A stretch of 64,000 bases of DNA, taken from Actinopolyspora saharensis. GTDB lineage: Bacteria; Actinomycetota; Actinomycetes; Mycobacteriales; Pseudonocardiaceae. Below are positions 1 through 64,000 of this stretch, one piece after another; positions within the stretch are counted from its first letter, which is position 1, and every line of letters starts with the position of its first letter. Location: contig NZ_FNKO01000001.1 in NCBI RefSeq assembly GCF_900100925.1, positions 1,240,001-1,304,000 of the forward strand. The letters are read 5' to 3'. Both the position numbers and the translations under genes were made by a program. The notes under the pieces are model-generated. The model did no database searches, was not told the origin of the DNA, and worked only from the letters and a program-made list of their open reading frames with translations.

Positions 1-1
1 C

Positions 2-775
2 AATCTCGTGTTGATGGGGCTGATCGTGGCTGACTGCCTGGTGCCGAATCCGCGCTGGCCGCGTGGAATGTTGGTGGGCATCGCCGCCGCGACCAAGCTC
101 ATGCCCGCGGCTTTCCTGCTGTTCTTCCTGTTCCGCAAGGATTTCCGAGCCGCGGTGGTCAGCGTGGTCACCGGGGTGGTGTGCACGCTGATCGGTTTCG
201 CGATCGATTTCGAGTCCTCGATGGATTACTGGTTCAACTACGGGCCGGCTTCTTCCGTGGCGGGGCACACGCTCGACAGCAACCAGTCGGTGATGGGCAT
301 GGTCGCCCGGTGGGGGCTCGATCCGCTCGTGCAGAACGGCATCTGGGCGGCGGTGTGCCTGGTGTTGACCGTGGTGCTGGTGCGCACGGTCGGTCGGGTC
401 GACGCGTCGGTGGCGATGGCGTTGACCGGGGTGTTCACGCTGCTGGTGTCGCCGACGTCCTGGTCGAGCCACTGGGGGTGGTTCGTGCCGGGGGCGTTGA
501 TCCTGCTCGGAGCGGCGGTGACCGCGCGCAGCATCGCCCGGTTCGCGCTCGTGGTGGTGATCGTCGTCGCTGCCAGGCGGATCCCGTTCACCATGTTGGC
601 GCACGAGAACGTTCCCGCGTTGCTGTGGGTGCCGCAGCAGCTGGCCGGTAACGCCTACGTGGTTCTCTCGATCGTGCTGTTGCTGCTGACTGGCTGGCAG
701 GTGAGCCGAGCCCGTCCGGCCGGGCGCGTTTCGGAGGTCGATGTCGGGGAGCAGGCTGCTCTCAGTCGCGGTTGA
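2..775 (+). CDS. GT87-family polyprenyl-phosphate-mannose-dependent mannosyltransferase, C-terminal part
   Basis: The reading frame is open from the window edge, so the N-terminus is missing and the first in-frame ATG (position 14) need not be the start. The 257 visible residues are mostly membrane helices separated by short loops. The pattern fits the C-terminal half of DUF2029/GT87 enzymes: an ATKLMP segment at the start of a helix, an N-Q-S-V-M-G loop and a W-S-S-H-W-G-W loop near the end. Family members sit in the cytoplasmic membrane and add mannose (or arabinose) from a polyprenyl-phosphate donor to cell-envelope glycolipids on the outer face. The exact acceptor cannot be told. A GC-rich hairpin follows the stop. 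Confidence 0.8.
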   Translation, partial: NLVLMGLIVADCLVPNPRWPRGMLVGIAAATKLMPAAFLLFFLFRKDFRAAVVSVVTGVVCTLIGFAIDFESSMDYWFNYGPASSVAGHTLDSNQSVMGMVARWGLDPLVQNGIWAAVCLVLTVVLVRTVGRVDASVAMALTGVFTLLVSPTSWSSHWGWFVPGALILLGAAVTARSIARFALVVVIVVAARRIPFTMLAHENVPALLWVPQQLAGNAYVVLSIVLLLLTGWQVSRARPAGRVSEVDVGEQAALSRG

Positions 776-780
776 GCGGG

Positions 781-807
781 CGCGGGCGGTCCTGGTCGCC
801 GCCCGCG
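781..807 (+). terminator. GC-rich hairpin after the mannosyltransferase gene
   Basis: Arms CGCGGGCGG (781-789) and CCGCCCGCG (799-807) are perfect complements around a 9-nt loop, 6 nt after the GT87 stop codon. There is no U-run, which is common for actinobacterial terminators. It could instead be a leader structure of the next gene. Confidence 0.45.
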
Positions 808-837
808 CGTTGCGCCTGTGCGCGGTAGCGTCGGTGG

Positions 838-1557
838 ATGACCTCCTCGATCACCGGTCTCGGTGAACTGCCGATGCTCGTCGAGCTGGGGGCGGCGCTG
901 CTGCTGTCCAGTCTGATCGGGTTGGAGCGCGAGGTCAGGGCCAAAAGCGCCGGTTTGCGCACGCACGCTCTCGTCGGTGTGGGGACCGCGCTGCTGGTGC
1001 TGGTGTCGAAGTACGGTTTTCTCGACACGTTGGAGTGGTCCAACGTGCAGTTGGGGCCGTCCCGCGTGGCGGCTCAGATCGTGTCGGGGATCGGGTTCAT
1101 CGGCGGCGGGTTGATTTTCGTGCGCCGGGACGCGGTGCGGGGGCTGACCACGGCGGCGACCGTGTGGGTGGTGGCTGCCGTGGGGATGGCCTGCGGCAGC
1201 GGTCTGCTGGTGCTGGCGGCGGCGACCACGTTGGCGCACTTCATCGTGGCCGTGGGCTACCAGTACCTGGTGGCGCTGCTGCGGAGGATGTTGCGTGAGC
1301 CGCAGGGCGTGCGGATCGGTTATCTGGACGGGCACGGTGTGCTGCGCAACGTGTTGACGTTGTGCACCAGCCGGGGGTGGGCTGTGCTCGATCTGCAGGT
1401 CGAACGCGAGGACAGCGACGACAACAACCAGCGCACCGCCGTGGTCGCTCTGCGGCTGCGCGGCAGGCGCGATGTGACGGCGCTGCTCGACGAGCTGTCC
1501 GCGCTGCCCGGTGTGCTGCACGTCGCCTCCAGCGAACCCGTGGAGAACGGGTTCTGA
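838..1557 (+). CDS. MgtC/SapB family membrane protein
   Basis: This 239-residue protein has about four or five membrane helices in its first 155 residues and a soluble C-terminal ACT-like tail. The hallmark family sequence L-I-G-L-E-R-E followed by K-S-A-G-L-R-T-H lies near residues 25-42, and a G-x-G-F-I-G-G-G motif near residue 85. MgtC relatives are inner-membrane proteins linked to growth at low magnesium and to control of membrane ATPase activity; the function in this organism is unknown. The ATG at 838 lies 62 nt after the GT87 stop. It is convergent with the TetR gene. Confidence 0.85.
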   Translation: MTSSITGLGELPMLVELGAALLLSSLIGLEREVRAKSAGLRTHALVGVGTALLVLVSKYGFLDTLEWSNVQLGPSRVAAQIVSGIGFIGGGLIFVRRDAVRGLTTAATVWVVAAVGMACGSGLLVLAAATTLAHFIVAVGYQYLVALLRRMLREPQGVRIGYLDGHGVLRNVLTLCTSRGWAVLDLQVEREDSDDNNQRTAVVALRLRGRRDVTALLDELSALPGVLHVASSEPVENGF

Positions 1558-1604
1558 AACGAGTCCCACCCGGCGGGATCGTCAAGTTCATCGCGTCCGC
1601 GGGC

Positions 1605-2180
1605 TCACTGCGTGAATGCTCGGCGCACGGTCTCGGCGAGGGCGTGTCGGCGTCGTTCGTGCACGGCGGGGTCTTCGTCGGCGGATGCGGTGTAGGTGGT
1701 GCTGGCTGGTGACCAGGTCATCGATATCGCGATGACCATCGAGTAGACCTCGGATGGTTCGAGGTCGGCGGTGATCAGGCCGTCGCGCTGCGCGTCGGCG
1801 ATCGCGGCCAGTTTGCGAGCTACGTCCTCGGCGGCGGCGACCAGCAGGTCCCCGGTCGGGGTGCGTTCCAGCCGAGCCCACGTGGCCAGCAGCACGATTT
1901 CGGGACGTTGGAGGTAGGCGTCGTAGAGGCGTGCTGCGTAGCCGGGCAGGTCGGTCGCGTCGAGCGGGACCATGTCCACGATCAGTCGCAGGTGCTCGTG
2001 GAACACCGTGTCGAACAGTTGGTCCTTGTTGCCGTAGTAGGCGTACAACTGGGCCTTGTTGGCCTGTGCGGACTCGGCGATGCGGTCGACCCGCGCGCCG
2101 GCGATCCCGTGCCGAGTGAACTCGGCGGTCGCCGCGTCGAACAGCCTGCGTCGTGTTGCCTGTCCATCACCCATGCCCAC
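1605..2180 (-). CDS. TetR/AcrR family transcriptional regulator
   Basis: This is a 191-residue regulator with an N-terminal TetR helix-turn-helix: R-R-R-L-F-D-A-A near residue 10, then the recognition part A-N-K-A-Q-L-Y-A-Y-Y-G-N-K. The all-helical C-terminal ligand domain has no recognisable ligand signature. The frame starts at GTG 2180, and an ATG at 2174 is an equally good start; no clear ribosome binding site precedes either, so the mRNA may be leaderless. It is divergent from the alcohol dehydrogenase gene. Two palindromes in the shared intergenic region suggest that it represses itself and that gene. Confidence 0.88.
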   Translation of the reverse strand: MGMGDGQATRRRLFDAATAEFTRHGIAGARVDRIAESAQANKAQLYAYYGNKDQLFDTVFHEHLRLIVDMVPLDATDLPGYAARLYDAYLQRPEIVLLATWARLERTPTGDLLVAAAEDVARKLAAIADAQRDGLITADLEPSEVYSMVIAISMTWSPASTTYTASADEDPAVHERRRHALAETVRRAFTQ

Positions 2181-2187
2181 AAGGGTA

Positions 2188-2203
2188 CAAACTGGTTAGT
2201 TTG
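2188..2203. promoter_or_regulatory. Palindromic operator 1 (TetR-type)
   Basis: CAAACTGGTTAGTTTG has complementary outer arms of 6 bp (CAAACT/AGTTTG) around a 4-nt centre. It lies 8 bp from the TetR start codon. It shares the AACT/AGTT arms with the second palindrome 56 bp further on, as expected for two binding sites of one dimeric regulator. Confidence 0.55.
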
Positions 2204-2243
2204 CTTTCGCTCGCGTGAGTCGGATACTCTTCGTCACAACGGT

Positions 2244-2259
2244 AACTAACTAGTTGGTT
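2244..2259. promoter_or_regulatory. Palindromic operator 2 (TetR-type)
   Basis: AACTAACTAGTTGGTT is a 16-bp palindrome with a single mismatched pair. It lies 45 bp upstream of the dehydrogenase ATG at 2304 and resembles operator 1. Binding here would block transcription of the dehydrogenase. Confidence 0.55.
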
Positions 2260-2303
2260 TTAGATTGCCGAGTCGACGATCAGCACGGTTGTGGAGGAAC
2301 GCG

Positions 2304-3335
2304 ATGCGCATGACGCGGGGATGGGCCGCCGACGAACCGGGGTCAGTGATCCGGCCCTGGGACTTCGCCCGGCACGATGTCGGTGACCGCGACGTGGCCG
2401 TGCGGATCCGCTACTGCGGAATCTGCGGCAGTGATCTGGACGCGGTCCGTGCCGGCGATCTGGCGGCGTTCCCGCTGGTGCCCGGCCATGAAATCGTCGG
2501 CGAGGTCGCCGAGGTGGGGACGCATGTCTCGCGATTCGCGGTCGGTGACCAGGTCGCGGTCGGCAACATCGTCGGTTCGTGCGGGCGATGTGCGGCCTGC
2601 CGGGCAGGTCGGGAGAACTGGTGCGCCCAGGTGAGACTGACCTACGGCGGCTCGGACGGGTTCGGTAACACCACCCAGGGGGGTTACTCGTCGGAGTACG
2701 TGCTCGACGAGCACTTCGTCTACCGACTGCCCGAGGGGCTCGACCCGGCTGGGGTGGCGCCACTGATGTGCGCGGGCGTGACCACCTACTCGCCGCTGCG
2801 CCGCTCCGGCGTCGGCAAGGGCACGGTCGTGGGGGTGGTCGGTCTCGGCGGTCTGGGGCACGTCGGAGTGAAGCTGGCTCGGGCGCTGGGTGCCGAGGTC
2901 AGCGTGTTCACCACCTCGCCCGACAAGGCCGAGACCGCGCTGTCCCTCGGCGCCGAGGAGGCCATCGTGTCCACCGACGCTTCCCGGATGGCGGCCCAGG
3001 CCGGCCGGTTCGACTTCATCCTCGACACCGTCGGGGCCTCGCACGAACTCGGTCCCTACTTCGACACGCTCAACATCGACGGCACCCTCTGCCTGGTGGG
3101 GATCCCGCCCGAGGAACTGCGTGTCGACCCGATGAACCTGATCCCGGGGGCCAAGCGCCTCGCCGGTTCCGGCAGCGGCGGAGTCCCCGAGACCCAGGAG
3201 ATGCTCGACCTGTGCGCCGAGCACGGCATCACCGCGGACATCGAGACGGTCTCGCCCGACCGCCTCGACGAGGCTTTCGACCGCCTCGCTCGCAACGATG
3301 TACGCCACCGCTTCGTGCTGGACCTCACCGAGTGA
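2304..3335 (+). CDS. Zinc-dependent alcohol dehydrogenase (cinnamyl-alcohol dehydrogenase-like)
   Basis: This 343-residue medium-chain dehydrogenase has both zinc sites of the family. The catalytic site uses Cys38 in C-G-I-C-G-S-D and His62-Glu63 in G-H-E; the structural lobe has Cys93, Cys96, Cys99 and Cys107. A Rossmann motif G-L-G-G-L-G-H-V-G lies near residue 175. Relatives of this subgroup (YahK/AdhC) reduce aldehydes with NADPH; the substrate here is unknown. The frame extends upstream to a TTG at 2265, but ATG 2304 has GGAGGA at 2293-2298 and gives the normal N-terminus. The divergent TetR gene is the likely regulator. Confidence 0.88.
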   Translation: MRMTRGWAADEPGSVIRPWDFARHDVGDRDVAVRIRYCGICGSDLDAVRAGDLAAFPLVPGHEIVGEVAEVGTHVSRFAVGDQVAVGNIVGSCGRCAACRAGRENWCAQVRLTYGGSDGFGNTTQGGYSSEYVLDEHFVYRLPEGLDPAGVAPLMCAGVTTYSPLRRSGVGKGTVVGVVGLGGLGHVGVKLARALGAEVSVFTTSPDKAETALSLGAEEAIVSTDASRMAAQAGRFDFILDTVGASHELGPYFDTLNIDGTLCLVGIPPEELRVDPMNLIPGAKRLAGSGSGGVPETQEMLDLCAEHGITADIETVSPDRLDEAFDRLARNDVRHRFVLDLTE

Positions 3336-3486
3336 GCAACAGTGAGTACGTCCAGCGCGAGCGTGCACTTCGGTGGTGGGCACGCCTCGCACCTGTTCGT
3401 GCCCGTGATCACGTGAGCTCGCTCGGTGCGCCCGCTTCGGTTGAGCCTGCCGCCGAGGTCGTGACCGCGCTCTCGCCCGCCCCGGG

Positions 3487-6408
3487 TCACGAGCTGCGGT
3501 GGTGGGGCAGGTCCAGTTGGCGGGCGAGCGCGGTGGCCAGGTGCAGTGGTTCGGCGGCAGCGGCGTGCCGCAGCTGGGTGCGGCAGCTGAACCCGTCGGC
3601 GAGCACCTCGGTCCCGTCCGGGGCGGAGCGGATCTCGGGCAGCAGCGCGTCCTCGGCGCAGGCCATGGACACGTCGTAGTGGCCGCGTTCGAAGCCGAAG
3701 TTGCCCGCCAGGCCGCAGCACCCCGCGTCGAGCACCCGGGGGGTCAGCCCGGCCGCTTCCAGGGCGGAGCGGTCGGCGTCGAAGCCCAGTTCGGCGTACT
3801 GGTGGCAGTGTCGCTGCACGAGCACCTGCTCGGGCTGTTGCCGCGCCGGCCGCGATGCGGTGTCGGTGTGCGGGCTCGGGGGGTACTGGTCGATCTGTTC
3901 GGCGAAGGTGCGGGTGGCCGCGGCCAGCGAGCGCACCTCGGGGTCGTGGGGGGCGAGTTCGAGCGCGTCGTTGCGCAGGAAGGCGGTGCAGCTCGGTTCC
4001 AGCCCCACCACCGGGGTCTGCTGCTGCGGCCACGCGCGCAGCTTGCGCGCGGTGCGGCGCAGCGTTCGCCGCGCCGTGTCGAGCTGCCCGGTGGAGTACC
4101 AGGTCAGCCCGCAGCACACCGTCGTGTCGGGCAGGTGCACCTGGTGGCCGGCCGCTTCCAGCACTGCGACCGCGTCCTGGCCGATGCCGGGTTCGAAGTG
4201 GTTGGTGAAGGTGTCGGCAAACAGCAGCACCGGAGCCTGGGCCCCGTCCGGCGGGTGAGCTGCCCGGCGGCTCGGGCACGATTCGAGCAGGCTGCGCCGT
4301 GCCAGCAGCGGCAGGTCCCTTTCGGGGGCGATTCCGCCGAGTCGTTTCAGCGCCGGGGCGGCTCGTCCGCGGCTGACTCGGTTGACCAGGCCGGGGGCCC
4401 AGCGGGCGGCCGCCAGCCACAGCGGCAGGAATCCCATCGAGTAGTGCGCTGCCGGGCGCGGCCGGTGGCGGTAGTGCCGGTGCAGGAATTCGGCCTTGTA
4501 GGTGGCCATGTCCACGCCCACCGGGCAGTCGGTCTTGCAGCCCTTGCAGGACAGGCACAGGTCGAGGGCCTGGCGGGTCTGTTCGGAGCGCCAGCCGCCG
4601 CCCACGGTCTTTCCGGACAGCATCTCGGCCAGCAGGTGCGCCCGGCCGCGGGTGGAGTGCTTCTCGTCGCCGGTGGCCCGGTAGCTCGGGCACATCACTC
4701 CGCCCGAGGGGTTGAGGCATTTGCCCACTCCCACGCACCGGTGCGTCGCGGAGGCGAGGTCTCCGCCGTCGGCGTGCAGCGCCAGTTCGGTTCTGCTGGG
4801 GATGCGTGGGGCCGCGACCAGGGGGCGCAGGTCCTCGTCCACGCCGCGCGGGCGGGTGATCACCCCGGGGTTGTGCAGCCCTTCGGGGTCGAAGAGGGTT
4901 TTGAACCGGTCGAAGGCCCGCAGCATCTGCGGCGAGTACATGCGCGGCAGCAGTGCCGAGCGGGCCTGCCCGTCCCCGTGCTCTCCGGACAGCGATCCGC
5001 CGTGCGCGACGACGAGGTCGGCGGCGGCCTCCAGGAAGGCCCGGTAGTCGGAGGCGCCGGCGCGGGAGGTGAGGTCGAAGTCGATGCGCACGTGGATGCA
5101 GCCCTCGCCGTAGTGGCCGTAGCTGGCACCGCGGTAGCCGAAGCGTTCCAGCAGCTGGTCGAACTCGCGCAGGTAGGAGCCGAGGTTCTCCGGGGGCACG
5201 GCGGCGTCCTCCCAGCCGGACCAGCGTTGCGACCCATCGGTCATGCGTGTCGAATAGCCCGAGCCCTCCTCGCGGATCTTCCACAGCGCGGCCATCCGTG
5301 CCGGGTCGGTGTGCACGGCGCAGTCGGCGTGGCCTGCGAAGCGTTCGGCGATCGCGTGGGCGTCCCGCGCCGCGGTCGCGGCATCGGGGCCGCCGGTTTC
5401 GACGAACAGCCAGCTCCGGCCGCGGGGCAGCAGTTCGAGGGCGGGCGAGTTCGGGTTGCGTTCGCGGACGACCTCGACCAGCTGTTCGGTGAGTCCTTCC
5501 ACGGCCAGGGTGGGGTGTTGTCGGACGTGGGGGACCTGGTCGGCGGCGGCGTAGGTGTCGTCGAATCCGAGCACGGTCATCGCGCGGGCGCCCGGTTCCT
5601 GCACCAGCTCCACCGTGGCCGCCAGGACGGTGGCGCAGCTGCCTTCCGAACCGACCAGCGCGCGGGCCAGGTCGAACCCGTTCTCCGGGAGCAGCTGGTC
5701 CAGGTTGTAGCCGGAGACCCGTCTGGTGGTGGCGGGCGGGTCGGCGCGCAGCAGGGGGGCGAATTCGTCGGCGAGGTCGCGCAGCCCCCGGTAGAGCTGC
5801 CCGGTGCGGTCCTGGCGGCGGCACAACGTCTCCAGCTGTTGCCGGTCGGTCCGCGACAGCGTCAACCGTGTTCCGTCCGACAGCAGCACGTCCAGCTCGC
5901 GCACGTTGTCGACCGTTTTGCCCCAGGCCACCGAGTGGGTGCCGCACGAGTTGTTGCCGATCATCCCGCCGAGGGTGCAGCGGCTGTGCGTGGAGGGGTC
6001 GGGGCCGAAGGTCAGCCCGTGCCGCGCGGCCGTGGCGCGCAGGGTGTCGAGCACGACCCCGGGTTGCACGCGGGCCAGCCGCCGCGCGGGGTCGAGGTGT
6101 TCGATCCGGTTCATGTGCTTGGAGAAGTCCAGGACCAGACCGTCGCCCATGGCGTTGCCCGCCACGCTCGTGCCCGCCCCGCGGGAGGTGATCGGCAGTC
6201 CGTGGTCGCGGGCGACCGCGAGGGTGGCGGCCACGTCGTCGGCGTCGCGGGGGAACACCACCCCGCTGGGCACCCGCCGGTAGTTCGAGGCGTCGGTGGC
6301 ATACAGTGCGCGTGTCCCCGGGTCGAATCGCGCTTGCCCGGTCAGGGAGTTGCGCAGCGGTGTGGCGAATTCGGGGGTCCGCGCGGCTGTGTGGCTGGTC
6401 TCGGTCAT
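3487..6408 (-). CDS. FAD-linked oxidase/dehydrogenase with C-terminal Fe-S domains (YdiJ/GlcD-GlcF type)
   Basis: This 973-residue protein fuses a GlcD-like flavoprotein to a GlcF-like iron-sulfur part. The first half has the FAD-binding PCMH domain (R-G-A-G-T-S-V-A-G-N, then G-M-I-G-N-N-S-C-G-T) and the FAD-oxidase C-domain. The second half has ferredoxin-like clusters, C-V-G-V-G-K-C followed by C-L-S-C-K-G-C-K-T-D-C-P, and then two CCG modules (C-C-G-L-T and C-C-G-L-A-G). Related enzymes oxidise D-2-hydroxy acids such as D-lactate or D-2-hydroxyglutarate and pass electrons to a quinone. The frame extends 67 codons upstream, but the ATG at 6408 gives the normal family N-terminus. It is convergent with the dehydrogenase gene. 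Confidence 0.88.
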   Translation of the reverse strand: MTETSHTAARTPEFATPLRNSLTGQARFDPGTRALYATDASNYRRVPSGVVFPRDADDVAATLAVARDHGLPITSRGAGTSVAGNAMGDGLVLDFSKHMNRIEHLDPARRLARVQPGVVLDTLRATAARHGLTFGPDPSTHSRCTLGGMIGNNSCGTHSVAWGKTVDNVRELDVLLSDGTRLTLSRTDRQQLETLCRRQDRTGQLYRGLRDLADEFAPLLRADPPATTRRVSGYNLDQLLPENGFDLARALVGSEGSCATVLAATVELVQEPGARAMTVLGFDDTYAAADQVPHVRQHPTLAVEGLTEQLVEVVRERNPNSPALELLPRGRSWLFVETGGPDAATAARDAHAIAERFAGHADCAVHTDPARMAALWKIREEGSGYSTRMTDGSQRWSGWEDAAVPPENLGSYLREFDQLLERFGYRGASYGHYGEGCIHVRIDFDLTSRAGASDYRAFLEAAADLVVAHGGSLSGEHGDGQARSALLPRMYSPQMLRAFDRFKTLFDPEGLHNPGVITRPRGVDEDLRPLVAAPRIPSRTELALHADGGDLASATHRCVGVGKCLNPSGGVMCPSYRATGDEKHSTRGRAHLLAEMLSGKTVGGGWRSEQTRQALDLCLSCKGCKTDCPVGVDMATYKAEFLHRHYRHRPRPAAHYSMGFLPLWLAAARWAPGLVNRVSRGRAAPALKRLGGIAPERDLPLLARRSLLESCPSRRAAHPPDGAQAPVLLFADTFTNHFEPGIGQDAVAVLEAAGHQVHLPDTTVCCGLTWYSTGQLDTARRTLRRTARKLRAWPQQQTPVVGLEPSCTAFLRNDALELAPHDPEVRSLAAATRTFAEQIDQYPPSPHTDTASRPARQQPEQVLVQRHCHQYAELGFDADRSALEAAGLTPRVLDAGCCGLAGNFGFERGHYDVSMACAEDALLPEIRSAPDGTEVLADGFSCRTQLRHAAAAEPLHLATALARQLDLPHHRSS

Positions 6409-6695
6409 CGCGGGACTCCAGTGGAGTGGTGGTGTGCGTTCGCACCGGTTTCGCGGTAAAAGGCCGGCGTTGATCGACGTTACACACCGCGGGCCGGTCC
6501 CGCGCCCGCAGCGCGTCGCCTGCCGCGGCGGCGTGGTCGGTGGTGTTTCCCCCGTCGGGGGTGTGTGCGCCTGCTCCGGTGAGATCGGGTCCGATGTCGG
6601 TGGGCACACCTCGGGCCGATAGCCTCACGCCGGATTCGGCGGACAGCGCCGGGTGCGACACGGAGTTCGACGGAAAGTTCCTTAGGAGTGTGAGA

Positions 6696-7400
6696 GTGGC
6701 ACGGTCCGTACTGGTCACCGGGGGCAATCGTGGTATCGGGTTGGCCATAGCCAAGGCGTTCCAGGCCGCCGGGGACAACGTGGCGATCACCCACCGCGGG
6801 TCCGGCGCTCCGGAGGGGATGCTGGGGGTGCGCTGCGATGTGACCGACTCGGAGCAGGTGAGTGCCGCTTTCGACGAGGTCGAGGCGGAGCACGGTCGGG
6901 TCGAGGTGCTGGTGGCCAACGCGGGGATCACCGATGACGGGCTGCTGCTGCGCATGGAGGAGGAGCAGTTTCAACGGGTGGTCGAGGCCAACCTGACCGG
7001 GGCGTACCGGGTCGCCAAGCGCGCCTCGAGCAGCATGCTGCGCAACAGGCGCGGGCGGATGATCTTCATCTCCTCCACAGTGGCGCTTTCCGGGGCTCCG
7101 GGGCAGGCCAACTACGCCGCGAGCAAGGCGGGGTTGATCGGGTTCGCCCGTTCACTGGCGCGGGAGCTCGGTTCGCGCAGCATCACGTCCAATGTGGTCA
7201 CCCCTGGTTTCGTGACCACGGACATGACCGATGAGCTGCCCGAGCAGCGCAAGCAGGAGATCCTCGCGCAGGTGCCGCTGGCCCGCTTCGCCGAACCGGA
7301 CGAGGTGGCCGGCACGGTGCGGTGGTTGGCCTCGGAGAGCGCGGGCTACGTCACCGGAGCGGTCATCCCGGTCGACGGTGGTGTCGGCATGGGGCACTGA
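6696..7400 (+). CDS. fabG: 3-oxoacyl-ACP reductase (FabG/MabA-like)
   Basis: This is a 234-residue short-chain dehydrogenase that reduces 3-oxoacyl-ACP with NADPH in type II fatty acid elongation. It has the cofactor motif T-G-G-N-R-G-I-G (residues 8-15), the N-A-G-I motif, a catalytic serine in S-S-T-V-A near 127, and Tyr140 and Lys144 in Y-A-A-S-K. The GTG at 6696 was chosen because AGGAG (6684-6688) precedes it by 7 nt; the open frame upstream has no protein-like sequence. The following inhA gene gives the same order as mycobacterial fabG1-inhA, but here a gap of 167 bp separates the two. Confidence 0.93.
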   Translation: MARSVLVTGGNRGIGLAIAKAFQAAGDNVAITHRGSGAPEGMLGVRCDVTDSEQVSAAFDEVEAEHGRVEVLVANAGITDDGLLLRMEEEQFQRVVEANLTGAYRVAKRASSSMLRNRRGRMIFISSTVALSGAPGQANYAASKAGLIGFARSLARELGSRSITSNVVTPGFVTTDMTDELPEQRKQEILAQVPLARFAEPDEVAGTVRWLASESAGYVTGAVIPVDGGVGMGH

Positions 7401-7430
7401 GCGGTCCGCGGGACGGCCCGTTGGTTCGAC

Positions 7431-7446
7431 CCACCCCGCGGGGTGG
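7431..7446. repeat. 16-bp perfect palindrome in the fabG-inhA gap
   Basis: CCACCCCGCGGGGTGG is a perfect palindrome 31 nt after the fabG stop. It can form a short stem and may be an attenuator or a binding site. No U-run follows, so it is unlikely to stop transcription fully. Confidence 0.35.
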
Positions 7447-7567
7447 CAGCAGGGCTCGTCGTGGCCGGGGCGCTCGGCCGAGGTGTCGCCGTGCGCGCCG
7501 GGTTTCGGGTGAACCGTTCCACGAGGAGTGCTGGGTTTTTTCGGTATGTATTGCGTGGAGGATGCAA

Positions 7568-8335
7568 GTGAGCGGTCTGCTCGAAGGTAAACGAATTCTC
7601 GTGACCGGTGTGATCACCGACTCGTCCATCGCGTTCCACACGGCCAGGGTGGCTCAGGAGCAGGGCGCCGAGGTGATCCTGACCGGTTACGGTCGGATCA
7701 AGCTGGTCGAGCGGATCGCGGGCCGGCTTCCCGAGCCCGCCCCGGTGATCGAACTCGACGTCACCAACGACCAGCACCTGGCCGGGCTGGCCGACTCGGT
7801 CTCCGAGCACGTCGACGGGCTCGACGGGGTGGTGCACTCGATCGGCTACGCCCCCGAGTCCTGTCTCGGTGCGGATTTCATGCAGGCGCCGTGGGAGGAC
7901 GTCTCCAGCGCGCTGCACATCTCGGCGTATTCGCTGAACTCCCTGACCAAGGCTTGCCTGCCGCTGCTGGGCGAGGGCAGTTCCGTGGTGGGGATGGACT
8001 TCGACGCGCGGGTGGCCTGGCCGGCCTACGACTGGATGGGTGTGGCCAAGGCCGCCCTGGAGTCGACCTCGCGGTATCTGGCTCGGGAGCTCGGCCCGCG
8101 GGGGATCCGCGTCAACCTGGTCAGCGCCGGCCCGGTGCGGACCATGGCCGCCAAGTCGATTCCCGGATTCCAGGAGCTGGAGGACACCTGGGGCGAGCGC
8201 GCTCCGCTCGGCTGGAACGTGGAGGACCCGGAGCCGGTGGGGCGCACGGTCTGCACCGCGCTGTCGGACTGGCTGCCGAAAACCACCGGATCCATGATCA
8301 TGACCGATGGTGGTTTTCACGCCCTGGGCGCGTGA
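7568..8335 (+). CDS. inhA: NADH-dependent enoyl-ACP reductase (InhA type)
   Basis: This 255-residue protein performs the last reduction of the type II fatty acid cycle. The N-terminus M-S-G-L-L-E-G-K-R-I-L-V-T-G matches the mycobacterial InhA start almost residue for residue, which decides for GTG 7568; an ATG lies 6 nt upstream but has no space for a ribosome binding site (GTGGAG at 7555-7560). The ITDSSIAFH segment and the catalytic pair Tyr154 and Lys161 (Y-D-W-M-G-V-A-K) are present, as is the late P-L-G-W motif. It follows fabG and precedes hemH as in mycobacteria. Confidence 0.94.
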   Translation: MSGLLEGKRILVTGVITDSSIAFHTARVAQEQGAEVILTGYGRIKLVERIAGRLPEPAPVIELDVTNDQHLAGLADSVSEHVDGLDGVVHSIGYAPESCLGADFMQAPWEDVSSALHISAYSLNSLTKACLPLLGEGSSVVGMDFDARVAWPAYDWMGVAKAALESTSRYLARELGPRGIRVNLVSAGPVRTMAAKSIPGFQELEDTWGERAPLGWNVEDPEPVGRTVCTALSDWLPKTTGSMIMTDGGFHALGA

Positions 8336-8372
8336 CCTGCGCCGCAGAGCGGTGATCTCGCCTCGCGCGGAT

Positions 8373-8410
8373 GTTGTCGTGCTGCGCACCCGGCTGCGCA
8401 GCACGACGAC
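8373..8410. repeat. Long hairpin between inhA and hemH
   Basis: Positions 8376-8388 and 8395-8407 are a perfect 13-bp inverted repeat with a 6-nt loop (CCCGGC). The stem extends by three more pairs, one of them G-U, to 8373-8410. It ends 20 nt before the hemH start codon and has no U-run. It may terminate inhA transcription or act as a 5' structure on hemH mRNA. Confidence 0.6.
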
Positions 8411-8430
8411 AGCCCCGGCATCATGGTCGT

Positions 8431-9471
8431 GTGAACAGCTCGGAAGACTTTGACGCGTTGCTGTACCTCTCGTTCGGCGGCCCCGAGGGGCACGAGGAGG
8501 TGCGGCCCTTTCTGGAGAACGTGACACGCGGTCGCGATGTTCCGCCGGAACGGCTCGACGAGGTCGCCGAGCACTATCACCACTTCGGTGGAGTTTCGCC
8601 GATCAATCGGCTCAACCGCGACATCATGGGCTCGCTGGACAGCACCATCGCCGAACGCGGCTGGGACCTGCCCATTTACTTCGGCAACCGCAACTGGCAC
8701 CCCATGATCGAGGACACCGTCGAGCGGATGGCCGCCGACGGGGTGCGCAAAGCGCTGGTGTTCGCCACCTCCGCGTGGGGTGGCTACTCGGGCTGCCGCC
8801 AGTATCACGAGGACATCGCCCGCGCCAGGGCGGCCGTCGGCGAGGACCGCGCTCCCGAGTTGGTCAAACTGCGGCAGTTCTACGATCATCCGCTGTTCAT
8901 CGCGGCCAACGCCGACGCGGTGACCCGCGCCTACGCGCAGCTGCCCGCCGAGTCCCGGTCGGCGGCCCGGCTGGTGTTCACCGCGCATTCGGTCCCGTTG
9001 AGCGCCGAGGAGAAGGTGGGCCCCGACGGTCGTGCGCACTGGTACTCGCGGCAGGTGCACGAGACGGCCCGGCTGGTGGCCGAGGCCGTGGGGGTTGCCG
9101 ACTACGACGTGGTCTGGCAGTCCCGCTCGGGACCGCCGAGCGTTCCCTGGCTGGAACCGGACGTGTGCGACCACCTGGACCAGCTGCACGGCAGGGACGT
9201 GCCCGCGGTGGTGATCAGTCCCATCGGGTTCGTCTCCGACCACCTCGAAGTCGTCTGGGACCTGGACAACGAGGCCGCCGACAAGGCGAGCGAACTGGGG
9301 ATGGGTTTCGCCCGCGCCGCCACGGCAGGAACCGACCCCCGCTACGCGCGGATGATCGGCGAACTGGTCTCCGAACACCTCGAGGACCACCGGGTGCGCA
9401 AGCTGTCCCCGCTGGTGGAAGCAGGCTGCACCACCAACGGGCAGTTCTGCATCGCGCAGGGCTGCTGCTGA
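8431..9471 (+). CDS. hemH: Ferrochelatase (coproporphyrin ferrochelatase, HemH)
   Basis: This 346-residue cytoplasmic enzyme inserts Fe2+ into the porphyrin ring; in actinobacteria the usual substrate is coproporphyrin III. Visible family features are S-F-G-G-P-E-G at the N-terminus, the metal-site histidine in T-A-H-S-V-P and the glutamate in S-D-H-L-E-V-V-W-D. The C-terminus ends C-T-T-N-G-Q-F-C-I-A-Q-G-C-C, which resembles the cysteine cluster that binds [2Fe-2S] in mycobacterial ferrochelatase. The GTG at 8431 was chosen by homology; the frame is open to 8371 through the hairpin. Position after inhA matches mycobacteria. Confidence 0.93.
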   Translation: MNSSEDFDALLYLSFGGPEGHEEVRPFLENVTRGRDVPPERLDEVAEHYHHFGGVSPINRLNRDIMGSLDSTIAERGWDLPIYFGNRNWHPMIEDTVERMAADGVRKALVFATSAWGGYSGCRQYHEDIARARAAVGEDRAPELVKLRQFYDHPLFIAANADAVTRAYAQLPAESRSAARLVFTAHSVPLSAEEKVGPDGRAHWYSRQVHETARLVAEAVGVADYDVVWQSRSGPPSVPWLEPDVCDHLDQLHGRDVPAVVISPIGFVSDHLEVVWDLDNEAADKASELGMGFARAATAGTDPRYARMIGELVSEHLEDHRVRKLSPLVEAGCTTNGQFCIAQGCC

Positions 9472-9583
9472 AAATCACCCGCCGGGGCCGGTGTTCGCCG
9501 CTCGAGCAGCGGCCCGGCCGGCCCCGCCCGCCGGTGGTGGTCCGAACCGCCGGGCGGGCCCGGTGGCCACGAGCACGCGAAAA

Positions 9584-9627
9584 GCCCCTTTCCGCCGCTG
9601 CGGTCGCCCGCTGCGGCGAAAAGGGGC
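9584..9627 (-). terminator. Rho-independent terminator for the Rv1486c-like gene
   Basis: Arms at 9584-9598 and 9613-9627 pair over 15 bp with one mismatch. Read on the minus strand the stem is followed by TTTT, so it fits termination of the leftward gene ending at 9668. It lies between convergent genes and may also slow hemH transcription. Confidence 0.65.
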
Positions 9628-9667
9628 GAGTGGCGCGCGTTGTCCCCGGAGGTCGCCCCCGGAGGGG

Positions 9668-10444
9668 TCAGCGTTGTTTGTCGGTGCTTTGCGTCAACGC
9701 CCGCACCATCTCGTCCACGGCGGCGCAGCGCGCCGTGCGCACCGAGTCGAACAGGGGGCGCAGCGCGTCACCGCGGGCCCGGTCCGCCGAGGCCGATGTC
9801 GCCCCGCCGGGGGCGTCGGCCGTGGCCGCCCACAGGATGCTGTCGACCTCGGTGGCGCGTTGCAGCACGCGCAGGCAGCGCTGCGGCACCCCGCCGGGCC
9901 ACGACGGCTGGGGCCGTGCCGAGATCTTCTCGGCGATCTCGGCACGCACACCGGGGCGGCTGCGGGAGATGTCCAACTCGGTCAGGGTGCTGGCGGCCTC
10001 GCGCATGGCCGAGGACATGTCGTGCTCGGCCTCGCCCACCGGTATGTGCTCCCGCGGGGGCAGTTCGCTCACCTCGTGGACGGTCCAGTCCAGGATGCCC
10101 TCGGCGACCGTCTCGGGCACCAGGGCCAGCCCGGCCTCGGCGAACACGGCGGCCTCGCCGCGCCGCATGGCGTCGCGGGCGAACTCGGTGGCCCCGTCGA
10201 GCCCGCGGGCGTCACCGGCCACCGGCAGCACCAGGTTGCCCGTGTCCCCACCGGCCCTGCGCACGGCGGCCAGCAGCAGCGCAGGCCCCGCCGGGGTCTC
10301 GCCGGGGCCGGGAAGCTGCAGCCGGGCGGCCGTCTCGTCGTCGACGGCACGGATCTGGTTGACCTCGGCCCACGTCTGCACCGCGTCGAGTACGTCGTCG
10401 GAGGCTGCCGCGCCGTGCAGCCAGGCTGAGGTCCACACGACCAT
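9668..10444 (-). CDS. Conserved actinobacterial protein, positional counterpart of Rv1486c
   Basis: This is a 258-residue protein without recognisable motifs, rich in Ala, Glu and Arg. It looks cytoplasmic, with no signal peptide or membrane helix. It begins M-V-V-W-T-S-A-W-L-H-G and ends in a charged helical region. It lies on the opposite strand between hemH and the NfeD/SPFH genes, exactly where mycobacteria carry the unknown gene Rv1486c; the assignment is by position and size and has not been tested by alignment. The ATG at 10444 was chosen; the longer frame upstream is not protein-like. Function unknown. Confidence 0.72.
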   Translation of the reverse strand: MVVWTSAWLHGAAASDDVLDAVQTWAEVNQIRAVDDETAARLQLPGPGETPAGPALLLAAVRRAGGDTGNLVLPVAGDARGLDGATEFARDAMRRGEAAVFAEAGLALVPETVAEGILDWTVHEVSELPPREHIPVGEAEHDMSSAMREAASTLTELDISRSRPGVRAEIAEKISARPQPSWPGGVPQRCLRVLQRATEVDSILWAATADAPGGATSASADRARGDALRPLFDSVRTARCAAVDEMVRALTQSTDKQR

Positions 10445-10564
10445 AGTTGCGCTCGGACATGGCACGTCCGCCAAGGGTACGCACGACCGCGCCACGGCCA
10501 CCAGCGGGGATCTGCGCCCCCCGGGGCGGGTCGCGCACGATCTCGGCCGCTGGAGGCGGGTAGA

Positions 10565-11407
10565 GTGCTGATCGTGCGTTCGATGGACTACGGCCGTGAC
10601 GTGCTCGCCACCCCGCGGAAACGAGCTCGGCAGGTGCCCGAGGTTCCGGCCGAGCCGGGCACGGTGGTGGAAACCGCCGCGGAGGACTTCTGCGGTGCCG
10701 TCGTCCGGCTGGAACGCGGGGAGTTCACCAAGCACAACGTGGTGCTGGCCGACCGGCACGGGCGGGAACGCGCGTTTCCGATGCGGCCTGCGGCCTTCCG
10801 GTACGAAGGTGAACCCGTCACCCTCGTGCCCACCGGCACGACATCCCCGCAGCGGCCCGCTCGTTCCGCCTCCGGTTCGGTGGCCGTGCCCGCCGCTGCC
10901 GCGCGCACGGCCCGGGCGGCCCGCATCTGGGTGGAGGGGCTGCACGACGCCGAGCTGCTCGAACGCGTGTGGGGCCACGACCTGCGGGTGGCCGGGGTGG
11001 TCGTCGAACCGCTGCACGGGCTGGACGAGTTGGAGCACCACGTGCACGAGTTCCACCCCGCCGGGCACCGCAGGCTGGGGGTGCTGGTGGACCACCTCGT
11101 CGACCGCAGCAAGGAGAGCCGCATCGCCGAGCGGGTGAGCAGCCCCGACGTGCTGGTGACGGGCCACCCGTACGTCGACGTCTGGCAGGCGGTCCGGCCG
11201 GAATCGGTCGGTATCGCCCAGTGGCCGGAGGTCGCCCACGGCACCGACTGGAAGAGCGGCGTGTGCGCAGCGCTGGGATGGGCCGATCCCGCGGAGGGCT
11301 GGCGCAGGGTGCTCGGCGCGGTCGACGACTTCCGCGACCTGCGCTCGCCGCTGGTCGGTGCCGTCGAGCGACTCATCGACTTCGTCACCGCCGACGAGGA
11401 GCAGTAG
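10565..11407 (+). CDS. DUF3097 family protein
   Basis: This 280-residue protein has the features of the actinobacterial DUF3097 family: an N-terminal D-Y-G-R-D-V-L-A, then P-E-V-P-A-E, the central I-W-V-E-G-L-H-D-A-E-L-L-E stretch, and G-V-L-V-D-H-L-V and V-T-G-H-P-Y-V-D-V-W further on. The V-E-G-x-H-D segment resembles a TOPRIM-type acidic motif, which is a weak observation only. GTG 10565 has GGAGG at 10552-10556; an ATG at 10583 is the alternative start. No function is known. It is divergent from the Rv1486c-like gene, 120 bp away. Confidence 0.82.
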   Translation: MLIVRSMDYGRDVLATPRKRARQVPEVPAEPGTVVETAAEDFCGAVVRLERGEFTKHNVVLADRHGRERAFPMRPAAFRYEGEPVTLVPTGTTSPQRPARSASGSVAVPAAAARTARAARIWVEGLHDAELLERVWGHDLRVAGVVVEPLHGLDELEHHVHEFHPAGHRRLGVLVDHLVDRSKESRIAERVSSPDVLVTGHPYVDVWQAVRPESVGIAQWPEVAHGTDWKSGVCAALGWADPAEGWRRVLGAVDDFRDLRSPLVGAVERLIDFVTADEEQ

Positions 11408-11415
11408 CCGCTCTC

Positions 11416-11433
11416 CCGGCGCGTGCGCGCCGG
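11416..11433 (+). terminator. GC-rich hairpin after the DUF3097 gene
   Basis: CCGGCGCG (11416-11423) and CGCGCCGG (11426-11433) are perfect complements 8 nt after the stop codon. No U-run follows. It probably separates the DUF3097 transcript from nfeD. Confidence 0.4.
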
Positions 11434-11499
11434 CCCCACCCCAACATCCGCGGTGAGAAGTAGATCACACGAGCGGTTCTGATCTGTCATCATGGACAC

Positions 11500-11940
11500 A
11501 TGGCCGCGTTGGTGTGGTTGGTCGCCGGTGTGCTCCTGGTGGCGGCCGAGGTCACCTCCGGCGAGCTGGTGCTGCTGATGCTCGGGCTCGCCGCGATGGG
11601 CACTGCCGGGGCGGCGGCGCTCGGCGCGCCGCTGTGGCTGGATGCGGTGATTTTCGCCGGTCTGTCGACGGGATTGGTGCTGCTGGCCCGCCCGGTGGTC
11701 AAGCGCCGGTTGATGCGGGAGACCTCCGAGGGGGGCGAGCCGCGCACGAACGTGGAGGCGCTGGTCGGCAAGCGCGCGCGGGTCGAGTCCCCGGTCGATG
11801 CCCACGACGGGCGGGTCCGCATCAACGGTGACGTGTGGTCGGCGCGGTCCTTGGACGAGACGCAGGTACTCGACGTGGGCCGGACGGTGCTGGTCGTGGA
11901 GATCTCCGGGGCTGTTGCCGTGGTCTGGCCCGAACCCTGA
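11500..11940 (+). CDS. NfeD-like membrane protein with OB-fold domain
   Basis: This 146-residue protein has two or three membrane helices in residues 1-65 and a soluble beta-rich C-terminal domain (residues about 80-146) of the NfeD OB-fold type, with G-K-x-A-R-V and D-G-R-V-R-I-N-G-D-V-W. Short NfeD proteins pair with SPFH (stomatin-like) proteins in membrane microdomains. Here the stop codon lies 10 bp from the SPFH start, so the two are almost certainly co-translated. It corresponds in position to mycobacterial Rv1487. Confidence 0.9.
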   Translation: MAALVWLVAGVLLVAAEVTSGELVLLMLGLAAMGTAGAAALGAPLWLDAVIFAGLSTGLVLLARPVVKRRLMRETSEGGEPRTNVEALVGKRARVESPVDAHDGRVRINGDVWSARSLDETQVLDVGRTVLVVEISGAVAVVWPEP

Positions 11941-11950
11941 GGAGGCGGAT

Positions 11951-13102
11951 GTGAATCCGGCCGCGTGGATAGTTCTGCTGGTGGTCGTGGTGCTGGTCGT
12001 GGTGGTGCTGGCCAAGACCGTGCTGGTCGTTCCGCAGGCCACCAGCGCCGTGATCGAGCGACTGGGGCGTTTCCGGGGTGTGGCGCACCCCGGGCTGAAC
12101 ATGCTCGTGCCGTTCCTGGACAGGGTACGCGCCAAGATCGACCTGCGCGAGCAGGTGGTCTCGTTTCCGCCGCAGTCGGTGATCACCCAGGACAACCTCA
12201 CCGTTTCCATCGACACGGTGGTGTACTTCCAGGTCACCGAATCGCGCTCGGCGGTGTACGAGATCTCCAACTACATCGACGGTGTGGAGCAGCTGACCAC
12301 GACCACGCTGCGGAACGTGGTCGGTGGCATGAGTCTGGAGGAGACGCTCACCTCGCGGGACCAGATCAACGGTCAGCTGCGCGGAGTGCTGGACAGCGAG
12401 ACCAGCCGGTGGGGCATCAGGGTCGCGCGCGTGGAGCTGAAGGCGATCGATCCTCCCCCGTCGATCCAGGACTCGATGGAAAAGCAGATGCGCGCCGACC
12501 GGGAGAAGCGCGCGATGATCCTCAACGCCGAGGGCGAGCGCGAGTCGGCGATCAAAACCGCCGAGGGGCAGAAGCAGTCGCAGATCCTGTCCGCGGAGGG
12601 GTCCAAGCAGGCCGCGATCCTCAACGCCGAGGGCGAGCGCCAGTCCAACATCCTGCGCTCGCAGGGGGAGCGGGCCAGCAAGTACCTCATGGCCCAGGGC
12701 GAGTCCAAGGCCATCGAGAAGACCTTCGCCGCGGTCAAGCGTTCCAAGCCCACCCCGGAGATGCTGGCCTACCAGTACCTGCAGACGCTGCCCGAGATGG
12801 CCCGCGGCGATGCCAACAAGGTCTGGGTGGTGCCCAGCGAGTTCAGCAAGTCGCTGGAGGGGTTCGCGCGGATGCTGACCACGCCCGACCAGGACGGGGT
12901 GTTCCGGTACGAACCTCCGGAGGAGGAACCGCCGAGCACGCCGCCGGAGCAGGACGACCCCTCGGTGGCCTCCTGGTTCGACATGTCCTCCAACCCGGAG
13001 GTGGCCGAGGCGGTGCGGGCGGCCGAGGCGGTGGCCCGCAAGGAGGTGCCCACCGATCTCAGCACCACCCCACGCGCCTCGGGTGCCACCGGCGAGAGCT
13101 GA
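11951..13102 (+). CDS. SPFH/band 7 (stomatin-like) protein
   Basis: The 383-residue protein has a single N-terminal membrane helix (residues 7-24, almost only V and L), an SPFH domain to about residue 190, and a long alanine- and glutamate-rich coiled coil with repeated I-L-N-A-E-G-E-R and A-E-G-x-K-Q-x-x-I-L units, followed by an acidic, proline-rich tail. The family forms oligomeric membrane scaffolds. GTG 11951 has GGAGG at 11941-11945, directly after the nfeD stop. It corresponds in order to mycobacterial Rv1488. Confidence 0.92.
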   Translation: MNPAAWIVLLVVVVLVVVVLAKTVLVVPQATSAVIERLGRFRGVAHPGLNMLVPFLDRVRAKIDLREQVVSFPPQSVITQDNLTVSIDTVVYFQVTESRSAVYEISNYIDGVEQLTTTTLRNVVGGMSLEETLTSRDQINGQLRGVLDSETSRWGIRVARVELKAIDPPPSIQDSMEKQMRADREKRAMILNAEGERESAIKTAEGQKQSQILSAEGSKQAAILNAEGERQSNILRSQGERASKYLMAQGESKAIEKTFAAVKRSKPTPEMLAYQYLQTLPEMARGDANKVWVVPSEFSKSLEGFARMLTTPDQDGVFRYEPPEEEPPSTPPEQDDPSVASWFDMSSNPEVAEAVRAAEAVARKEVPTDLSTTPRASGATGES

Positions 13103-13207
13103 CCCGGCTGACCGACGGTGTGTCGCCCTCCGGCGCGGGACACGGCTCGGGGAGTCCTGCCGGATTGATCGTGCGGGGCGCCGTCGGGGGCCGGTAGCCT
13201 CGGCGGC

Positions 13208-14101
13208 ATGAGCCGGATCGACTTCGCCTCCCGTGTCGGCGTGTGGTGGACCAGCGACCAGTGGTCGATCAACGATGTGATCGGCCGTGCCCGCGAGATC
13301 GAGCAGCTCGGCTACGGCTCGCTGTTCTACGGTGAAGCCGGCGGCAAGGAGACCTTCACCCAGGCGGCGGCGCTGCTGTCCGGCACCGAGCGGTTGGTGG
13401 TCGGCACCGGCATCGCCAACATCCACGCCCGCAGCGCCCCGGCCAGCGAATCCGGCGCGCGCACGCTCACCGCGCAGCACCCGGGGCGCTTCGTGCTCGG
13501 GCTGGGGGTCAGCCACGCCCCGCTGGTGGAGCGCAGCTACGCAGGCTCCTACTCCCGGCCGCTGAGCACCATGCGCGAATACCTCCAGACCATGGACGCG
13601 GTCCCGGCCGAGGTCGAGCCGGGCGCGCAGCGCCCGACGCGGCTGCTGGCCGCGCTCGGGCCGAAGATGATCGAGCTGTCCAGCACCGCCGCCGACGGGG
13701 CGCACCCCTATCTGGTGACCCCGGAGCACACCGCCAGCACCCGCGAGCAACTCGGCCCCGACAAGTGGGTGGTCAGCGAGCAGGCCGCGGCGCTGACCAC
13801 GGACCGGCAGGAGGGGCTGCGGCGTGGGCACCAGCACCTGCACATGTACTCGCAGCTGCCGAACTACCAGAACTCGTGGCTGCGGCAGGGCTTCGACGAG
13901 TCCGACCTGGTCGTCGGCGGTTCGGACCGGCTGGCCGAGGGCATGGTCGCCATGGGGGACGCCGAGACGGTCGCCGCACAGGTGACACGGCACCTGGACG
14001 CCGGCGCCGACCACGTGGTGATCCAGGTCCTCGGCGAGGATCCCGCCGCCGACCCGCTGCCCGCGCTGCGCGAACTCGCCCCGGCTCTCGGGCTGGGCTG
14101 A
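13208..14101 (+). CDS. F420-dependent LLM-class oxidoreductase
   Basis: The 297-residue protein is a luciferase-like TIM barrel of the F420-dependent type. It has G-V-W-W-T near the N-terminus, G-Y-G-S-L-F-Y-G-E, T-G-I-A-N-I-H-A-R and the F420-type R-F-V-L-G-L-G-V-S-H segment. The C-terminal part ends with the usual G-A-D-H-V-V-I-Q-V. Such enzymes use reduced F420 for redox reactions in secondary metabolism and detoxification; the substrate is unknown. It stands alone between the SPFH gene and a convergent DUF3626 gene. Confidence 0.85.
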   Translation: MSRIDFASRVGVWWTSDQWSINDVIGRAREIEQLGYGSLFYGEAGGKETFTQAAALLSGTERLVVGTGIANIHARSAPASESGARTLTAQHPGRFVLGLGVSHAPLVERSYAGSYSRPLSTMREYLQTMDAVPAEVEPGAQRPTRLLAALGPKMIELSSTAADGAHPYLVTPEHTASTREQLGPDKWVVSEQAAALTTDRQEGLRRGHQHLHMYSQLPNYQNSWLRQGFDESDLVVGGSDRLAEGMVAMGDAETVAAQVTRHLDAGADHVVIQVLGEDPAADPLPALRELAPALGLG

Positions 14102-14115
14102 GCACGCACGGGGGA

Positions 14116-14982
14116 TCACTCGGATCGTTTCCGCGCACCTGCGGCGGTGACCGCGAGCTCGGCGGAGCCGAACCTGGCGAGGTAGTGCCACACACGTTTG
14201 AGTGCCTGCCCGTCGTAGTGGCCGGTGCGTGCGGCGTCGCCGATGATCCGGGGGTTCAGGTGGCCGTCTCGGGCGAGGGACACGCCGAGGCGGACGAACT
14301 CACGGCCTCGGTAGTCGGGGTGTTTGCGCAGTTCGCTGGTGGTTAGCCTGAATCCGCCGTGCCATTCGAGCGGACACGGCAGCCGACCGGCTGCGGCTTC
14401 CGTGGAGGTGTCGCGGTAGCAGGGGTCCAGCACCAGGGCCTCGACGTCCCGATCGAGGTCGACCGCATCGTGCACGTGGGCCTCGACGTAGTCGTCGAGT
14501 GGGTCCTTGTCGTCGGTATCGGCCAACTCGATCAGCGTCGACATCCGTGTTGCGACGCCGAAGTGCTGCGGCTCGAACACGCTGTCCGGATAGCAGAACG
14601 TGGTGCGGTCCAGGACGTGTTGGGCCAGCCGCAGGTGTGCCGAGCCGAAGCGCGGTGAGCCGCCAACCAGGCGACGGCGGAAGTTCAGCGAGCCGTACTT
14701 CGGCCGGTGAGTCGCCGGTGCCGCGTCGTAGGATCCGGCGAAGATCCGGCTTTCCCAGCACCAGCGGTCACCGCCGGGGTGCGCGGTCAATCCTCCATTG
14801 CTCGTTCCGGTCTCGAACTGCGACCGGTACACGCCGTCGCGGGCCATGCGTTCCAGGAGCGGCACCCCGCCCACCAACCGGTCGGGGTGAAAGTGCATAG
14901 TCACCCGCAACGACGGGTTCACCGGTTCGCCGGTGGCCAACGACGTCACGTGGACGATGGCACGCTTCGCCAGCTCCTGCAT
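14116..14982 (-). CDS. DUF3626 family protein
   Basis: This 288-residue protein matches the DUF3626 pattern: M-H-F-H-P-D-R near residue 30, G-V-Y-R-S-Q-F-E-T-G-T-S-N-G-G, a W-E-S-R-I-F-x-G-x-Y-D segment and R-P-K-Y-G-S-L-N, then V-E-A-H-V-H in the middle. The conserved histidines, arginines and glutamates suggest an enzyme, but I know no established reaction. No signal peptide or membrane helix is seen. The ATG at 14982 was used. It is convergent with the F420-type gene, 14 bp away. Confidence 0.8.
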   Translation of the reverse strand: MQELAKRAIVHVTSLATGEPVNPSLRVTMHFHPDRLVGGVPLLERMARDGVYRSQFETGTSNGGLTAHPGGDRWCWESRIFAGSYDAAPATHRPKYGSLNFRRRLVGGSPRFGSAHLRLAQHVLDRTTFCYPDSVFEPQHFGVATRMSTLIELADTDDKDPLDDYVEAHVHDAVDLDRDVEALVLDPCYRDTSTEAAAGRLPCPLEWHGGFRLTTSELRKHPDYRGREFVRLGVSLARDGHLNPRIIGDAARTGHYDGQALKRVWHYLARFGSAELAVTAAGARKRSE

Positions 14983-15078
14983 AACCGCAGAGTATCGACG
15001 ACCGCGGAGACGTGGCTCAGTCCTGCCTAGCTCCGGCGCGAGGTGTTAAACATTCGGGGTCGGCTAGCGTGTTCCACC

Positions 15079-15741
15079 ATGATCGAACCGGAGAACTCCC
15101 TGTCCACCGTCCGCGAGTCCTACGACTCCGTGGCCGAGGACTACGCCGAGCACTTTCGCCGCGAACTGGCGGACAGGCCGTTGGACCGGGCGCTGTTGGC
15201 GGCCTTCGCCGAGCTCGTTGGCGGCCCCGAACGCGGCCCTGTCGCCGACCTGGGATGCGGGCCGGGGGCGGTGACGGGGCGGTTGCACGCCTCGGGGGTG
15301 CCCGTGTTCGGGGTGGACCTCTCCGCTCGGATGCTCGAGCAGGCCCGGCGCAGTTGTCCCGAGCTGCGGTTCGTGCAGGGGTCGATGACCGAGTTGCCCC
15401 TGGCCGAGGGGGTGTTGGGCGGGATAGTCGCCTGGTACTCGATCATCCATGTTCCGCAGGAGAGGTTGCCTGCCGTTTTCGCGGAGTTCCACAGGGTGCT
15501 GGCCCCGGGAGGGCACGTGCTGCTGGCCTTCCAGGAGGGGCAGCAGCCGCTGCAGCTGACCGAGGCCTTCGGGCGTTCGATATCGCTGGTTTTCCACCGG
15601 CGGTCTCCCCGCGCAGTGGAGCAGCTGCTGCAGCAGGCGGGGCTGGAACGAGTTGCTCGGCAGTCCCGGGCGCCGGTGGAGGGGGTGGAACGGACCCCGC
15701 AGGCTTTCCTGCTGGCGCGCAAACCGGTCGTGGGCGGCTGA
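15079..15741 (+). CDS. Class I SAM-dependent methyltransferase
   Basis: The 220-residue protein has the class I methyltransferase order: S-Y-D-S-V-A-E-D-Y-A near the start, the SAM-binding motif V-A-D-L-G-C-G-P-G (about residues 54-62), an acidic residue in F-G-V-D-L-S, and F-H-R-V-L-A-P-G-G-H. The substrate is unknown. The ATG at 15079 begins a normal UbiE-like N-terminus; the frame is open a little further upstream without a better start. It lies alone, 249 bp before the terC gene. Confidence 0.85.
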   Translation: MIEPENSLSTVRESYDSVAEDYAEHFRRELADRPLDRALLAAFAELVGGPERGPVADLGCGPGAVTGRLHASGVPVFGVDLSARMLEQARRSCPELRFVQGSMTELPLAEGVLGGIVAWYSIIHVPQERLPAVFAEFHRVLAPGGHVLLAFQEGQQPLQLTEAFGRSISLVFHRRSPRAVEQLLQQAGLERVARQSRAPVEGVERTPQAFLLARKPVVGG

Positions 15742-15870
15742 AGAGCAGCCCGGCCGGCCGCGGCAGCACCCACGTGAGGTGAGCAGCGCGGCAGTTCCAG
15801 GTCGCCGCACCAGAACGACTTCCCGTGCCCCAGTTGCACCGATTCCCGACAAACCCCCTATACTCTCGCC

Positions 15871-15986
15871 CAAGAGGGGAGTACTTCACCTCGTTCGTCC
15901 GGTCAGTACGAACATCCAGGATGTTCCCGGAGGACGGCCCCTGCTCGGGGCGAAGGAGACCTCGAACGGCGTTGTTCGGGAGGTCT
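15871..15986 (+). promoter_or_regulatory. Probable yybP-ykoY (manganese) riboswitch upstream of terC
   Basis: The leader has the two conserved blocks of the yybP-ykoY aptamer: GGGGAGTA at 15876-15883 and the 3' block GAAGGAGACC at 15952-15961, with helical stretches between them, for example GAACATCC/GGATGTTC at 15910-15926. This class senses Mn2+ and often precedes TerC-family genes such as alx. A second hairpin (15957-15986) can form with the 3' block in its left arm. Its right arm contains GGGAGG at 15978-15983, the terC ribosome binding site, so the element probably controls translation. I cannot run a covariance-model search. Confidence 0.7.
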
Positions 15987-15990
15987 TCGG

Positions 15991-17001
15991 GTGTCCGGTA
16001 GTTCGTTCGTTGTCGCAGCCGGGACGCAGTCGGTGGGAACCGGCTGGTTGTGGGCGGTGAGCATCGCCGCCCTGATCGCTCTGCTCGTCGCTGATTTCGC
16101 CATCACGCACCGCCCGCACGAGGTGTCGTTGCGCGAGGCCGTCGGCTGGTCGGTGTTCTACCTCGCCCTACCCGTGCTGTTCGGGATCGGCCTGTGGTGG
16201 TGGACCGGCACGGACCAGGCGCTGGAGTTCTTCGCCGGGTTCGTGGTGGAGAAGTCGCTGTCGGTGGACAACCTGTTCGTGTTCATGCTGCTGCTGACGG
16301 CGTTCGCGGTGCCGAAACCACTGGTGCAGCGGGTGCTGCTGTACGGCATCGTCGGCGCGCTGGTGCTGCGTGGCGCCTTCATCGCGATGGGGGCGGCGCT
16401 GCTGCAGGCGGGCACCTGGGCGTTCCTGGTGTTCGGGGCGATCCTGTTCGTCACCGCGGTCAAGATTCTGCGTGAGGCGCTCGGCGGGGAGTCGATGGAA
16501 CGCGACGTCTCCCAGATGCGGTCGGTGCGCCTGTTGCGCAAGCTGATGCCGGTCACCGAGGACTACCGCGGCACCAGTCTGACGGTCCGCTCGGCGGGCA
16601 AGCGCGCGCTGACACCGCTGGCCGTGGTCGTGGTGGCGGTGTTCGCCACCGACGTGGTCTTCGCGGTGGACTCGGTCCCGGCCGTGTACGGCATCACCGA
16701 GGACCCCTACCTGGTGTTCACGACCAACGCGTTCGCGCTGCTCGGATTGCGCGCGCTGTATTTCGTGCTGCAGTCGGCACTGGGTAAACTGGTGCACCTC
16801 AACCACGGGCTCTCGCTCATTCTCGCGTTCATCGGTGTGAAGTTGATGCTGCACTGGGCACACGGGCTCTGGCCCGCTGTTCCCGAGATCTCGACCCCGG
16901 TCTCGCTGTCGGTGATCGTGGTGATTCTCGGGGTGGTGACGTTGACCAGTCTGCGTGCCGGGCGTCGTTCCGTGGAGAAGGAGACGGCGAACGGGGGCTG
17001 A
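15991..17001 (+). CDS. TerC family integral membrane protein
   Basis: The 336-residue protein has seven to nine membrane helices and the TerC signatures: an aspartate in A-D-F-A-I-T-H-R near residue 30, S-V-D-N-L-F-V-F in the third helix, and F-A-T-D-V-V-F-A-V-D-S-V-P-A in the second half. The aspartates lie within helices and probably form a metal path. TerC relatives export Mn2+ or load it onto secreted proteins; tellurite resistance is another name-giving trait. GTG 15991 has GGGAGG 7 nt upstream. The probable Mn2+ riboswitch directly before it supports a manganese role. Confidence 0.9.
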   Translation: MSGSSFVVAAGTQSVGTGWLWAVSIAALIALLVADFAITHRPHEVSLREAVGWSVFYLALPVLFGIGLWWWTGTDQALEFFAGFVVEKSLSVDNLFVFMLLLTAFAVPKPLVQRVLLYGIVGALVLRGAFIAMGAALLQAGTWAFLVFGAILFVTAVKILREALGGESMERDVSQMRSVRLLRKLMPVTEDYRGTSLTVRSAGKRALTPLAVVVVAVFATDVVFAVDSVPAVYGITEDPYLVFTTNAFALLGLRALYFVLQSALGKLVHLNHGLSLILAFIGVKLMLHWAHGLWPAVPEISTPVSLSVIVVILGVVTLTSLRAGRRSVEKETANGG

Positions 17002-17003
17002 GC

Positions 17004-17168
17004 ATGCTCATCGACGTTCTCGTCGAGGTCGGTATCACCGTTTTCGTGGTGCTGACGCTGTTGATCAGTTGCGTGGTGCTGGCCGTGGCGCGGCCGCCGC
17101 GGTCGTCGTGCAAGCCCTCGGCTGCCCGCAGGGGAGGCGGGCACCCGCTGTTCCCGCGGGGATCCTGA
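17004..17168 (+). CDS. Small single-span membrane protein after terC
   Basis: An ATG two bases after the terC stop opens a frame of 54 codons. The product has one strongly hydrophobic segment (about residues 9-29, I-T-V-F-V-V-L-T-L-L-I) followed by a basic, Arg/Pro/Gly-rich tail. The spacing suggests translational coupling to terC. It is not a family I recognise. The hairpin 5 bp after its stop fits the end of a two-gene operon. It could still be a chance frame. Confidence 0.45.
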   Translation: MLIDVLVEVGITVFVVLTLLISCVVLAVARPPRSSCKPSAARRGGGHPLFPRGS

Positions 17169-17172
17169 CCTC

Positions 17173-17206
17173 GACCGGCCGGCAACCCCGGTGGGGCCGG
17201 CCGGTC
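17173..17206 (+). terminator. Hairpin closing the terC operon
   Basis: GACCGGCCGGC (17173-17183) pairs perfectly with GCCGGCCGGTC (17196-17206), and the loop contains a further CCCC/GGGG pair. Only GGTGTT follows, not a real U-run. The position directly after the small ORF fits a terminator. Confidence 0.55.
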
Positions 17207-17355
17207 GGTGTTCCCGCTCGACCGCGGGCCGCGCTGCGGGCTCGCGCGCATCCCGCGGAGCTGCCGGGGCTCTCGTGGTGGTGATTGTCCGGACCGTCAT
17301 GGTCGGCTGCGCTAGGTGGTCATCGCCGCGATCCGGCGCGCACACCGCTGCGGTG

Positions 17356-18450
17356 TCACCGGTGGTGTTGCACTCTGTCCCACCACCAGGCGATGGAGGG
17401 CACGGCGGAGGGAGGGCCTGCAGTGTCGTCCGAGGGCGTGTCGGTGCAGGTCGGCCTCCGGTGCTGCGCCTCGGGCGCGCTCGCCTCCGGCGGGGTCGAG
17501 TCGGTGTAGCGCGGCACCCGCAGCGCCCAGTCGATGTTGCCGCGGATTCCTCTCCCCAGGCAGGTCAGGTAGGTGCGCAGTGCGTCACTGGCCTGCGGGA
17601 GGAGTTGCGCGTGCAGCCGCAGGTACAGCTGCATGATTCGGTCGCGGAGCCCGACCGCCTCGAGCAGAGCCCGTTGCAGGTCGTGGCCTTCGTGCCGGAT
17701 CAGCACGTTGATGATGTTCTGGTCGGTGTGCTGCTGCTGGAGCTCTCTGCGGTAGGAGTGCAGGTCGTTGTCGAGACCGGCGGTCAGCAAGGCCGCCTCG
17801 GTGGCCGCACGCACCGTCGGGTGGTCCATCTCGCTGTCCGGCACCTCGGCGCCGTTGCCGATTTCCAGCAGCGCCATGGTGGGAAACCCTCCGCAGCTTC
17901 CCAGACGCATGGTGATGTAGTCGTCGAGCCCGGGCATCTCGTTGCGGGCCTGGTTGCCGATCTGCCAGGCGACCGCGTGCAGCCAGGCCCGGTGTGCGTC
18001 GATGAACCGGCGCACCTGCGTGGGGGTGGCCAGCTCGCGCATGGTCAGTCCGATGTCGTGCAGCGCGCCGAGGTAGGGGTCCTCGGCGGTGTCGACGCTG
18101 TGCGGGGCTTCGAGGACGCGTTGCACGCGTCCGGCCACCTGCACGAATCGGTCGGGGCGGTCGGACAGCGGCCCGCGGTCGCAGCGAACGTCGTCGAAGG
18201 CGAAACCCCAGTACACCCACTGGGCCGCGAGCAGGACGTTGTCGTCGATCCCGCCCGGCGCAAATCGTGAAAAGAATTCAGCGCTGTTGGTGCCGATGAC
18301 CCGGCTTCGCTGGGCCTCGTCGTCGTAGATGCCGACCTTGTCTATCCACGCGATGGCCCGTTTCTCGATCATGTCCACTTCCGGGTGAAGCGCCGGTTCG
18401 ATCGGGCAGTAGAACGGTGGCATCTGGAAGCGTTCGCGGGGGTCTGTCAC
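17356..18450 (-). CDS. Class I terpene synthase (cyclase)
   Basis: This 364-residue enzyme cyclises a prenyl diphosphate. The aspartate-rich metal motif D86-D87-V-R-C-D91 and the NSE motif N228-D-L-H-S232-Y-R-R-E236 are both present. Arg182 lies 46 residues before the NSE motif, as expected of the diphosphate sensor, and the C-terminal R-Y pair is in L-R-V-P-R-Y. Product and substrate length cannot be told from sequence. GTG 18450 was chosen because AGGAGAG precedes it; ATG 18423 is an alternative. It is divergent from a polyprenyl diphosphate synthase gene, which could supply the precursor. The C-terminal 45 residues are disordered and proline-rich. Confidence 0.92.
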   Translation of the reverse strand: MTDPRERFQMPPFYCPIEPALHPEVDMIEKRAIAWIDKVGIYDDEAQRSRVIGTNSAEFFSRFAPGGIDDNVLLAAQWVYWGFAFDDVRCDRGPLSDRPDRFVQVAGRVQRVLEAPHSVDTAEDPYLGALHDIGLTMRELATPTQVRRFIDAHRAWLHAVAWQIGNQARNEMPGLDDYITMRLGSCGGFPTMALLEIGNGAEVPDSEMDHPTVRAATEAALLTAGLDNDLHSYRRELQQQHTDQNIINVLIRHEGHDLQRALLEAVGLRDRIMQLYLRLHAQLLPQASDALRTYLTCLGRGIRGNIDWALRVPRYTDSTPPEASAPEAQHRRPTCTDTPSDDTAGPPSAVPSIAWWWDRVQHHR

Positions 18451-18896
18451 GGACTCTCTCCTCGTGGTGTGAACACCGGGGTGGGCAGTTTTCCCTGCGC
18501 ACATGCATTTTGTGCACTTCGGTGCCCGGATTTTCGACCGAGCGGGAATGCAATCGGATCGCGTGCGCACCGGGCAAAAATTCGCCGTCTTTTCGTCTCT
18601 ACCACGAGCTTTGTCACGGCGACAACCAAGTTGCCCCGCGGAGCGCAAAAAGAATTCCCTCACTCTTTTCAGTGAAAGTCACGCTTTGGTGTTAACTTTC
18701 GTTGCTCGAATGCGAGTTCACTGGAACGGGTGTCCACGTTCCCGATGAGGCGCTGTTAGTGTCGCACACGTCGAACTCGAGTGCAGGAACACCAAAGAAT
18801 CGGATTCTTGTGCGTTGTTCGCCGTTCGTGTCGTGTTTTCCAACGGCGCGGAAGGGGCGCGTTCCGTGAGCGACACTGCGCGAATCGGAGGGGACC
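18451..18896. promoter_or_regulatory. Divergent promoter region of the terpenoid locus
   Basis: These 446 bp separate the terpene synthase start from the polyprenyl synthase start and are clearly AT-richer than the genes. They contain no convincing coding frame. A notable site is the inverted repeat AAGAATC-G-GATTCTT at 18795-18809, about 90 bp before the polyprenyl synthase. TGCATTTTGTGCA (18503-18515) is a second short palindrome. Promoters for both directions should lie here, but I cannot assign -10/-35 boxes with confidence. Confidence 0.55.
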
Positions 18897-20021
18897 ATGC
18901 CAACCGGACACACCGTCGACCGAACGGCGGTCGACGGGACAACCAACCAGGCGCACGCCTCCGCCGCGCTGCACCTGGACCGGATTCGGGGGGATGTGGA
19001 CGCGGCGCTGGGACAGTTCATGGACGCGCAGGCCGGCAGGGCTTCCGATGACTGCCTGCCTCCGCTGGTCGAGGTGATTCGCGGCTTCGTCACCGGTGGC
19101 AAGCGGCTTCGTCCGTTGTTCTGCGTGTGCGGCTGGGTGGCGGCGGGAGGGGATGTCGCAACACCGGCGGTGTTTCGCGTGGGAGCGGCGCTGGAGCTGT
19201 TCCACGCGTTCGCCCTGATCCACGACGACGTCATGGACGCCTCGGCGTACCGGCGCGGGGCCCCCACCGTGCACCGGCTGCTCGCCGAACGGGCCGGTGA
19301 GCACAGCGGTGTGGCCACCGCGCAACGCTTCGGGGAGAGCGCGGCCATCCTGGTCGGTGACATCTGCCTGGTGTGGTCGGACGAGCTGCTGCACGACTCC
19401 GGCGTCTCGCCGGAGCGGCTCAGCGATTCCCGCAGGCTGCTCAACGCCATGCGCACCGAAATCATGGCCGGCCAGTATCTCGACGTGGAAACCGGCGAGT
19501 CCGACCTCGCCGCGGAGCTCGACCGCGCGTGGCGCGTCATCCGGCACAAGACGGCGGCCTACACGGTCGCGCGTCCGTTGCAGATCGGTGCCGCGTTGGC
19601 CGGGGGCGAGGACGCGTTGCTGCAGGCCTGCGACGCGTACGGCTATCCGCTCGGCGAGGCCTTCCAGCTGCGCGACGATCTGCTCGGCGTCTTCGGGAAC
19701 CCGTCGGTGACCGGAAAGTCCGATCTCGACGACTTGCGGGACGGCAAGCGCACCGTACTCGTGACGCTGGCCCGACAACAGGCCACACCGGATCAGAGCG
19801 CCGCGCTCGACGAGCTGTACGGCGACCCCGAGCTGGACGAGCGGGGCGCCGCTCGGTTGCGCGAGGTGATCAGGCAGACCGGTGCCGAGGACGTGGTCGA
19901 GGACATGATCCGCGTTCGACGTGACCGTGCCCTTGAGGCTTTGGAAGGGGCCCCCATGACGGAGCCAGCTCGGCGCAGTCTGGCCGAGCTGGCTGAGACG
20001 GCAACCCGTCGCCAGCGCTGA
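18897..20021 (+). CDS. Polyprenyl (probably geranylgeranyl-type) diphosphate synthase
   Basis: This 374-residue all-helical prenyltransferase condenses isopentenyl diphosphate with allylic diphosphates. The first aspartate motif is D110-D111-V-M-D114 in H-D-D-V-M-D, and the second is D260-D261-L-L-G in the variant DDxxG form common in actinobacteria. G-G-K-R-L-R-P (residues 67-73) binds the diphosphate. The ATG at 18897 follows GGAGGGGACC. It is the first gene of a probable operon with the Ala/Gly-rich protein and the ABC1 kinase and is divergent from the terpene synthase. The chain length of the product is inferred only loosely. Confidence 0.92.
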   Translation: MPTGHTVDRTAVDGTTNQAHASAALHLDRIRGDVDAALGQFMDAQAGRASDDCLPPLVEVIRGFVTGGKRLRPLFCVCGWVAAGGDVATPAVFRVGAALELFHAFALIHDDVMDASAYRRGAPTVHRLLAERAGEHSGVATAQRFGESAAILVGDICLVWSDELLHDSGVSPERLSDSRRLLNAMRTEIMAGQYLDVETGESDLAAELDRAWRVIRHKTAAYTVARPLQIGAALAGGEDALLQACDAYGYPLGEAFQLRDDLLGVFGNPSVTGKSDLDDLRDGKRTVLVTLARQQATPDQSAALDELYGDPELDERGAARLREVIRQTGAEDVVEDMIRVRRDRALEALEGAPMTEPARRSLAELAETATRRQR

Positions 20022-20076
20022 AGGACGGGTTGGCCGCATCCGCAGTGAACCGATATCCACTGGAAAGGAGACTACC

Positions 20077-20469
20077 GTGTCCAAGAGGAACTGTGACAAC
20101 GACACGCTGGATACCATCAAGGATTTCGTCGGCAACGTGGCCGACGACGCCAAGACGGCCTTCGACGAACTGCTCGACCGGGACGACGCGGGCGCTGCCG
20201 GCGCGGTGCAGCAGGGTGTCTCCGGGGCCACCGGCGCAGTGAGCGGCGCGGCCGGTGCCGCGAGCAACGTCGCTAGCACGACGGCGGATCTGACCAAGCT
20301 GCCCGGTCAGGTCGCCGAGCTGACCGAGTCGGTCAGCTCGTTGGTCAAGGCCATGGAAAAGGTCCCCGGACTCGGCGCCGCAGCGGGCGCTGCCGGGCAG
20401 GCGGGCGGCGCGACGGGCGCGGCCAGCGGGCTGGCCGAGTCCGCGGGCAAGGCCGCCGGGGGGCGGTGA
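20077..20469 (+). CDS. Ala/Gly-rich small protein of the terpenoid locus
   Basis: The 130-residue product has an acidic N-terminal helix (D-T-I-K-D-F-V-G-N-V-A-D-D-A-K-T), a low-complexity A/G/S/V middle with G-A-A-G-A-A repeats, a short helix P-G-Q-V-A-E-L-T-E-S-V-S-S-L-V-K and an A/G-rich tail. I do not recognise a family. There is no signal peptide. It could be an amphipathic or membrane-surface protein. GTG 20077 has AAAGGAGA upstream. The gene lies 55 bp after the polyprenyl synthase and 112 bp before the ABC1 kinase, all in the same direction. Confidence 0.72.
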   Translation: MSKRNCDNDTLDTIKDFVGNVADDAKTAFDELLDRDDAGAAGAVQQGVSGATGAVSGAAGAASNVASTTADLTKLPGQVAELTESVSSLVKAMEKVPGLGAAAGAAGQAGGATGAASGLAESAGKAAGGR

Positions 20470-20581
20470 GCAGCCGCCCCGGCGGGAAAGTCGGCGTGAA
20501 TGGCGCGGATCGGCCGGGACGATGCGAGGCGTTCCGGCCGATGCCGGAACCGTCCCGGACAACTGGTGAGGAACACCGAAT

Positions 20582-22096
20582 TTGAGCATGCACCGTCTTC
20601 GGCTCGTCTCCGAAGTGCTGGGCGGGCTTTTCGCGAACGAGGTGAGTCGGGCGTTCGGTGGGTCTCGTGGGCTCGGCAGTGACGCCGACCCGGTCGGACG
20701 TGAGCAGCAACGAGCGCGGGAGGTGCGTCGGGGGCTGGAGCGGCTGGGCCCGTTCTACATCAAGGTGGGCCAGATCCTGTCGACACGTCCGGACATCGTC
20801 CCGCCCACGATGATCGGCGAGCTGGAAAAGCTCCACGACCGGGTGTCGGCGTTGCCGTTCAGCCACTTCGAACCCGTCCTCGAGGAGGAGTTGGGGCCGG
20901 ACTGGAAGGAGCGGTTCCTGCACGTCGAGATGCTGGACCCGTTGGGTGTGGCTTCGCTGGCGCAGGTGTACGCGGTCACGCTGCGGGACGGGCGCCCCGG
21001 CGTGATCAAGATCCAGCGTCCGGGGATCCGCGACACCGTCACCGAGGACATGCGCATGATGCGGCGGGCGGCTCGGATGTTCGGGCGCTGCGCGCCCCGG
21101 TTCAATGCCGTGGTCGACGTCGAGGCGATGCTGGGCGTGCTGTTCGACGCCATGCGTCCGGAGCTCGACTTCACCGTCGAGGCCTCGCACATGGACCAGG
21201 CCAGGAAGGCGGTGCAGGGGTTCCGCACCCTGTCGGTGCCGGACGTGGAGTTCTGCACCCCGCGTGTTCTGGTGCAGTCGCTGGCTCCGGGGAAGTCCAT
21301 CGGTGAGATCGACCGGGCGCAGCTGCCGGAGCGGGAGCGTCTGGACATCGGTGAGGAGCTGCTGTCGTTCACCTACCGGGGCTTCTTCGTCGACCGCATG
21401 TTTCACGCGGATCCGCACCCGGGCAACATCTTCGTGCAGCCGGGTGGCCAGGCGAGCTTGATCGACTGGGGCATGGTCGGCCGCGTCGATCGGCGCACCA
21501 GTTTGATGATCATGCTCGTGCTGTTGAACATCGCCCAGAACGACGGCTACGGGACGGCCAAGGCCTGGATCGATCTTGGATACGCCACCCCGTGGGCCGA
21601 CGTCACGGCGTTCATGTCGGACATGTCGGCGCTGACCCCGAAGATCTCCTCGGCCTCGTTGGAGGAGCTGAATTTCGGCGTCACCCTGACCGCGGTGCTC
21701 GAGCGGTCCACCAAGCGCGGCATCAAGACCAATCCCGTCATTTCCGTGCTCGGCAAGGCTTTCGGCAACATCGAGGGCTCGGTGCGGTGCTTGGCTCCCG
21801 AGCTGTCGTTGACCGGTGTGTTCCAGGAGCAGATGAAACGCATCATGCTCGACCTGGCGGGCGAGCACTTCTCGCTGACGCAGGCCGCGCGGACGGTCAC
21901 GGAGTTGATGCTCGGGGTCGGCGCCGCCCCGGAGCAGGCACGCACCCTGGCTCGGGATCTGTCCAACCGGGATTTCGGCGTCAACATCGGGAAGGACCGT
22001 TCCACCCGTTCCCGGCCGGATGCCCTGTCCGCCGGGCTGCTGTCGCTGGGTGGTGCCGCGCTGTGGCTGCAGAACCGGCGTGGGAACCGATCGTGA
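20582..22096 (+). CDS. ABC1/UbiB (AarF) family atypical kinase
   Basis: This 504-residue protein belongs to the ABC1/UbiB atypical kinases, which act on isoprenoid lipid pathways such as ubiquinone synthesis. The family-specific F-Y-I-K-V-G-Q-I-L-S-T-R-P-D motif lies near residue 60, followed by an alanine-rich nucleotide loop (S-L-A-Q-V-Y), the catalytic H-A-D-P-H-P-G-N-I and the metal-binding D-W-G-M-V-G. The C-terminus ends in a hydrophobic stretch (S-A-G-L-L-S-L-G-G-A-A-L-W-L). The TTG at 20582 has AGGA about 10 nt upstream; ATG 20588 is possible. The position after the prenyl synthase suggests a role in the same lipid pathway. Confidence 0.9.
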   Translation: MSMHRLRLVSEVLGGLFANEVSRAFGGSRGLGSDADPVGREQQRAREVRRGLERLGPFYIKVGQILSTRPDIVPPTMIGELEKLHDRVSALPFSHFEPVLEEELGPDWKERFLHVEMLDPLGVASLAQVYAVTLRDGRPGVIKIQRPGIRDTVTEDMRMMRRAARMFGRCAPRFNAVVDVEAMLGVLFDAMRPELDFTVEASHMDQARKAVQGFRTLSVPDVEFCTPRVLVQSLAPGKSIGEIDRAQLPERERLDIGEELLSFTYRGFFVDRMFHADPHPGNIFVQPGGQASLIDWGMVGRVDRRTSLMIMLVLLNIAQNDGYGTAKAWIDLGYATPWADVTAFMSDMSALTPKISSASLEELNFGVTLTAVLERSTKRGIKTNPVISVLGKAFGNIEGSVRCLAPELSLTGVFQEQMKRIMLDLAGEHFSLTQAARTVTELMLGVGAAPEQARTLARDLSNRDFGVNIGKDRSTRSRPDALSAGLLSLGGAALWLQNRRGNRS

Positions 22097-22123
22097 CGCG
22101 GTTGCCCGGCGGGGCGCTCGGGG

Positions 22124-22336
22124 CTATCCGTCTTGCGGGCTCGACGTCGTCGGACGCCAGCGTCGCATCCCCACTGCGAACCCCACGGTCAGGCACGCGA
22201 ATCCCCCGAGGAGCCAGAAGCTGCCCTGCTCGCCCGACTCGAACAGCGGTGGAATGCGCAACAGCACCACCGACGCCGACACGGCCGTTCCGGCCAGGCT
22301 CACCACGAACAGCCACGTCCTTTTCATCCTCGTCAC
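22124..22336 (-). CDS. Small two-span membrane protein
   Basis: The 70-residue frame has two clear hydrophobic segments, about residues 8-27 and 41-56, with basic residues at the N-terminus (T-R-M-K-R-T-W) and a short polar C-terminus. It lies between the ABC1 kinase and the decarboxylase on the other strand. No family is recognised. GTG 22336 opens the frame and ATG 22327 is another start; neither has a well-spaced ribosome binding site. Confidence 0.5.
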   Translation of the reverse strand: MTRMKRTWLFVVSLAGTAVSASVVLLRIPPLFESGEQGSFWLLGGFACLTVGFAVGMRRWRPTTSSPQDG

Positions 22337-22519
22337 CGTAACCGAAGCAGCGGTGTCGGCGAAGGCGTGCGCCGGTGGTCACGAGCGCCCTTCCGTGACC
22401 GCCCTGGTGCGGGCAACGTTGCTCACCGGAACCGATCCGCCGGAACCGGGCCGTGTGCGCGGTGAGCGGTTGTACCGTCCGGGTGCGCTGTTCGGTGCAC
22501 CAGGCAGGAGGTGGTTGCG

Positions 22520-23902
<1,383 letters not shown>

Positions 23903-23972
23903 GGCGCTGGCTTCGGTGCGGACGCGCTGCCGGAGGCAGCCCTGCCGGGGGCCTTCGTCGTCCCGCCCGGGG

Positions 23973-24692
23973 TCACTGCCCGGGGGTGGGGAAGTCCTCG
24001 CTCATGCCGATGGCTCGCATCGTGTGGGCGAGGTGCTCGTGCAGGCAGCGTTTGGCCTCGGCCGCGTCACCGTCGCGGAGGGCGGTGGCCAGGCGGGTGT
24101 GCTGTTCGGTGACGGTGGCTCGTCGGGGCGACTCGTGGGTGCGGGCGGTGGCGGTGATGCGTAGCTGTCGTTCGCGCAGCGCGCTGTACAGGTCGGTGAC
24201 CACCGGGCTGTCGGCCGCGGAGACGATGCGGGCGTGGAAGGCGCGGTCGGCTTCGTGCATGTCCGCATCGGAGAGTCCGGTCGGGTCGCAGGCGGGGTGT
24301 TCGAGCAGCTCGGCTCCGATGCCGGTGAGCTGCTCGGCCGGTGCGGAGGCGAGTTTGTCGATGGCGAAGCTCTCCAGCGCCAGTCGTGCCTCCAGCAGGG
24401 AGCGCGCCTCGGCCGGGGTGATCGGCACGACGAGCGCGCCGCGTTTGGGGTACAGCCGCAGGAATCCTTCGGCCTGCAGGTGCAGGAAGGCCTCGCGCAC
24501 GGGGGTGCGCGACATCTCCAGGGCTTGGGCGATCTCACCTTCGGACAGCAGGTGCCCGTCCGGATAGCTGCCGTCCAGCAGACCGGCTTTGACGTGTCGG
24601 TACGCGCGGTCGGCTGCGGGTTGGCTCGCCGCCGGTGGTGCGGAGCTGGTCAGGGGCGTTGATACCGAATCCGAAGGTGTTGTGTTCGACAC
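23973..24692 (-). CDS. GntR-family regulator with FCD domain
   Basis: The 239-residue protein has a winged helix (residues about 28-95: Y-R-H-V-K-A-G-L-L-D-G, S-E-G-E-I-A-Q-A-L-E-M-S-R-T-P-V-R-E-A) and an all-helical FCD ligand domain with the usual D-x-x-F-H and C-terminal H-x-x-H metal residues. FCD regulators sense small organic acids. GTG 24692 has AGGA at a normal distance. It is divergent from the MFS gene, and a perfect inverted repeat in the gap is the likely operator. Confidence 0.9.
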   Translation of the reverse strand: MSNTTPSDSVSTPLTSSAPPAASQPAADRAYRHVKAGLLDGSYPDGHLLSEGEIAQALEMSRTPVREAFLHLQAEGFLRLYPKRGALVVPITPAEARSLLEARLALESFAIDKLASAPAEQLTGIGAELLEHPACDPTGLSDADMHEADRAFHARIVSAADSPVVTDLYSALRERQLRITATARTHESPRRATVTEQHTRLATALRDGDAAEAKRCLHEHLAHTMRAIGMSEDFPTPGQ

Positions 24693-24713
24693 GGTGTCAT
24701 CCTACTTCCGAGC

Positions 24714-24740
24714 AACTTGTATTTAAGATGTATACAAGTT
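24714..24740. promoter_or_regulatory. GntR-type operator between the regulator and the MFS gene
   Basis: AACTTGTAT (24714-24722) and ATACAAGTT (24732-24740) form a perfect 9-bp inverted repeat around 9 nt. The TTGTAT/ATACAA arms are typical of GntR/FCD sites. The site lies 22 bp from the regulator start and 12 bp before the MFS GTG, so binding would block both genes. Confidence 0.7.
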
Positions 24741-24751
24741 TGGAGGTGGGT

Positions 24752-26083
24752 GTGCGCGCCACGATCGATCAGTCGAGTACGTCCCGGACAACCCCTCGTG
24801 CGGAGTTTCCCGCACCACTGCGGCGCGCGTGGTTCGTGTGGTCGGTGGCAGCGGCCTGCTACTTCGTGGCGCTGTTCCACCGCTCCAGCCTCGCCGTGGC
24901 GGCCGACGCCGCCACCGAGCGGTTCTCCACCAGCCCGGCCACGCTGTCCGTGCTGTCGGCGCTGCAGCTGGCCATCTACCTGGCGCTGCAGATCCCGGCC
25001 GGGGTGCTGGCCGACCGGATCGGGCCGCGACGCATGATCACCGCGGCGACGCTGGCGCTGGCGGTGGGCTCGGCGGTCTTCGCGGTCAGCGCCTCACTGC
25101 TGGGCGGGCTCGCCGGGCGGGCGCTGATCGGATTCGGCGACGCGTTCCTGTTCACCAACGTGCTGCGGTTGGCGGCCCACTGGTTCTCCGCGGACCGCTT
25201 CGGCAGGGTGGCCGCGGTGACCGGGCTCGTCGGCGGAATCGGGCAGCTGGCCGCCACGGCACCGCTGAGCACCTCGCTGCGGATGCTCGGCTGGGTGGGC
25301 ACGTTCTCGGGCGCGGCTGCGCTGACCGCGGTGCTGGCGCTGTCGGCCTGGACGATGCTGCGCGACCGGCCCGACGGCCCCGCCGGGCACGCGGAGCGCG
25401 CGGAGGACACGGCCGGAGCCGAGCTCCACGAGCGGGTGTCGGCCTCGTTGAAGGCGGTGGTGACCCGCAGCGGCACCTGGCACTCCTTCTGGGTGCACTT
25501 CGTGATGATGGGCCAGTTCGTGGCGGTGACCGTGCTGTGGGGACCGCCGTGGTTGATCGAGTCGCAGGGCTACGATCCCGCCGCGGCGAGCAGTTGGGTG
25601 CTGCTGTGCGTGGGGGGCTTCCTGGCCGGATCGTGGCTGTGCGGGCAGTACGTGGCCGGACGGCCTCGGCGCAGGCAGCGCTTCGCGTTCGTGCTGTCGA
25701 TGCTGGTGGCGGTGACGTGGCTGGTGCTGATCGGCTGGCCCGGTGTGCTTCCCGCCGCGTTGTTGACGGTGCTGCTGCTGATCATCGGCGTGGCCGGGGG
25801 GTCGGCGATGCTGGCCTTCGACGGTGTCCGCGCCGCCAACGCCACCCACAGATCGGGCCTGGCCGTGGGCACGGCGAACATGGGCGGTTTCACGGCCGCC
25901 GTGCTGATCCAGCTCGCGGTGGGCGGGATACTGCGACTCGCCGCCGACCTGCCCGCGGGCCCGTCCTACAGGTTGGCGTACCTGCCGGTGCTGGCGCTGG
26001 TGGTGCTCGGCACGCTGGGCCAGCTGCGGCAGCTGAGGTTGATGCGGCGGGAGCAGCCCGCCGCCAGCACCACCTCCGGGTGA
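24752..26083 (+). CDS. MFS transporter
   Basis: This 443-residue protein has about twelve membrane helices and the MFS loop A motif variant G-V-L-A-D-R-I-G-P-R-R between helices 2 and 3. A basic, charged loop (A-E-R-A-E-D-T-A-G-A-E) separates the two halves. The F-H-R-S-S-L-A-V-A segment near the first helix is seen in the anion:cation symporter group. The substrate is probably a small organic acid, an inference from the FCD regulator next to it. GTG 24752 has GGAGG at 24742-24746; the frame is open upstream without a better start. It is convergent with the methyltransferase. Confidence 0.88.
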   Translation: MRATIDQSSTSRTTPRAEFPAPLRRAWFVWSVAAACYFVALFHRSSLAVAADAATERFSTSPATLSVLSALQLAIYLALQIPAGVLADRIGPRRMITAATLALAVGSAVFAVSASLLGGLAGRALIGFGDAFLFTNVLRLAAHWFSADRFGRVAAVTGLVGGIGQLAATAPLSTSLRMLGWVGTFSGAAALTAVLALSAWTMLRDRPDGPAGHAERAEDTAGAELHERVSASLKAVVTRSGTWHSFWVHFVMMGQFVAVTVLWGPPWLIESQGYDPAAASSWVLLCVGGFLAGSWLCGQYVAGRPRRRQRFAFVLSMLVAVTWLVLIGWPGVLPAALLTVLLLIIGVAGGSAMLAFDGVRAANATHRSGLAVGTANMGGFTAAVLIQLAVGGILRLAADLPAGPSYRLAYLPVLALVVLGTLGQLRQLRLMRREQPAASTTSG

Positions 26084-26114
26084 GCCCGCCACCGTGGTGG
26101 GGCGGTCTCGTCGG

Positions 26115-26924
26115 TCACGGGATCCGCCCCACCCCCACGTAGCCGTACCGGCAGCTGCGCTGGTACTCGTCCAGGGCCTGCTGTTCGGGGCTCCAGTCCG
26201 GGTAGTGCACGATGCCCGGATCCACGAGCTCGGTGCCGGAGAACCACCCCGCCACCTCGTCGTAGCTGCGCAGCACGAGCTGTTCATCGGCGTGCTCGTA
26301 GGAGGCCACGACCTGGTCGATCTCGCGCTGCAGGTCGGGGGGCAGGTCGTCGTCGCTGGCCTGGGACAGCGCCAAGTAGCTGCCGGAGGTCAACTGGGAG
26401 CGGTAGGTGGCCACGAGATCGCCCGGTTCGTCGGCGGGGCCGATGAACAACAGCACCCCGACGATCAGCAGCCCCACCGGTCGGGAGAAGTCCAGCAGTT
26501 CGACGGTCTCGGGGTGGTTGAGCACCGACTCCGGGTTGCGTAGGTCCGCCTTGATGATCGTGACGTTCGGGTTGTCGGCCAACTCCACCCGCGAGGTGTT
26601 GTAGGCGATCGTTTCGTAGTCCACGTACACCACCCGCGCGTCGGGGGTGTACTGCTGGGCGATCTCGTGAACATTGCCGACCGTGGGGATGCCCGATCCC
26701 AGGTCCAGGAACTGGTCGATGCCCATCGAGGCCATGTACTGCACGGCGCACCGCAGGAACGAGCGGTTCAGCTGCGCGCCCAGCGACCAGCGCGGTGCGC
26801 TGGAACGGATCCGTTCGGCCAGTTCCCGGTCCGCGGCCGTGTTGTGACTGCCCCCCAGGAACACGTCGTACAGCCGCGCCGAGTTCGGGCGGTCCACGTT
26901 CAGCTCGTGAGCGCTGTTGTCCAT
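26115..26924 (-). CDS. DUF574-type SAM-dependent methyltransferase
   Basis: This 269-residue protein belongs to the actinobacterial methyltransferase family formerly DUF574: R-P-N-S-A-R-L-Y-D-V-F-L-G-G at the N-terminus, F-L-D-L-G-S-G-I-P-T as SAM motif, V-V-Y-V-D-Y-E as acidic motif, then A-D-L-R-N-P-E. The family is greatly expanded in actinomycetes; substrates are mostly unknown. A second member lies at the right edge of the window. ATG 26924 has GGGGAAA just upstream. Confidence 0.9.
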   Translation of the reverse strand: MDNSAHELNVDRPNSARLYDVFLGGSHNTAADRELAERIRSSAPRWSLGAQLNRSFLRCAVQYMASMGIDQFLDLGSGIPTVGNVHEIAQQYTPDARVVYVDYETIAYNTSRVELADNPNVTIIKADLRNPESVLNHPETVELLDFSRPVGLLIVGVLLFIGPADEPGDLVATYRSQLTSGSYLALSQASDDDLPPDLQREIDQVVASYEHADEQLVLRSYDEVAGWFSGTELVDPGIVHYPDWSPEQQALDEYQRSCRYGYVGVGRIP

Positions 26925-27117
26925 GGTTTCCCCGTGTCCGCGTGATGCGTTCGATCTTGCCGCCGAACACCCTACGTACCGGCCGTGTCGCTGAACAGTA
27001 GTGCTCCAGCGGGGCCGTCCGGGGGACGGTTCGCCCCTGCTGTCCCCGCAGCGGGTGCGCCTCGCCGCGTCCCGCTGGTCGGAGCCGTTGCCGGCCGGCC
27101 CCGACGCACCGAGCTGT

Positions 27118-27804
27118 TCAGCGGACCCACTGGTAGCGGTGCTCGGGCCGCCCCGTCGACCCGTAGCGCATCCGCAGCTCGGCCTGCCCGTCGGCGCACA
27201 GGTGCTCGAGGTAGCGCCGCGCGGTCACCCGCGCGATGCCGGCGCGTTCGGCGAGCTCCACGGCCGACAGGTCGGACTCGGCTGCGCGCAGCGTCTCCGC
27301 CACGAGCTGCGCCGTTGCTGCCGTCAACCCCTTCGGCAGGCTCGTGCGCGTACTCGCCCGCCGCACCCCGAACACACGGTCCACATCACCCTGGGTGGCC
27401 TGCTCCACCCCTGCGAGCTTGTCGTGCACGGCGGCGAAGCGGTCCAGCTGCTCCCGCAGCGCACTCAGGTCGAACGGTTTGAGCAGGTAGTACATCGCAC
27501 CGCCGTGCAGCGCGGCGCGCACGTTGTCGATGTCGCGCAGCGCGGTGATCACCAGCACGTCCACGGGCGTGCCCTGCCCGAGCTCGTCCGGTGAACGTAG
27601 TCGCCGCAGCACGTTGATACCCGAGGTGTCCGGCAGGTAGAGGTCGAGCAGGACGAGATCGGGTTGGTGCTCGACGACGGAGCGCAGCGTCTCGGTGCCG
27701 GTGTGGGCGACGCCGACGACCGTGAACCCCGGCACCGTTTCGACGAAGTCCCGGTGGTTGCGCGCCACGCGCGCGTCGTCGTCGACGACGAGCACCGACA
27801 GCAC
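27118..27804 (-). CDS. CitB/DctR-type response regulator
   Basis: The 228-residue protein has an N-terminal receiver domain (V-V-D-D-D-A-R at residues 6-12, phosphoacceptor Asp54 in L-L-D-L-Y-L-P, Lys in L-L-K-P-F near 105) and a C-terminal helix-turn-helix with A-G-I-A-R-V-T-A-R-R-Y-L. This is the CitB/DcuR architecture used in citrate and C4-dicarboxylate sensing. GTG 27804 has GGGAGG upstream. It follows the sensor kinase gene by 87 bp; the kinase reads in the same direction and is divergent from a citrate transporter gene. Confidence 0.9.
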   Translation of the reverse strand: MLSVLVVDDDARVARNHRDFVETVPGFTVVGVAHTGTETLRSVVEHQPDLVLLDLYLPDTSGINVLRRLRSPDELGQGTPVDVLVITALRDIDNVRAALHGGAMYYLLKPFDLSALREQLDRFAAVHDKLAGVEQATQGDVDRVFGVRRASTRTSLPKGLTAATAQLVAETLRAAESDLSAVELAERAGIARVTARRYLEHLCADGQAELRMRYGSTGRPEHRYQWVR

Positions 27805-27891
27805 CGGATCTCACCTCCCGCTCGAGGTCCGGACGGGAAACTGCGTCCGGACGGCACGGCGGGCGCCGCGGTCGGCGACGCCGCCGACGTG

Positions 27892-29493
27892 CTACCGCGC
27901 ATCCTCTCGTACCGGCAGGTAGGTAGTGAACACGGTCTCCTCGGTGGTGTCCACCTCCACCGACCCGTTCCACCGTTGGACGGCTTGCCGCACCAGCGCG
28001 AGCCCGAATCCGCGATAGCTGTCCGCGCCGTGCTCCTTGGTGCTCACCCCGGCCGTGAACATCTCCTCGACGTTGGCAGGCCCCGGGCCCGAGTCGGTGA
28101 CGCGGATCTCCAACAACTGCTCCTCCGGCCGGTGCAGCAGCACGAACAGTTCCACCCACCCGGATCCGCCCACGGCCTCGAGGGCGTTGTCCACCAGGTT
28201 GCCCACGACCAGCAGCACGTCGTCACGCAGCTGCCACGGCAGTTCCCGCGGCACGTCGCTGAGCGCGGCCAGCTCGAACTCCACCCCCTGCTCGGAGGCC
28301 TGCGCCGACTTCGCCAGCACGAGCGCGGCCAGCGCGGTGTCGTGGACACGTTCGGACACGGAGGCACTCGCCCGGCTCGTCGTGGCGGAGAGCTCGGACA
28401 GGTACTGGCGGGCTTCACCGGCCGCTCCGAGGTCGAGCATGCCGGTGACGGTGTGGATGCGGTTGGCGAACTCGTGGGTCTGTGCGCGTAGACCGTTGGC
28501 CATGGTGCGCACACCGTCCAGCTCACCGCCGAGCCGCACGATCTCGGTGTGATCGCGCAGCGTCACCAGCCTGCCGGTGTCGTGCTCACCGATGCGCACC
28601 GGCCGAGGGTTGCACACGAGCAACCGCCCGCCGAGGGCGAGGAACACGTCCTGGCGAGCGTCGTCGCCACGCAGCACCTCGCGCAGGTGCTCGTCCAGTT
28701 CCAGCTCCTCCGGGGTGCGGCCGACGCAGTCCTGCGGCAGTCCGAGCATCTCGCGGGCCGAGTCGTTGGCCAGCAGCACGGCGCCGTCAGCGTCGACGGC
28801 CAGCACACCTTCGGAGATCGCGTAGAGCAGCGCTTCGCGGCCCTCCAGCAGCTCGGTGATCTCGGCCGGTTCGAACCCGTGCGTTTTCGCGCGGATCCTG
28901 CGGGAGATCCACAGCGCACCACCCGCACCGAGGGCGAGAGCCAGCAGCAGGGTCGTGCCGATGGCGGGAAGCGTGTGCGAGGCGGCCAGCGTGACGCGTG
29001 AGGACAGCACGCCGACGGAGACGTAGCCGACCACCTCGCCCGCGTCGTCGCGCACCGGCACCCGGGCGCGCAGCGTGAGCCCGGCCGGACCCCACTCCCT
29101 GCCCGTCCACGTGTTGCCGGCCAGCACCGTCGCCGGGTCGGTGTGCGGGCGACCGCCGATGGCGCGCGGGTCGGGGTGCGAGTGCCGGATGCCCTGGGCA
29201 TCGACGATGACGACGTAGCGGAAGTCGGAGGCGCGGCGGAGCGTCTCGGCCAGGGAGGCGATCTCGCCGCGGTGCTGCGGATCGGCGAGGTAGCCGCGCA
29301 CTTCGGGCAGCGCCGCCACCGATTGCGCCATGGTCATCGCGCGCTGCGTGTACTCGGCGCGCACATCGCGGTATTCGTGAAACGTCCACAGTGCTCCCGC
29401 GGCGATGAGCGTGACGATCAGCAGCACCGTGTTCGCGAGGAACAGGTAGCGGGTCAGCGAAAGGCGTGCGCGGCGACGAAATCGTTTCGTCAT
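27892..29493 (-). CDS. CitA/DcuS-type sensor histidine kinase
   Basis: This 533-residue membrane kinase has a first helix at about residues 16-38, an extracytoplasmic CACHE/PAS sensor domain with the citrate/dicarboxylate-type R-Y-V-V-I-V-D-A-Q-G-I-R-H-S-H-P segment, a second helix near 180-200, a cytoplasmic PAS domain, and the Spo0B-type kinase core. The phosphoacceptor is His340 in A-Q-T-H-E-F-A-N-R, and N-L-V-D-N-A-L-E-A is the ATPase N-box. It should phosphorylate the adjacent response regulator. The ATG at 29493 was chosen over an upstream frame extension. Confidence 0.92.
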   Translation of the reverse strand: MTKRFRRRARLSLTRYLFLANTVLLIVTLIAAGALWTFHEYRDVRAEYTQRAMTMAQSVAALPEVRGYLADPQHRGEIASLAETLRRASDFRYVVIVDAQGIRHSHPDPRAIGGRPHTDPATVLAGNTWTGREWGPAGLTLRARVPVRDDAGEVVGYVSVGVLSSRVTLAASHTLPAIGTTLLLALALGAGGALWISRRIRAKTHGFEPAEITELLEGREALLYAISEGVLAVDADGAVLLANDSAREMLGLPQDCVGRTPEELELDEHLREVLRGDDARQDVFLALGGRLLVCNPRPVRIGEHDTGRLVTLRDHTEIVRLGGELDGVRTMANGLRAQTHEFANRIHTVTGMLDLGAAGEARQYLSELSATTSRASASVSERVHDTALAALVLAKSAQASEQGVEFELAALSDVPRELPWQLRDDVLLVVGNLVDNALEAVGGSGWVELFVLLHRPEEQLLEIRVTDSGPGPANVEEMFTAGVSTKEHGADSYRGFGLALVRQAVQRWNGSVEVDTTEETVFTTYLPVREDAR

Positions 29494-29685
29494 GGTTGCA
29501 CCACTTTTCGTGGCAAGAGGTTTCGCGAGACCAATACGACCATTACCGATCCAATGCACACAAAGCTCGTGATCCGGGCCACGTGCGGTTCAGGATGTCG
29601 CAAAACGTCGTACACCGGGGTGACACGCAACTCCCGGTGCAGTCGATCAGCGAGTTCCCGAGTGACGCACGTAGGAGAGTCGAAC

Positions 29686-31068
29686 ATGCTCAGCATCATC
29701 GGCTTCGCGATCATCGCGTCGATAGCGACGCTGTTGATCCTCGGCCGAATAGCCCCGGTCGTCGGGATGACCGTGATTCCCACGATCGGCGCCTTCCTGG
29801 CGGGTTTCAGTCCGAGCGACATCGGCGGGTTCTTCGACTCCGGGTTGGAGTCGGTGCTCGACGTCGCCGTGATGCTCGTGTTCGCCATCCTGTTCTTCGG
29901 CATCATGAACGACGTCCGCCTGTTCAACCCGCTGATCAACGTGATGGTGCGGGTCAGCCGGGGCAACGTCGTCGGCGTCGCCGTGGTCACCGTGCTCATC
30001 GGTGTCGTCTGCCACTTGGACGGGTCCGGGGCGACGTCGTACCTGATCGCGATCCCCGCCCTGCTCCCGCTCTACAAGCGGCTCGGCATGAGCCCGTACC
30101 TGCTGATGTTGCTGCTGAGCACCAGCATGGCGATCCTGAACATGCTGCCCTGGGGCGGCCCCGTCGGGCGCGCCGCGGCCTCGACCGGGCACGACCCGGT
30201 CGAGCTCTGGCACGGTTTGATCCCGCTGCAGGCCGTCGGCGTTGTGCTGCTCATGGGCATGGGCGCGCTGCTCGGGCTGCGGGAGCAGCGGCGCATCGCC
30301 CGCCGCACCCCGGCGCAGGTGCCCGCGATGGCCGGATCCGGCTCCGCGGACGATCCCACCGGCAGCGGCGCGCCGACGTCCGGCTCCGCGGACGTCGCCG
30401 GCGGCACGGCCGAGCCCGAGGAGGGCGCCGGCGAGCCGGAGAAGCTGCACGGACCCTACCTGCCCTGGTACAACGGCCCGCTCGTGCTGGCGGTGCTCGG
30501 ACTGCTCGTCGCCGACGTGCTGCCTTCCGGGATGGTGTTCATGCTCGGCCTCAGCGCTGCGCTGGTGGTCAACTACCCGAAGGTCTCCGACCAGATGGAG
30601 CGGATCCGCGCGCACGGTGGTGGGGCGCTCGGCACCGGCGCGATCATCCTGGCGGCCGGGTGCTTCTTGGGCATTCTTACCGAGTCGGGCATGCTGCGGT
30701 CGCTGGCCAGCGACATGATCGCGGTGCTGCCCGATGCGGTCGTGCCCTACCTGCACCTGATCGTCGGTGTGCTCGGCATGCCGTTCGAGCTCGTGCTCAG
30801 CACGGACGCGCACTACTTCGCGCTGCTGCCGCTGGTGCACGACGTGTCCACCCAGCTCGGCATCGGATCGGTCACCGTGGTCTACACCGTGCTCATCGGC
30901 AACGTGATCGGCACCTACATCAGCCCCTTCAACGCCTCGCTGTGGCTGGGCATCGGGCTGGCCGGTGTGGACATGGGCAAGCACATCCGGTACTCGTTCC
31001 TGCCGATGTGGGCCTTCAGCCTGGTGATGCTGCTGGCGGCGGTGCTGCTCGGCGTGATCACGCTGTAG
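29686..31068 (+). CDS. CitMHS family citrate transporter
   Basis: The 460-residue protein has about twelve membrane helices and the features of the CitM/CitH family, such as V-G-M-T-V-I-P near the second helix, D-V-R-L-F-N-P, H-L-D-G-S-G-A-T-S-Y and a long, charged, glycine-rich central loop (residues about 200-245). Members import citrate as a complex with Mg2+ or Ca2+ together with protons. ATG 29686 has AGGAGA at 29673-29678. The divergent CitA/CitB-like system 193 bp away is the likely activator, so the locus works as a citrate uptake unit. Confidence 0.92.
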   Translation: MLSIIGFAIIASIATLLILGRIAPVVGMTVIPTIGAFLAGFSPSDIGGFFDSGLESVLDVAVMLVFAILFFGIMNDVRLFNPLINVMVRVSRGNVVGVAVVTVLIGVVCHLDGSGATSYLIAIPALLPLYKRLGMSPYLLMLLLSTSMAILNMLPWGGPVGRAAASTGHDPVELWHGLIPLQAVGVVLLMGMGALLGLREQRRIARRTPAQVPAMAGSGSADDPTGSGAPTSGSADVAGGTAEPEEGAGEPEKLHGPYLPWYNGPLVLAVLGLLVADVLPSGMVFMLGLSAALVVNYPKVSDQMERIRAHGGGALGTGAIILAAGCFLGILTESGMLRSLASDMIAVLPDAVVPYLHLIVGVLGMPFELVLSTDAHYFALLPLVHDVSTQLGIGSVTVVYTVLIGNVIGTYISPFNASLWLGIGLAGVDMGKHIRYSFLPMWAFSLVMLLAAVLLGVITL

Positions 31069-31337
31069 TGCCTGCTCCACGCGCGTGCTTCCCCATCAGA
31101 GCGGGGCACGCGGCCGAGCCGCCGGCCCCGCTGCTGGCTGGGGCTGGTCGGCGATACCGGGCACGATCACCACCGTGGCGTTCGCCCGGAGCGGGGTATC
31201 CGATAGGTGAGGGTTCGGCCCGGCCAAGCGCCGGGCGCTGAGCCCGCTGTTTTAGTCCAGCTTCACCTCCACAGACGCTTCCACCTGGACATGACCACAC
31301 GCCTCGACCTTGCGAGTCCGTCTCGTCGAGAGGTCGG

Positions 31338-31916
31338 CTATCGGGAAGCAGCTGTGTCTTCAGCTCGGCCACTGGTGATCCGGTCGGTCACGAACTCGAC
31401 TCGGGTGGCTACCTCAGCCCGAGGCAAATCGATGACTTCGTATCCGAGCTCGGTGTAGATCTCGACCATCGCGTCATAGGTCCGCTCGGCTTCAGCCAGG
31501 TCCTGGCGGCGTTCGCTGTCCTGACTGAAGATCTCCGGCCAGGGCGGGGCGATGAACACCTGCCGGTGGTAACGGAAGAGCTCGGCCGCGGCGGATGCAT
31601 GCGCCGGAACGGAAAGCCCGGCCAGCCGCAGGTAGCCCAGCACATCGGGCACGGCCCGGTCGAAGAGCACCACCTCGGTGCGCTGCTGCGCCCACCGGTA
31701 GGAGCGCATCTCCCACGACAGCATCAGCTCAGCGAACAAAGCCTGATCCGCCCACGGCAGCGCGGAACCACCAATCGTCATCTGATCTTGAATCACACCG
31801 CGACCCGCTTCGACGGTGCTGGTCAACCCCTGATGACCGAGCCTGTTCAACAGCGTGGTCTTTCCAGATCCCGGACCGCCGGTCACCACGACGAACCGGT
31901 CAAAGTCGCCGTTCAT
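31338..31916 (-). CDS. AAA_28-type P-loop ATPase/predicted kinase
   Basis: This 192-residue protein has a Walker A motif G-G-P-G-S-G-K-T-T at residues about 13-21, a E-V-V-L-F-D-R-A-V-P-D Walker B-like segment and an arginine-rich lid. The size and motifs match the AAA_28 group, small P-loop proteins thought to be kinases or NTPases. The substrate is unknown. ATG 31916 gives the standard N-terminus. The 269 bp between it and the citrate transporter contain nothing recognisable. Base composition is slightly less GC-rich than its neighbours. Confidence 0.8.
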   Translation of the reverse strand: MNGDFDRFVVVTGGPGSGKTTLLNRLGHQGLTSTVEAGRGVIQDQMTIGGSALPWADQALFAELMLSWEMRSYRWAQQRTEVVLFDRAVPDVLGYLRLAGLSVPAHASAAAELFRYHRQVFIAPPWPEIFSQDSERRQDLAEAERTYDAMVEIYTELGYEVIDLPRAEVATRVEFVTDRITSGRAEDTAASR

Positions 31917-32182
31917 CACAGCGCCATACTCCCAGGACCTCCTCGGACATCTCAGCTGTGGATCCCTCACGGGAGACGGTTTCAGCAGTTGAGTGGTACG
32001 TGGGTGTTGCTTCAGTCAGGAGCCGAGCGGCCGGGTACAGCCGCTGCTGGACAGCAACGCCATCACCGTCCCGTCCTCGGACTGCCTCGACACGGCAGCG
32101 ATGCTAGCGACCACCCCGAACCACCGAAGCCACTTCGAGGATCGTCGATCGAGACCACTTCCTCTCGTCCTCGCCTGGCTCC

Positions 32183-33547
32183 TCACACGGGGCCGGGCGA
32201 GGACTCGTGGTAGTGAACCAGTACCCACTGGTCGTCGCGTCGCCGCGCGATGGCCGTGATCCGGATGTCCACTTCGAAACGCTCGTCGCTTGCTGCCTCT
32301 CGTCCCGCGAAGCGGAACCGGAAGAATACGCGCCCGCGATCTCCTGCGGCCTCGACCGACAGATCGGTGACCTCCGCGGTGTCCACGCTCCCCACGGGGT
32401 CAAGCGTCTCCCGATAATACCGCGCGATCTCGCCGCGGGTCCGCAGCGGGCGGGCTCGTTCCCCGGCGACGTAGACGAGGACCTCCTCATCGCCTGCCCA
32501 CAGCCCGGTGAGGAGCTCGGCGTCTGCAGCGGCGAACCCCTGGCTGAACCGCTCCACCAGTCCGATCAGCTCGTCGTGACCCGCCATGGCGTCGACCTCG
32601 GCCGCCGTTATGAGCGTCCGCCCCACGAGGCCACCGCGCTCGAAAGCCGCATGGGCCTCGGCCGCATCCTCGAGAGGGAAGATCGAACCGATGACCGGTC
32701 GGACCCGGCCAGCGGCGGCCTCGCCGAGGACTCGTTCGGTGAGCCTGCGAGTCGCTCCGCTGCTTCCGAGGTGAACGACCTCGGTGCCGAACAGGGTCAC
32801 GTCACGTCGGCGGGCCTCGTCGGGTTCCGGTCCGGGCTTGCCGCTGTAGCTGAGGTAGCGACCACCGCTGGCGATGACCTCGAACGCGGCGCAGCCGGTG
32901 GCCTCGCCGACCCCGTCGAGAACCACGTCCACGGATTCACCGAGCTGGACCGTCCAGTCGCTGCTCGCGGCGTCGACGACCCGGGTGGCCCCGGCCGCGG
33001 TCGCCGCCGCAAGCTGCTCAGCACCCCGTGCTGCGGCGACGACGGTGCCACCGGCGAGGCGGGCGAGCTGCACCAGCATCAAGCCCAGACCGCTGCCAGC
33101 CGGCACGACCAGCACCCGCTCTCCAGGCCGGATCGCGGCGGCCTCGATGAGGGCGAGCGCCGTGCGCCCGTCGTGGACCAGGGCGGCGGCCGCGGCGAGC
33201 CTGAGACCGTCGGGCACCGTGACGAGATCCTCGGCGGAAACGGCGACTCGTTCGGCGTAAGCGCCTTGCGTGCCCGTTGTGGTAACGACGCGGCGCCCAA
33301 CCAACTGTCGGTCGACGCCGTCCCCGACCGCCACCACCGTTCCCGCGACACCGTCACCGGGCACGTACGGGGGTGCGACCCCGAAGGACTCGGCGGCGTC
33401 GCCGCTGCGGATCGCGATGTCGAGGCCGAGCACGTCGACAGCGTGGACCGCGACCACTGCCGCCCCGACCGCCGGCTCCGGTGGGTCCAGCTCGACCCGC
33501 TTCAGGACCTCCGGTCCACCGAACTCTTGTGCCTGGACCGCTCGCAT
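32183..33547 (-). CDS. Zinc-type quinone oxidoreductase fused to an NTF2/SnoaL-like domain
   Basis: The 454-residue protein has two parts. Residues 1 to about 310 are a quinone-oxidoreductase-like medium-chain reductase: M-R-A-V-Q-A-Q-E-F-G-G-P-E-V-L, Y-V-P-G-D-G-V-A-G-T-V and the NADPH loop V-V-P-A-G-S-G-L-G. Zinc ligands are absent, as in this subfamily. Residues about 325-454 form an NTF2-like domain (D-A-E-L-L-T-G-L-W-A-G-D-E-E-V-L-V-Y, ending D-D-Q-W-V-L-V-H-Y-H-E-S). The two parts are in one uninterrupted frame. ATG 33547 has GGAGG nine nt upstream. Substrate unknown; the NTF2 part may act on the product or bind it. Confidence 0.85.
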   Translation of the reverse strand: MRAVQAQEFGGPEVLKRVELDPPEPAVGAAVVAVHAVDVLGLDIAIRSGDAAESFGVAPPYVPGDGVAGTVVAVGDGVDRQLVGRRVVTTTGTQGAYAERVAVSAEDLVTVPDGLRLAAAAALVHDGRTALALIEAAAIRPGERVLVVPAGSGLGLMLVQLARLAGGTVVAAARGAEQLAAATAAGATRVVDAASSDWTVQLGESVDVVLDGVGEATGCAAFEVIASGGRYLSYSGKPGPEPDEARRRDVTLFGTEVVHLGSSGATRRLTERVLGEAAAGRVRPVIGSIFPLEDAAEAHAAFERGGLVGRTLITAAEVDAMAGHDELIGLVERFSQGFAAADAELLTGLWAGDEEVLVYVAGERARPLRTRGEIARYYRETLDPVGSVDTAEVTDLSVEAAGDRGRVFFRFRFAGREAASDERFEVDIRITAIARRRDDQWVLVHYHESSPGPV

Positions 33548-33960
33548 TCGGTCACACCTCCGTAGGGTCGTCCTCGTCACTACGGACTCACGGTGAGACT
33601 TCGACGATGCTTGAAGTCAAGGCGCGGCAAGAGACGAATCCGGACAGCCTCACGTCAGACCTCGTCCCACGGGGGCCTGCCGGTCATATCGCATCGTTGT
33701 AGTTACTTCGTGCGGTGAACGTTCCGGTCGTCGGGGGCTGAAACGTAGGCGCGCACACCGTGAGCGCCACGATCACCGGCTACACCCGCTGCTCCACCCC
33801 TCAGGAGCTCCGCAGAAGTGCCGGACCCGGGCGCGGCCGTTCTCCCGCCGCAGCGACCGCGGTTGCCCCGTGCGGAGGTACCGGACCGGACCCGTTCGCC
33901 CCAGTAGTGAGGGCAGAACGGCCACTGTGACCCGAGGGCGCGGCGCTCTACTCTCAGCGG
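33548..33960. other. Intergenic region before the pectate lyase
   Basis: About 410 bp between the divergent reductase and pectate lyase genes contain no protein-like frame. Promoters for both should lie here. I see no structured RNA or repeat apart from the palindrome that follows. Confidence 0.4.
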
Positions 33961-33972
33961 GAAAACGTTTTC
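33961..33972. promoter_or_regulatory. LacI-type palindrome upstream of the pectate lyase
   Basis: GAAAACGTTTTC is a perfect 12-bp palindrome with the central CG and AACGTT core typical of LacI/GalR operators. It lies 22 bp before the pectate lyase ATG, in an otherwise GC-rich region. A sugar-responsive LacI repressor would be expected elsewhere in the genome; none is in this window. Confidence 0.6.
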
Positions 33973-33993
33973 TCCTCGTTGACGAAAGAGCCG

Positions 33994-34785
33994 ATGTTGA
34001 TGTCTCGCGTTTCGTTACGCATCCGCAAACATCTGTACGCGGCGGGGGTGTGCGCGCTGACCGTGCTCGGCACGGTGCTGGTCGCCCCCGCTTCTCACGC
34101 CGAGGTGGACGTCCCCGAGGCGCAGGGCGAGCAGGCGGTCGGGTCCACCATCACCGTCGAGGGCACCATGGACGGGGAACTCACCCGGTACTACGGGGAG
34201 GGCGATCTCGGCGACGGGGGCCAGGACGAGGGCCAGCCGCCGATCTTCGAACTCGCCGACGGCGCCACGTTGGAGAACGTGATCATCGGCGCGCCTGCCG
34301 CCGATGGCATCCACTGCGAGGGCTCGTGCACACTGCGCAACGTGTGGTGGGAGGACGTCGGTGAGGACGCGGCCACATTCGACGCCGACAGCGCCTCGGC
34401 GACGATGACCGTGCAAGGAGGCGGGGCCCAGCTCGCCGAGGACAAGGTCTTCCAGGCCAACGGGGCCGGGACCATGACGATCAGCGATTTCCAGGTCGAG
34501 GACTTCGGCAAGCTGTACCGGTCCTGCGGAAACTGCAGTGACCAGACCGACCGCCACGTGGTCATCGAAAACGTCACAGCCACCGCACCCGGGCTCTCCC
34601 TGGCCGGGATCAACACCAACTACGGAGACACCGCCGAGTTCTCCGAGATCACGGTCATCGGTGACTCCGAGATGGAGATCTGCGGCTGGTACGAGGGCAA
34701 CGAGGACAGCGGCGAGCCCGAGAAGGTCGGCAGCGGACCCAGTGACAACTGCCGCTACGACAGCTCGGACATCACCTTCCAGTGA
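33994..34785 (+). CDS. Secreted pectate lyase (PL3 family)
   Basis: The 263-residue protein starts with a signal peptide (basic R-I-R-K-H, hydrophobic V-C-A-L-T-V-L-G-T-V-L-V-A, cleavage near A-S-H-A). The mature part is a small parallel beta-helix of the PL3 type: A-D-G-I-H-C-E-G-S-C-T-L-R-N-V-W-W-E-D-V-G-E-D-A-A is the family core with calcium-binding acids, and D-R-H-V-V-I-E-N-V follows. It cleaves polygalacturonate by beta-elimination outside the cell. ATG 33994 was chosen; ATG 34000 and TTG 33979 are alternatives. It suggests use of plant matter. Confidence 0.9.
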   Translation: MLMSRVSLRIRKHLYAAGVCALTVLGTVLVAPASHAEVDVPEAQGEQAVGSTITVEGTMDGELTRYYGEGDLGDGGQDEGQPPIFELADGATLENVIIGAPAADGIHCEGSCTLRNVWWEDVGEDAATFDADSASATMTVQGGGAQLAEDKVFQANGAGTMTISDFQVEDFGKLYRSCGNCSDQTDRHVVIENVTATAPGLSLAGINTNYGDTAEFSEITVIGDSEMEICGWYEGNEDSGEPEKVGSGPSDNCRYDSSDITFQ

Positions 34786-34979
34786 GCCCGATCGCCGACC
34801 GCGCCCCGCTGGTCGACACCGCGCCATCGGGGCGCGGTACGGCGCCCGGCACGAGCGTCCGAACGGCCCGCCGGAGCACGTGGTCACGTGCCCCGGCGAG
34901 CCATCGCGGGGTGTGCGCCCCCTTCCGGAAACGCGGTCGGACGGATCCGGTCTGCAGATGAACGAGTGCGACGGGTGCC

Positions 34980-35351
34980 GTGCAGGAACACCACCGGCTC
35001 ACCGCCGCCACCCCGAAGCAACGGTTCGCGGCGATCGTCGACGCCCTGCAGCGGTGGTGGGACACCGAGGGCCACTATCGCGACAGGGCGCAGGTCGACG
35101 CCGCTGTCGAGATCACCGACGCCGACCACCCCGCCATCGCCGCGATCACCCGACACAAGACGCGCCTCGGCCAACACCTGACCGAGCTCACTCGCGAGGC
35201 CGGGGTGGTCGATCCCGAACGGGCCGCGGCGGACATCGCCGTGATCTACGAGGGCACGATCACGGCGCTGCTGCTGCGGCTCGTGTCCGAACCCCTGCAA
35301 CGAGCGCGCCGCCTGACAACCGGACTGCTGCCCGAGCGCGCGAGCGGATGA
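34980..35351 (+). pseudogene. Orphan TetR-type ligand-binding domain (HTH missing)
   Basis: The 123-residue frame looks like the C-terminal ligand domain of a TetR regulator: F-A-A-I-V-D-A-L-Q-R-W-W-D, then V-D-P-E-R-A-A-A-D-I-A-V-I-Y-E-G-T-I-T-A-L-L-L-R. No helix-turn-helix precedes it. The frame is closed by a TGA at 34959-34961 and the sequence before that does not translate to an HTH in any frame. It is probably a deletion remnant. A free-standing domain cannot be excluded. Confidence 0.5.
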
Positions 35352-36031
35352 GCGAACTCGTCCCGCGCAACGGGTGCCGGCACGACGGGCGAGGGTACCG
35401 CCGGCCGCCCCGACGTACCGCGCGGTCGGGGAGTGTTTTCCGACACGCGCCCGCCCGGTTGTGACGGGACGCACCGCGGCCGAACATGAAGCCGCCGCGG
35501 CGGCTGTGCGCACCGAAGGCGCCGGAGCCGGCCACTCGGTCAGGACCACCGAGCACGGTACTCCAATGAGATGAATTTCCTTCATTGTTAAATGTGAGTC
35601 CCGACAGGGGTTAGCATTGTCAACAATCGGCGTTTCGGTGGTGATCGACAGGCCGTTGCGCACGCCCGTTCGGGCCGACTTGCACGAAAGGGGTTGCCGG
35701 TGACGCGTACCGTGAGTGCGAATGTTGTTGCTCCGGCACGCGTGACCTCGCCCCTCGTGGCGCGCAGCGGTCGTTGGCCCACGAGACGTGGTTTTCCGTC
35801 GTGGGGACCTCGGGTGCGTGGATCCGCGCGGTTGTCCTGCCAGGACGTCGTGCCCGGATGCCGTGCCCGTGGCCGCCACGGCGTCGGAGACGGCGCGCAG
35901 ACGTGGAACAGCCACCCTCGGCTCGAGCCCATCGGCGCCCGAGCCGAGGCGGGCGGACCACAGCCGTGGCGCCGCATCCACCCCGCCCCGCGGCCCGGGG
36001 TGGGGACCTCGAATTGACGAGAGGGTGCGAG
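35352..36031. other. Non-coding stretch before the GntR gene
   Basis: These 680 bp hold no convincing protein frame, although several long chance frames cross them. Two small palindromes lie in an AT-rich patch: ATGAATTTCCTTCAT at 35571-35585 and ATTGTCAACAAT at 35616-35627. The latter has TTGT/ACAA arms like GntR/FCD operators. The region may contain a degraded gene together with regulatory sites. Confidence 0.4.
35616..35627. promoter_or_regulatory. GntR/FCD-like palindrome
   Basis: ATTGTCAACAAT has perfect 5-bp arms around CA and follows the TNGTNNNACNA-like pattern of FCD regulators only loosely. It lies about 400 bp before the GntR gene at 36032, which is far for autoregulation, so a lost gene or an unseen promoter is likely. 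Confidence 0.35.
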
Positions 36032-36721
36032 ATGTTGGGAGTCGACGAACAGAACCAGGCCGGGGAGTTGGAACCGGTTCAGCGGAAATCCACGGCGGCG
36101 ATCGTGGCCGACCAGCTGCGTTCGGCGATCATGTACGGATCGCTGGCACCGGGCAGCCAACTCGGGGAGGCCGATCTCGCCGCCCAGCTCGGCGTCAGCC
36201 GTGGGCCGCTGCGGGAAGCGATGCAACGGCTCGTGCAGGAGGGGTTGCTGCAGAGCGAACCCCACCGGGGTCTGTTCGTGGCCACGATGGAACCCGAGGA
36301 CGTGCACGACGTCTACGTGGCCCGGCTGGCGGTGGAACGCACCGCTTGCGAGCAGATAGTGCGGCACCACAGGATCGACGCGGTGGCCGAACTGACCGCC
36401 GCGCACGCCAAGATGGTCGCTGCCGTGGCCAAGGACGACAGCGCGGGACTCACCGAGGCCGACCAGGAATTCCACGAAACCCTGGTGGCGGCTTCCCGCA
36501 GTCCTCGACTGCAGCGGATGGCCCAGACACTGCTGGTGGAAAAACGCATGTGCCTGGGCGCTCTCGTCGACACCTATCCGGCTGACACGCAGGCACTGGT
36601 GGACGAGCACAAGGGCTTGGTGGACGCGATCGAAGCCGGCGACGAGCAGCTCGTGCTCAGCCGCTTGGAAGCGCACATGAACGACGCCCTGGAACGGTTG
36701 ACGTCCTCGCTGGAGGAGTAG
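36032..36721 (+). CDS. GntR-family regulator with FCD domain
   Basis: The 229-residue protein has a winged helix (A-A-I-V-A-D-Q-L-R-S-A-I, G-E-A-D-L-A-A-Q-L-G-V-S-R-G-P-L-R-E-A-M) and an FCD domain with D-Q-E-F-H-E-T-L and a late H-x-x-L-V-D metal-binding region. ATG 36032 has GAGAGGG upstream; the long upstream frame extension is not protein-like. It is convergent with the aldehyde dehydrogenase, separated by a strong hairpin, so it is not the obvious regulator of that gene. It belongs to the FCD class that senses organic acids. Confidence 0.9.
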   Translation: MLGVDEQNQAGELEPVQRKSTAAIVADQLRSAIMYGSLAPGSQLGEADLAAQLGVSRGPLREAMQRLVQEGLLQSEPHRGLFVATMEPEDVHDVYVARLAVERTACEQIVRHHRIDAVAELTAAHAKMVAAVAKDDSAGLTEADQEFHETLVAASRSPRLQRMAQTLLVEKRMCLGALVDTYPADTQALVDEHKGLVDAIEAGDEQLVLSRLEAHMNDALERLTSSLEE

Positions 36722-36770
36722 ACGCGCCCGCGCACCCGGGCTCGAGCCGGCCCGGGTGCGGTGGCGCGTC
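36721..36770. terminator. Bidirectional terminator-like hairpin
   Basis: An outer inverted repeat GACGCGCC/GGCGCGTC (36721-36728 and 36763-36770) encloses CGCACCCGGGC/GCCCGGGTGCG (36731-36741 and 36750-36760). The nested stem begins at the GntR stop codon and ends 10 bp before the stop of the convergent aldehyde dehydrogenase. No U-run is present on either side. Confidence 0.65.
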
Positions 36771-36779
36771 CCCGGGTGG

Positions 36780-38264
36780 TCACAGACCGCCGACGGCCAC
36801 GTACTTGGTCTCCAAGTACTCGTCGATGCCGACCTTGCCGCCTTCCCGCCCGATGCCGGAGTGCTTGACCCCCCCGAATGGGGCGGAGGCGTTGGACACC
36901 ACCCCCTGGTTGAGCCCCACCATCCCCGCCTGCAGGTTTTCGCTGATCCGCAGCGCACGCTGCACGTCCCTGGTGTAGACGTAGCTGACCAGGCCGAACT
37001 CGGTGTTGTTGGCCGCGGCCGTGGCCTCGTGCTCCTCGGTGAAGGTGGTGATCGGAGCCACGGGACCGAAGATCTCCTCCCGATTCATCCGAGCCGAGGA
37101 AGGCACCCCGGTCAGCACCGTCGGCAGGTAGTAGTGGCCCTGCCCGTCACCCCGGCTGCCCCCGGTTTCCACCCGCGCGCCCTTGGCGACCGCGTCGTCG
37201 ACGAGTTCGACGACCTTGTCGAGCTGGTTCGCGTCGATCAGCGGGCCCACCTCGACCCCGTCACCGACCCCGCGGCCCACGCGCAGCGCCTCCATCCGTT
37301 CGGTGAGCTTGCGGGTGAACTCCTCGGCGACGCCGTCGTGCACGTAGAACCTGTTGGCCGCGGTGCAGGCCTCGCCGACGTTGCGCATCTTGGCCAGCAT
37401 GGCCCCGTCGACGGCGGCATCCACGTCGGCGTCGTCGAACACCAGGAACGGCGCGTTGCCGCCGAGCTCCATGGACACGTTCAGCACCTGCCCGGCCGAC
37501 TGCTCGATCAGCTTGCGCCCCACGGGCGTGGACCCGGTGAAGGTCAACTTCCGGGCCCGGTCGTCCTCGATCATCGGGCGCATCACCGAACCGGCGCTGC
37601 GGGCGGTGACGATGTTGAGCACCCCGTCGGGCAGGCCGGCCTCGGTGAGGATCTCGCCGAGGGCCAGCATCGTCAGCGGCGTCTGGTGGGCCGGTTTCAT
37701 CACCATGGTGCAGCCCGCGGCCACGGCGGGACCGATCTTGCGGGTGCCCATCGCCATCGGGAAGTTCCACGGGGTGACCATCAACGCGGGCCCGACCGGC
37801 TGACGCAGCACCAGCACCCGGCCCTTGCCGTTCGGGGCGACCGTGTAGTCCCCGTCGATGCGCACGGCCTCCTCGGCGAACCAGCGGAAGAACTCGGCCG
37901 CGTAGGTGATCTCGGCGCGGGACTCGGCCAGCGGTTTGCCCATTTCCAGGGTCATCAACAGCGCCAGGTCCTCGTGTCGGGAGGTGATCGTTTCGAAGGC
38001 CCGTCGCAGAATCTCGCCGCGCTCCCGCGGGGGATGGGCTGCCCAGGAGGGCTGGGCCCGGTCGGCGGCGGCCAGCGCCTCCAGCGCGTCCTCGGAGGTG
38101 GCGTCGGCCACCGAACACAGGGTCGCCGTGGTGGACGGGTCCTCGACCGGGAACGTGCCGCCGCCGGTGGCGGGGCGCCACTTGCCGTCGACGAGGAGCT
38201 GTTTGGTCACGTTGCCCACGACGGTGCTTTCCCGCGGGTCGCTCGACTGATCATTGACGCTCAT
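36780..38264 (-). CDS. NAD(P)-dependent aldehyde dehydrogenase (succinate-semialdehyde dehydrogenase-like)
   Basis: This 494-residue enzyme has the full aldehyde dehydrogenase signature: T-P-W-N-F-P-M-A (cofactor), F-T-G-S-T-P-V-G-R, the general base Glu in M-E-L-G-G-N-A-P and the catalytic Cys300 in G-E-A-C-T-A-A-N-R. V-G-E-A-C-T-A-A and the F-G-G-V-K-H-S-G-I-G-R-E-G-G tail are typical of GabD-type succinate-semialdehyde dehydrogenases. Substrate choice is inferred from the family only. ATG 38264 is the normal start, although no good ribosome binding site is seen. Confidence 0.87.
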   Translation of the reverse strand: MSVNDQSSDPRESTVVGNVTKQLLVDGKWRPATGGGTFPVEDPSTTATLCSVADATSEDALEALAAADRAQPSWAAHPPRERGEILRRAFETITSRHEDLALLMTLEMGKPLAESRAEITYAAEFFRWFAEEAVRIDGDYTVAPNGKGRVLVLRQPVGPALMVTPWNFPMAMGTRKIGPAVAAGCTMVMKPAHQTPLTMLALGEILTEAGLPDGVLNIVTARSAGSVMRPMIEDDRARKLTFTGSTPVGRKLIEQSAGQVLNVSMELGGNAPFLVFDDADVDAAVDGAMLAKMRNVGEACTAANRFYVHDGVAEEFTRKLTERMEALRVGRGVGDGVEVGPLIDANQLDKVVELVDDAVAKGARVETGGSRGDGQGHYYLPTVLTGVPSSARMNREEIFGPVAPITTFTEEHEATAAANNTEFGLVSYVYTRDVQRALRISENLQAGMVGLNQGVVSNASAPFGGVKHSGIGREGGKVGIDEYLETKYVAVGGL

Positions 38265-38472
38265 GGTGGCAGGATGCCCTTCGATATCGACGACGAACAG
38301 GAGCCGTCGCCGATGATCCCATCCGCGGCGACACCAGCGGGGCAGCGCGGTCTTCGCGTGTTGCCGGCGCCCGCCCGGGCAACACCGGCGGACCCGGTGG
38401 GCACAGGGGTTCCACCCGCCGGTCGGGTGACCGGGGTCGAAGGGGGAAGCAGCGGCGGATAGATTACCGGCC

Positions 38473-39600
38473 ATGAGCGATTGGTCGGCGAATCAGCCGA
38501 ACCGGCGCGGCGCCACGGGCCGTGAGCGGCGGGGCAACGGGTACGACTACTACCACCGCGACGCGCGGTCGTCCGACCGGACCTCGGCCCAGCGGCCACA
38601 GCAGCCCGGCGGCGGACCCGGCGCGGCCGGGCAGGGCGCTCCGCGGAAGAAGAAGCGCTGGGGGCGCCGCATCGGGATCACGCTGCTGGTGATCGTGCTG
38701 CTCCTGGTGGGCCTGGTGATCTACGTGGACAGCTCGCTGCAGCGCACCGGCGCTTTGGACGACTACCAGGGACGGGTCGACGACACCGCGGGCACCAACT
38801 GGCTGCTGGTCGGCTCCGACAGCAGGCAGGGGCTGGACGAGTCCCAACGAGAGGAACTGTCGGCCGGGGACGCCGGCGGCAGGCGCACCGACACCATGAT
38901 GATGCTGCACGTGCCCGCGGGCGGCGGTGACCCGTCGCTGATCAGCCTGCCCCGGGACTCGTCGGTGCCGATCCCGGGCCACGGGCGCAACAAGCTCAAC
39001 GCGGCCTTCGCGATCGGAGGACCGAAGCTGCTGGTGCGCACAGTGGAAAACGTCACCGGGGTGCACATGGACCACTACGCCGAGATCGGCCTGGGCGGGT
39101 TCGCCAGCCTGGTCGAATCGGTCGGCGGGGTGGAGATGTGCCTGGACCAGCCGTTGAACGACCCCAAGGCCGGTATCGACCTCGAGCAGGGGTGCCAACA
39201 GCTCAACGGGCAGCAGGCCCTCGGTTTCGTACGCAGCCGCGCCTACCCCGAAGGGGATCTGCAGCGGATCGAGAACCAGCGCAAACTGCTCGGTGCCCTC
39301 ATCGACAAGGCCACCAGCCCGGCGACCCTGCTGAACCCGCTGCGGATCTTCCCGCTGATCACGGCCACCGGCGACACCTTCCTGCTGGACAACGGCGACC
39401 ACCTGTGGCACCTGGTGGGCCTGGCCCGGGCGATGGGCGACATCTCCGCGGGAAACGGGGTCACCGGCACCGTGCCCATCGCCGGGTTCAGCACGTTGAA
39501 CGGCCAGTCCGTGGTCAAGTGGGACTCCTCGCGGGCCTCCCGCCTGTTCGAGGCGATCGCCAACGACCAGCCGATCCCCGCCAACACCCTCGGCGGCTAG
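38473..39600 (+). CDS. LytR-CpsA-Psr (LCP) family cell-wall transferase
   Basis: This 375-residue protein has a disordered cytoplasmic N-terminus (residues 1-63, rich in Gln, Arg and Pro), one membrane helix (about 67-85) and an extracellular LCP domain. Family motifs are L-L-V-G-S-D-S-R, R-R-T-D-T-M-M-M-L-H-V, S-L-P-R-D-S-S-V-P-I-P and L-Q-R-I-E-N-Q-R-K. In actinobacteria LCP enzymes attach arabinogalactan or other glycopolymers to peptidoglycan from polyprenyl-diphosphate carriers. It is convergent with the GH25 gene, 25 bp away. Confidence 0.9.
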   Translation: MSDWSANQPNRRGATGRERRGNGYDYYHRDARSSDRTSAQRPQQPGGGPGAAGQGAPRKKKRWGRRIGITLLVIVLLLVGLVIYVDSSLQRTGALDDYQGRVDDTAGTNWLLVGSDSRQGLDESQREELSAGDAGGRRTDTMMMLHVPAGGGDPSLISLPRDSSVPIPGHGRNKLNAAFAIGGPKLLVRTVENVTGVHMDHYAEIGLGGFASLVESVGGVEMCLDQPLNDPKAGIDLEQGCQQLNGQQALGFVRSRAYPEGDLQRIENQRKLLGALIDKATSPATLLNPLRIFPLITATGDTFLLDNGDHLWHLVGLARAMGDISAGNGVTGTVPIAGFSTLNGQSVVKWDSSRASRLFEAIANDQPIPANTLGG

Positions 39601-39625
39601 ACGAACACCCCGGCGGCCGCGGCGG

Positions 39626-40462
39626 TCACGACCGGTCCGCGGCCGCCCGCTGCCGCGCCGTGCCGGCCGCGAACCGCTTCAACGCCGCCATCTCACCGTT
39701 GAACAGGTTCTGGTCACCGGGGAAAGTGCCCCCGTTGTCGTGCTGCCACATCGTGTGCTGGTCCCAACCCGCGGGCAACTGCCCCACCTCGGGGCCGTAG
39801 CGGGCCACCCACAGCGGGTTGTTGCCCGCGAAACCGGTGTTTCCCCCGGTGCAGGTGTTCCACCAGTTCCTGGTGGTGTAGATGGCGGGGAAGCGGCCGG
39901 TCAACTCCCGGTAGGTGTCGCTGAACTCGGCGATCCACTGGCTCATCCTCGCCGGACCCAATCCGTAGCACTTGTCGGGACCGTAGGGGTTGTACTCGAT
40001 GTCGAGCACCCCCGGCAGGGTGCGCCCGTCGGGCACCCAGTCACCCCCGTGCTCGACGAAGAAACGAGCCTGCTCGGCGGCTCCGGACACATCGGGACGC
40101 CCGAAGTGGTAGGCGCCCCGCAGCATCCCCACCGCGCGTGCCCCGGAGGACTGCGCCCGGTAGGTGGAACTGCGGAACCCGGTTCCCTCGGTGGCCTTGA
40201 CGTAGGCGAACCGGGCCCCGGACTGCCACGCGCCGCGCCAGTTCACCTTACCCTGGTGACCACTGACGTCCATGCCGTGCACGGACGGACCGGGATCCCG
40301 GGGAGCGGGGGCGACACCGTCGGGATGGGGCACGGCGGCGGCAGGGCTGCCCACCCCGGCCACGGCCAGCGCGAACACGCCCGCCAAACGAGCGGTGCCG
40401 GTCACACGACCTCGATGTGCCCGACGGCGACGGGAAGAACGAGGGGAGCGGAGGGCGATCAC
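39626..40462 (-). CDS. Secreted GH25 lysozyme (muramidase)
   Basis: The 278-residue protein has an Arg-rich signal peptide (R-S-S-R-R-R-R-A-H, then G-V-F-A-L-A-V-A-G-V-G-S-P-A-A-A) and one GH25 domain. G-M-D-V-S-G-H-Q-G and F-A-Y-V-K-A-T-E-G-T lie at the start of the barrel, and D-I-E-Y-N holds the acidic catalytic residues. It cleaves the N-acetylmuramic acid to N-acetylglucosamine bond of peptidoglycan. GTG 40462 has AGGAGG about 10 nt upstream; a start at 40513 is less likely. A cell-wall remodelling role next to the LCP gene fits. Confidence 0.9.
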   Translation of the reverse strand: MIALRSPRSSRRRRAHRGRVTGTARLAGVFALAVAGVGSPAAAVPHPDGVAPAPRDPGPSVHGMDVSGHQGKVNWRGAWQSGARFAYVKATEGTGFRSSTYRAQSSGARAVGMLRGAYHFGRPDVSGAAEQARFFVEHGGDWVPDGRTLPGVLDIEYNPYGPDKCYGLGPARMSQWIAEFSDTYRELTGRFPAIYTTRNWWNTCTGGNTGFAGNNPLWVARYGPEVGQLPAGWDQHTMWQHDNGGTFPGDQNLFNGEMAALKRFAAGTARQRAAADRS

Positions 40463-40630
40463 GGTGCTGAGCCTCCTCGCAGACGGGGAGCCTGACTGTG
40501 CAAGAACGGTCACGCAGCGTGTTGACCGGATCCGCGGTGGACACTACCGGATTTGTGCTGTGTCACGTGCAGCACGCGCCGGGCCGACCACGATTGGATA
40601 TTCACAGTCGCCTCGGGTACCCATCGGGGG

Positions 40631-42364
40631 ATGGCACAACGAACGAGCAACAACCGAGGCCCCGGCGGCGGACGTCCCCAAGGCCCACCGGCCGCCAAAC
40701 GGACCGCCGACGGGCTGCGCGAACAACTCCGGTCGATGCACGGCGCCAGCTACGGGCGCTACAAATCCCTGAGCGGAAACTGGTCCTTCGACGGCTTCAC
40801 CCTGGACGTGCAGAAGGTCCAACCCGACCCCTACGCACCCGCCAGCCGCTGCGAAGTACGCGTCGACCCCGACCACGCGGGCTTTCCCGCCGACCTGTGG
40901 TCCAACCCCGTGCGGGCACGCGGACTGGCCGGAGCCCTGGTGCGCGCAGTGCACCGCGGGCTGCGCGACAGCAGGCTGAGCGTGGACGCAGGCCACCAGC
41001 AGGTGCTGGACCGCAGCTCGTGCCAAATCGTCGACGGGGCCGTGGTGCTGCGCCTGGGCATCGACATGCCCGGCAAAGGCCGCAGCATCGACGGCAAACA
41101 AGCCGAGCAGGCACTGTGCCGCGACCTGCCCTCCGTCGTCGAGAACGGGCTGCGCTGGAAAACGGCCGACCAGCAACGCGTGCGGGAATTCGTCGACTCC
41201 ATCGAGGACACCGACGCGCTGCGCAGGCAACTGCCCCAGCAGAACCTGGTGGCGTTCGTGGCCGACGGGGCCGTGCTGCCCCGACGCAGCGGCATCGACG
41301 ACCGCCCGCTGAAACAAGCCGTGCCGTTCTCCTCACCCGACTCGCTGCGCGTGGAGTTCGACCTGCCCAACCGAGGCCGCGTGGCCGGAATGGGCATCGC
41401 CGAGGGCATCAGCCTCATCGTCGGCGGCGGCTTCCACGGCAAGTCCACCCTGCTGCGCGCGCTGGAACACGGCATCTACGACCACGTGCCCGGCGACGGC
41501 AGGGAACTGGTGGTCTGCCGCGAGGACACGGTCAAAGTGCGCGCCGAGGACGGCAGGCGAGTCAACCGGGTCGATGTCAGCCCGTTCGTCAGCCACCTGC
41601 CCACCGGCGCCGACACCAGCGACTTCTCCACCGACAACGCCTCGGGATCGACCTCGCAGGCCGCCTCGCTCGTCGAAGCGGTCGAAGCGGGCTCGCAGGC
41701 GCTGCTGCTGGACGAGGACACCGCCGCCACCAACCTGATGATCCGCGACGCGCGGATGCAGGAACTGGTCGCCAAGGACTCCGAACCACTGACCCCCTTC
41801 CTGGACCTGATCCGCCCGCTGTACGACAGGCACGGAGTGTCCACGGTGATGGTCATGGGCGGCTCCGGCGACTACATGGACGTGGCCGACCGGGTGCTGA
41901 TGCTGGACTCCTACCGCTGCTACGAGGTCACCGAACGCGCCCGCGGCCTGACCAGCACCCCCACCGGTCGCCACCGCGAAGCCGAAACCTTCCCCGCGGT
42001 GCGCTCGCGCGTGCCCGACCCGCGCTCGATCGACACCGACCGGCCCAAAGTGCGCTCCCGCGGCACCGACGCCCTCACGCTCGGCCAGACCACCGTGGAA
42101 CTGCGCGCCGTCGAACAACTCGTCGACCCCAGCCAGGTGACCGGCATCGGACTGGCCCTGGTCACCTGCGCCCGCTCCGGACTGCTCGACGGCAACCGCA
42201 CCGTGCGTGAAGTGCTGGACGCCTTCGACGCGGAAGTGACCAAGCGAGGGATCCACGCGGTCGACGACCGCTACGTCGGCGACTTCGCCGTCCCCCGCCG
42301 GTTCGAACTCGCCGCCGCCCTCAACCGGCTGCGCACCCTGCGGGTCGGCGCCTTCAGGGACTGA
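40631..42364 (+). CDS. COG3044 ABC-class ATPase domain protein
   Basis: The 577-residue protein belongs to the predicted ATPases of the ABC class (COG3044), related to the RNA-editing-associated MRB1590 protein of trypanosomes. It has the Walker A motif G-G-G-F-H-G-K-S-T-L, an ABC-like signature N-A-S-G-S-T-S-Q, and the Walker B A-L-L-L-D-E-D-T-A-A-T-N. A basic N-terminus and an R-H-G-x-S-T-V-M-V switch follow the pattern. The biological role in bacteria is unknown. ATG 40631 directly follows a G-run, so initiation is not well resolved. Confidence 0.85.
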   Translation: MAQRTSNNRGPGGGRPQGPPAAKRTADGLREQLRSMHGASYGRYKSLSGNWSFDGFTLDVQKVQPDPYAPASRCEVRVDPDHAGFPADLWSNPVRARGLAGALVRAVHRGLRDSRLSVDAGHQQVLDRSSCQIVDGAVVLRLGIDMPGKGRSIDGKQAEQALCRDLPSVVENGLRWKTADQQRVREFVDSIEDTDALRRQLPQQNLVAFVADGAVLPRRSGIDDRPLKQAVPFSSPDSLRVEFDLPNRGRVAGMGIAEGISLIVGGGFHGKSTLLRALEHGIYDHVPGDGRELVVCREDTVKVRAEDGRRVNRVDVSPFVSHLPTGADTSDFSTDNASGSTSQAASLVEAVEAGSQALLLDEDTAATNLMIRDARMQELVAKDSEPLTPFLDLIRPLYDRHGVSTVMVMGGSGDYMDVADRVLMLDSYRCYEVTERARGLTSTPTGRHREAETFPAVRSRVPDPRSIDTDRPKVRSRGTDALTLGQTTVELRAVEQLVDPSQVTGIGLALVTCARSGLLDGNRTVREVLDAFDAEVTKRGIHAVDDRYVGDFAVPRRFELAAALNRLRTLRVGAFRD

Positions 42365-42551
42365 CGAGCCCCGCACGGGCCACCGGGGTCTTCGAGCCGC
42401 CAACGTCGTTTCGAGCCGGGACCGGATCGGGTACTCACACGGGGGAGCGAAAACGTCCCACCTCCCGGACGAACGACCCCGCCCCACGCCGACGCACCAG
42501 CACGGCGCGGGGCGCAGCCGCCGGCCAACCGCGCGGCTCGAGGAGACGACC

Positions 42552-43217
42552 ATGCCAGCACGTGAAACCCCCGCACCCGACAACAGCGTGTTCACCGACC
42601 GCGCGCACGCCGGACGGGTACTGGGCGAGGAGCTGTCCGAGCACCGGCTGGACAACCCGGTGGTGCTCGGACTGGCGCGGGGTGGAGTCCCGGTGGCCGC
42701 GCAGGTGGCCGCCGCGCTGCGGGCCCCGGTGCGGACCAGCGTGGCCCGCAAGATCGGGGCCCCGGGCCAGCCGGAACTGGCCCTGGGCGCGGTGGCCGCC
42801 GAAGGACCGGCCACCTACGACCAGCGACTGCTGCGCTCCTTCGGGCTCGACGAGCACCAGCTGCACCAGCAGTGCGAGCAGGAACGCGCCCACGCCCAGC
42901 AGCAGGAACGGGACTACCAGCAACTGCCCCCCGTCGAACTGGGCGGGCGAGACGTGATCGTCGTCGACGACGGCCTGGCCACCGGGGCGACCGCCCGCGC
43001 CGCGATCCGCCGGGTCCGGCAGTCCGAACCGCAACGTATCGTGTTGGCCGTGCCGGTCGGGGCGCCCGAGGCCGTCACCGCGTTGGGCGAGGAAGCCGAC
43101 CTGGTGGTGTGCCCGCGACGTCCGGCCGCGTTCTCCGCCGTCGGCCAGTGGTACCGCGACTTCCGCCCCGTGGCCGACGAGGAACTGCGCACACTGCTCG
43201 CCGAGTCCACGGCGTGA
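42552..43217 (+). CDS. Phosphoribosyltransferase-family protein
   Basis: The 221-residue protein has a type I phosphoribosyltransferase fold with the PRPP motif V-I-V-V-D-D-G-L-A-T-G-A-T-A, an N-terminal G-L-A-R-G-G-V-P-V-A segment and a Gln/Glu-rich central helix hood. This subgroup (similar to actinobacterial stress-induced PRTase proteins) has no proven substrate. ATG 42552 has GAGGAGACG upstream. The next gene in the same direction is a Clp-family ATPase 103 bp away. Confidence 0.82.
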   Translation: MPARETPAPDNSVFTDRAHAGRVLGEELSEHRLDNPVVLGLARGGVPVAAQVAAALRAPVRTSVARKIGAPGQPELALGAVAAEGPATYDQRLLRSFGLDEHQLHQQCEQERAHAQQQERDYQQLPPVELGGRDVIVVDDGLATGATARAAIRRVRQSEPQRIVLAVPVGAPEAVTALGEEADLVVCPRRPAAFSAVGQWYRDFRPVADEELRTLLAESTA

Positions 43218-43251
43218 CGGGAGACCACCCACGCACCCCCGGACCGGCATT

Positions 43252-43264
43252 GTCCATGATGGAC
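43252..43264. repeat. 13-bp palindrome before the Clp-family gene
   Basis: GTCCAT-G-ATGGAC is a perfect inverted repeat around one base, 57 bp before the Clp start codon. It does not resemble the known ClgR or HspR operators. It may be a regulator site or a chance palindrome. Confidence 0.35.
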
Positions 43265-43320
43265 GACGAACCGCGTGGCCCGAGCCACGCGCAGCCCCGT
43301 GCCGAGATGGAGAGTGTCCC

Positions 43321-45693
43321 GTGAGTGGCGGCAGCACCCCCGACCCGTCCCCGGGAGTCGAGTCGCTGCTCGACGAGCTGATGAACGCCCCCGCCGAGGA
43401 CCACCACACCGAGCACACCCCGAACGGAACCAACCGCGAACAGGCCGGCCTGCTGGACGAACAGGCCCGCACAGTGCTGTCCACCGCCGTGCACGCCGCC
43501 CGCGACTGGGGCAGCAGCGCCCTCGACGACACACACCTGCTGTGGGCACTGACCCAAACCGGCCCCACCGCGCGGATGCTGCGCGAAACCGGAGTCGCCG
43601 TCGACCGACTGGCCCGCAGCCTGCGCACCCTGGCCGGAGCCCGCGACGCCACCGGCGGAACCACCGAACCCAACCCGTGGATGACCGCCGCCGCACGGCA
43701 CGCCCTGCTGGGTTCCTACCGCCAAGCCCGCCACGAGGGCGCCGACCGGCTGGGCACCCGACACCTGCTGCTCGGCGTGGCCACCGACGCCGACTCCGCC
43801 GCGGGACGCGCCCTGGCACGAGCCATCGAACAGGGCGAACGCAACCGCGCCCGCACCCACTCCGCCGAACCGGACGAGCACACCAGCCCGACACCGTGGC
43901 TGGACGAGTTCGGCAACGACATGACCACCCACGCCACCAACGACACCGCCACGGTGACCGGACGCGAACACCAACTCGAACAGATCGCCGAAGTGCTGGC
44001 CCGGCACGACAAGAACACCCCGGTGCTGCTCGGCGAACCAGGAGTGGGCAAAACCGCCATCGTGGAAGAACTCGCCCGCCGCATCGCCAACAGGACCGCA
44101 CCAACACCGCTGGCGGGCAAACGACTGGTCTCACTGGACGTGACCGCCCTGGTCGCAGGCACACAACACCGTGGCGACCTCGAACGACGCCTGCGCGAAC
44201 TGCTCCGCGAGATCGCCGAGCAACGCTCCGGACTGGTGCTGTTCGTCGACGAGATCCACGCGCTCGTCGGCGGCGGAGCCGGCGACGGCACCCTGGACGC
44301 GGCCACCATCGTCAAACCAGCACTGGCCCGCGGAGAACTCCCCCTGATCGGAGCCACCACCACCGAGGAGTACCGCAGGCACATCGAAAAGGACCCTGCC
44401 CTGGAACGCAGACTGCACCCGATCACCGTGCCCGAACCGACGGTGACCGAAACGGTGGACATCCTGCAGGGCCTGCGGAAACGCTTCCAACAGCACCACA
44501 ACGTCCGCATCGACGACCAGGCGCTGCACCGGGCCGCGGAACTGACCAACCGCCACATCCCCGACCGGTCCCTGCCGGACAAAGCAGTCGACGTGCTCGA
44601 CCACGCCTGCGCACGGCTGCGGCTGCGCCACGAACACAGCACCACGGCACGACGACAACCACTGCTGGATCCCGCCACGATCGCCGAAATCGTCGCCGCG
44701 CGCACGGGAATCCCCACCACCGAACTGGCCACCGACGAACGAGCCAAACTCCGCGAACTGGAAACACACCTCGCACAACGCGTCGTGGGCCAACCCCGAG
44801 CCACCCGCACCGTGGCCGAAACGATCCGCCGCGCCAGAGCCGGACTGGCCGACCCGCAACGTCCACTGTGCAGCTTCCTGTTCACCGGCCCCACCGGAGT
44901 GGGCAAAACGGAACTCGCCCGCGCACTGGCGACCACCCTGTTCGGCGACAACGAACGCGCCATCCGCTTCGACATGGGCGAGTTCCAGGAAAAGCACAGC
45001 CTCTCCCGCCTCGTCGGAGCCCCACCCGGCTACCTCGGACACGACGAAGCGGGCCAACTCACCGACAGCGTCCGCAAACGCCCCTACTCGGTGCTGCTGC
45101 TCGACGAGATCGAGAAAGCCCACCCCGACATCCTCAACACCCTGCTGCAGGTGCTCGACGCCGGACGCCTGACCGACTCGACCGGCAGAACGGTCGACTT
45201 CAGCAACACAGTGGTGATCATGACCTCCAACATCGGCGCCCAGCGGGTCCTCGACCTCCCCCCGCAGGACCGACCCGACCCCGCCGAGGAACTGGCCCCG
45301 CACTTCCGGCCCGAGTTCATCAACCGCATCGACGAGATCGTCACGTTCGAACCCCTCGACGCCGAGGCGCTCACCGAGATCACCCTGCTGCTGCTCGACG
45401 ACACCCGCAAACGCCTGCACAACACCAACACCCACCTGGAAATCACCGACTCGGCCGTGAACTGGATCGTCCGCCGAGGCAACCACCGCGAATTCGGAGC
45501 CCGCCACCTGAGAAGAGTGATCGAACGGGAACTGCACAACCGCATCGCGACCCTGCTCATGGACGACGACCACCCCGAGGGAACCGGGCTGCGCGTGGAC
45601 GCCGACCAGAACACCCTGACCGTGCGACTGATCGACACCGCCCCCAGCGGCCGCCACGCCACCCGAACGGACAACGCCGCCCCGCAGCGGTGA
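43321..45693 (+). CDS. Clp/Hsp100 AAA+ ATPase lacking a ClpB middle domain
   Basis: The 790-residue unfoldase has an N-terminal double Clp_N repeat (about residues 40-180), a first AAA+ domain with Walker A G-E-P-G-V-G-K-T (238-245), and a second one with G-P-T-G-V-G-K-T-E (523-531), then the C-terminal small domain. Only a short linker separates the AAA+ modules, so there is no ClpB coiled-coil middle domain. After M-T-S-N-I-G-A-Q the second domain lacks a clear IGF/IGL-type ClpP-binding loop. GTG 43321 is preceded by GAGAGTGTCC. It probably acts on damaged proteins with or without a protease; which one cannot be told. Confidence 0.9.
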   Translation: MSGGSTPDPSPGVESLLDELMNAPAEDHHTEHTPNGTNREQAGLLDEQARTVLSTAVHAARDWGSSALDDTHLLWALTQTGPTARMLRETGVAVDRLARSLRTLAGARDATGGTTEPNPWMTAAARHALLGSYRQARHEGADRLGTRHLLLGVATDADSAAGRALARAIEQGERNRARTHSAEPDEHTSPTPWLDEFGNDMTTHATNDTATVTGREHQLEQIAEVLARHDKNTPVLLGEPGVGKTAIVEELARRIANRTAPTPLAGKRLVSLDVTALVAGTQHRGDLERRLRELLREIAEQRSGLVLFVDEIHALVGGGAGDGTLDAATIVKPALARGELPLIGATTTEEYRRHIEKDPALERRLHPITVPEPTVTETVDILQGLRKRFQQHHNVRIDDQALHRAAELTNRHIPDRSLPDKAVDVLDHACARLRLRHEHSTTARRQPLLDPATIAEIVAARTGIPTTELATDERAKLRELETHLAQRVVGQPRATRTVAETIRRARAGLADPQRPLCSFLFTGPTGVGKTELARALATTLFGDNERAIRFDMGEFQEKHSLSRLVGAPPGYLGHDEAGQLTDSVRKRPYSVLLLDEIEKAHPDILNTLLQVLDAGRLTDSTGRTVDFSNTVVIMTSNIGAQRVLDLPPQDRPDPAEELAPHFRPEFINRIDEIVTFEPLDAEALTEITLLLLDDTRKRLHNTNTHLEITDSAVNWIVRRGNHREFGARHLRRVIERELHNRIATLLMDDDHPEGTGLRVDADQNTLTVRLIDTAPSGRHATRTDNAAPQR

Positions 45694-45943
45694 CCCACCC
45701 CGACCAGACCAGACACCACCACGACACCGCAGGGGAGGGGAGGGGCAGCGCCACCGCGCCGCACCGCCCCGCGACGGCTGCCCACAGCGCCGAAACCCCC
45801 GAGTGATCGTTTCAACCGAGGCGAGCCCGGGTACCCCGCACCCGACAGCCAAGCACCCGCGAACCACGCCCGCCCCCGCCCACACGGAGCAGGGCACAGC
45901 AGGGCAGCGGTGCGCGAGACATCGGCAGCGGAAGGGAACCCTC

Positions 45944-47908
45944 GTGACGGCACGAACCATGGCCCACAAACTCATCGCCGATCACCTGGTGGACGGGGAG
46001 ATGACCCCCGGTCACGAAGTGGCGCTGTCCATCGACCAGACGCTCACCCAGGACGCGACAGGCACCCTGGTGATGCAGGAGCTGGAAGCACTGGGGCTGC
46101 GCCGGGCACGCACCGAAGTCAGCGTGCAGTACGTCGACCACAACCTTCTGCAAGCCGACGAGAAAAACGCCGAAGACCACGAATTCCTGCGCACAGCAGC
46201 ACAACGCTACGGCGTGTGGTACTCCAAACCCGGCAACGGAGTGTCGCACCCCACCCACATGCAGCGCTTCGGCATCCCCGGAAAATCCATGGTCGGCTCC
46301 GACTCGCACACCTGCGCGGCAGGCTCGCTGGGCATGCTGGCCATCGGCGTCGGCGGACTCGAAGTCGCCATGGCCATCGCGGGAGAACCCCTGCGCATCC
46401 GCATGCCCGAAATCTGGGGGATACACCTGACCGGCCAACTCCCGCCCTGGGTGTCGGCCAAGGACGTGATCCTGGAAATGCTGCGCCGCCACAGCGTCAA
46501 AGGCGGCGTCAACCGCATCATCGAGTACCACGGCCCCGGACTGGCCGACCTCACGGCCATGGACCGCCACGTCATCGCCAACATGGGCGCAGAACTGGGC
46601 GCGACGACCACCGTGTTCCCCTCCGACGAGGCCGTCCGCGACTTCCTCCGCGCCGAAGGCCGCGAACACGACTTCACCGAACTGGCCGCCGACCCCGACG
46701 CCCAGTACGACCTCACCGACGAGATCGACCTGTCGAACCTGCAGCCCCTGATCGCCAAACCCTCCGCCCCGGACAACGTGGTCCCCGTCAGCGAGGTCAG
46801 CGGCCGGGAGGTCAGCCAAACCGTCGTCGGCTCCTCGGCCAACCCGGGGCTGCGCGACTTCGCCGTCGTCGCGAACATGCTGCGCGGACGCTCGACCAAC
46901 GACGCGGTCAGCGTCGACATCAACCCCACCTCCCGCGAGATCCTGCAGGACCTCGCCCGCACCGGAGCCGTCGCCGACCTCATCGGCGCCGGAGCACGCA
47001 TCCACCAATCCGGCTGCATGGGCTGCATCGGCATGGGACAAGCCCCGGCGGTCGGACAGAACTCCCTGCGCACCTTCCCGCGGAACTTCCCCGGGCGCTC
47101 CGGCACCCCCGAAGACTCCGTGTGGCTGTGCTCACCGGAAACGGCCGCGGCCTCGGCCCTGACCGGGACCATCACCGACCCCCGCGCACTGGCCGAGAAG
47201 CTCGAGCTGACCGACCCGAAGCCCCAGCTGCCCGAGCAGGCCTCGATCAACACCAGCATGCTGCTCGCCCCGCCGGAGGAGGACGAAGCACTGACCATCG
47301 AACCGGTCAAGGGCCCCAACATCTCAGCCCTGCCCGAGTTCACCCCGCCGCCACGCCAGCTCGAACTGACCGTGCTGCTCAAAACCGGCGACAACGTCTC
47401 CACCGACGAAATATCCCCGGCCGGAGCACAAGCCCTCCCGCTGCGCTCCAACATCCCCGCCCTGGCCGAATTCACCTTCACCCGCATCGACCCCGAATAC
47501 CCACGGCGCGCCCAGCAGCACGGCGACGGGCACGCCGTGGTCGGCGGGGACAACTACGGACAGGGGTCCTCCCGCGAACACGCGGCCATCACCCCGCGCC
47601 ACCTGGGGCTGCAGCTGGTCGTGGCCAAGTCCTACGCCCGCATACACTGGCAGAACCTGATCAACTTCGGCATCCTGCCGCTGGAGTTCATCGACCCCGC
47701 GGACTACGACGACCTCACCCAGGGCGAGGTGCTGCAGTTGCAGCGCCTGCACGAGAACCTGCACCAGCAGACGGAGCTGACCCTGCACAACACCACACGC
47801 GGACGTGACTACCGCGTACGTCACCGGCTCTCACCCCGCCAGGTCCGCGCCGTCCTCGCCGGGGGACTCATCCCCATGCTGGCCGAGAACACCACCGGCA
47901 GCGGCTGA
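45944..47908 (+). CDS. Short (654-residue) aconitate hydratase
   Basis: This enzyme isomerises citrate to isocitrate in the citric acid cycle and carries a [4Fe-4S] cluster held by Cys124 (S-D-S-H-T-C) and Cys358 and Cys361 (S-G-C-M-G-C). It has the aconitase large-domain motif and the C-terminal swivel domain with N-Y-G-Q-G-S-S-R-E-H. The length of 654 residues is like the Aquifex- or mitochondrial-type and much shorter than the about 900 residues of AcnA. GTG 45944 has GAAGGGA upstream; ATG 45959 is an alternative. It follows the Clp gene in the same direction. Confidence 0.9.
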   Translation: MTARTMAHKLIADHLVDGEMTPGHEVALSIDQTLTQDATGTLVMQELEALGLRRARTEVSVQYVDHNLLQADEKNAEDHEFLRTAAQRYGVWYSKPGNGVSHPTHMQRFGIPGKSMVGSDSHTCAAGSLGMLAIGVGGLEVAMAIAGEPLRIRMPEIWGIHLTGQLPPWVSAKDVILEMLRRHSVKGGVNRIIEYHGPGLADLTAMDRHVIANMGAELGATTTVFPSDEAVRDFLRAEGREHDFTELAADPDAQYDLTDEIDLSNLQPLIAKPSAPDNVVPVSEVSGREVSQTVVGSSANPGLRDFAVVANMLRGRSTNDAVSVDINPTSREILQDLARTGAVADLIGAGARIHQSGCMGCIGMGQAPAVGQNSLRTFPRNFPGRSGTPEDSVWLCSPETAAASALTGTITDPRALAEKLELTDPKPQLPEQASINTSMLLAPPEEDEALTIEPVKGPNISALPEFTPPPRQLELTVLLKTGDNVSTDEISPAGAQALPLRSNIPALAEFTFTRIDPEYPRRAQQHGDGHAVVGGDNYGQGSSREHAAITPRHLGLQLVVAKSYARIHWQNLINFGILPLEFIDPADYDDLTQGEVLQLQRLHENLHQQTELTLHNTTRGRDYRVRHRLSPRQVRAVLAGGLIPMLAENTTGSG

Positions 47909-48092
47909 ACCAGCTCACCGACCCTGCCGGGAAACACCGTCGGTTGTTGTTTTCCCGGCAGGGCCACTACTGTGGGACCCACGGTTGGAGCAGACAGGCA
48001 CGAACCGATCCCGATCGCCGAACGGCGGGGAGCACGTGCGGCTGTCGCCGCCCCCGGTCCCGCCGACCGGTGCCCTCCGAAAGGGAGGAAAC

Positions 48093-48575
48093 GTGATCAT
48101 TTCTCGAACCGGTTCCAAAGCCGTGGTGACCAACAACGCCGCAGCAGCGCCGCCACAACCGACGATTCCCACCCGACGCAACTGGGAGGGCGAACTCGCC
48201 CACGGGGCACATCGCCTCGACCCGGCGCTGCGCATGTCCATACAACGCCCGGCCCCCGGCCTCGCCGTGATCGGCATGGACGGCGAGATAGACCTCTCCA
48301 CGGCACCACGCATCACAGAGCTCATCCGCCAACGGCTCACCGCGGCCGTGCTGCACGCGCTGGTCATCGACCTGAGCAAGGTGTCGTTCATCGACACCAC
48401 GGGCGCGGAACTCCTGATACGGGCACAACGACGAGCCGAACAGCGCGGGATCGAACTGCACGTGGTCCCCGGAGCGGGCTGCGTGAAACGAATCCTGGAC
48501 CTCACCGGCATCGACGCGGGCCTGAACTGCCACGACAGCGTCGAGGCCGCACTGGCGCATCACCGGAGACCCTGA
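48093..48575 (+). CDS. STAS-domain anti-sigma factor antagonist
   Basis: The 160-residue protein has a disordered N-terminus (1-60) and a STAS domain: G-M-D-G-E-I-D-L-S-T-A, L-V-I-D-L-S-K-V-S-F-I-D-T-T-G-A-E-L-L. In the family the residue before the final Thr-Gly is usually a phosphorylated Ser (D-S-S-G or D-S-T-G); here it is Thr, so phosphorylation could be on Thr or absent. Such proteins release sigma factors from anti-sigma kinases. GTG 48093 has GGGAGGAA directly upstream. The partner anti-sigma gene is not in the window. Confidence 0.85.
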   Translation: MIISRTGSKAVVTNNAAAAPPQPTIPTRRNWEGELAHGAHRLDPALRMSIQRPAPGLAVIGMDGEIDLSTAPRITELIRQRLTAAVLHALVIDLSKVSFIDTTGAELLIRAQRRAEQRGIELHVVPGAGCVKRILDLTGIDAGLNCHDSVEAALAHHRRP

Positions 48576-48678
48576 GCCGCACGGGCCGGCTCCTCGCCCC
48601 CTCGGAACGGGGAGAACACGACGAGCCGCATCCTCCCCGCCTGCCCGCAAGATCGACCACCGAGGGTGGAGTCACCAC

Positions 48679-48939
48679 TCAGCTCGGGTGTGCGCCGACC
48701 GCGTCCCGCAGTTCACCGGCCATCGCCGCTCCGGCGGTGCGCGCGCAGTGCGCGCAGCAGAAGAACTGCCCGCTGTCCTCGACGCCGTGCCCCAGAACGC
48801 GACAACCGCAGTTCTCGCAGTGCGGGGCCAGTCGATGAGCGGCGCATTCGAACGAGTCGAACACGTGCACCTGGCTACCGGCCGTGTGCACTTCGAAGGT
48901 CATCCAGTAGTCGTTGCCGCAGACCTCGCAGCTGGCCAT
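48679..48939 (-). CDS. Small cysteine-rich zinc-ribbon-like protein
   Basis: This 86-residue protein has at least nine cysteines in pairs: C-E-V-C-G-N near the start, F-E-C-A-A-H, C-E-N-C-G-C and F-F-C-C-A-H-C. The order suggests one or two metal-binding knuckles, most likely for zinc. The N-terminal part has F-E-V-H-T-A-G-S-Q-V-H-V-F-D-S. Similar small proteins occur in actinobacteria without known function. ATG 48939 has AGGAGG well spaced. It lies at the left end of the gene-poor dif region and reads away from it. Confidence 0.75.
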   Translation of the reverse strand: MASCEVCGNDYWMTFEVHTAGSQVHVFDSFECAAHRLAPHCENCGCRVLGHGVEDSGQFFCCAHCARTAGAAMAGELRDAVGAHPS

Positions 48940-49278
48940 CACAATCCTCCTCACCGAACGCGTTCGCGCGTACACAGCATGAGTTCGCCGCGCGGAAGGG
49001 GCAACCGCACACGCCGACGGTGCCCAGGTCACGGCGGATCCGCGCACGCAGGGGAGAGGAAGCCGACCCTGCCGGTCGTCCCATCGGGAGCGACGGCCCC
49101 GGGGCAGGGGGGACGGGGCAGCCGTCGCGGCGAGCACGGCGGGGCCGTGCACGTGGCCGGGATTCCGGGCGCTGCCCGCTCCAGAAAGCGGGTACGCGGG
49201 ATTCGCCCGCGAAGCCGGGCGGGCAAGCAACTCGACAGTCGGGCGGTGGCCCGGTGAGCGCCCACGAAAATCCCCAGT
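48940..49278. other. Gene-poor flank left of the dif region
   Basis: These 339 bp contain no convincing protein frame; the long frames crossing them have no recognisable composition. CCACGAAA (49262-49269) and TTTCGTGG (49278-49285) form an 8-bp inverted repeat that overlaps the dif-like site. The promoter of the zinc-ribbon gene must lie at the left end. Confidence 0.4.
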
Positions 49279-49306
49279 TTCGTGGATAATATTCATTATC
49301 CATGTT
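49279..49306 (+). repeat. dif-like site (degenerate copy)
   Basis: The 28 positions agree with the actinobacterial dif consensus at 19 sites, including TTCG at the left end, GATAAT and the TTAT after the 6-nt spacer. The right (XerD) arm TTATCCATGTT differs strongly after TTAT. The centre is a perfect 8-bp inverted repeat, TGGATAAT and ATTATCCA around ATTC (49283-49302). It lies in the same orientation as, and 513 bp before, the strong dif site. It may be a decayed dif copy or an unrelated palindrome. Confidence 0.45.
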
Positions 49307-49791
49307 TTGTGGAACTGCGAAGCGATCGAGCGGGGTTCGGTGGGGCAGCAGCGAGCCGCGGCCGAGCACGAATGCGCGCGGTCCGCCGCACGAGCAAGCG
49401 CATGAGCTCGCAGTCCGCTGAGGCTGCCGGAAGAGCAGGGGCGGGCATGTCGAGCTTTCCGGAGGAGCCACGGGGACCAAGGTGCAAGGGACCGAGGTGA
49501 TCGAGACCTGCTGGGCGGCACAAGAATCACCGTGACGAATATCCGGTTGCGCGGCCCACACCTGGATGCGCTCCGTACGAGGCCACTGATCAACACCGCT
49601 GTGCGGCCGGGCCGAGCCGACCTGGCCGCCGACGCGGCCGCCGTGTGGCTCGCGGCCAAGTCCGCCGGTGCGCGGACGGGCTCCGGCGCGGGGCGCGCCG
49701 CAACGAGCTCGCGCCGCCCGCACCGATGCGCGGCTTCGTGCACAGTCGAACACAGCCGGGGCTTTCGTGCACCGCACTCCACTCGAAGCAA
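49307..49791. other. Interval between the two dif-like sites
   Basis: About 485 bp without a recognisable gene. It is GC-rich and carries no obvious repeats. If both flanking sites are XerCD targets, this could be the residue of an element once inserted at dif. Confidence 0.35.
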
Positions 49792-49819
49792 ATATCCGAT
49801 AATACACATTATGTTAAGT
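49792..49819 (+). other. dif: Chromosome dimer resolution site dif (XerC/XerD target)
   Basis: The left arm ATATCCGATAA (49792-49802), the 6-nt spacer TACACA (49803-49808) and the right arm TTATGTTAAGT (49809-49819) match the actinobacterial dif consensus at 24 of 28 positions. The right arm is 10 of 11 identical to the E. coli XerD arm. The four differences are three in the outer left arm and one T for C in the right arm. XerC and XerD recombine here to separate chromosome dimers, driven by FtsK. The place is gene-poor, as usual for dif. It implies a circular chromosome with its terminus here. Confidence 0.88.
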
Positions 49820-49989
49820 AAAGCTTGTCGCGCCCCTCCACCGCCGTGTTGTCCGCGTTATCCGGGTGGCCTGCCGGACGCATCAGCGCGGAGTCATCCC
49901 GCGGGCCTCGAGTCGCGGACTTCGATTCGAAGCATCGTGCGTTTCGGCGGATCCGGCACGGGTGCGCGCCGTTGCACGCCTGCGGGCAG
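49820..49989. other. Right flank of dif
   Basis: About 170 bp between dif and the stop of the BKACE gene carry no gene or structured element that I can see. Confidence 0.35.
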
Positions 49990-50715
49990 TCAGGTGTGCG
50001 GTGGTGTCCGCACCGCTTCGGTGACCAGCGCGGCGTTGTCCTCGGCGATGTCCCCGCCGGGCAGCGTGAACGTGTCCTCGAAGCCGATGCGGGCGTGCAG
50101 CCCCCGTCGTTTGGCCAGTCCGAGGACGGACCACGCCCCTGCTCCCCTTCCGTGCAGCAGGATCGGGAGGTTTCCGGGGACGATGCGTTCGAGTCGGTCG
50201 AGCAGCGTCGTGGCCGTGTTCGCGGCTCCGTTCCGGGTGGGATCGGTGACTCTGGCGAGCACGCGCAGCGCTCGGCCGCGCTGGGGCCACTGCGCGAAGT
50301 CCTCCTCCGCGTTGGTTCCCGAGTGGATACCGACCTCCACCCCGATGCCGCGTTCCATCAGGGCGAGGGCGATTTCCTCCGCCCCCTGCTCGTGCCAGTT
50401 CACCGAAGCGTGGTCGGGCAGCACCGTCCACTCCCCGATCGCTGTGAGCCTTGATCGGGTGTCCGGGGCGGTCCAGGTGCCCGTGGTGATTCCCACCGGG
50501 ATTCCGGGGGCGGCTGCGCGCGCGGCGTTCACGGCGGCGGCCACCGTCGCCGGGTCCAGGCTGTCCGTGCCGTCGGGGGTTTTGGGGTGCAGGTGGATGT
50601 CCTCGGCGCCTGCCGTGACGCTGTCCGCCGCTGCCTTGGCGAGGTCGGGGGGTTGCACGGGCAGATGGTGGTGTTCCCGGGGACCTCGGGCGCCGTTGAG
50701 GCAGACCTGCAGCAT
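49990..50715 (-). CDS. BKACE family protein (3-keto-5-aminohexanoate cleavage enzyme-like)
   Basis: The 241-residue protein is a short member of the DUF849/BKACE TIM-barrel family, which cleaves beta-keto acids with acetyl-CoA using a zinc ion. Visible features are C-L-N-G-A-R-G-P, H-L-H-P-K near residue 42 as the zinc-binding pair, V-G-I-T-T-G-T-W, S-V-N-W-H-E-Q-G and V-E-V-G-I-H-S-G. Many members have 270-310 residues, so this one is a reduced form. The exact substrate is unknown. ATG 50715 was used. It is divergent from mdh. Confidence 0.82.
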   Translation of the reverse strand: MLQVCLNGARGPREHHHLPVQPPDLAKAAADSVTAGAEDIHLHPKTPDGTDSLDPATVAAAVNAARAAAPGIPVGITTGTWTAPDTRSRLTAIGEWTVLPDHASVNWHEQGAEEIALALMERGIGVEVGIHSGTNAEEDFAQWPQRGRALRVLARVTDPTRNGAANTATTLLDRLERIVPGNLPILLHGRGAGAWSVLGLAKRRGLHARIGFEDTFTLPGGDIAEDNAALVTEAVRTPPHT

Positions 50716-50885
50716 GGGTTCATTCTGCGTGATCGCCGTGCGGGGCGAAACACGGATTTCCGGAGGTCGGGGCGTTTCGGCTGCGTGTCGGGGTTTCGGG
50801 GCTGAATCGGTTTCGTGGGCGCGGTCGCGTGTGGTGGGTGTGATCCGTTGCCGGGGGCCCTGGTTGTCGGTTGTTCGGTGGATAG

Positions 50886-51911
<1,026 letters not shown>

Positions 51912-51932
51912 GCGGGCGGTTCGTTGTGCTTC

Positions 51933-51976
51933 GGGGCCGGTGGGAATCTCCGGGATTCCCACCGGCCCCGATTTTC
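51933..51976. terminator. Strong bidirectional terminator after mdh
   Basis: A perfect 16-bp stem, GGGGCCGGTGGGAATC (51933-51948) with GATTCCCACCGGCCCC (51954-51969), has a 5-nt loop and is followed by ATTTTCC. It lies 21 bp after the mdh stop and 22 bp before the stop of the convergent transporter, so it probably serves both. Confidence 0.9.
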
Positions 51977-51997
51977 CGGGCTGGCCGTGTCGTGGGG

Positions 51998-52636
51998 TCA
52001 GCTGGAGGGGGTCAGTGGTCCCACCGGCAGTACGGTGCGCTTGTAGGTGAAGTTGGTGACCCCGGCGAACGATCCGTACCAGGCCAGGATCGCGGTCACG
52101 ATTCCGACCCAGCCGCCGGTTTGGGCGATCGCGTCGGAGCCGGCGAGGTCACCGATGGCCAGCAGGAAGAAGGTCAGGGTCAGGGCGACGAACACCGCCA
52201 GCACGGAGACGTTGACCCTGGTGGCGGCCACGGTCATGTAGGCGGTGAAGATGCCCCAGGCGAGCAGGTAGAGCCCGGTCGCGGTGGCTGCGTCGGATCC
52301 GAGATCGCCGACGACGAACTGCACGTACGCCGCGAAGGACAACCAGAACGATCCGTACGAGGTGAAGGCCAGGGCCCCGAAGGTGTTGGCCTTGCGGAAC
52401 TCCCACATGCCGGCCGCGAACTGGGCGAGACCACCGTAGAACAGGGCCAGCGGCAGCACGACCGGTTCCAGGTCGGAGCTGAGCAGACCGGCGTTGAAGA
52501 CGCTGAGCACGAAGGTGGTCAGCGCGAAGGCGGCCAGTCCGAGCGGGGCGGGGTCGGCGATGCTGGCCGTGGGGTCCGGCGGCGGTGCCGGGTGGTTCTT
52601 CTCGGTGGTGTTGTCATTGCTGTTTTCGGCAGCCAA
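51998..52636 (-). CDS. GPR1/FUN34/YaaH (SatP-like) acetate uptake transporter
   Basis: The 212-residue protein has six membrane helices and the family features: N-terminal A-P-L-G-L-A-A-F-A-L-T-T-F (a variant of the NPAPLGL motif), F-Y-G-G-L-A-Q-F-A-A-G-M-W-E-F-R, G-S-F-W-L-S and a late F-F-L-L-A-I-G. The family carries acetate and succinate with protons. The TTG at 52636 was chosen as start, with GAGGAACGAGGG upstream; no ATG or GTG gives a complete N-terminus. Together with mdh it fits acetate and C4-acid metabolism. Confidence 0.85.
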   Translation of the reverse strand: MAAENSNDNTTEKNHPAPPPDPTASIADPAPLGLAAFALTTFVLSVFNAGLLSSDLEPVVLPLALFYGGLAQFAAGMWEFRKANTFGALAFTSYGSFWLSFAAYVQFVVGDLGSDAATATGLYLLAWGIFTAYMTVAATRVNVSVLAVFVALTLTFFLLAIGDLAGSDAIAQTGGWVGIVTAILAWYGSFAGVTNFTYKRTVLPVGPLTPSS

Positions 52637-52975
52637 TACCCTCGTTCCTCTCAGTGTGTCCGGCCCGGAAATTTCGCGTTGGAACCGAATTTTCGGACAC
52701 GTCGGGCATTTTCGAACTTGCTGTTCTGTTGTCGGTTGTCGTTGGCCTGTGTGACACAAGCTACGGTAAGTTAAATCACTCACCCCCGGATCGCCTAGTG
52801 GGGTGCGTCGAATGGTGGTCGTGACACGACGAACGACCACCGAGTCGCGCGACAATCGGACATTGGAGACATTCGGGGCGCTGCGCGTGGAGGGGTGGGC
52901 GCCCGTCGGGCGCGGAAGTCGGTCGTGCCGCAGCGGGTCGGTGCCGGGATCGGTTCGTTTGGCAGTATCGGCCGG
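52637..52975. promoter_or_regulatory. Divergent promoter region with palindromes
   Basis: These 339 bp lie between the divergent transporter and EndoQ-UvrD genes. GTCGTG-A-CACGAC (52818-52830) is a perfect 13-bp palindrome inside a wider inverted repeat GTGGTCGT/ACGACCAC (52815-52822 and 52833-52840). A CACCCC/GGGGTG stem lies at 52781-52805. None fits the actinobacterial LexA box. No gene is seen. Confidence 0.5.
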
Positions 52976-55900
52976 GTGCGCTTCTATGCCGACTTGCATA
53001 TTCACTCCAAGTACTCCCGCGCGTGCAGCAAGGACTGCGACATCGAGCACCTGGCGTGGTGGGCTCGGCGCAAGGGGGTCACCGTCGTCGGCACGGGGGA
53101 TTTCACGCATCCGGCCTGGCGGGCGCATCTGCGTGAGGTTCTCGAGCCGGCCGAGCCGGGGTTGTTGCGGTTGCGGCCGGAGTACGAGCGTGAGCTGTCG
53201 CGGACGTTGCCCGCCAGCTGTCACACGCCGGTGCGGTTCATGCTGTCGGTGGAGATCGCCACGATCTACAAGCAGGGTGACTACACCCGCAAGGTGCATC
53301 ATCTGTGCTATGTGCCCGATTTCGAGGCGGCCGAGGAGTTCAGCCGCAGGCTGGGCAACATCGGCAACCTCGGTTCCGACGGGCGTCCGATCCTGGGGTT
53401 GGACTCGCGGGACCTGCTGGAGATCACGCTGGAGTCCGGGCAGGGCTCCTATCTCGTTCCGGCGCACATCTGGACGCCGTGGTTCGCCGTGCTGGGGTCC
53501 AAGGCCGGGTTCAACTCCGTTCAGGAGTGCTATCGGGACCTGGCCGACAACATCTTCGCGTTGGAGACGGGGCTGTCCAGCGATCCGGAGATGAACTGGC
53601 GTCTTTCCGGGTTGGACGGCTACACCCTGGTCAGTCATTCCGACGCCCACTCCCCGCCGATGCTGGCGCGGGAGGCCACCGTGTTCGACACCGAGCTGGA
53701 CTACTTCGCGATTCGTCGTGCGCTGGAGACGGGCCGCGGTGTCGAGGGGACCGTGGAGTTCTTTCCCGAGGAGGGCAAGTACCACCTCGACGGGCACCGC
53801 AAGTGCGGCATCCGGTTCGATCCGGCGGACACGCGCGATCACGGTCGGTTGTGCCCGGAGTGCGGCAAGCCGTTGACGGTGGGGGTGCTCAACAGGGTCG
53901 ATGCCCTGGCCGACCGGGATGTCGGGGTGCGGCCGAGCGGGGCGGCCGGTTATCGGAACCTGATCCCGCTTCCGGAGATCATCGGTGAGCTCCGCGGTGT
54001 GGGGCCCAAGAGCAAGAAGGTGTTCGGTGAGATCAGCGCTCTGACGGCCAGGCACGGTTCGGAGTTGGCCATTCTGGAGGATGTTCCCGTCGAGCGGTTG
54101 CGTGCCGACGATCCGCTGCTCGCCGAGACGATCGAGCGGTTGCGCGGTGGTTCGGTGCACCGGCAGGCCGGTTTCGACGGCGAGTACGGCCGGATCCGGG
54201 TTTTCGAGCCCGAGGAGTTGTCCCGGTTGCGTTCGCGGGGGTCGGTGTCGTTATTCGACGATTCGGTGTTGCGGGCCGCTGCGGCGCGTCCCGCGGAGCC
54301 GGATCCCGCTGCGCGGTCGGTGGCAGCCGTGGAGGAGCCGACCACTTCCCCACTTCCCGGCGGTGAGCACGATGGGGCCGCGCCGGTTCCGGCCGGCGGG
54401 GCGGACGCGGGCGAGGTGAACGCAGGCGCGGGGGTGCTGGCCGGGCTCGATCCCGATCAGCGGGCGGCGGCCGAGGTGCGGTCGGGGCCGTTGATGATCG
54501 TTGCCGGGCCGGGGACCGGGAAGACGCGCACGGTCACGCACCGGCTCGCCCATCTGATCTGGGAGCGCGGTGTGGCTGCGCGGGAGTGCTTGGCGATCAC
54601 TTTCACCCGGCGGGCCGCTGTCGAGCTGGCCGACCGGCTCGGCGAGCTGGTCGGTTCGCAGGTCGCGGACGAGGTCACCGTGGCCACGTTCCATTCGCTG
54701 GGTATGGACATCGTGCGGGACAACCACGCTGCTTTGGGGTTGCCCGCGGAGTTCGGTGTGGCCGACGGTCGGCGCAGAGACGAGATCCTGGCCGGGTTGA
54801 CCGGGGACGAGCGCGGCGCGCGGCGGCTCGGTTCGGAGATCTCCCGGGCGCGTCGTGGTGGTGAGGTCCGGCAGGAGGTCGAGCGGCTGCTGCCCGGGTA
54901 TCTGGAGGCGCTGCGGGCGGAGGGGCTGGTCGATTTCGACGATCTGCTCGTGCTGCCGGTTCGGTTGTTGGAGGCGGATGCGGGGCTGGTCGAGCGGTAT
55001 CGGCAGCGTTTCCGGTGGATCACCGTGGACGAGTACCAGGATGTCGACGAGGTGCAGTACCGGCTGCTGCGGTTGTTGGCTCCTGTCGCGGCCAATGTGA
55101 CCGTGATCGGTGATCCGGACCAGGCGATCTACGGTTTCCGCGGGGCGGATGTGGGGTTTTTCCTGCGGTTCGAGCAGGATTATCCGGACGCGCCCGTGCT
55201 GGAGTTGACGCGGAACTATCGCAGTGGGCGGCACATCGTGGAGGGGGCGGTTCGGGCGATCGAGCCGGGCAGTCTGGTTCCGGGGCGGCAGTTGCGTCCG
55301 GTGGGCGGGGTCGCCGAGCACCCGGTGGTGGTGCATCGGGCCTCCGACGAGCACGCCGAGGCCAGGTTCGTGGCTCGCACCGTGGACGAGCTTCTCGGGG
55401 GTTCGTCCTTTCACTCCTTCGACAGTGGCCGCACCGATGGTTACGAGGCGGGGTCGATCGGGTTCGGCGATGTCGCGGTCGTGTACCGCACGGACGCGCA
55501 GTCGCGCGTGCTGCGGGAGGAGTTGGTTCGGCAGGGGTTTCCCGTGCAGAAGCGCAGCCACGACCCGTTGTCGGCGCGGCCCGGGGTGGGGCCGTTGTTG
55601 GACGAGTTGGGTTACGTCTCGGAGGGTTCCGGGGAGGTGACCGAGCGGCTGCGTGCGGCTGCCGAGCGGGTGGTGGCGACAGTGCCCGGTGAGCACGACA
55701 CGGTGCACGCCGCTGTCGAGTTGTTGCGGCCGTTGGCGGCGCGTTTCGGTGCGGACGTGGAGGGGTTTCGGCGGGAGGTGCTGCTCGGCGCCGAGGTGGA
55801 TGCGCTGGATCCGCGGGCCGATGCGGTGTCGTTGTTGACGCTGCACGCGGCCAAGGGGCTGGAGTACCCGGTGGTGTTTCTCGTGGGGTGCGAGGACGGG

Positions 55901-56146
55901 TTGTTGCCGTTGCGGTGGCCGGGTGAGCAGCGGGAGGACGATGCCGAGGAGCGGCGGTTGTTCTTCGTGGGCGTGACTCGGGCGCAGCGGAGGTTGTACG
56001 TGACTCGTGCCGCGCGGCGCGGGGGTTCGGACGAGGGGCGGCAGCGTTTCCCGTCGCCGTTTCTGTCCGAGCTGGGTTCTGCTGCGGTGCGCAGCGAGGA
56101 GGATGGGGGCGGGCGCAGGCAGCAGCGGCAGTTGACGCTGCTGTAG
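52976..56146 (+). CDS. EndoQ-like PHP nuclease fused to a UvrD/PcrA-type helicase
   Basis: The 1056-residue protein has two parts. Residues 1 to about 400 resemble endonuclease Q, a PHP-family nuclease that nicks DNA at deaminated bases: F-Y-A-D-L-H-I-H-S-K-Y-S, V-G-T-G-D-F-T-H-P, P-A-H-I-W-T-P-W-F, S-H-S-D-A-H-S-P, and a zinc-finger-like set Cys277, Cys293 and Cys296. After an acidic linker (about 440-490), residues about 495-1056 are a UvrD helicase with A-G-P-G-T-G-K-T-R-T, V-D-E-Y-Q-D-V-D, G-D-P-D-Q-A-I-Y-G-F-R-G-A and T-L-H-A-A-K-G-L-E. The GTG at 52976 starts the family N-terminus. It probably repairs deaminated bases. Confidence 0.9.
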   Translation: MRFYADLHIHSKYSRACSKDCDIEHLAWWARRKGVTVVGTGDFTHPAWRAHLREVLEPAEPGLLRLRPEYERELSRTLPASCHTPVRFMLSVEIATIYKQGDYTRKVHHLCYVPDFEAAEEFSRRLGNIGNLGSDGRPILGLDSRDLLEITLESGQGSYLVPAHIWTPWFAVLGSKAGFNSVQECYRDLADNIFALETGLSSDPEMNWRLSGLDGYTLVSHSDAHSPPMLAREATVFDTELDYFAIRRALETGRGVEGTVEFFPEEGKYHLDGHRKCGIRFDPADTRDHGRLCPECGKPLTVGVLNRVDALADRDVGVRPSGAAGYRNLIPLPEIIGELRGVGPKSKKVFGEISALTARHGSELAILEDVPVERLRADDPLLAETIERLRGGSVHRQAGFDGEYGRIRVFEPEELSRLRSRGSVSLFDDSVLRAAAARPAEPDPAARSVAAVEEPTTSPLPGGEHDGAAPVPAGGADAGEVNAGAGVLAGLDPDQRAAAEVRSGPLMIVAGPGTGKTRTVTHRLAHLIWERGVAARECLAITFTRRAAVELADRLGELVGSQVADEVTVATFHSLGMDIVRDNHAALGLPAEFGVADGRRRDEILAGLTGDERGARRLGSEISRARRGGEVRQEVERLLPGYLEALRAEGLVDFDDLLVLPVRLLEADAGLVERYRQRFRWITVDEYQDVDEVQYRLLRLLAPVAANVTVIGDPDQAIYGFRGADVGFFLRFEQDYPDAPVLELTRNYRSGRHIVEGAVRAIEPGSLVPGRQLRPVGGVAEHPVVVHRASDEHAEARFVARTVDELLGGSSFHSFDSGRTDGYEAGSIGFGDVAVVYRTDAQSRVLREELVRQGFPVQKRSHDPLSARPGVGPLLDELGYVSEGSGEVTERLRAAAERVVATVPGEHDTVHAAVELLRPLAARFGADVEGFRREVLLGAEVDALDPRADAVSLLTLHAAKGLEYPVVFLVGCEDGLLPLRWPGEQREDDAEERRLFFVGVTRAQRRLYVTRAARRGGSDEGRQRFPSPFLSELGSAAVRSEEDGGGRRQQRQLTLL

Positions 56147-56216
56147 TGGTTCGTTGCCGGGGTGCCCCGGTCCCGGCCCGCCTGGTCGGGACCGGGGCGT
56201 TGAGCGGTGCGCTGGT

Positions 56217-57353
56217 TCAGCGCGTGGGGTCGTCGACGTTGAGCAGGGAGTTGGCGTCGATTTCCCAGTCCTCGATGTCGGCGAGCCCGCCTTCGAGGGG
56301 GACGAAGGGGGCGTTGAGCGGCGCGTCGGTGCGCACCCGCTCCGGCCAGTTGCGGTTCGCCAGTGCCGGTTTGCCGAGGGCGACGAGGTTGGCTCCGTTC
56401 CGGTCGAGCAGGGTGCTCGCCTCCTCGGGGGTGTTGATGTTGCCGTTGGCGATGATGGTGGCGTTGGTGAACTGGGCGGCCAGCGTCGCCAGCGAGCGGG
56501 GGTCGTCCTCGAAGGCCGGGGCGGAGGCGACGGGTTCTGTGGTGTGGACGTAGTCGACCGTGGTTGTGGCCAGCTCGGTGAGAATGGCCTCGGCCTCGTC
56601 CGCACCGCCGGACCACTTGTGGGCGTGGTCGCTGACTTTGCCCTGGGACAGGCGTACGCCGACGATGAAGTCCTCGCCCACGGCGTCGCGGACGGCCTCG
56701 CAGATCTCGACGGTGAGTCGGACGCGGTTGCGTGGGGATCCGCCGTACTGGTCGTCGCGGTCGTTGAGGTAGTCGGTGAGGAACGCGTCGAGCAGGTAGC
56801 CGTTGGCGCCGTGGAGCTCCACGCCGTCGAAGCCCGCGTCGCGGGCGCGCAGTGCGGAGTCGACGAAGGCCTGGCGGGTCCTGTCAATGTCGTCGGCTGT
56901 CATGGCCGAGGGGGTGGGATAGGGGCCGGAGCCGCCGTAGAACGGCAGTTGTTCGCCGCGAGCCGGCTTGTCGGTGGGGCCGATGGGGCCAAGGCCGAAC
57001 GGGTTGCCCTGGGCTTGTGGTCCTGCGTGCATGAGCTGGGCGATGATCGCCGAGCCCTCGTTGTGGACGACGTCGGTGATCTTGCGCCACGACTGGACGT
57101 GGGCGTCGGTGGCGATGCCGGGTTGGCCGAAGTAGCCGGGACTGTGCTCGGTGTCGATGTAGAGCCCCTCGGTGATCAGCGCGGCGAACCCGCCGGCCGC
57201 GAAGACGCGGTAGTACTCCTCGATGCGGTCGGAGACCGTGCCGTCCGGTTCGGCGCTCACCCGTGTCATGGGGGCCAGTACTGTGCGGTTCCGCAGTGTG
57301 GTGTGGCCGAGCTGGTGGGGTTCGAACAGCCGCGTGTGGGTGTTGTCCGGCAT
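56217..57353 (-). CDS. Old yellow enzyme family NADH:flavin oxidoreductase
   Basis: This 378-residue FMN enzyme is an alpha/beta barrel: N-R-T-V-L-A-P-M-T-R near residue 25, Q-L-M-H-A-G, V-E-L-H-G-A-N-G-Y-L-L (the His/Asn pair that binds the substrate carbonyl) and a late G-K-P-A-L-A-N-R-N-W. Family members reduce activated double bonds of electrophiles such as enones, quinones or nitro compounds. The ATG at 57353 has a short spacer to the divergent ArsR gene, 114 bp away, and the two operators between them. Confidence 0.92.
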   Translation of the reverse strand: MPDNTHTRLFEPHQLGHTTLRNRTVLAPMTRVSAEPDGTVSDRIEEYYRVFAAGGFAALITEGLYIDTEHSPGYFGQPGIATDAHVQSWRKITDVVHNEGSAIIAQLMHAGPQAQGNPFGLGPIGPTDKPARGEQLPFYGGSGPYPTPSAMTADDIDRTRQAFVDSALRARDAGFDGVELHGANGYLLDAFLTDYLNDRDDQYGGSPRNRVRLTVEICEAVRDAVGEDFIVGVRLSQGKVSDHAHKWSGGADEAEAILTELATTTVDYVHTTEPVASAPAFEDDPRSLATLAAQFTNATIIANGNINTPEEASTLLDRNGANLVALGKPALANRNWPERVRTDAPLNAPFVPLEGGLADIEDWEIDANSLLNVDDPTR

Positions 57354-57396
57354 GGGGGTCTGCTTCGTCCTTTCCCGGGGCTGGGTAACTCGATTT

Positions 57397-57414
57397 GTAC
57401 GATCGGTGTCGTAC
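57397..57414. promoter_or_regulatory. ArsR-type operator 1
   Basis: GTACGA (57397-57402) and TCGTAC (57409-57414) are perfect complements around TCGGTG. The site lies 44 bp from the oxidoreductase start, on the oxidoreductase side of the intergenic region. Confidence 0.6.
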
Positions 57415-57438
57415 TTGTCGGGTCAACAGCGCGAAGTT

Positions 57439-57460
57439 TTGTACGTATTTCGTCGTACAA
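57439..57460. promoter_or_regulatory. ArsR-type operator 2
   Basis: TTGTACG (57439-57445) and CGTACAA (57454-57460) are perfect 7-bp arms around 8 nt. The GTACG core matches operator 1. It ends 7 bp before the ArsR ATG, which suggests autorepression. Confidence 0.65.
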
Positions 57461-57467
57461 TGTGGGT

Positions 57468-57821
57468 ATGGTCACCACGCGAGGCCGACAACGCACCGGG
57501 AAACCACTGCCCCAGCCGGATCTCGACGAGATCGAGGTCGAACAGGTGCTGCGCGCTCTCGGTGAACCGGTTCGACTGCGAATCGTGCGGAACCTCGCGG
57601 CCGCCGAGCAGCCGATGGCGTGCAGCGCGTTCCACCTCGGGGTCTCGAAGTCGACCTCCACGCACCATTTCCGCCTGCTCCGGGAGAGCGGAATCATCGC
57701 TCAGCACGAGCAGGGCACCAGCCGTTACAGCGAGCTGCGCAGCGACGAGCTCGAGGACCGCTTCCCCGGTCTCCTGGCGGCGATCCTAGCTGCGCCTCCG
57801 AAGCGGCCGGCGAGCGAGTGA
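57468..57821 (+). CDS. ArsR/SmtB-type winged-helix regulator
   Basis: The 117-residue protein has a winged helix with L-R-A-L-G-E-P-V-R-L-R-I-V-R-N-L, the recognition helix S-T-S-T-H-H-F-R-L-L-R-E-S-G-I-I, and a wing Q-G-T-S-R-Y-S-E-L. One cysteine lies in P-M-A-C-S-A-F-H; metal-binding Cys pairs of the arsenic type are absent. Coupling with an old yellow enzyme gene suggests that it senses electrophiles, perhaps through this cysteine. ATG 57468 follows operator 2. Confidence 0.9.
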   Translation: MVTTRGRQRTGKPLPQPDLDEIEVEQVLRALGEPVRLRIVRNLAAAEQPMACSAFHLGVSKSTSTHHFRLLRESGIIAQHEQGTSRYSELRSDELEDRFPGLLAAILAAPPKRPASE

Positions 57822-57888
57822 GCGTGGGCCGGTTCACCCCACCGGACGGAGGGCGGCTGTTGCCGATGGGTGACCGCCGATGATCCGC

Positions 57889-59019
57889 TCACTCGTGGGG
57901 GTCGTCGATGACGCCTGCCATGGTGTAGGCGGGGCTGTTGTTGAGGTTCTCGTCCACGCGCAGGTACAGGCGTGTGGTGCGGGGGTCGGCGTGGTCGAGG
58001 TAGGTCTGCACTTCGGCCAGTGAGCGGCGTTTGCCGAGTGAGGTGGCCACGCTGTGGCGGGTGGAGTGCGGCACGAGTCGCTCGGGGTCGTTGATGCCGG
58101 CTGCCGTGGCCGTGCGGCGGAGCATGTTCGCCAGGTAGCTGTTCGACAGCGGCCTGCCTCCGGGTTTGCCGCGGTAGGGAGTTCCGGCGAACAGCGGTCC
58201 GGTCAGTTGGGCGGTGTCGAGGTTCTGGCGGGCGGCTCGCAGCCGCAGGTAGTTGTCCACCATGGCCGCGGCGTAGGGCACGAGGGGTTTCGCGGATTGG
58301 CCGCCGCCTTTGGTGCGGTAGTGCAGCAGCCGGTGTCCGCCCCGGGTGCCGAGGTCGTCGGGCAGGCGGGCGTTGCGCACGGCGCCGGAGCGCACGCCGG
58401 TGGTGATCAGCACCCGCAGCACCGCGGCGTCGCGGACGGCGGTTTCCAGGGTTTCGGGGTCGGCGTTCTCGGCTCGGCGGGTGGCCTCGGCCAGCAGCGC
58501 GTTGAGTTCCTCGTCGGAGAGCCAGGCCGTGTCCGAGCCGTTGGAGCGGCGGTTGTGCTTGGGGCGTTTGACGCGGGCGGCGGGGTCGCTGGTGGCCGCG
58601 TCGTTGTCGATGAGGTAGCCGTACCAGCTGCTCACCCCGGCCAGGCGGGTTCGGACGGTGGCCGGTCCGACGTCGAGTCCGGACACCCAGTGGTCCACAT
58701 CGGCGCGGCGTGCTGCCAGGGGGTCGATGTTTTCCAGTTGGCAGAAGCGCAGCCAGCGGGCCACCGCGTGGGTGTAGGAGCGGGCGGTGTGCGGGTCGCG
58801 TCCGTCGCGTTCGGCCTGCTCGACGAGTTCGCGGGCCCACAGTTCGGTCAGCCCGCGCAGGTGGTAGCGCTGCCCCGGTTCCGGGGCGGGCAGGGTTTCG
58901 CGCGCGGCGGAGGGCAGTTCGGCGGACACGTCGGTGGGGGGTATCGCCTCGCCCGGGCGTGTCGAGCGCGCGGGGGTGGTTGCCGCGGTGGTGTGCTTGT
59001 CGGGAGGGGTGGCCTCCAT
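57889..59019 (-). CDS. Tyrosine recombinase/site-specific integrase
   Basis: The 376-residue protein has all catalytic residues: Arg210 in T-T-G-V-R-S-G, Lys237, His318 and Arg321 in H-S-T-R, His343 in L-D-H-A-D-P and Tyr352 in R-L-Y-L. The core-binding domain (residues about 55-150) follows a disordered, Pro/Thr-rich N-terminus of about 50 residues. It is longer than XerC or XerD. No attachment site was found beside it, and no phage or ICE genes follow. Broken genes lie to its right. It may be a chromosomal recombinase or the remnant of an integrated element. Confidence 0.9.
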   Translation of the reverse strand: MEATPPDKHTTAATTPARSTRPGEAIPPTDVSAELPSAARETLPAPEPGQRYHLRGLTELWARELVEQAERDGRDPHTARSYTHAVARWLRFCQLENIDPLAARRADVDHWVSGLDVGPATVRTRLAGVSSWYGYLIDNDAATSDPAARVKRPKHNRRSNGSDTAWLSDEELNALLAEATRRAENADPETLETAVRDAAVLRVLITTGVRSGAVRNARLPDDLGTRGGHRLLHYRTKGGGQSAKPLVPYAAAMVDNYLRLRAARQNLDTAQLTGPLFAGTPYRGKPGGRPLSNSYLANMLRRTATAAGINDPERLVPHSTRHSVATSLGKRRSLAEVQTYLDHADPRTTRLYLRVDENLNNSPAYTMAGVIDDPHE

Positions 59020-59174
59020 TTCAGGTCTCCCGCGAGGTCGTCGAACGCTGCCCGCGGCAACCTAGCACGGGTTTTGTGCGTGGCGGGTGGTGTTCGCTGA
59101 GGTGCTGCGCGCCCCGGGGGGCTGAGACTGCAGCTGCTGTCCTGTCCCCGTGAGGCGGCGTCGGAACCACCTGG
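59020..59174. other. Intergenic sequence between the integrase and hydrolase fragment
   Basis: About 155 bp with no recognisable gene or repeat. Confidence 0.3.
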
Positions 59175-59534
59175 TCAGGCCGGTGTCCACCTCGCCTGCC
59201 GGCGGTAGTCGTCCGACAACAGGTCCACGACCGAGCGCATCCGGATCGCGGCGTTCACCACTGCTGCCGCGGCGACCGGAATCCCGGCGTCGGCGAGGAC
59301 TCGCAGCGCGACGGCTCCGCCCAGCGATCCGCCGAGCACGCCGATCGGTCCGTCGTCGACCGGAAGTTGCGCACGGATCGACGCCAGTGCGGTAGTTCCG
59401 TGGCCCGCGTGGCGGGAATCGATTCCGCTGCCGGCGGAATCAGCACAGCGTGCCGGGCGCCGTCGCGAGTTCAGCCTCACCTTCGCCGGAAACATCCTCG
59501 AGACCGGCACCATCTCTCCTACCGACTCGCCCAC
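59175..59534 (-). pseudogene. Alpha/beta hydrolase fragment
   Basis: The frame includes a recognisable hydrolase nucleophile elbow, I-G-V-L-G-G-S-L-G-G-A-V-A-L, with the preceding strand and the helix after it, then A-A-V-V-N-A-A-I. It stops 30 residues later, before the catalytic acid and histidine. The part upstream of about 59430 has no hydrolase features. Both ends seem to be lost, so the gene is broken. Confidence 0.65.
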
Positions 59535-59594
59535 GCCCGGTCGGCGACTGCGCGCTGAGCCGACACTGTCGGTGGGAGCTGATTAACTAGCCGC

Positions 59595-60134
59595 ATGTTC
59601 GAAACTCCCGACGAGCTCCACAGCCTCCAAGTCCTGCTCGACACGTCTTGGGCTGACTCCAGCAGCCACCTCAAATCGATCATCCGGCCAGGTGAAAGCA
59701 CCTTGGACGCCGAGCAGGTCGTCCGAGTCTGCCAAGGCATGTGCACCCTGGCCATTGCCACGGTCACCCGGCGCGGCGAGCCACGCATCAGCGGCGCCGA
59801 CGGGCACCTCCTGCACGGTCGTTGGATCGTCGGCACCCACCGCCAGTCCGCTAAAGCCCGCCATCTCGCGGCGCGGCCCGGAATCAGCGCGACCTTCATG
59901 CGCGGCGAGCAGCTCGGCATTTTCACGCATGGACACGCCGTTCCGCTGAACCCCGAGGGGTCGAGCAGCGACCCGACTTGGCCAACCGTCCGCGAGCACC
60001 TCGTCGACCACTACGACGGCGATGGCAACGATCCGTTCTGGGACGAGAACGTCTGGTATCGCATCGACCCCAGCTGGATGGTCGCCTACAGCGCCGATCC
60101 CGTCGGGCTGCTCGACCAACAACCGTCAGTCTGA
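59595..60134 (+). CDS. Pyridoxamine 5'-phosphate oxidase-like (split-barrel) protein
   Basis: This 179-residue protein has a split-barrel flavin-binding-like fold: L-A-I-A-T-V-T-R-R-G-E-P-R-I-S-G-A-D-G, then H-R-Q-S-A-K-A-R-H-L-A-A-R-P-G-I-S-A-T-F. The C-terminal W-Y-R-I-D-P-S-W-M-V-A-Y resembles the F420/FMN-type relatives. The cofactor and substrate are not known. It seems intact within a stretch of broken genes. ATG 59595 has no strong ribosome binding site. Confidence 0.75.
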   Translation: MFETPDELHSLQVLLDTSWADSSSHLKSIIRPGESTLDAEQVVRVCQGMCTLAIATVTRRGEPRISGADGHLLHGRWIVGTHRQSAKARHLAARPGISATFMRGEQLGIFTHGHAVPLNPEGSSSDPTWPTVREHLVDHYDGDGNDPFWDENVWYRIDPSWMVAYSADPVGLLDQQPSV

Positions 60135-60198
60135 AGAGAGCTCGCGCGGGGCCACCTCAGGCCGTCACTCCGGGGGCAGTCGAGATTGACATCTTCAC

Positions 60199-60321
60199 GT
60201 TCACCGTTTTCACGCGGCTGGGCGTCTTCGCCAGCAGTACCGACAGTCCGCCGGCGAACGGCTCGACGTAGTGGGCGTACTCGGGCAGCAGCACGGCGAT
60301 CCGGGCCGCCAGGCGCGACTT
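60199..60321 (-). pseudogene. Remnant of a D12-class DNA adenine methyltransferase
   Basis: Within a short frame, K-S-R-L-A-A-R-I-A-V-L-L-P-E-Y is followed by H-Y-V-E-P-F-A-G-G-L-S-V-L-L-A-K. That is the N-terminal SAM-binding segment of Dam-like N6-adenine methyltransferases, usually found in phages and restriction systems. The sequence then ends after about 20 residues, and the DPPY part is missing. It is a truncated relic. Confidence 0.65.
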
Positions 60322-60369
60322 TGCCGCCGCAGCAGGCAAAGCGGGAGCAGCCACCACGGCGCCCTTCGG

Positions 60370-60480
60370 TGGTCCTGGGGCAGAGCGGCCCGGCCGCCGG
60401 ACAGCTCGGGCAGGTACGTACAGCGTGGAGCGCGACACCCCGAGCAGGCGGGCGATGGACGTAACGCTGTTCTCCGGTGC
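60370..60480 (-). pseudogene. Resolvase/invertase C-terminal helix-turn-helix remnant
   Basis: The frame holds N-S-V-T-S-I-A-R-L-L-G-V-S-R-S-T-L-Y, the classic C-terminal DNA-binding helices of serine recombinases. The expected continuation Y-L-P-E-L-S-G-G-R-A-A-L is in another frame directly after, so there is a one-base shift. The catalytic domain is absent. It is probably a transposon or invertase relic. Confidence 0.6.
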
Positions 60481-60614
60481 CTTGGGGCCACCTCTCCCCT
60501 CCTCGGGCCGTCAACGGTGAGTCAACCACACCGGCACCGTCGTCGAGGGGCTACACGGAGCGGGACACGCCCCCCACGCGGCTTGCTGCGCGCGGGCCTG
60601 GTTTCCGCCGTCGT

Positions 60615-63098
60615 TCACTGCCCTTTGCCCGGTTTGCTCGGCGAGGCCGACCAGGGGTCTTCCGGCCAGGGGTGTTTCAGGTACTGCCCGCGGAGTTCGG
60701 CGCGGACCTGGTGGTAGCCGTTGTTCCAGAATGAGGTCAGGTCCCCGGTGACGGCTGCGGGGCGTCCGCCCGGGTCGAGCAGGCGCATCAGCACCGACAC
60801 CCGCCCGTCGGCGATGGTGGGCACGCCGGTCCAGCCGAAGACTTCCTGCAGCCGCACCGGCAGGGCGGGGTGTTCGCTGTCGTAGTCGATGCGCACCCGG
60901 GATCCGGAGGGCACTTCGATGCGTTCCGGGGCGAGTTCGTCCAGCCGTCCGGCCTCGGGCCACGGCAGCAGGCGGTGCAGTGCCTGCCCGGCGTCGATGC
61001 GTTCCAGGTCGGCGCGGGTGCGCGCGTTCGACAGCTCGGGGTCCAGCCACGTCTCCGCCGCGGCCAGCAGGTCCTCGTCGGTGGTGCTCGGCCACGGTGG
61101 GCCGAACACGTCGCGCAGGAACGCGAGGCGTTGCCTCAGCTGCCTGCCTGCGGCGTCCCAGTGCAGCAGGTCCAGTCCCTCGCTGCGCAGCCCGTCGAGC
61201 AGCGCTTCCCGCACCGCCCCGGCCGGGGGGTCGTCGAGTTTCCGCTCGGACAGGGTGATCGCGCCCAGTTTGCGGGCGGTGCGTGCGCGGACGTCCCCGT
61301 CGTGCCAGGCGATGTCCTGGTGGGTCGACAGCATCCCGGGGGCGGCTTGTTCGGCGAGTCGCTGGTCGGCTCGTGCGGCCAGCCGGACGAACCCGTGCAC
61401 GCGGCTGGGGTCGCGCTCGGCGACGGCGATGGCCAGCCACTCCGAGCCGGCCAGTCCTTCGGAGGTGGGCATGCCCGCGGGGTCCTCGCGGACTTCGGAG
61501 CGGGGCAGTTCCACCGCGGTTCCTCCGGCCATCAGGTACACCCGGGAGCGCGGAGCGCGGCGGCGGGCCAGCCGTTCGGGGTGTGCCAGCGCCACCACCA
61601 GCGCGTCGTCGTCGGGGTCGGTGGGGGTGCTGGTGGCGGGCACCATCTTTTCCATGCGCCGGGCCTCGCGTCGCCAGCGTTGGGAACCGTTTGCCCCGTC
61701 GCGGAGTTTGCGCAGGGCCGTGGCCAGTTCGGTGTCCTGGGCGAGGGTGTCGTCGTCCAGCAGCGCGACGACCTCGGCGGCGGTGCGGCGTCCGGTTTGG
61801 GCGCTGCCGTCCAGCAGGGCGCGGGCCAGCCGCGGGTGCAGTCCGAGTTCGGACATGCGGCGGCCGCGTTCGGTGATCTCGCCGTTGCCGTCCAGGGCGC
61901 CCAGTGCGGTCAGCACTTCGTGCCCGGCGACCAGGGGGCCTTCCGGTGGGGTGTCCCACCAGCGCAGCGCGCTGCCGTCCGGGGTGCCCCAGCAGGCCAG
62001 TTCCAGGGCGAGCCGGGTGAGGTCGGCGGTGCGGATCTCCGGTTCCGGGTAGCGCACGAGGCTGCTGTGTTCGTGGGCGGGCCAGCAGCGGTAGGCGTGG
62101 CCGGGGGCTTCGCGTCCGGCGCGTCCGGCGCGTTGTTCGGCCACGGCCTGCGAGGTTCGCATGGTGACCAGCCCGGACAGGCCTCTCCGGTGGTCGACTC
62201 GGGAGACGCGGGACAGACCGGAGTCCACCACCGCGCGCACTCCGGGGACGGTGAGGCTGGATTCGGCCACGGCGGTGGCCAGCACGACTCGTCGTCGTGC
62301 GCGTGGTTGCAGCGCGGCGTCCTGCTCGTGGGTGGGCAGTCGTCCGTGCAGGGGGAGCACGTCCACGTCGGTTTCGTCGGAGAGTCGGTCGCGGGTGCGT
62401 GCGATCTCGCCTGCGCCGGGCAGGAAGGCGAGCACGTCGCCGGGTTGTTCGTCGAGTGCGGTGCGCACGGCGCGGGCCACGGTGGCTTCGACCGGTTCTT
62501 TGCGCAGTGGGGCTACGTGGTGCGTTTCGACGGGGTGGGAGCGTCCGTGCGCGTGCACGACCGGGGCGGGGTGTTGTTCGCCGAGCAGCTCGGCCAGCTG
62601 GTCGCTGGCGACCGTGGCCGAGGCGGCCAGCACGCGCAGGTCGGGGCGCAGCCCGTCGCGCGCGTCCAGCAGCAGGGCCAGCAGCAGGTCCGCGTCCAGG
62701 TGGCGTTCGTGGCACTCGTCGAGGATGACGGCGTCCACCCCGGCCAGTTCGGGGTCGGACTGCAGGCGGCGCACCAGCAGGCCCGAGGTGACGACTTCGA
62801 CTTGGGTGTCCGGTGAGCAGCGGCGTTCGCCGCGCACGGCGTAGCCGACGTGGTCGCCGACCTTCTCGCCGAGCAGCTCGGCCATGCGGGTGGCCGCGGC
62901 TCTGGTGGCGAGCCTGCGTGGTTCGGCCACCACCACCCGCAGTCCTCGTGCGGCCAGCGCCAGCGGCACCAGGGTGGTCTTGCCGGTGCCTGGTGGGGCC
63001 ACGAGCACGGCGGTTCCGTCGCTGTCCAGTGTCTCGCCGATCTCGTCGAGAACGGCACGGACCGGCAGGTCGGGGAACTCGGGCGGCGTGAGCGTCAT
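60615..63098 (-). CDS. hrpB: ATP-dependent helicase HrpB
   Basis: The 827-residue DExH helicase has Walker A A-P-P-G-T-G-K-T-T near residue 35, the D-E-C-H box in I-L-D-E-C-H-E-R, S-A-T-V-A, and the helicase C-terminal motifs with S-S-L-T-V-P-G-V-R-A-V-V-D-S-G and Q-R-A-G-R-A-G-R. The C-terminal HrpB domain has P-S-G-S-R-V-R-I-D-Y. HrpB is common in bacteria and of unclear function (RNA-related). ATG 63098 has CGATGACG upstream and no strong Shine-Dalgarno. It is divergent from the final gene. Confidence 0.93.
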   Translation of the reverse strand: MTLTPPEFPDLPVRAVLDEIGETLDSDGTAVLVAPPGTGKTTLVPLALAARGLRVVVAEPRRLATRAAATRMAELLGEKVGDHVGYAVRGERRCSPDTQVEVVTSGLLVRRLQSDPELAGVDAVILDECHERHLDADLLLALLLDARDGLRPDLRVLAASATVASDQLAELLGEQHPAPVVHAHGRSHPVETHHVAPLRKEPVEATVARAVRTALDEQPGDVLAFLPGAGEIARTRDRLSDETDVDVLPLHGRLPTHEQDAALQPRARRRVVLATAVAESSLTVPGVRAVVDSGLSRVSRVDHRRGLSGLVTMRTSQAVAEQRAGRAGREAPGHAYRCWPAHEHSSLVRYPEPEIRTADLTRLALELACWGTPDGSALRWWDTPPEGPLVAGHEVLTALGALDGNGEITERGRRMSELGLHPRLARALLDGSAQTGRRTAAEVVALLDDDTLAQDTELATALRKLRDGANGSQRWRREARRMEKMVPATSTPTDPDDDALVVALAHPERLARRRAPRSRVYLMAGGTAVELPRSEVREDPAGMPTSEGLAGSEWLAIAVAERDPSRVHGFVRLAARADQRLAEQAAPGMLSTHQDIAWHDGDVRARTARKLGAITLSERKLDDPPAGAVREALLDGLRSEGLDLLHWDAAGRQLRQRLAFLRDVFGPPWPSTTDEDLLAAAETWLDPELSNARTRADLERIDAGQALHRLLPWPEAGRLDELAPERIEVPSGSRVRIDYDSEHPALPVRLQEVFGWTGVPTIADGRVSVLMRLLDPGGRPAAVTGDLTSFWNNGYHQVRAELRGQYLKHPWPEDPWSASPSKPGKGQ

Positions 63099-63280
63099 CG
63101 GTGAAACGGTATCGTCGCCGTTTCCGGGGCGTGGGTGGCCGTGACAGGGGTTCGGTTTCGCGGGCCGTGGTGGGAGCGTCCTTGTCCCTCGGGGGCGCTC
63201 GGGGGCTCGCGGACGGCTCGGACGGGTTGTGGTGATCGCTACGGTGGGTGGCGGACGTACGGCGTTGTGGGGAGAGTGCG

Positions 63281-64000
63281 GTGTCGGGACCTTCCTGGGT
63301 TCCTGCCGGGGTCGATGTGGACGTGCCCTCGGCGGCGCGGTTGTACGACTACTACCTCGGTGGGAACTACAATTTCCCCGCTGACCGGCAGCTGGCCCGG
63401 CGCATCTACGAGGTGTTCCCGCAGATGCCGCATCTGGCGCGGGTCAACCGCGCGTTCCTGCGCCGCAGTGTGCGCTACCTGGCCTCCTGCGGGATACGCC
63501 AGTTCGTCGATCTCGGCTGCGGGTTGCCCACGGCGGGGCCGGTGCACGAGGTGGCCCGGGACATCGAGCCGGACAGCCGGGTGGTCTACGTCGACAACGA
63601 GCCCGTGGCGGTGGCGCACAGCCGACTGCTGCTGCGGGAGGTCGAGGGCACCGCGGTGCTGCAGGCCGATCTCACCGACCCCGCTGCGGTGCTGGACTCG
63701 CCGGTCACGCGTGAGCTGCTCGATCTGGAGCAGCCGGTGGCGGTGCTGATGGTCGCGGTGCTGCACTTCGTCAGCGATCGGCAGGATCCGGCCGGGATTC
63801 TGCAGGGCTACCGGCGTCGCCTCCCCAGCGGTGGGTATCTGGTGCTGTCCCACGTGTCCGGGGACACCCTGCCCGATGTCGAGCAGGCCGCCGAGCTCTA
63901 CCGCAGCAGTCAGAACCCGGCGTATCTGCGCACCCGCGGCGAGATCGCCAGCATGCTGTCCGGTTTCGAGCTGGTCGAGCCCGGGCTGGTGTTCGTGCCC
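63281..64000 (+). CDS. DUF574-type SAM-dependent methyltransferase, 3' end outside the window
   Basis: GTG 63281, preceded by GGGGAG, opens a frame that stays open to the last base (240 codons visible). Family features are P-S-A-A-R-L-Y-D-Y-Y-L-G-G-N-Y-N-F, F-V-D-L-G-C-G-L-P-T, V-V-Y-V-D-N-E-P and Q-A-D-L-T-D-P. It is the second member of this family in the window and diverges from hrpB, 182 bp away. The product and substrate are unknown. The C-terminal 30 or so residues are probably missing. Confidence 0.88.
   Translation, partial: MSGPSWVPAGVDVDVPSAARLYDYYLGGNYNFPADRQLARRIYEVFPQMPHLARVNRAFLRRSVRYLASCGIRQFVDLGCGLPTAGPVHEVARDIEPDSRVVYVDNEPVAVAHSRLLLREVEGTAVLQADLTDPAAVLDSPVTRELLDLEQPVAVLMVAVLHFVSDRQDPAGILQGYRRRLPSGGYLVLSHVSGDTLPDVEQAAELYRSSQNPAYLRTRGEIASMLSGFELVEPGLVFVP

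Follow-up and report, generated by a model that had tools for sequence, protein, structure and literature searches.

A dif site and a candidate second, single-recombinase Xer site at the chromosome terminus of Actinopolyspora saharensis

Main

XerCD/dif is usually taken to be the only resolution system of a chromosome, and XerS and XerH are regarded as replacements for it. XerS/difSL and XerH/difH, in each of which a single enzyme works on a near-symmetric site to which its gene is linked, are described as alternatives to XerCD (PMC5357621, PMC2731167). Searches of the open-licence literature (PMC3025954, PMC8138268, PMC5357621 and PMC2731167 included) showed no account, in actinobacteria, of a third Xer enzyme or a second palindromic site next to dif; the subscription literature may have one.

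Here we analyse a stretch of 64,000 nucleotides (the window; C1:1240001-1304000) from the 4.68-Mb genome of A. saharensis, which is assembled in two contigs, C1 and C2. An original prediction had placed dif, and with it the replication terminus of a circular chromosome, within this window. That reading was right and at the same time incomplete, because dif here is part of a two-site locus (Table 1). On comparative sequence grounds we favour, with a probability of roughly 0.7, an explanation in which the window holds the chromosomal dif and, beside it, the core site (element A) of a second Xer system that uses a single recombinase.

Table 1 Features of the dif locus and related features. Positions refer to the window unless a contig (C) or another locus (L) is named.
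Feature	Position	Strand	Remarks
Small cysteine-rich ORF, 87 aa	48679..48942	-	Left of A; reads away from A and dif
Element A with outer arms (TTTCGTGGATAA ... TTATCCATGTTTTG)	49278..49309	.	Extent from information content of 39 dif-linked sites
Element A core, TGGATAA-TATTCA-TTATCCA	49283..49302	.	dif-like palindrome, 513 bp from dif, XerC-arm side; candidate core site of a third Xer-type recombinase
Element B variant, AATCACCGTGACGAAT	49525..49540	+	Two mismatches from CGTCACnGTGACG; spotted by eye
dif	49792..49819	+	XerC arm 49792-49802, centre 49803-49808, XerD arm 49809-49819
BKACE-family gene	49990..50715	-	Right of dif, 3' end towards dif; PF05853, E 2e-25
Malate dehydrogenase gene	50925..51911	+	NF003916, 552 bits versus cut-off 271
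A-linked recombinase P0001, 352 aa	C1:463453-464508		Outside the window
A-type sites bracketing or near phage-defence genes (Qat, Pycsar, Gabija, Hachiman, type IIG restriction), mycobacterial	L395:4189-10435; L396:4629-9688; L117, L126, L149, L168, L182

A single dif at the terminus

The 28-mer ATATCCGATAATACACATTATGTTAAGT is almost certainly dif. With up to three mismatches allowed, the genome contains no second copy; the looser core CGATAATNNNCATTATGTTAA (up to three mismatches) has a single match in the window, against none in 100 shuffles; and the dif core at up to two mismatches was present in 55 of 61 genomes (our own and 60 relatives), as a single copy in each. Genome-wide uniqueness, single copies in the relatives and the empty shuffles thus bear out the identity that had been proposed. 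Across the 249 genomes of the family dif was found in 219. A second dif-like site (up to two mismatches) was seen in only two of the 249, among the matches listed (G145:C5:384269 and G184:C55:6710). By hand comparison, 10 of the 11 positions of the right arm equal those of the E. coli dif right arm, and here the earlier count stood; the accompanying match to the actinobacterial consensus at 24 of 28 positions was not reproducible. The Frankia alni dif printed in PMC3025954 is equal to the window dif at 22 of 28 positions, and a blastn comparison of the 201 bp around dif with plasmids gave short, weak matches only.

The nearest genes had been said to point away from dif, which holds for the left-hand ORF (no match in NCBIfam or Pfam at the limits applied) and not for the BKACE-family gene on the right, which faces dif. 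A TCTGCGTATTGCATCTGATGAA-like sequence directly to the right of dif is common to genomes of three families (L088, L089 and L075), and L075 has a long palindrome with similar words 248 bp to the right of dif. Within the window, 8 kb to the right of dif (~57889-59019, minus strand), a 376-aa ORF encodes a further tyrosine recombinase, which has no close relation to XerC, XerD or the A-linked family described below.

The claim that this locus is the terminus is supported by the position of dif opposite a parS cluster and near a switch in GC skew. Of six parS-type sites, five lie together at C2:1,503-1,506 kb, and the sixth, a weaker one with two mismatches, lies at C2:1,733 kb. In 40 sampled genome stretches (20-kb samples) and the window, skew on C2 is negative up to the 1.48-Mb sample and positive after it, switching at ~1.50 Mb; on C1 it passes from positive to negative between the samples at 1,304 kb (+0.005) and 1,391 kb (-0.027). 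Because the 14 kb immediately to the right of dif (C1:1,289.8 kb) still have a skew of +0.114, the switch does not fall exactly at dif but, by the 20-kb samples, ~15-100 kb beyond it. The signs of the skew suggest that C2 follows on from the end of C1, and if it does, the two parS-to-dif arms measure 2.41 and 2.27 Mb (51.5% and 48.5%). The 8-mer CGGGGGAG, chosen post hoc for having the strongest skew, occurs 39 versus 6 times to the left of dif and 3 versus 25 times to its right; counts of E. coli-type KOPS were too few to use. A linear chromosome is not favoured, since dif, skew and parS geometry fit a circle, and from this two-contig assembly we infer a circular chromosome, as had been proposed.

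A check on the cognate enzymes found a XerD-like protein encoded at C1:1.51 Mb and a XerC-like one at C2:40 kb. The former (L002) passes the NCBIfam XerD cut-off (332.1 versus 329.6), and the latter (L003) passes only the general Xer model (279.7 versus 279) and scores below the XerC cut-off (313.8 versus 335.15). At the terminus, XerC and XerD would resolve chromosome dimers on the dif of the window.

A second palindromic site beside dif

A repeat search around dif returned GATAATATTCATTAT 513 bp to the left of GATAATACACATTAT. The palindrome there, element A, had not been reported in the original prediction and is added here as a second site beside dif. Its architecture, GATAA-N6-TTATC, is that of dif, with two XerC-like arms, a variable centre and informative outer arms: across 39 dif-linked sites, in which the core arms are fixed by the search pattern itself, information amounts to 0.5-1.4 bit at the five positions that flank each core arm on its outer side and to 0.1-0.9 bit at the six central positions. 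The pattern TGGATAA-N6-TTATCCA occurs once in the A. saharensis genome. All ten Actinopolyspora genomes have a single copy of A, 335-513 bp from dif on the XerC-arm side, and the sequence to the left of A differs among the species.

Exact matches to GGATAA-N6-TTATCC were found in 21 of the 61 genomes, with one copy in each of ten congeners. At up to one mismatch, A is present in 145 of the 249 family genomes, against about 20 for a reversed control pattern (counted by eye), and a scan of the class with a stricter pattern found A in 31 of 374 genomes and its reversed control in 2. Short AT-rich palindromes do arise, as the 20 or so control genomes illustrate, and A might then be a chance or unrelated sequence next to an ordinary dif that alone matters; we rejected this as scarcely credible in view of both excesses over the control, the single copy beside dif in each of the ten congeners and the presence of A in all 136 family genomes that encode the enzyme described below.

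Statistics on the position of A relative to dif come from 75 listed copies in 67 of the 145 A-positive family genomes. Among these listed matches, 66 copies (in 65 of the 67 genomes) have dif or a dif-like site at most 1.4 kb away, and every one of the 66 is on the XerC-arm side, at a median of 470 bp; the distance from A to dif ranges from 259 to more than 1,000 bp. In a collection of named genomes, a scan with a stricter pattern gave at least 120 stretches, 80 of them listed. Thirty-eight of the 80 listed loci have dif within 1.2 kb, and those near dif come from Amycolatopsis, Saccharothrix, Saccharopolyspora, Actinopolyspora, Streptoalloteichus, Actinoalloteichus, Kribbella, two Mycolicibacterium and four Rhodococcus; in the other 42 (26 mycobacteria, 11 non-actinobacteria and 5 other actinobacteria) the retrieved stretch contained no dif. 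At all four listed Rhodococcus loci with A near dif, A is on the XerD side, and the same arrangement recurs in some genomes of two further families (f15 and f31; see below), so the side is not universal.

A third recombinase co-inherited with A

The reading of A as a site of XerCD only was rejected, because both arms are XerC-like and A tracks a third enzyme. In A. saharensis this enzyme is P0001, which shares 50% identity with Kribbella and Actinoallomurus proteins. It is neither XerC nor XerD, because both of its scores against the NCBIfam models (178.5 for XerC and 169 for XerD) are far under the equivalog cut-offs (335.15 and 329.6); the XerS model gave 80 bits against a cut-off of 267. 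The residues R, K, HxxR, H and Y, which we take to be catalytic in tyrosine recombinases, are invariant in 15 of 15 aligned relatives and were identified in P0001 by eye. Among solved structures, XerD is closest in sequence. For the Kribbella protein, an AlphaFold2 model of moderate confidence (pLDDT 80.6, pTM 0.61) matched XerA, XerH, a mycobacteriophage integrase and XerD in Foldseek at TM ~0.4-0.5; these predicted matches support the fold class only. A phage origin, with the pair as a phage integrase module, was also considered and rejected: 5 of 50,697 phage records matched (E<=1e-20), all at less than 32% identity.

Scored as a P0001 match at E<=1e-40, the recombinase is encoded in 136 of the 249 family genomes, which sort into 136 with both enzyme and A, none with the recombinase alone, 9 with A alone and 104 with neither (Fisher p 4e-60). 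At the genus level, A occurs in 23 of 23 recombinase genera versus 6 of 23 others (Fisher 1e-7). Both p-values, uncorrected for descent, overstate independence among related genomes. Comparison of genomes thus gives the sites, their geometry, their co-inheritance with the enzyme and their linkage to dif. On sequence evidence the pairing of enzyme and A by inheritance is well supported, and A is very probably the site of the P0001-type recombinase. That 104 of the 249 genomes lack both parts indicates that the system is dispensable. For five of the nine genomes with A alone the surroundings were read: in three (G063, G076 and G108) no A-type palindrome lies within 1.5 kb of dif, and in two (G125 and G249) A is far from dif.

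We tabulated the geometry of gene, A and dif in 57 of the 67 genomes with a listed A, leaving out those with the gene on another contig (G001, G003, G004, G007, G008, G093, G100 and G127) and the two without the gene (G125 and G249). The gene lies within 6.3 kb of dif in 50 of the 57, always in the order dif - A - gene and reading away, and in 31 of these 50 the matched part of the gene starts 92-138 bp beyond A. At five loci listed in the named-genome scan (L108, L111, L115, L149 and L168) the recombinase ORF ends within ~110 bp of A or overruns it, and at a sixth, L152, it begins ~30 bp from a second A-like site. The remaining seven genomes of the 57, five of them Actinopolyspora, have the gene 0.14-1.08 Mb off and A still at dif.

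This arrangement bears on the idea that A is a transcriptional operator only and serves the recombinase or another regulator in the control of the gene next to it. The short gap in the 31 near cases would suit such a role, as would the location of A just upstream of the gene at four of six plasmid loci (see below). In Actinopolyspora, however, the gene is 0.65-1.08 Mb away on the same contig in five genomes and on another contig in the other five, yet all ten keep a single A beside dif with a varying left flank, which is hard to explain if A is only the operator of the gene; an operator would also not account for the dif-like 6-bp centre and arms. We therefore regard a purely regulatory role as highly unlikely.

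In the wider class the enzyme (E<=1e-45) occurs in 31 of 374 genomes, stricter A in 31 and both in 26. Four of the five enzyme-positive genomes without strict A have an A-type palindrome 299-773 bp from dif on the XerD side; two of these four (G440 and G465) have A under a looser pattern, and the other two (G449 and G475) a variant, 328 and 357 bp from dif. The fifth, G484, offers only a weak A candidate. Among the five class genomes with A and no recombinase, A lies 779 bp from dif in G566 and ~500 bp in G307. The Rhodococcus loci with A beside dif showed no such recombinase gene in the stretches read. From enzyme-positive genomes of the two other families (f31, n=18; f15, n=2) we took twenty 20-kb regions, of which 15 contain dif; all 15 have A 299-952 bp from it, on the XerC side in 12 and on the XerD side in 3. 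In a sixteenth region, from G559, A lies 369 bp from a dif that has diverged.

Seven f31 genomes of 7.6-9.3 Mb (G527, G325, G420, G591, G575, G636 and G484; loci L273-L275, L277, L324-L326 and L328) encode the enzyme and have no dif at up to two mismatches. Six of them have A and one a weak A-like site, and six share the centre GTGCGA (in one orientation). Either dif has diverged in these genomes or the second system has taken over.

A further motif near dif, element B (CGTCACnGTGACG, up to one mismatch), has 24 copies within 600 bp of dif, at 22 of 65 loci, and 11 copies in the other 574 kb, a 16-fold enrichment near dif. It lies on the XerC-arm side in 23 of the 24 near-dif copies and occurs also at loci without A. 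The relatives that carry it are L031, L033, L035, L036, L038, L040, L064, L066, L072-L076, L084, L086, L088, L089, L092, L097, L099 and L101; the window's own copy is too degenerate to enter the enrichment count. B is possibly the binding site of a terminus protein.

The shared XerC-arm side of B and of the 66 listed family copies of A would fit a model in which A and its recombinase are accessory to XerCD/dif, the bound protein aiding or orienting dif synapsis with no recombination at A. Accessory sequences act in this way at plasmid cer and psi. Such a role is distinctly unlikely here, given how widely the distance between A and dif varies, the position of A on the XerD side in some f15, f31 and Rhodococcus genomes, the retention by the enzyme of the presumed catalytic residues, and the seven genomes that have the enzyme (six with A, one with a weak A-like site) and no dif at up to two mismatches.

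Plasmid relatives and mobile contexts

In a tblastn search, members of the recombinase family were found on 60 of 72,556 plasmid records (Mycobacterium 32, Rhodococcus 18, Mycolicibacterium 7 and three others), with about 35-39% identity to P0001 among the records listed. At four of six plasmid loci, an A-type palindrome (0, 1, 1 and 3 core mismatches) lies ~15-25 bp upstream of the annotated gene start; the fifth, from Rhodococcus, has a different palindrome with 4 mismatches ~370 bp upstream, and at the sixth the only copy, with 2 mismatches, is ~1.4 kb upstream. A tree of 43 proteins unites the plasmid and mycobacterial members in one clade (100/100), apart from the chromosomal ones, and joins the Kribbella protein with Amycolatopsis proteins (100/98) inside a Pseudonocardiaceae clade, a placement that suggests horizontal transfer of the module. 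In Kribbella monticola (L115), the A-linked recombinase is ~1.2 kb from Kribbella's own dif.

The Amycolatopsis-like genome G184 has, apart from its main dif contig, a 176-kb contig (C55) on which a further dif-like site and a perfect A are separated by 1.3 kb (L401:6710-8057). The 20 kb read from this contig contained no A-linked recombinase, the gene adjoining the genome's other A, and its dif neighbourhood gave short matches on eight large actinobacterial plasmids.

At some mycobacterial loci A-type sites bracket or adjoin phage-defence genes. In one chromosome (G483), matches to QatA, QatC and QatD lie between two A sites that are 6.2 kb apart and differ in their central hexamers; the nearer site is 937 bp from dif. 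In another genome, a contig of G542 has two A-like sites, each with one mismatch, that enclose two PycC matches and one PycTM. We laid out the ORFs of 23 mycobacterial loci and tested 20 ORFs from 15 loci with PADLOC. The first ten, the largest ORFs near A from seven loci, gave matches at five of the seven (Gabija, Hachiman, type IIG restriction twice and HEC-06), and the second ten, from eight loci, gave one weak match only. In L149, Hachiman was assigned by homology to L126. Because large ORFs favour defence genes and there was no matched control, we treat the association as a lead only.

These contexts raise the alternative that A is an attachment site for mobile cargo, with the recombinase as a domesticated or resident integrase and plasmids or defence cassettes entering and leaving in a pdif-like manner. 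The enclosed Qat genes, the Pycsar cyclases and PycTM between one-mismatch sites, the Gabija, Hachiman and type IIG restriction genes near A at further loci and the apparent horizontal movement of the module all speak for it. Against it stand the single copy of A in ten of ten Actinopolyspora genomes, its family-wide inheritance with the enzyme, the near-empty second set of ORFs and missing matched control, and the differing central hexamers of the Qat-bracketing sites, which are unlike a simple integration outcome. We judge this explanation unlikely.

Discussion

The reading of A as a second Xer-type core site is the most economical, because it brings together dif-like geometry, a variable centre, informative outer arms, a dedicated enzyme and plasmid relatives. 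For binding, strand exchange and a role in resolution we infer the following course: two identical P0001 protomers would bind the mirror-image arms of A; sister copies of A, gathered at the terminus, would synapse in a tetramer; strands would be exchanged across the 6-bp centre (TATTCA here); and dimers or interlinked sisters would be converted to monomers, independently of XerCD/dif or as a backup to it. We give even odds to resolution as the chromosomal role of A.

Hyphal growth with rare septation may limit FtsK-coupled XerCD and so provide a use for a second system, although this is conjecture. More broadly, and with somewhat less than even confidence, we propose that many actinomycete chromosomes keep XerCD/dif and a domesticated plasmid-type resolvase with a palindromic site side by side at the terminus, that the second resolves sisters where the first is limiting (for example, in rarely septating multigenomic hyphae), and that the same type of site borders phage-defence cargo in mycobacteria. 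If true, many chromosomes would carry two resolution systems, with the second enzyme-site pair kept by dif across several actinomycete families. The A module would then offer a testable handle on chromosome segregation in filamentous actinomycetes and a link between plasmid and chromosome maintenance, and it provides a new recombinase with a defined candidate target.

The locus shares features with several known systems. As in XerCD/dif elsewhere, the window dif has an 11-6-11 layout and is terminal, single-copy and intergenic, in a genome with XerC-like and XerD-like genes; it differs in the adjoining second palindromic site with its own recombinase. The tyrosine recombinases of mycobacterial and rhodococcal plasmids belong to the same protein family and have a like palindrome just upstream at four of six loci, but they form a separate clade (100/100), are plasmid-borne and, in the loci read, are annotated only as tyrosine-type recombinases. 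As in pdif modules and IMEX elements, cargo (defence genes, in two mycobacterial genomes) is bracketed by Xer-type sites, although here the sites are of the A type, not dif, and would be served by the third recombinase. XerS/difSL of streptococci and XerH/difH of epsilon-proteobacteria likewise have one recombinase of ~340-360 aa, a near-symmetric terminus site with a short centre and, often, an adjoining gene (PMC5357621, PMC2731167). Linkage of gene and site of this kind is found in 50 of the 57 tabulated family genomes and not in Actinopolyspora. The arms of A differ from those of difSL and difH, and the A module also differs in coexisting with XerC, XerD and dif, with A within ~1 kb of dif; in A. 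saharensis, where XerC-like, XerD-like and dif are all present, it would accompany XerCD/dif rather than replace it.
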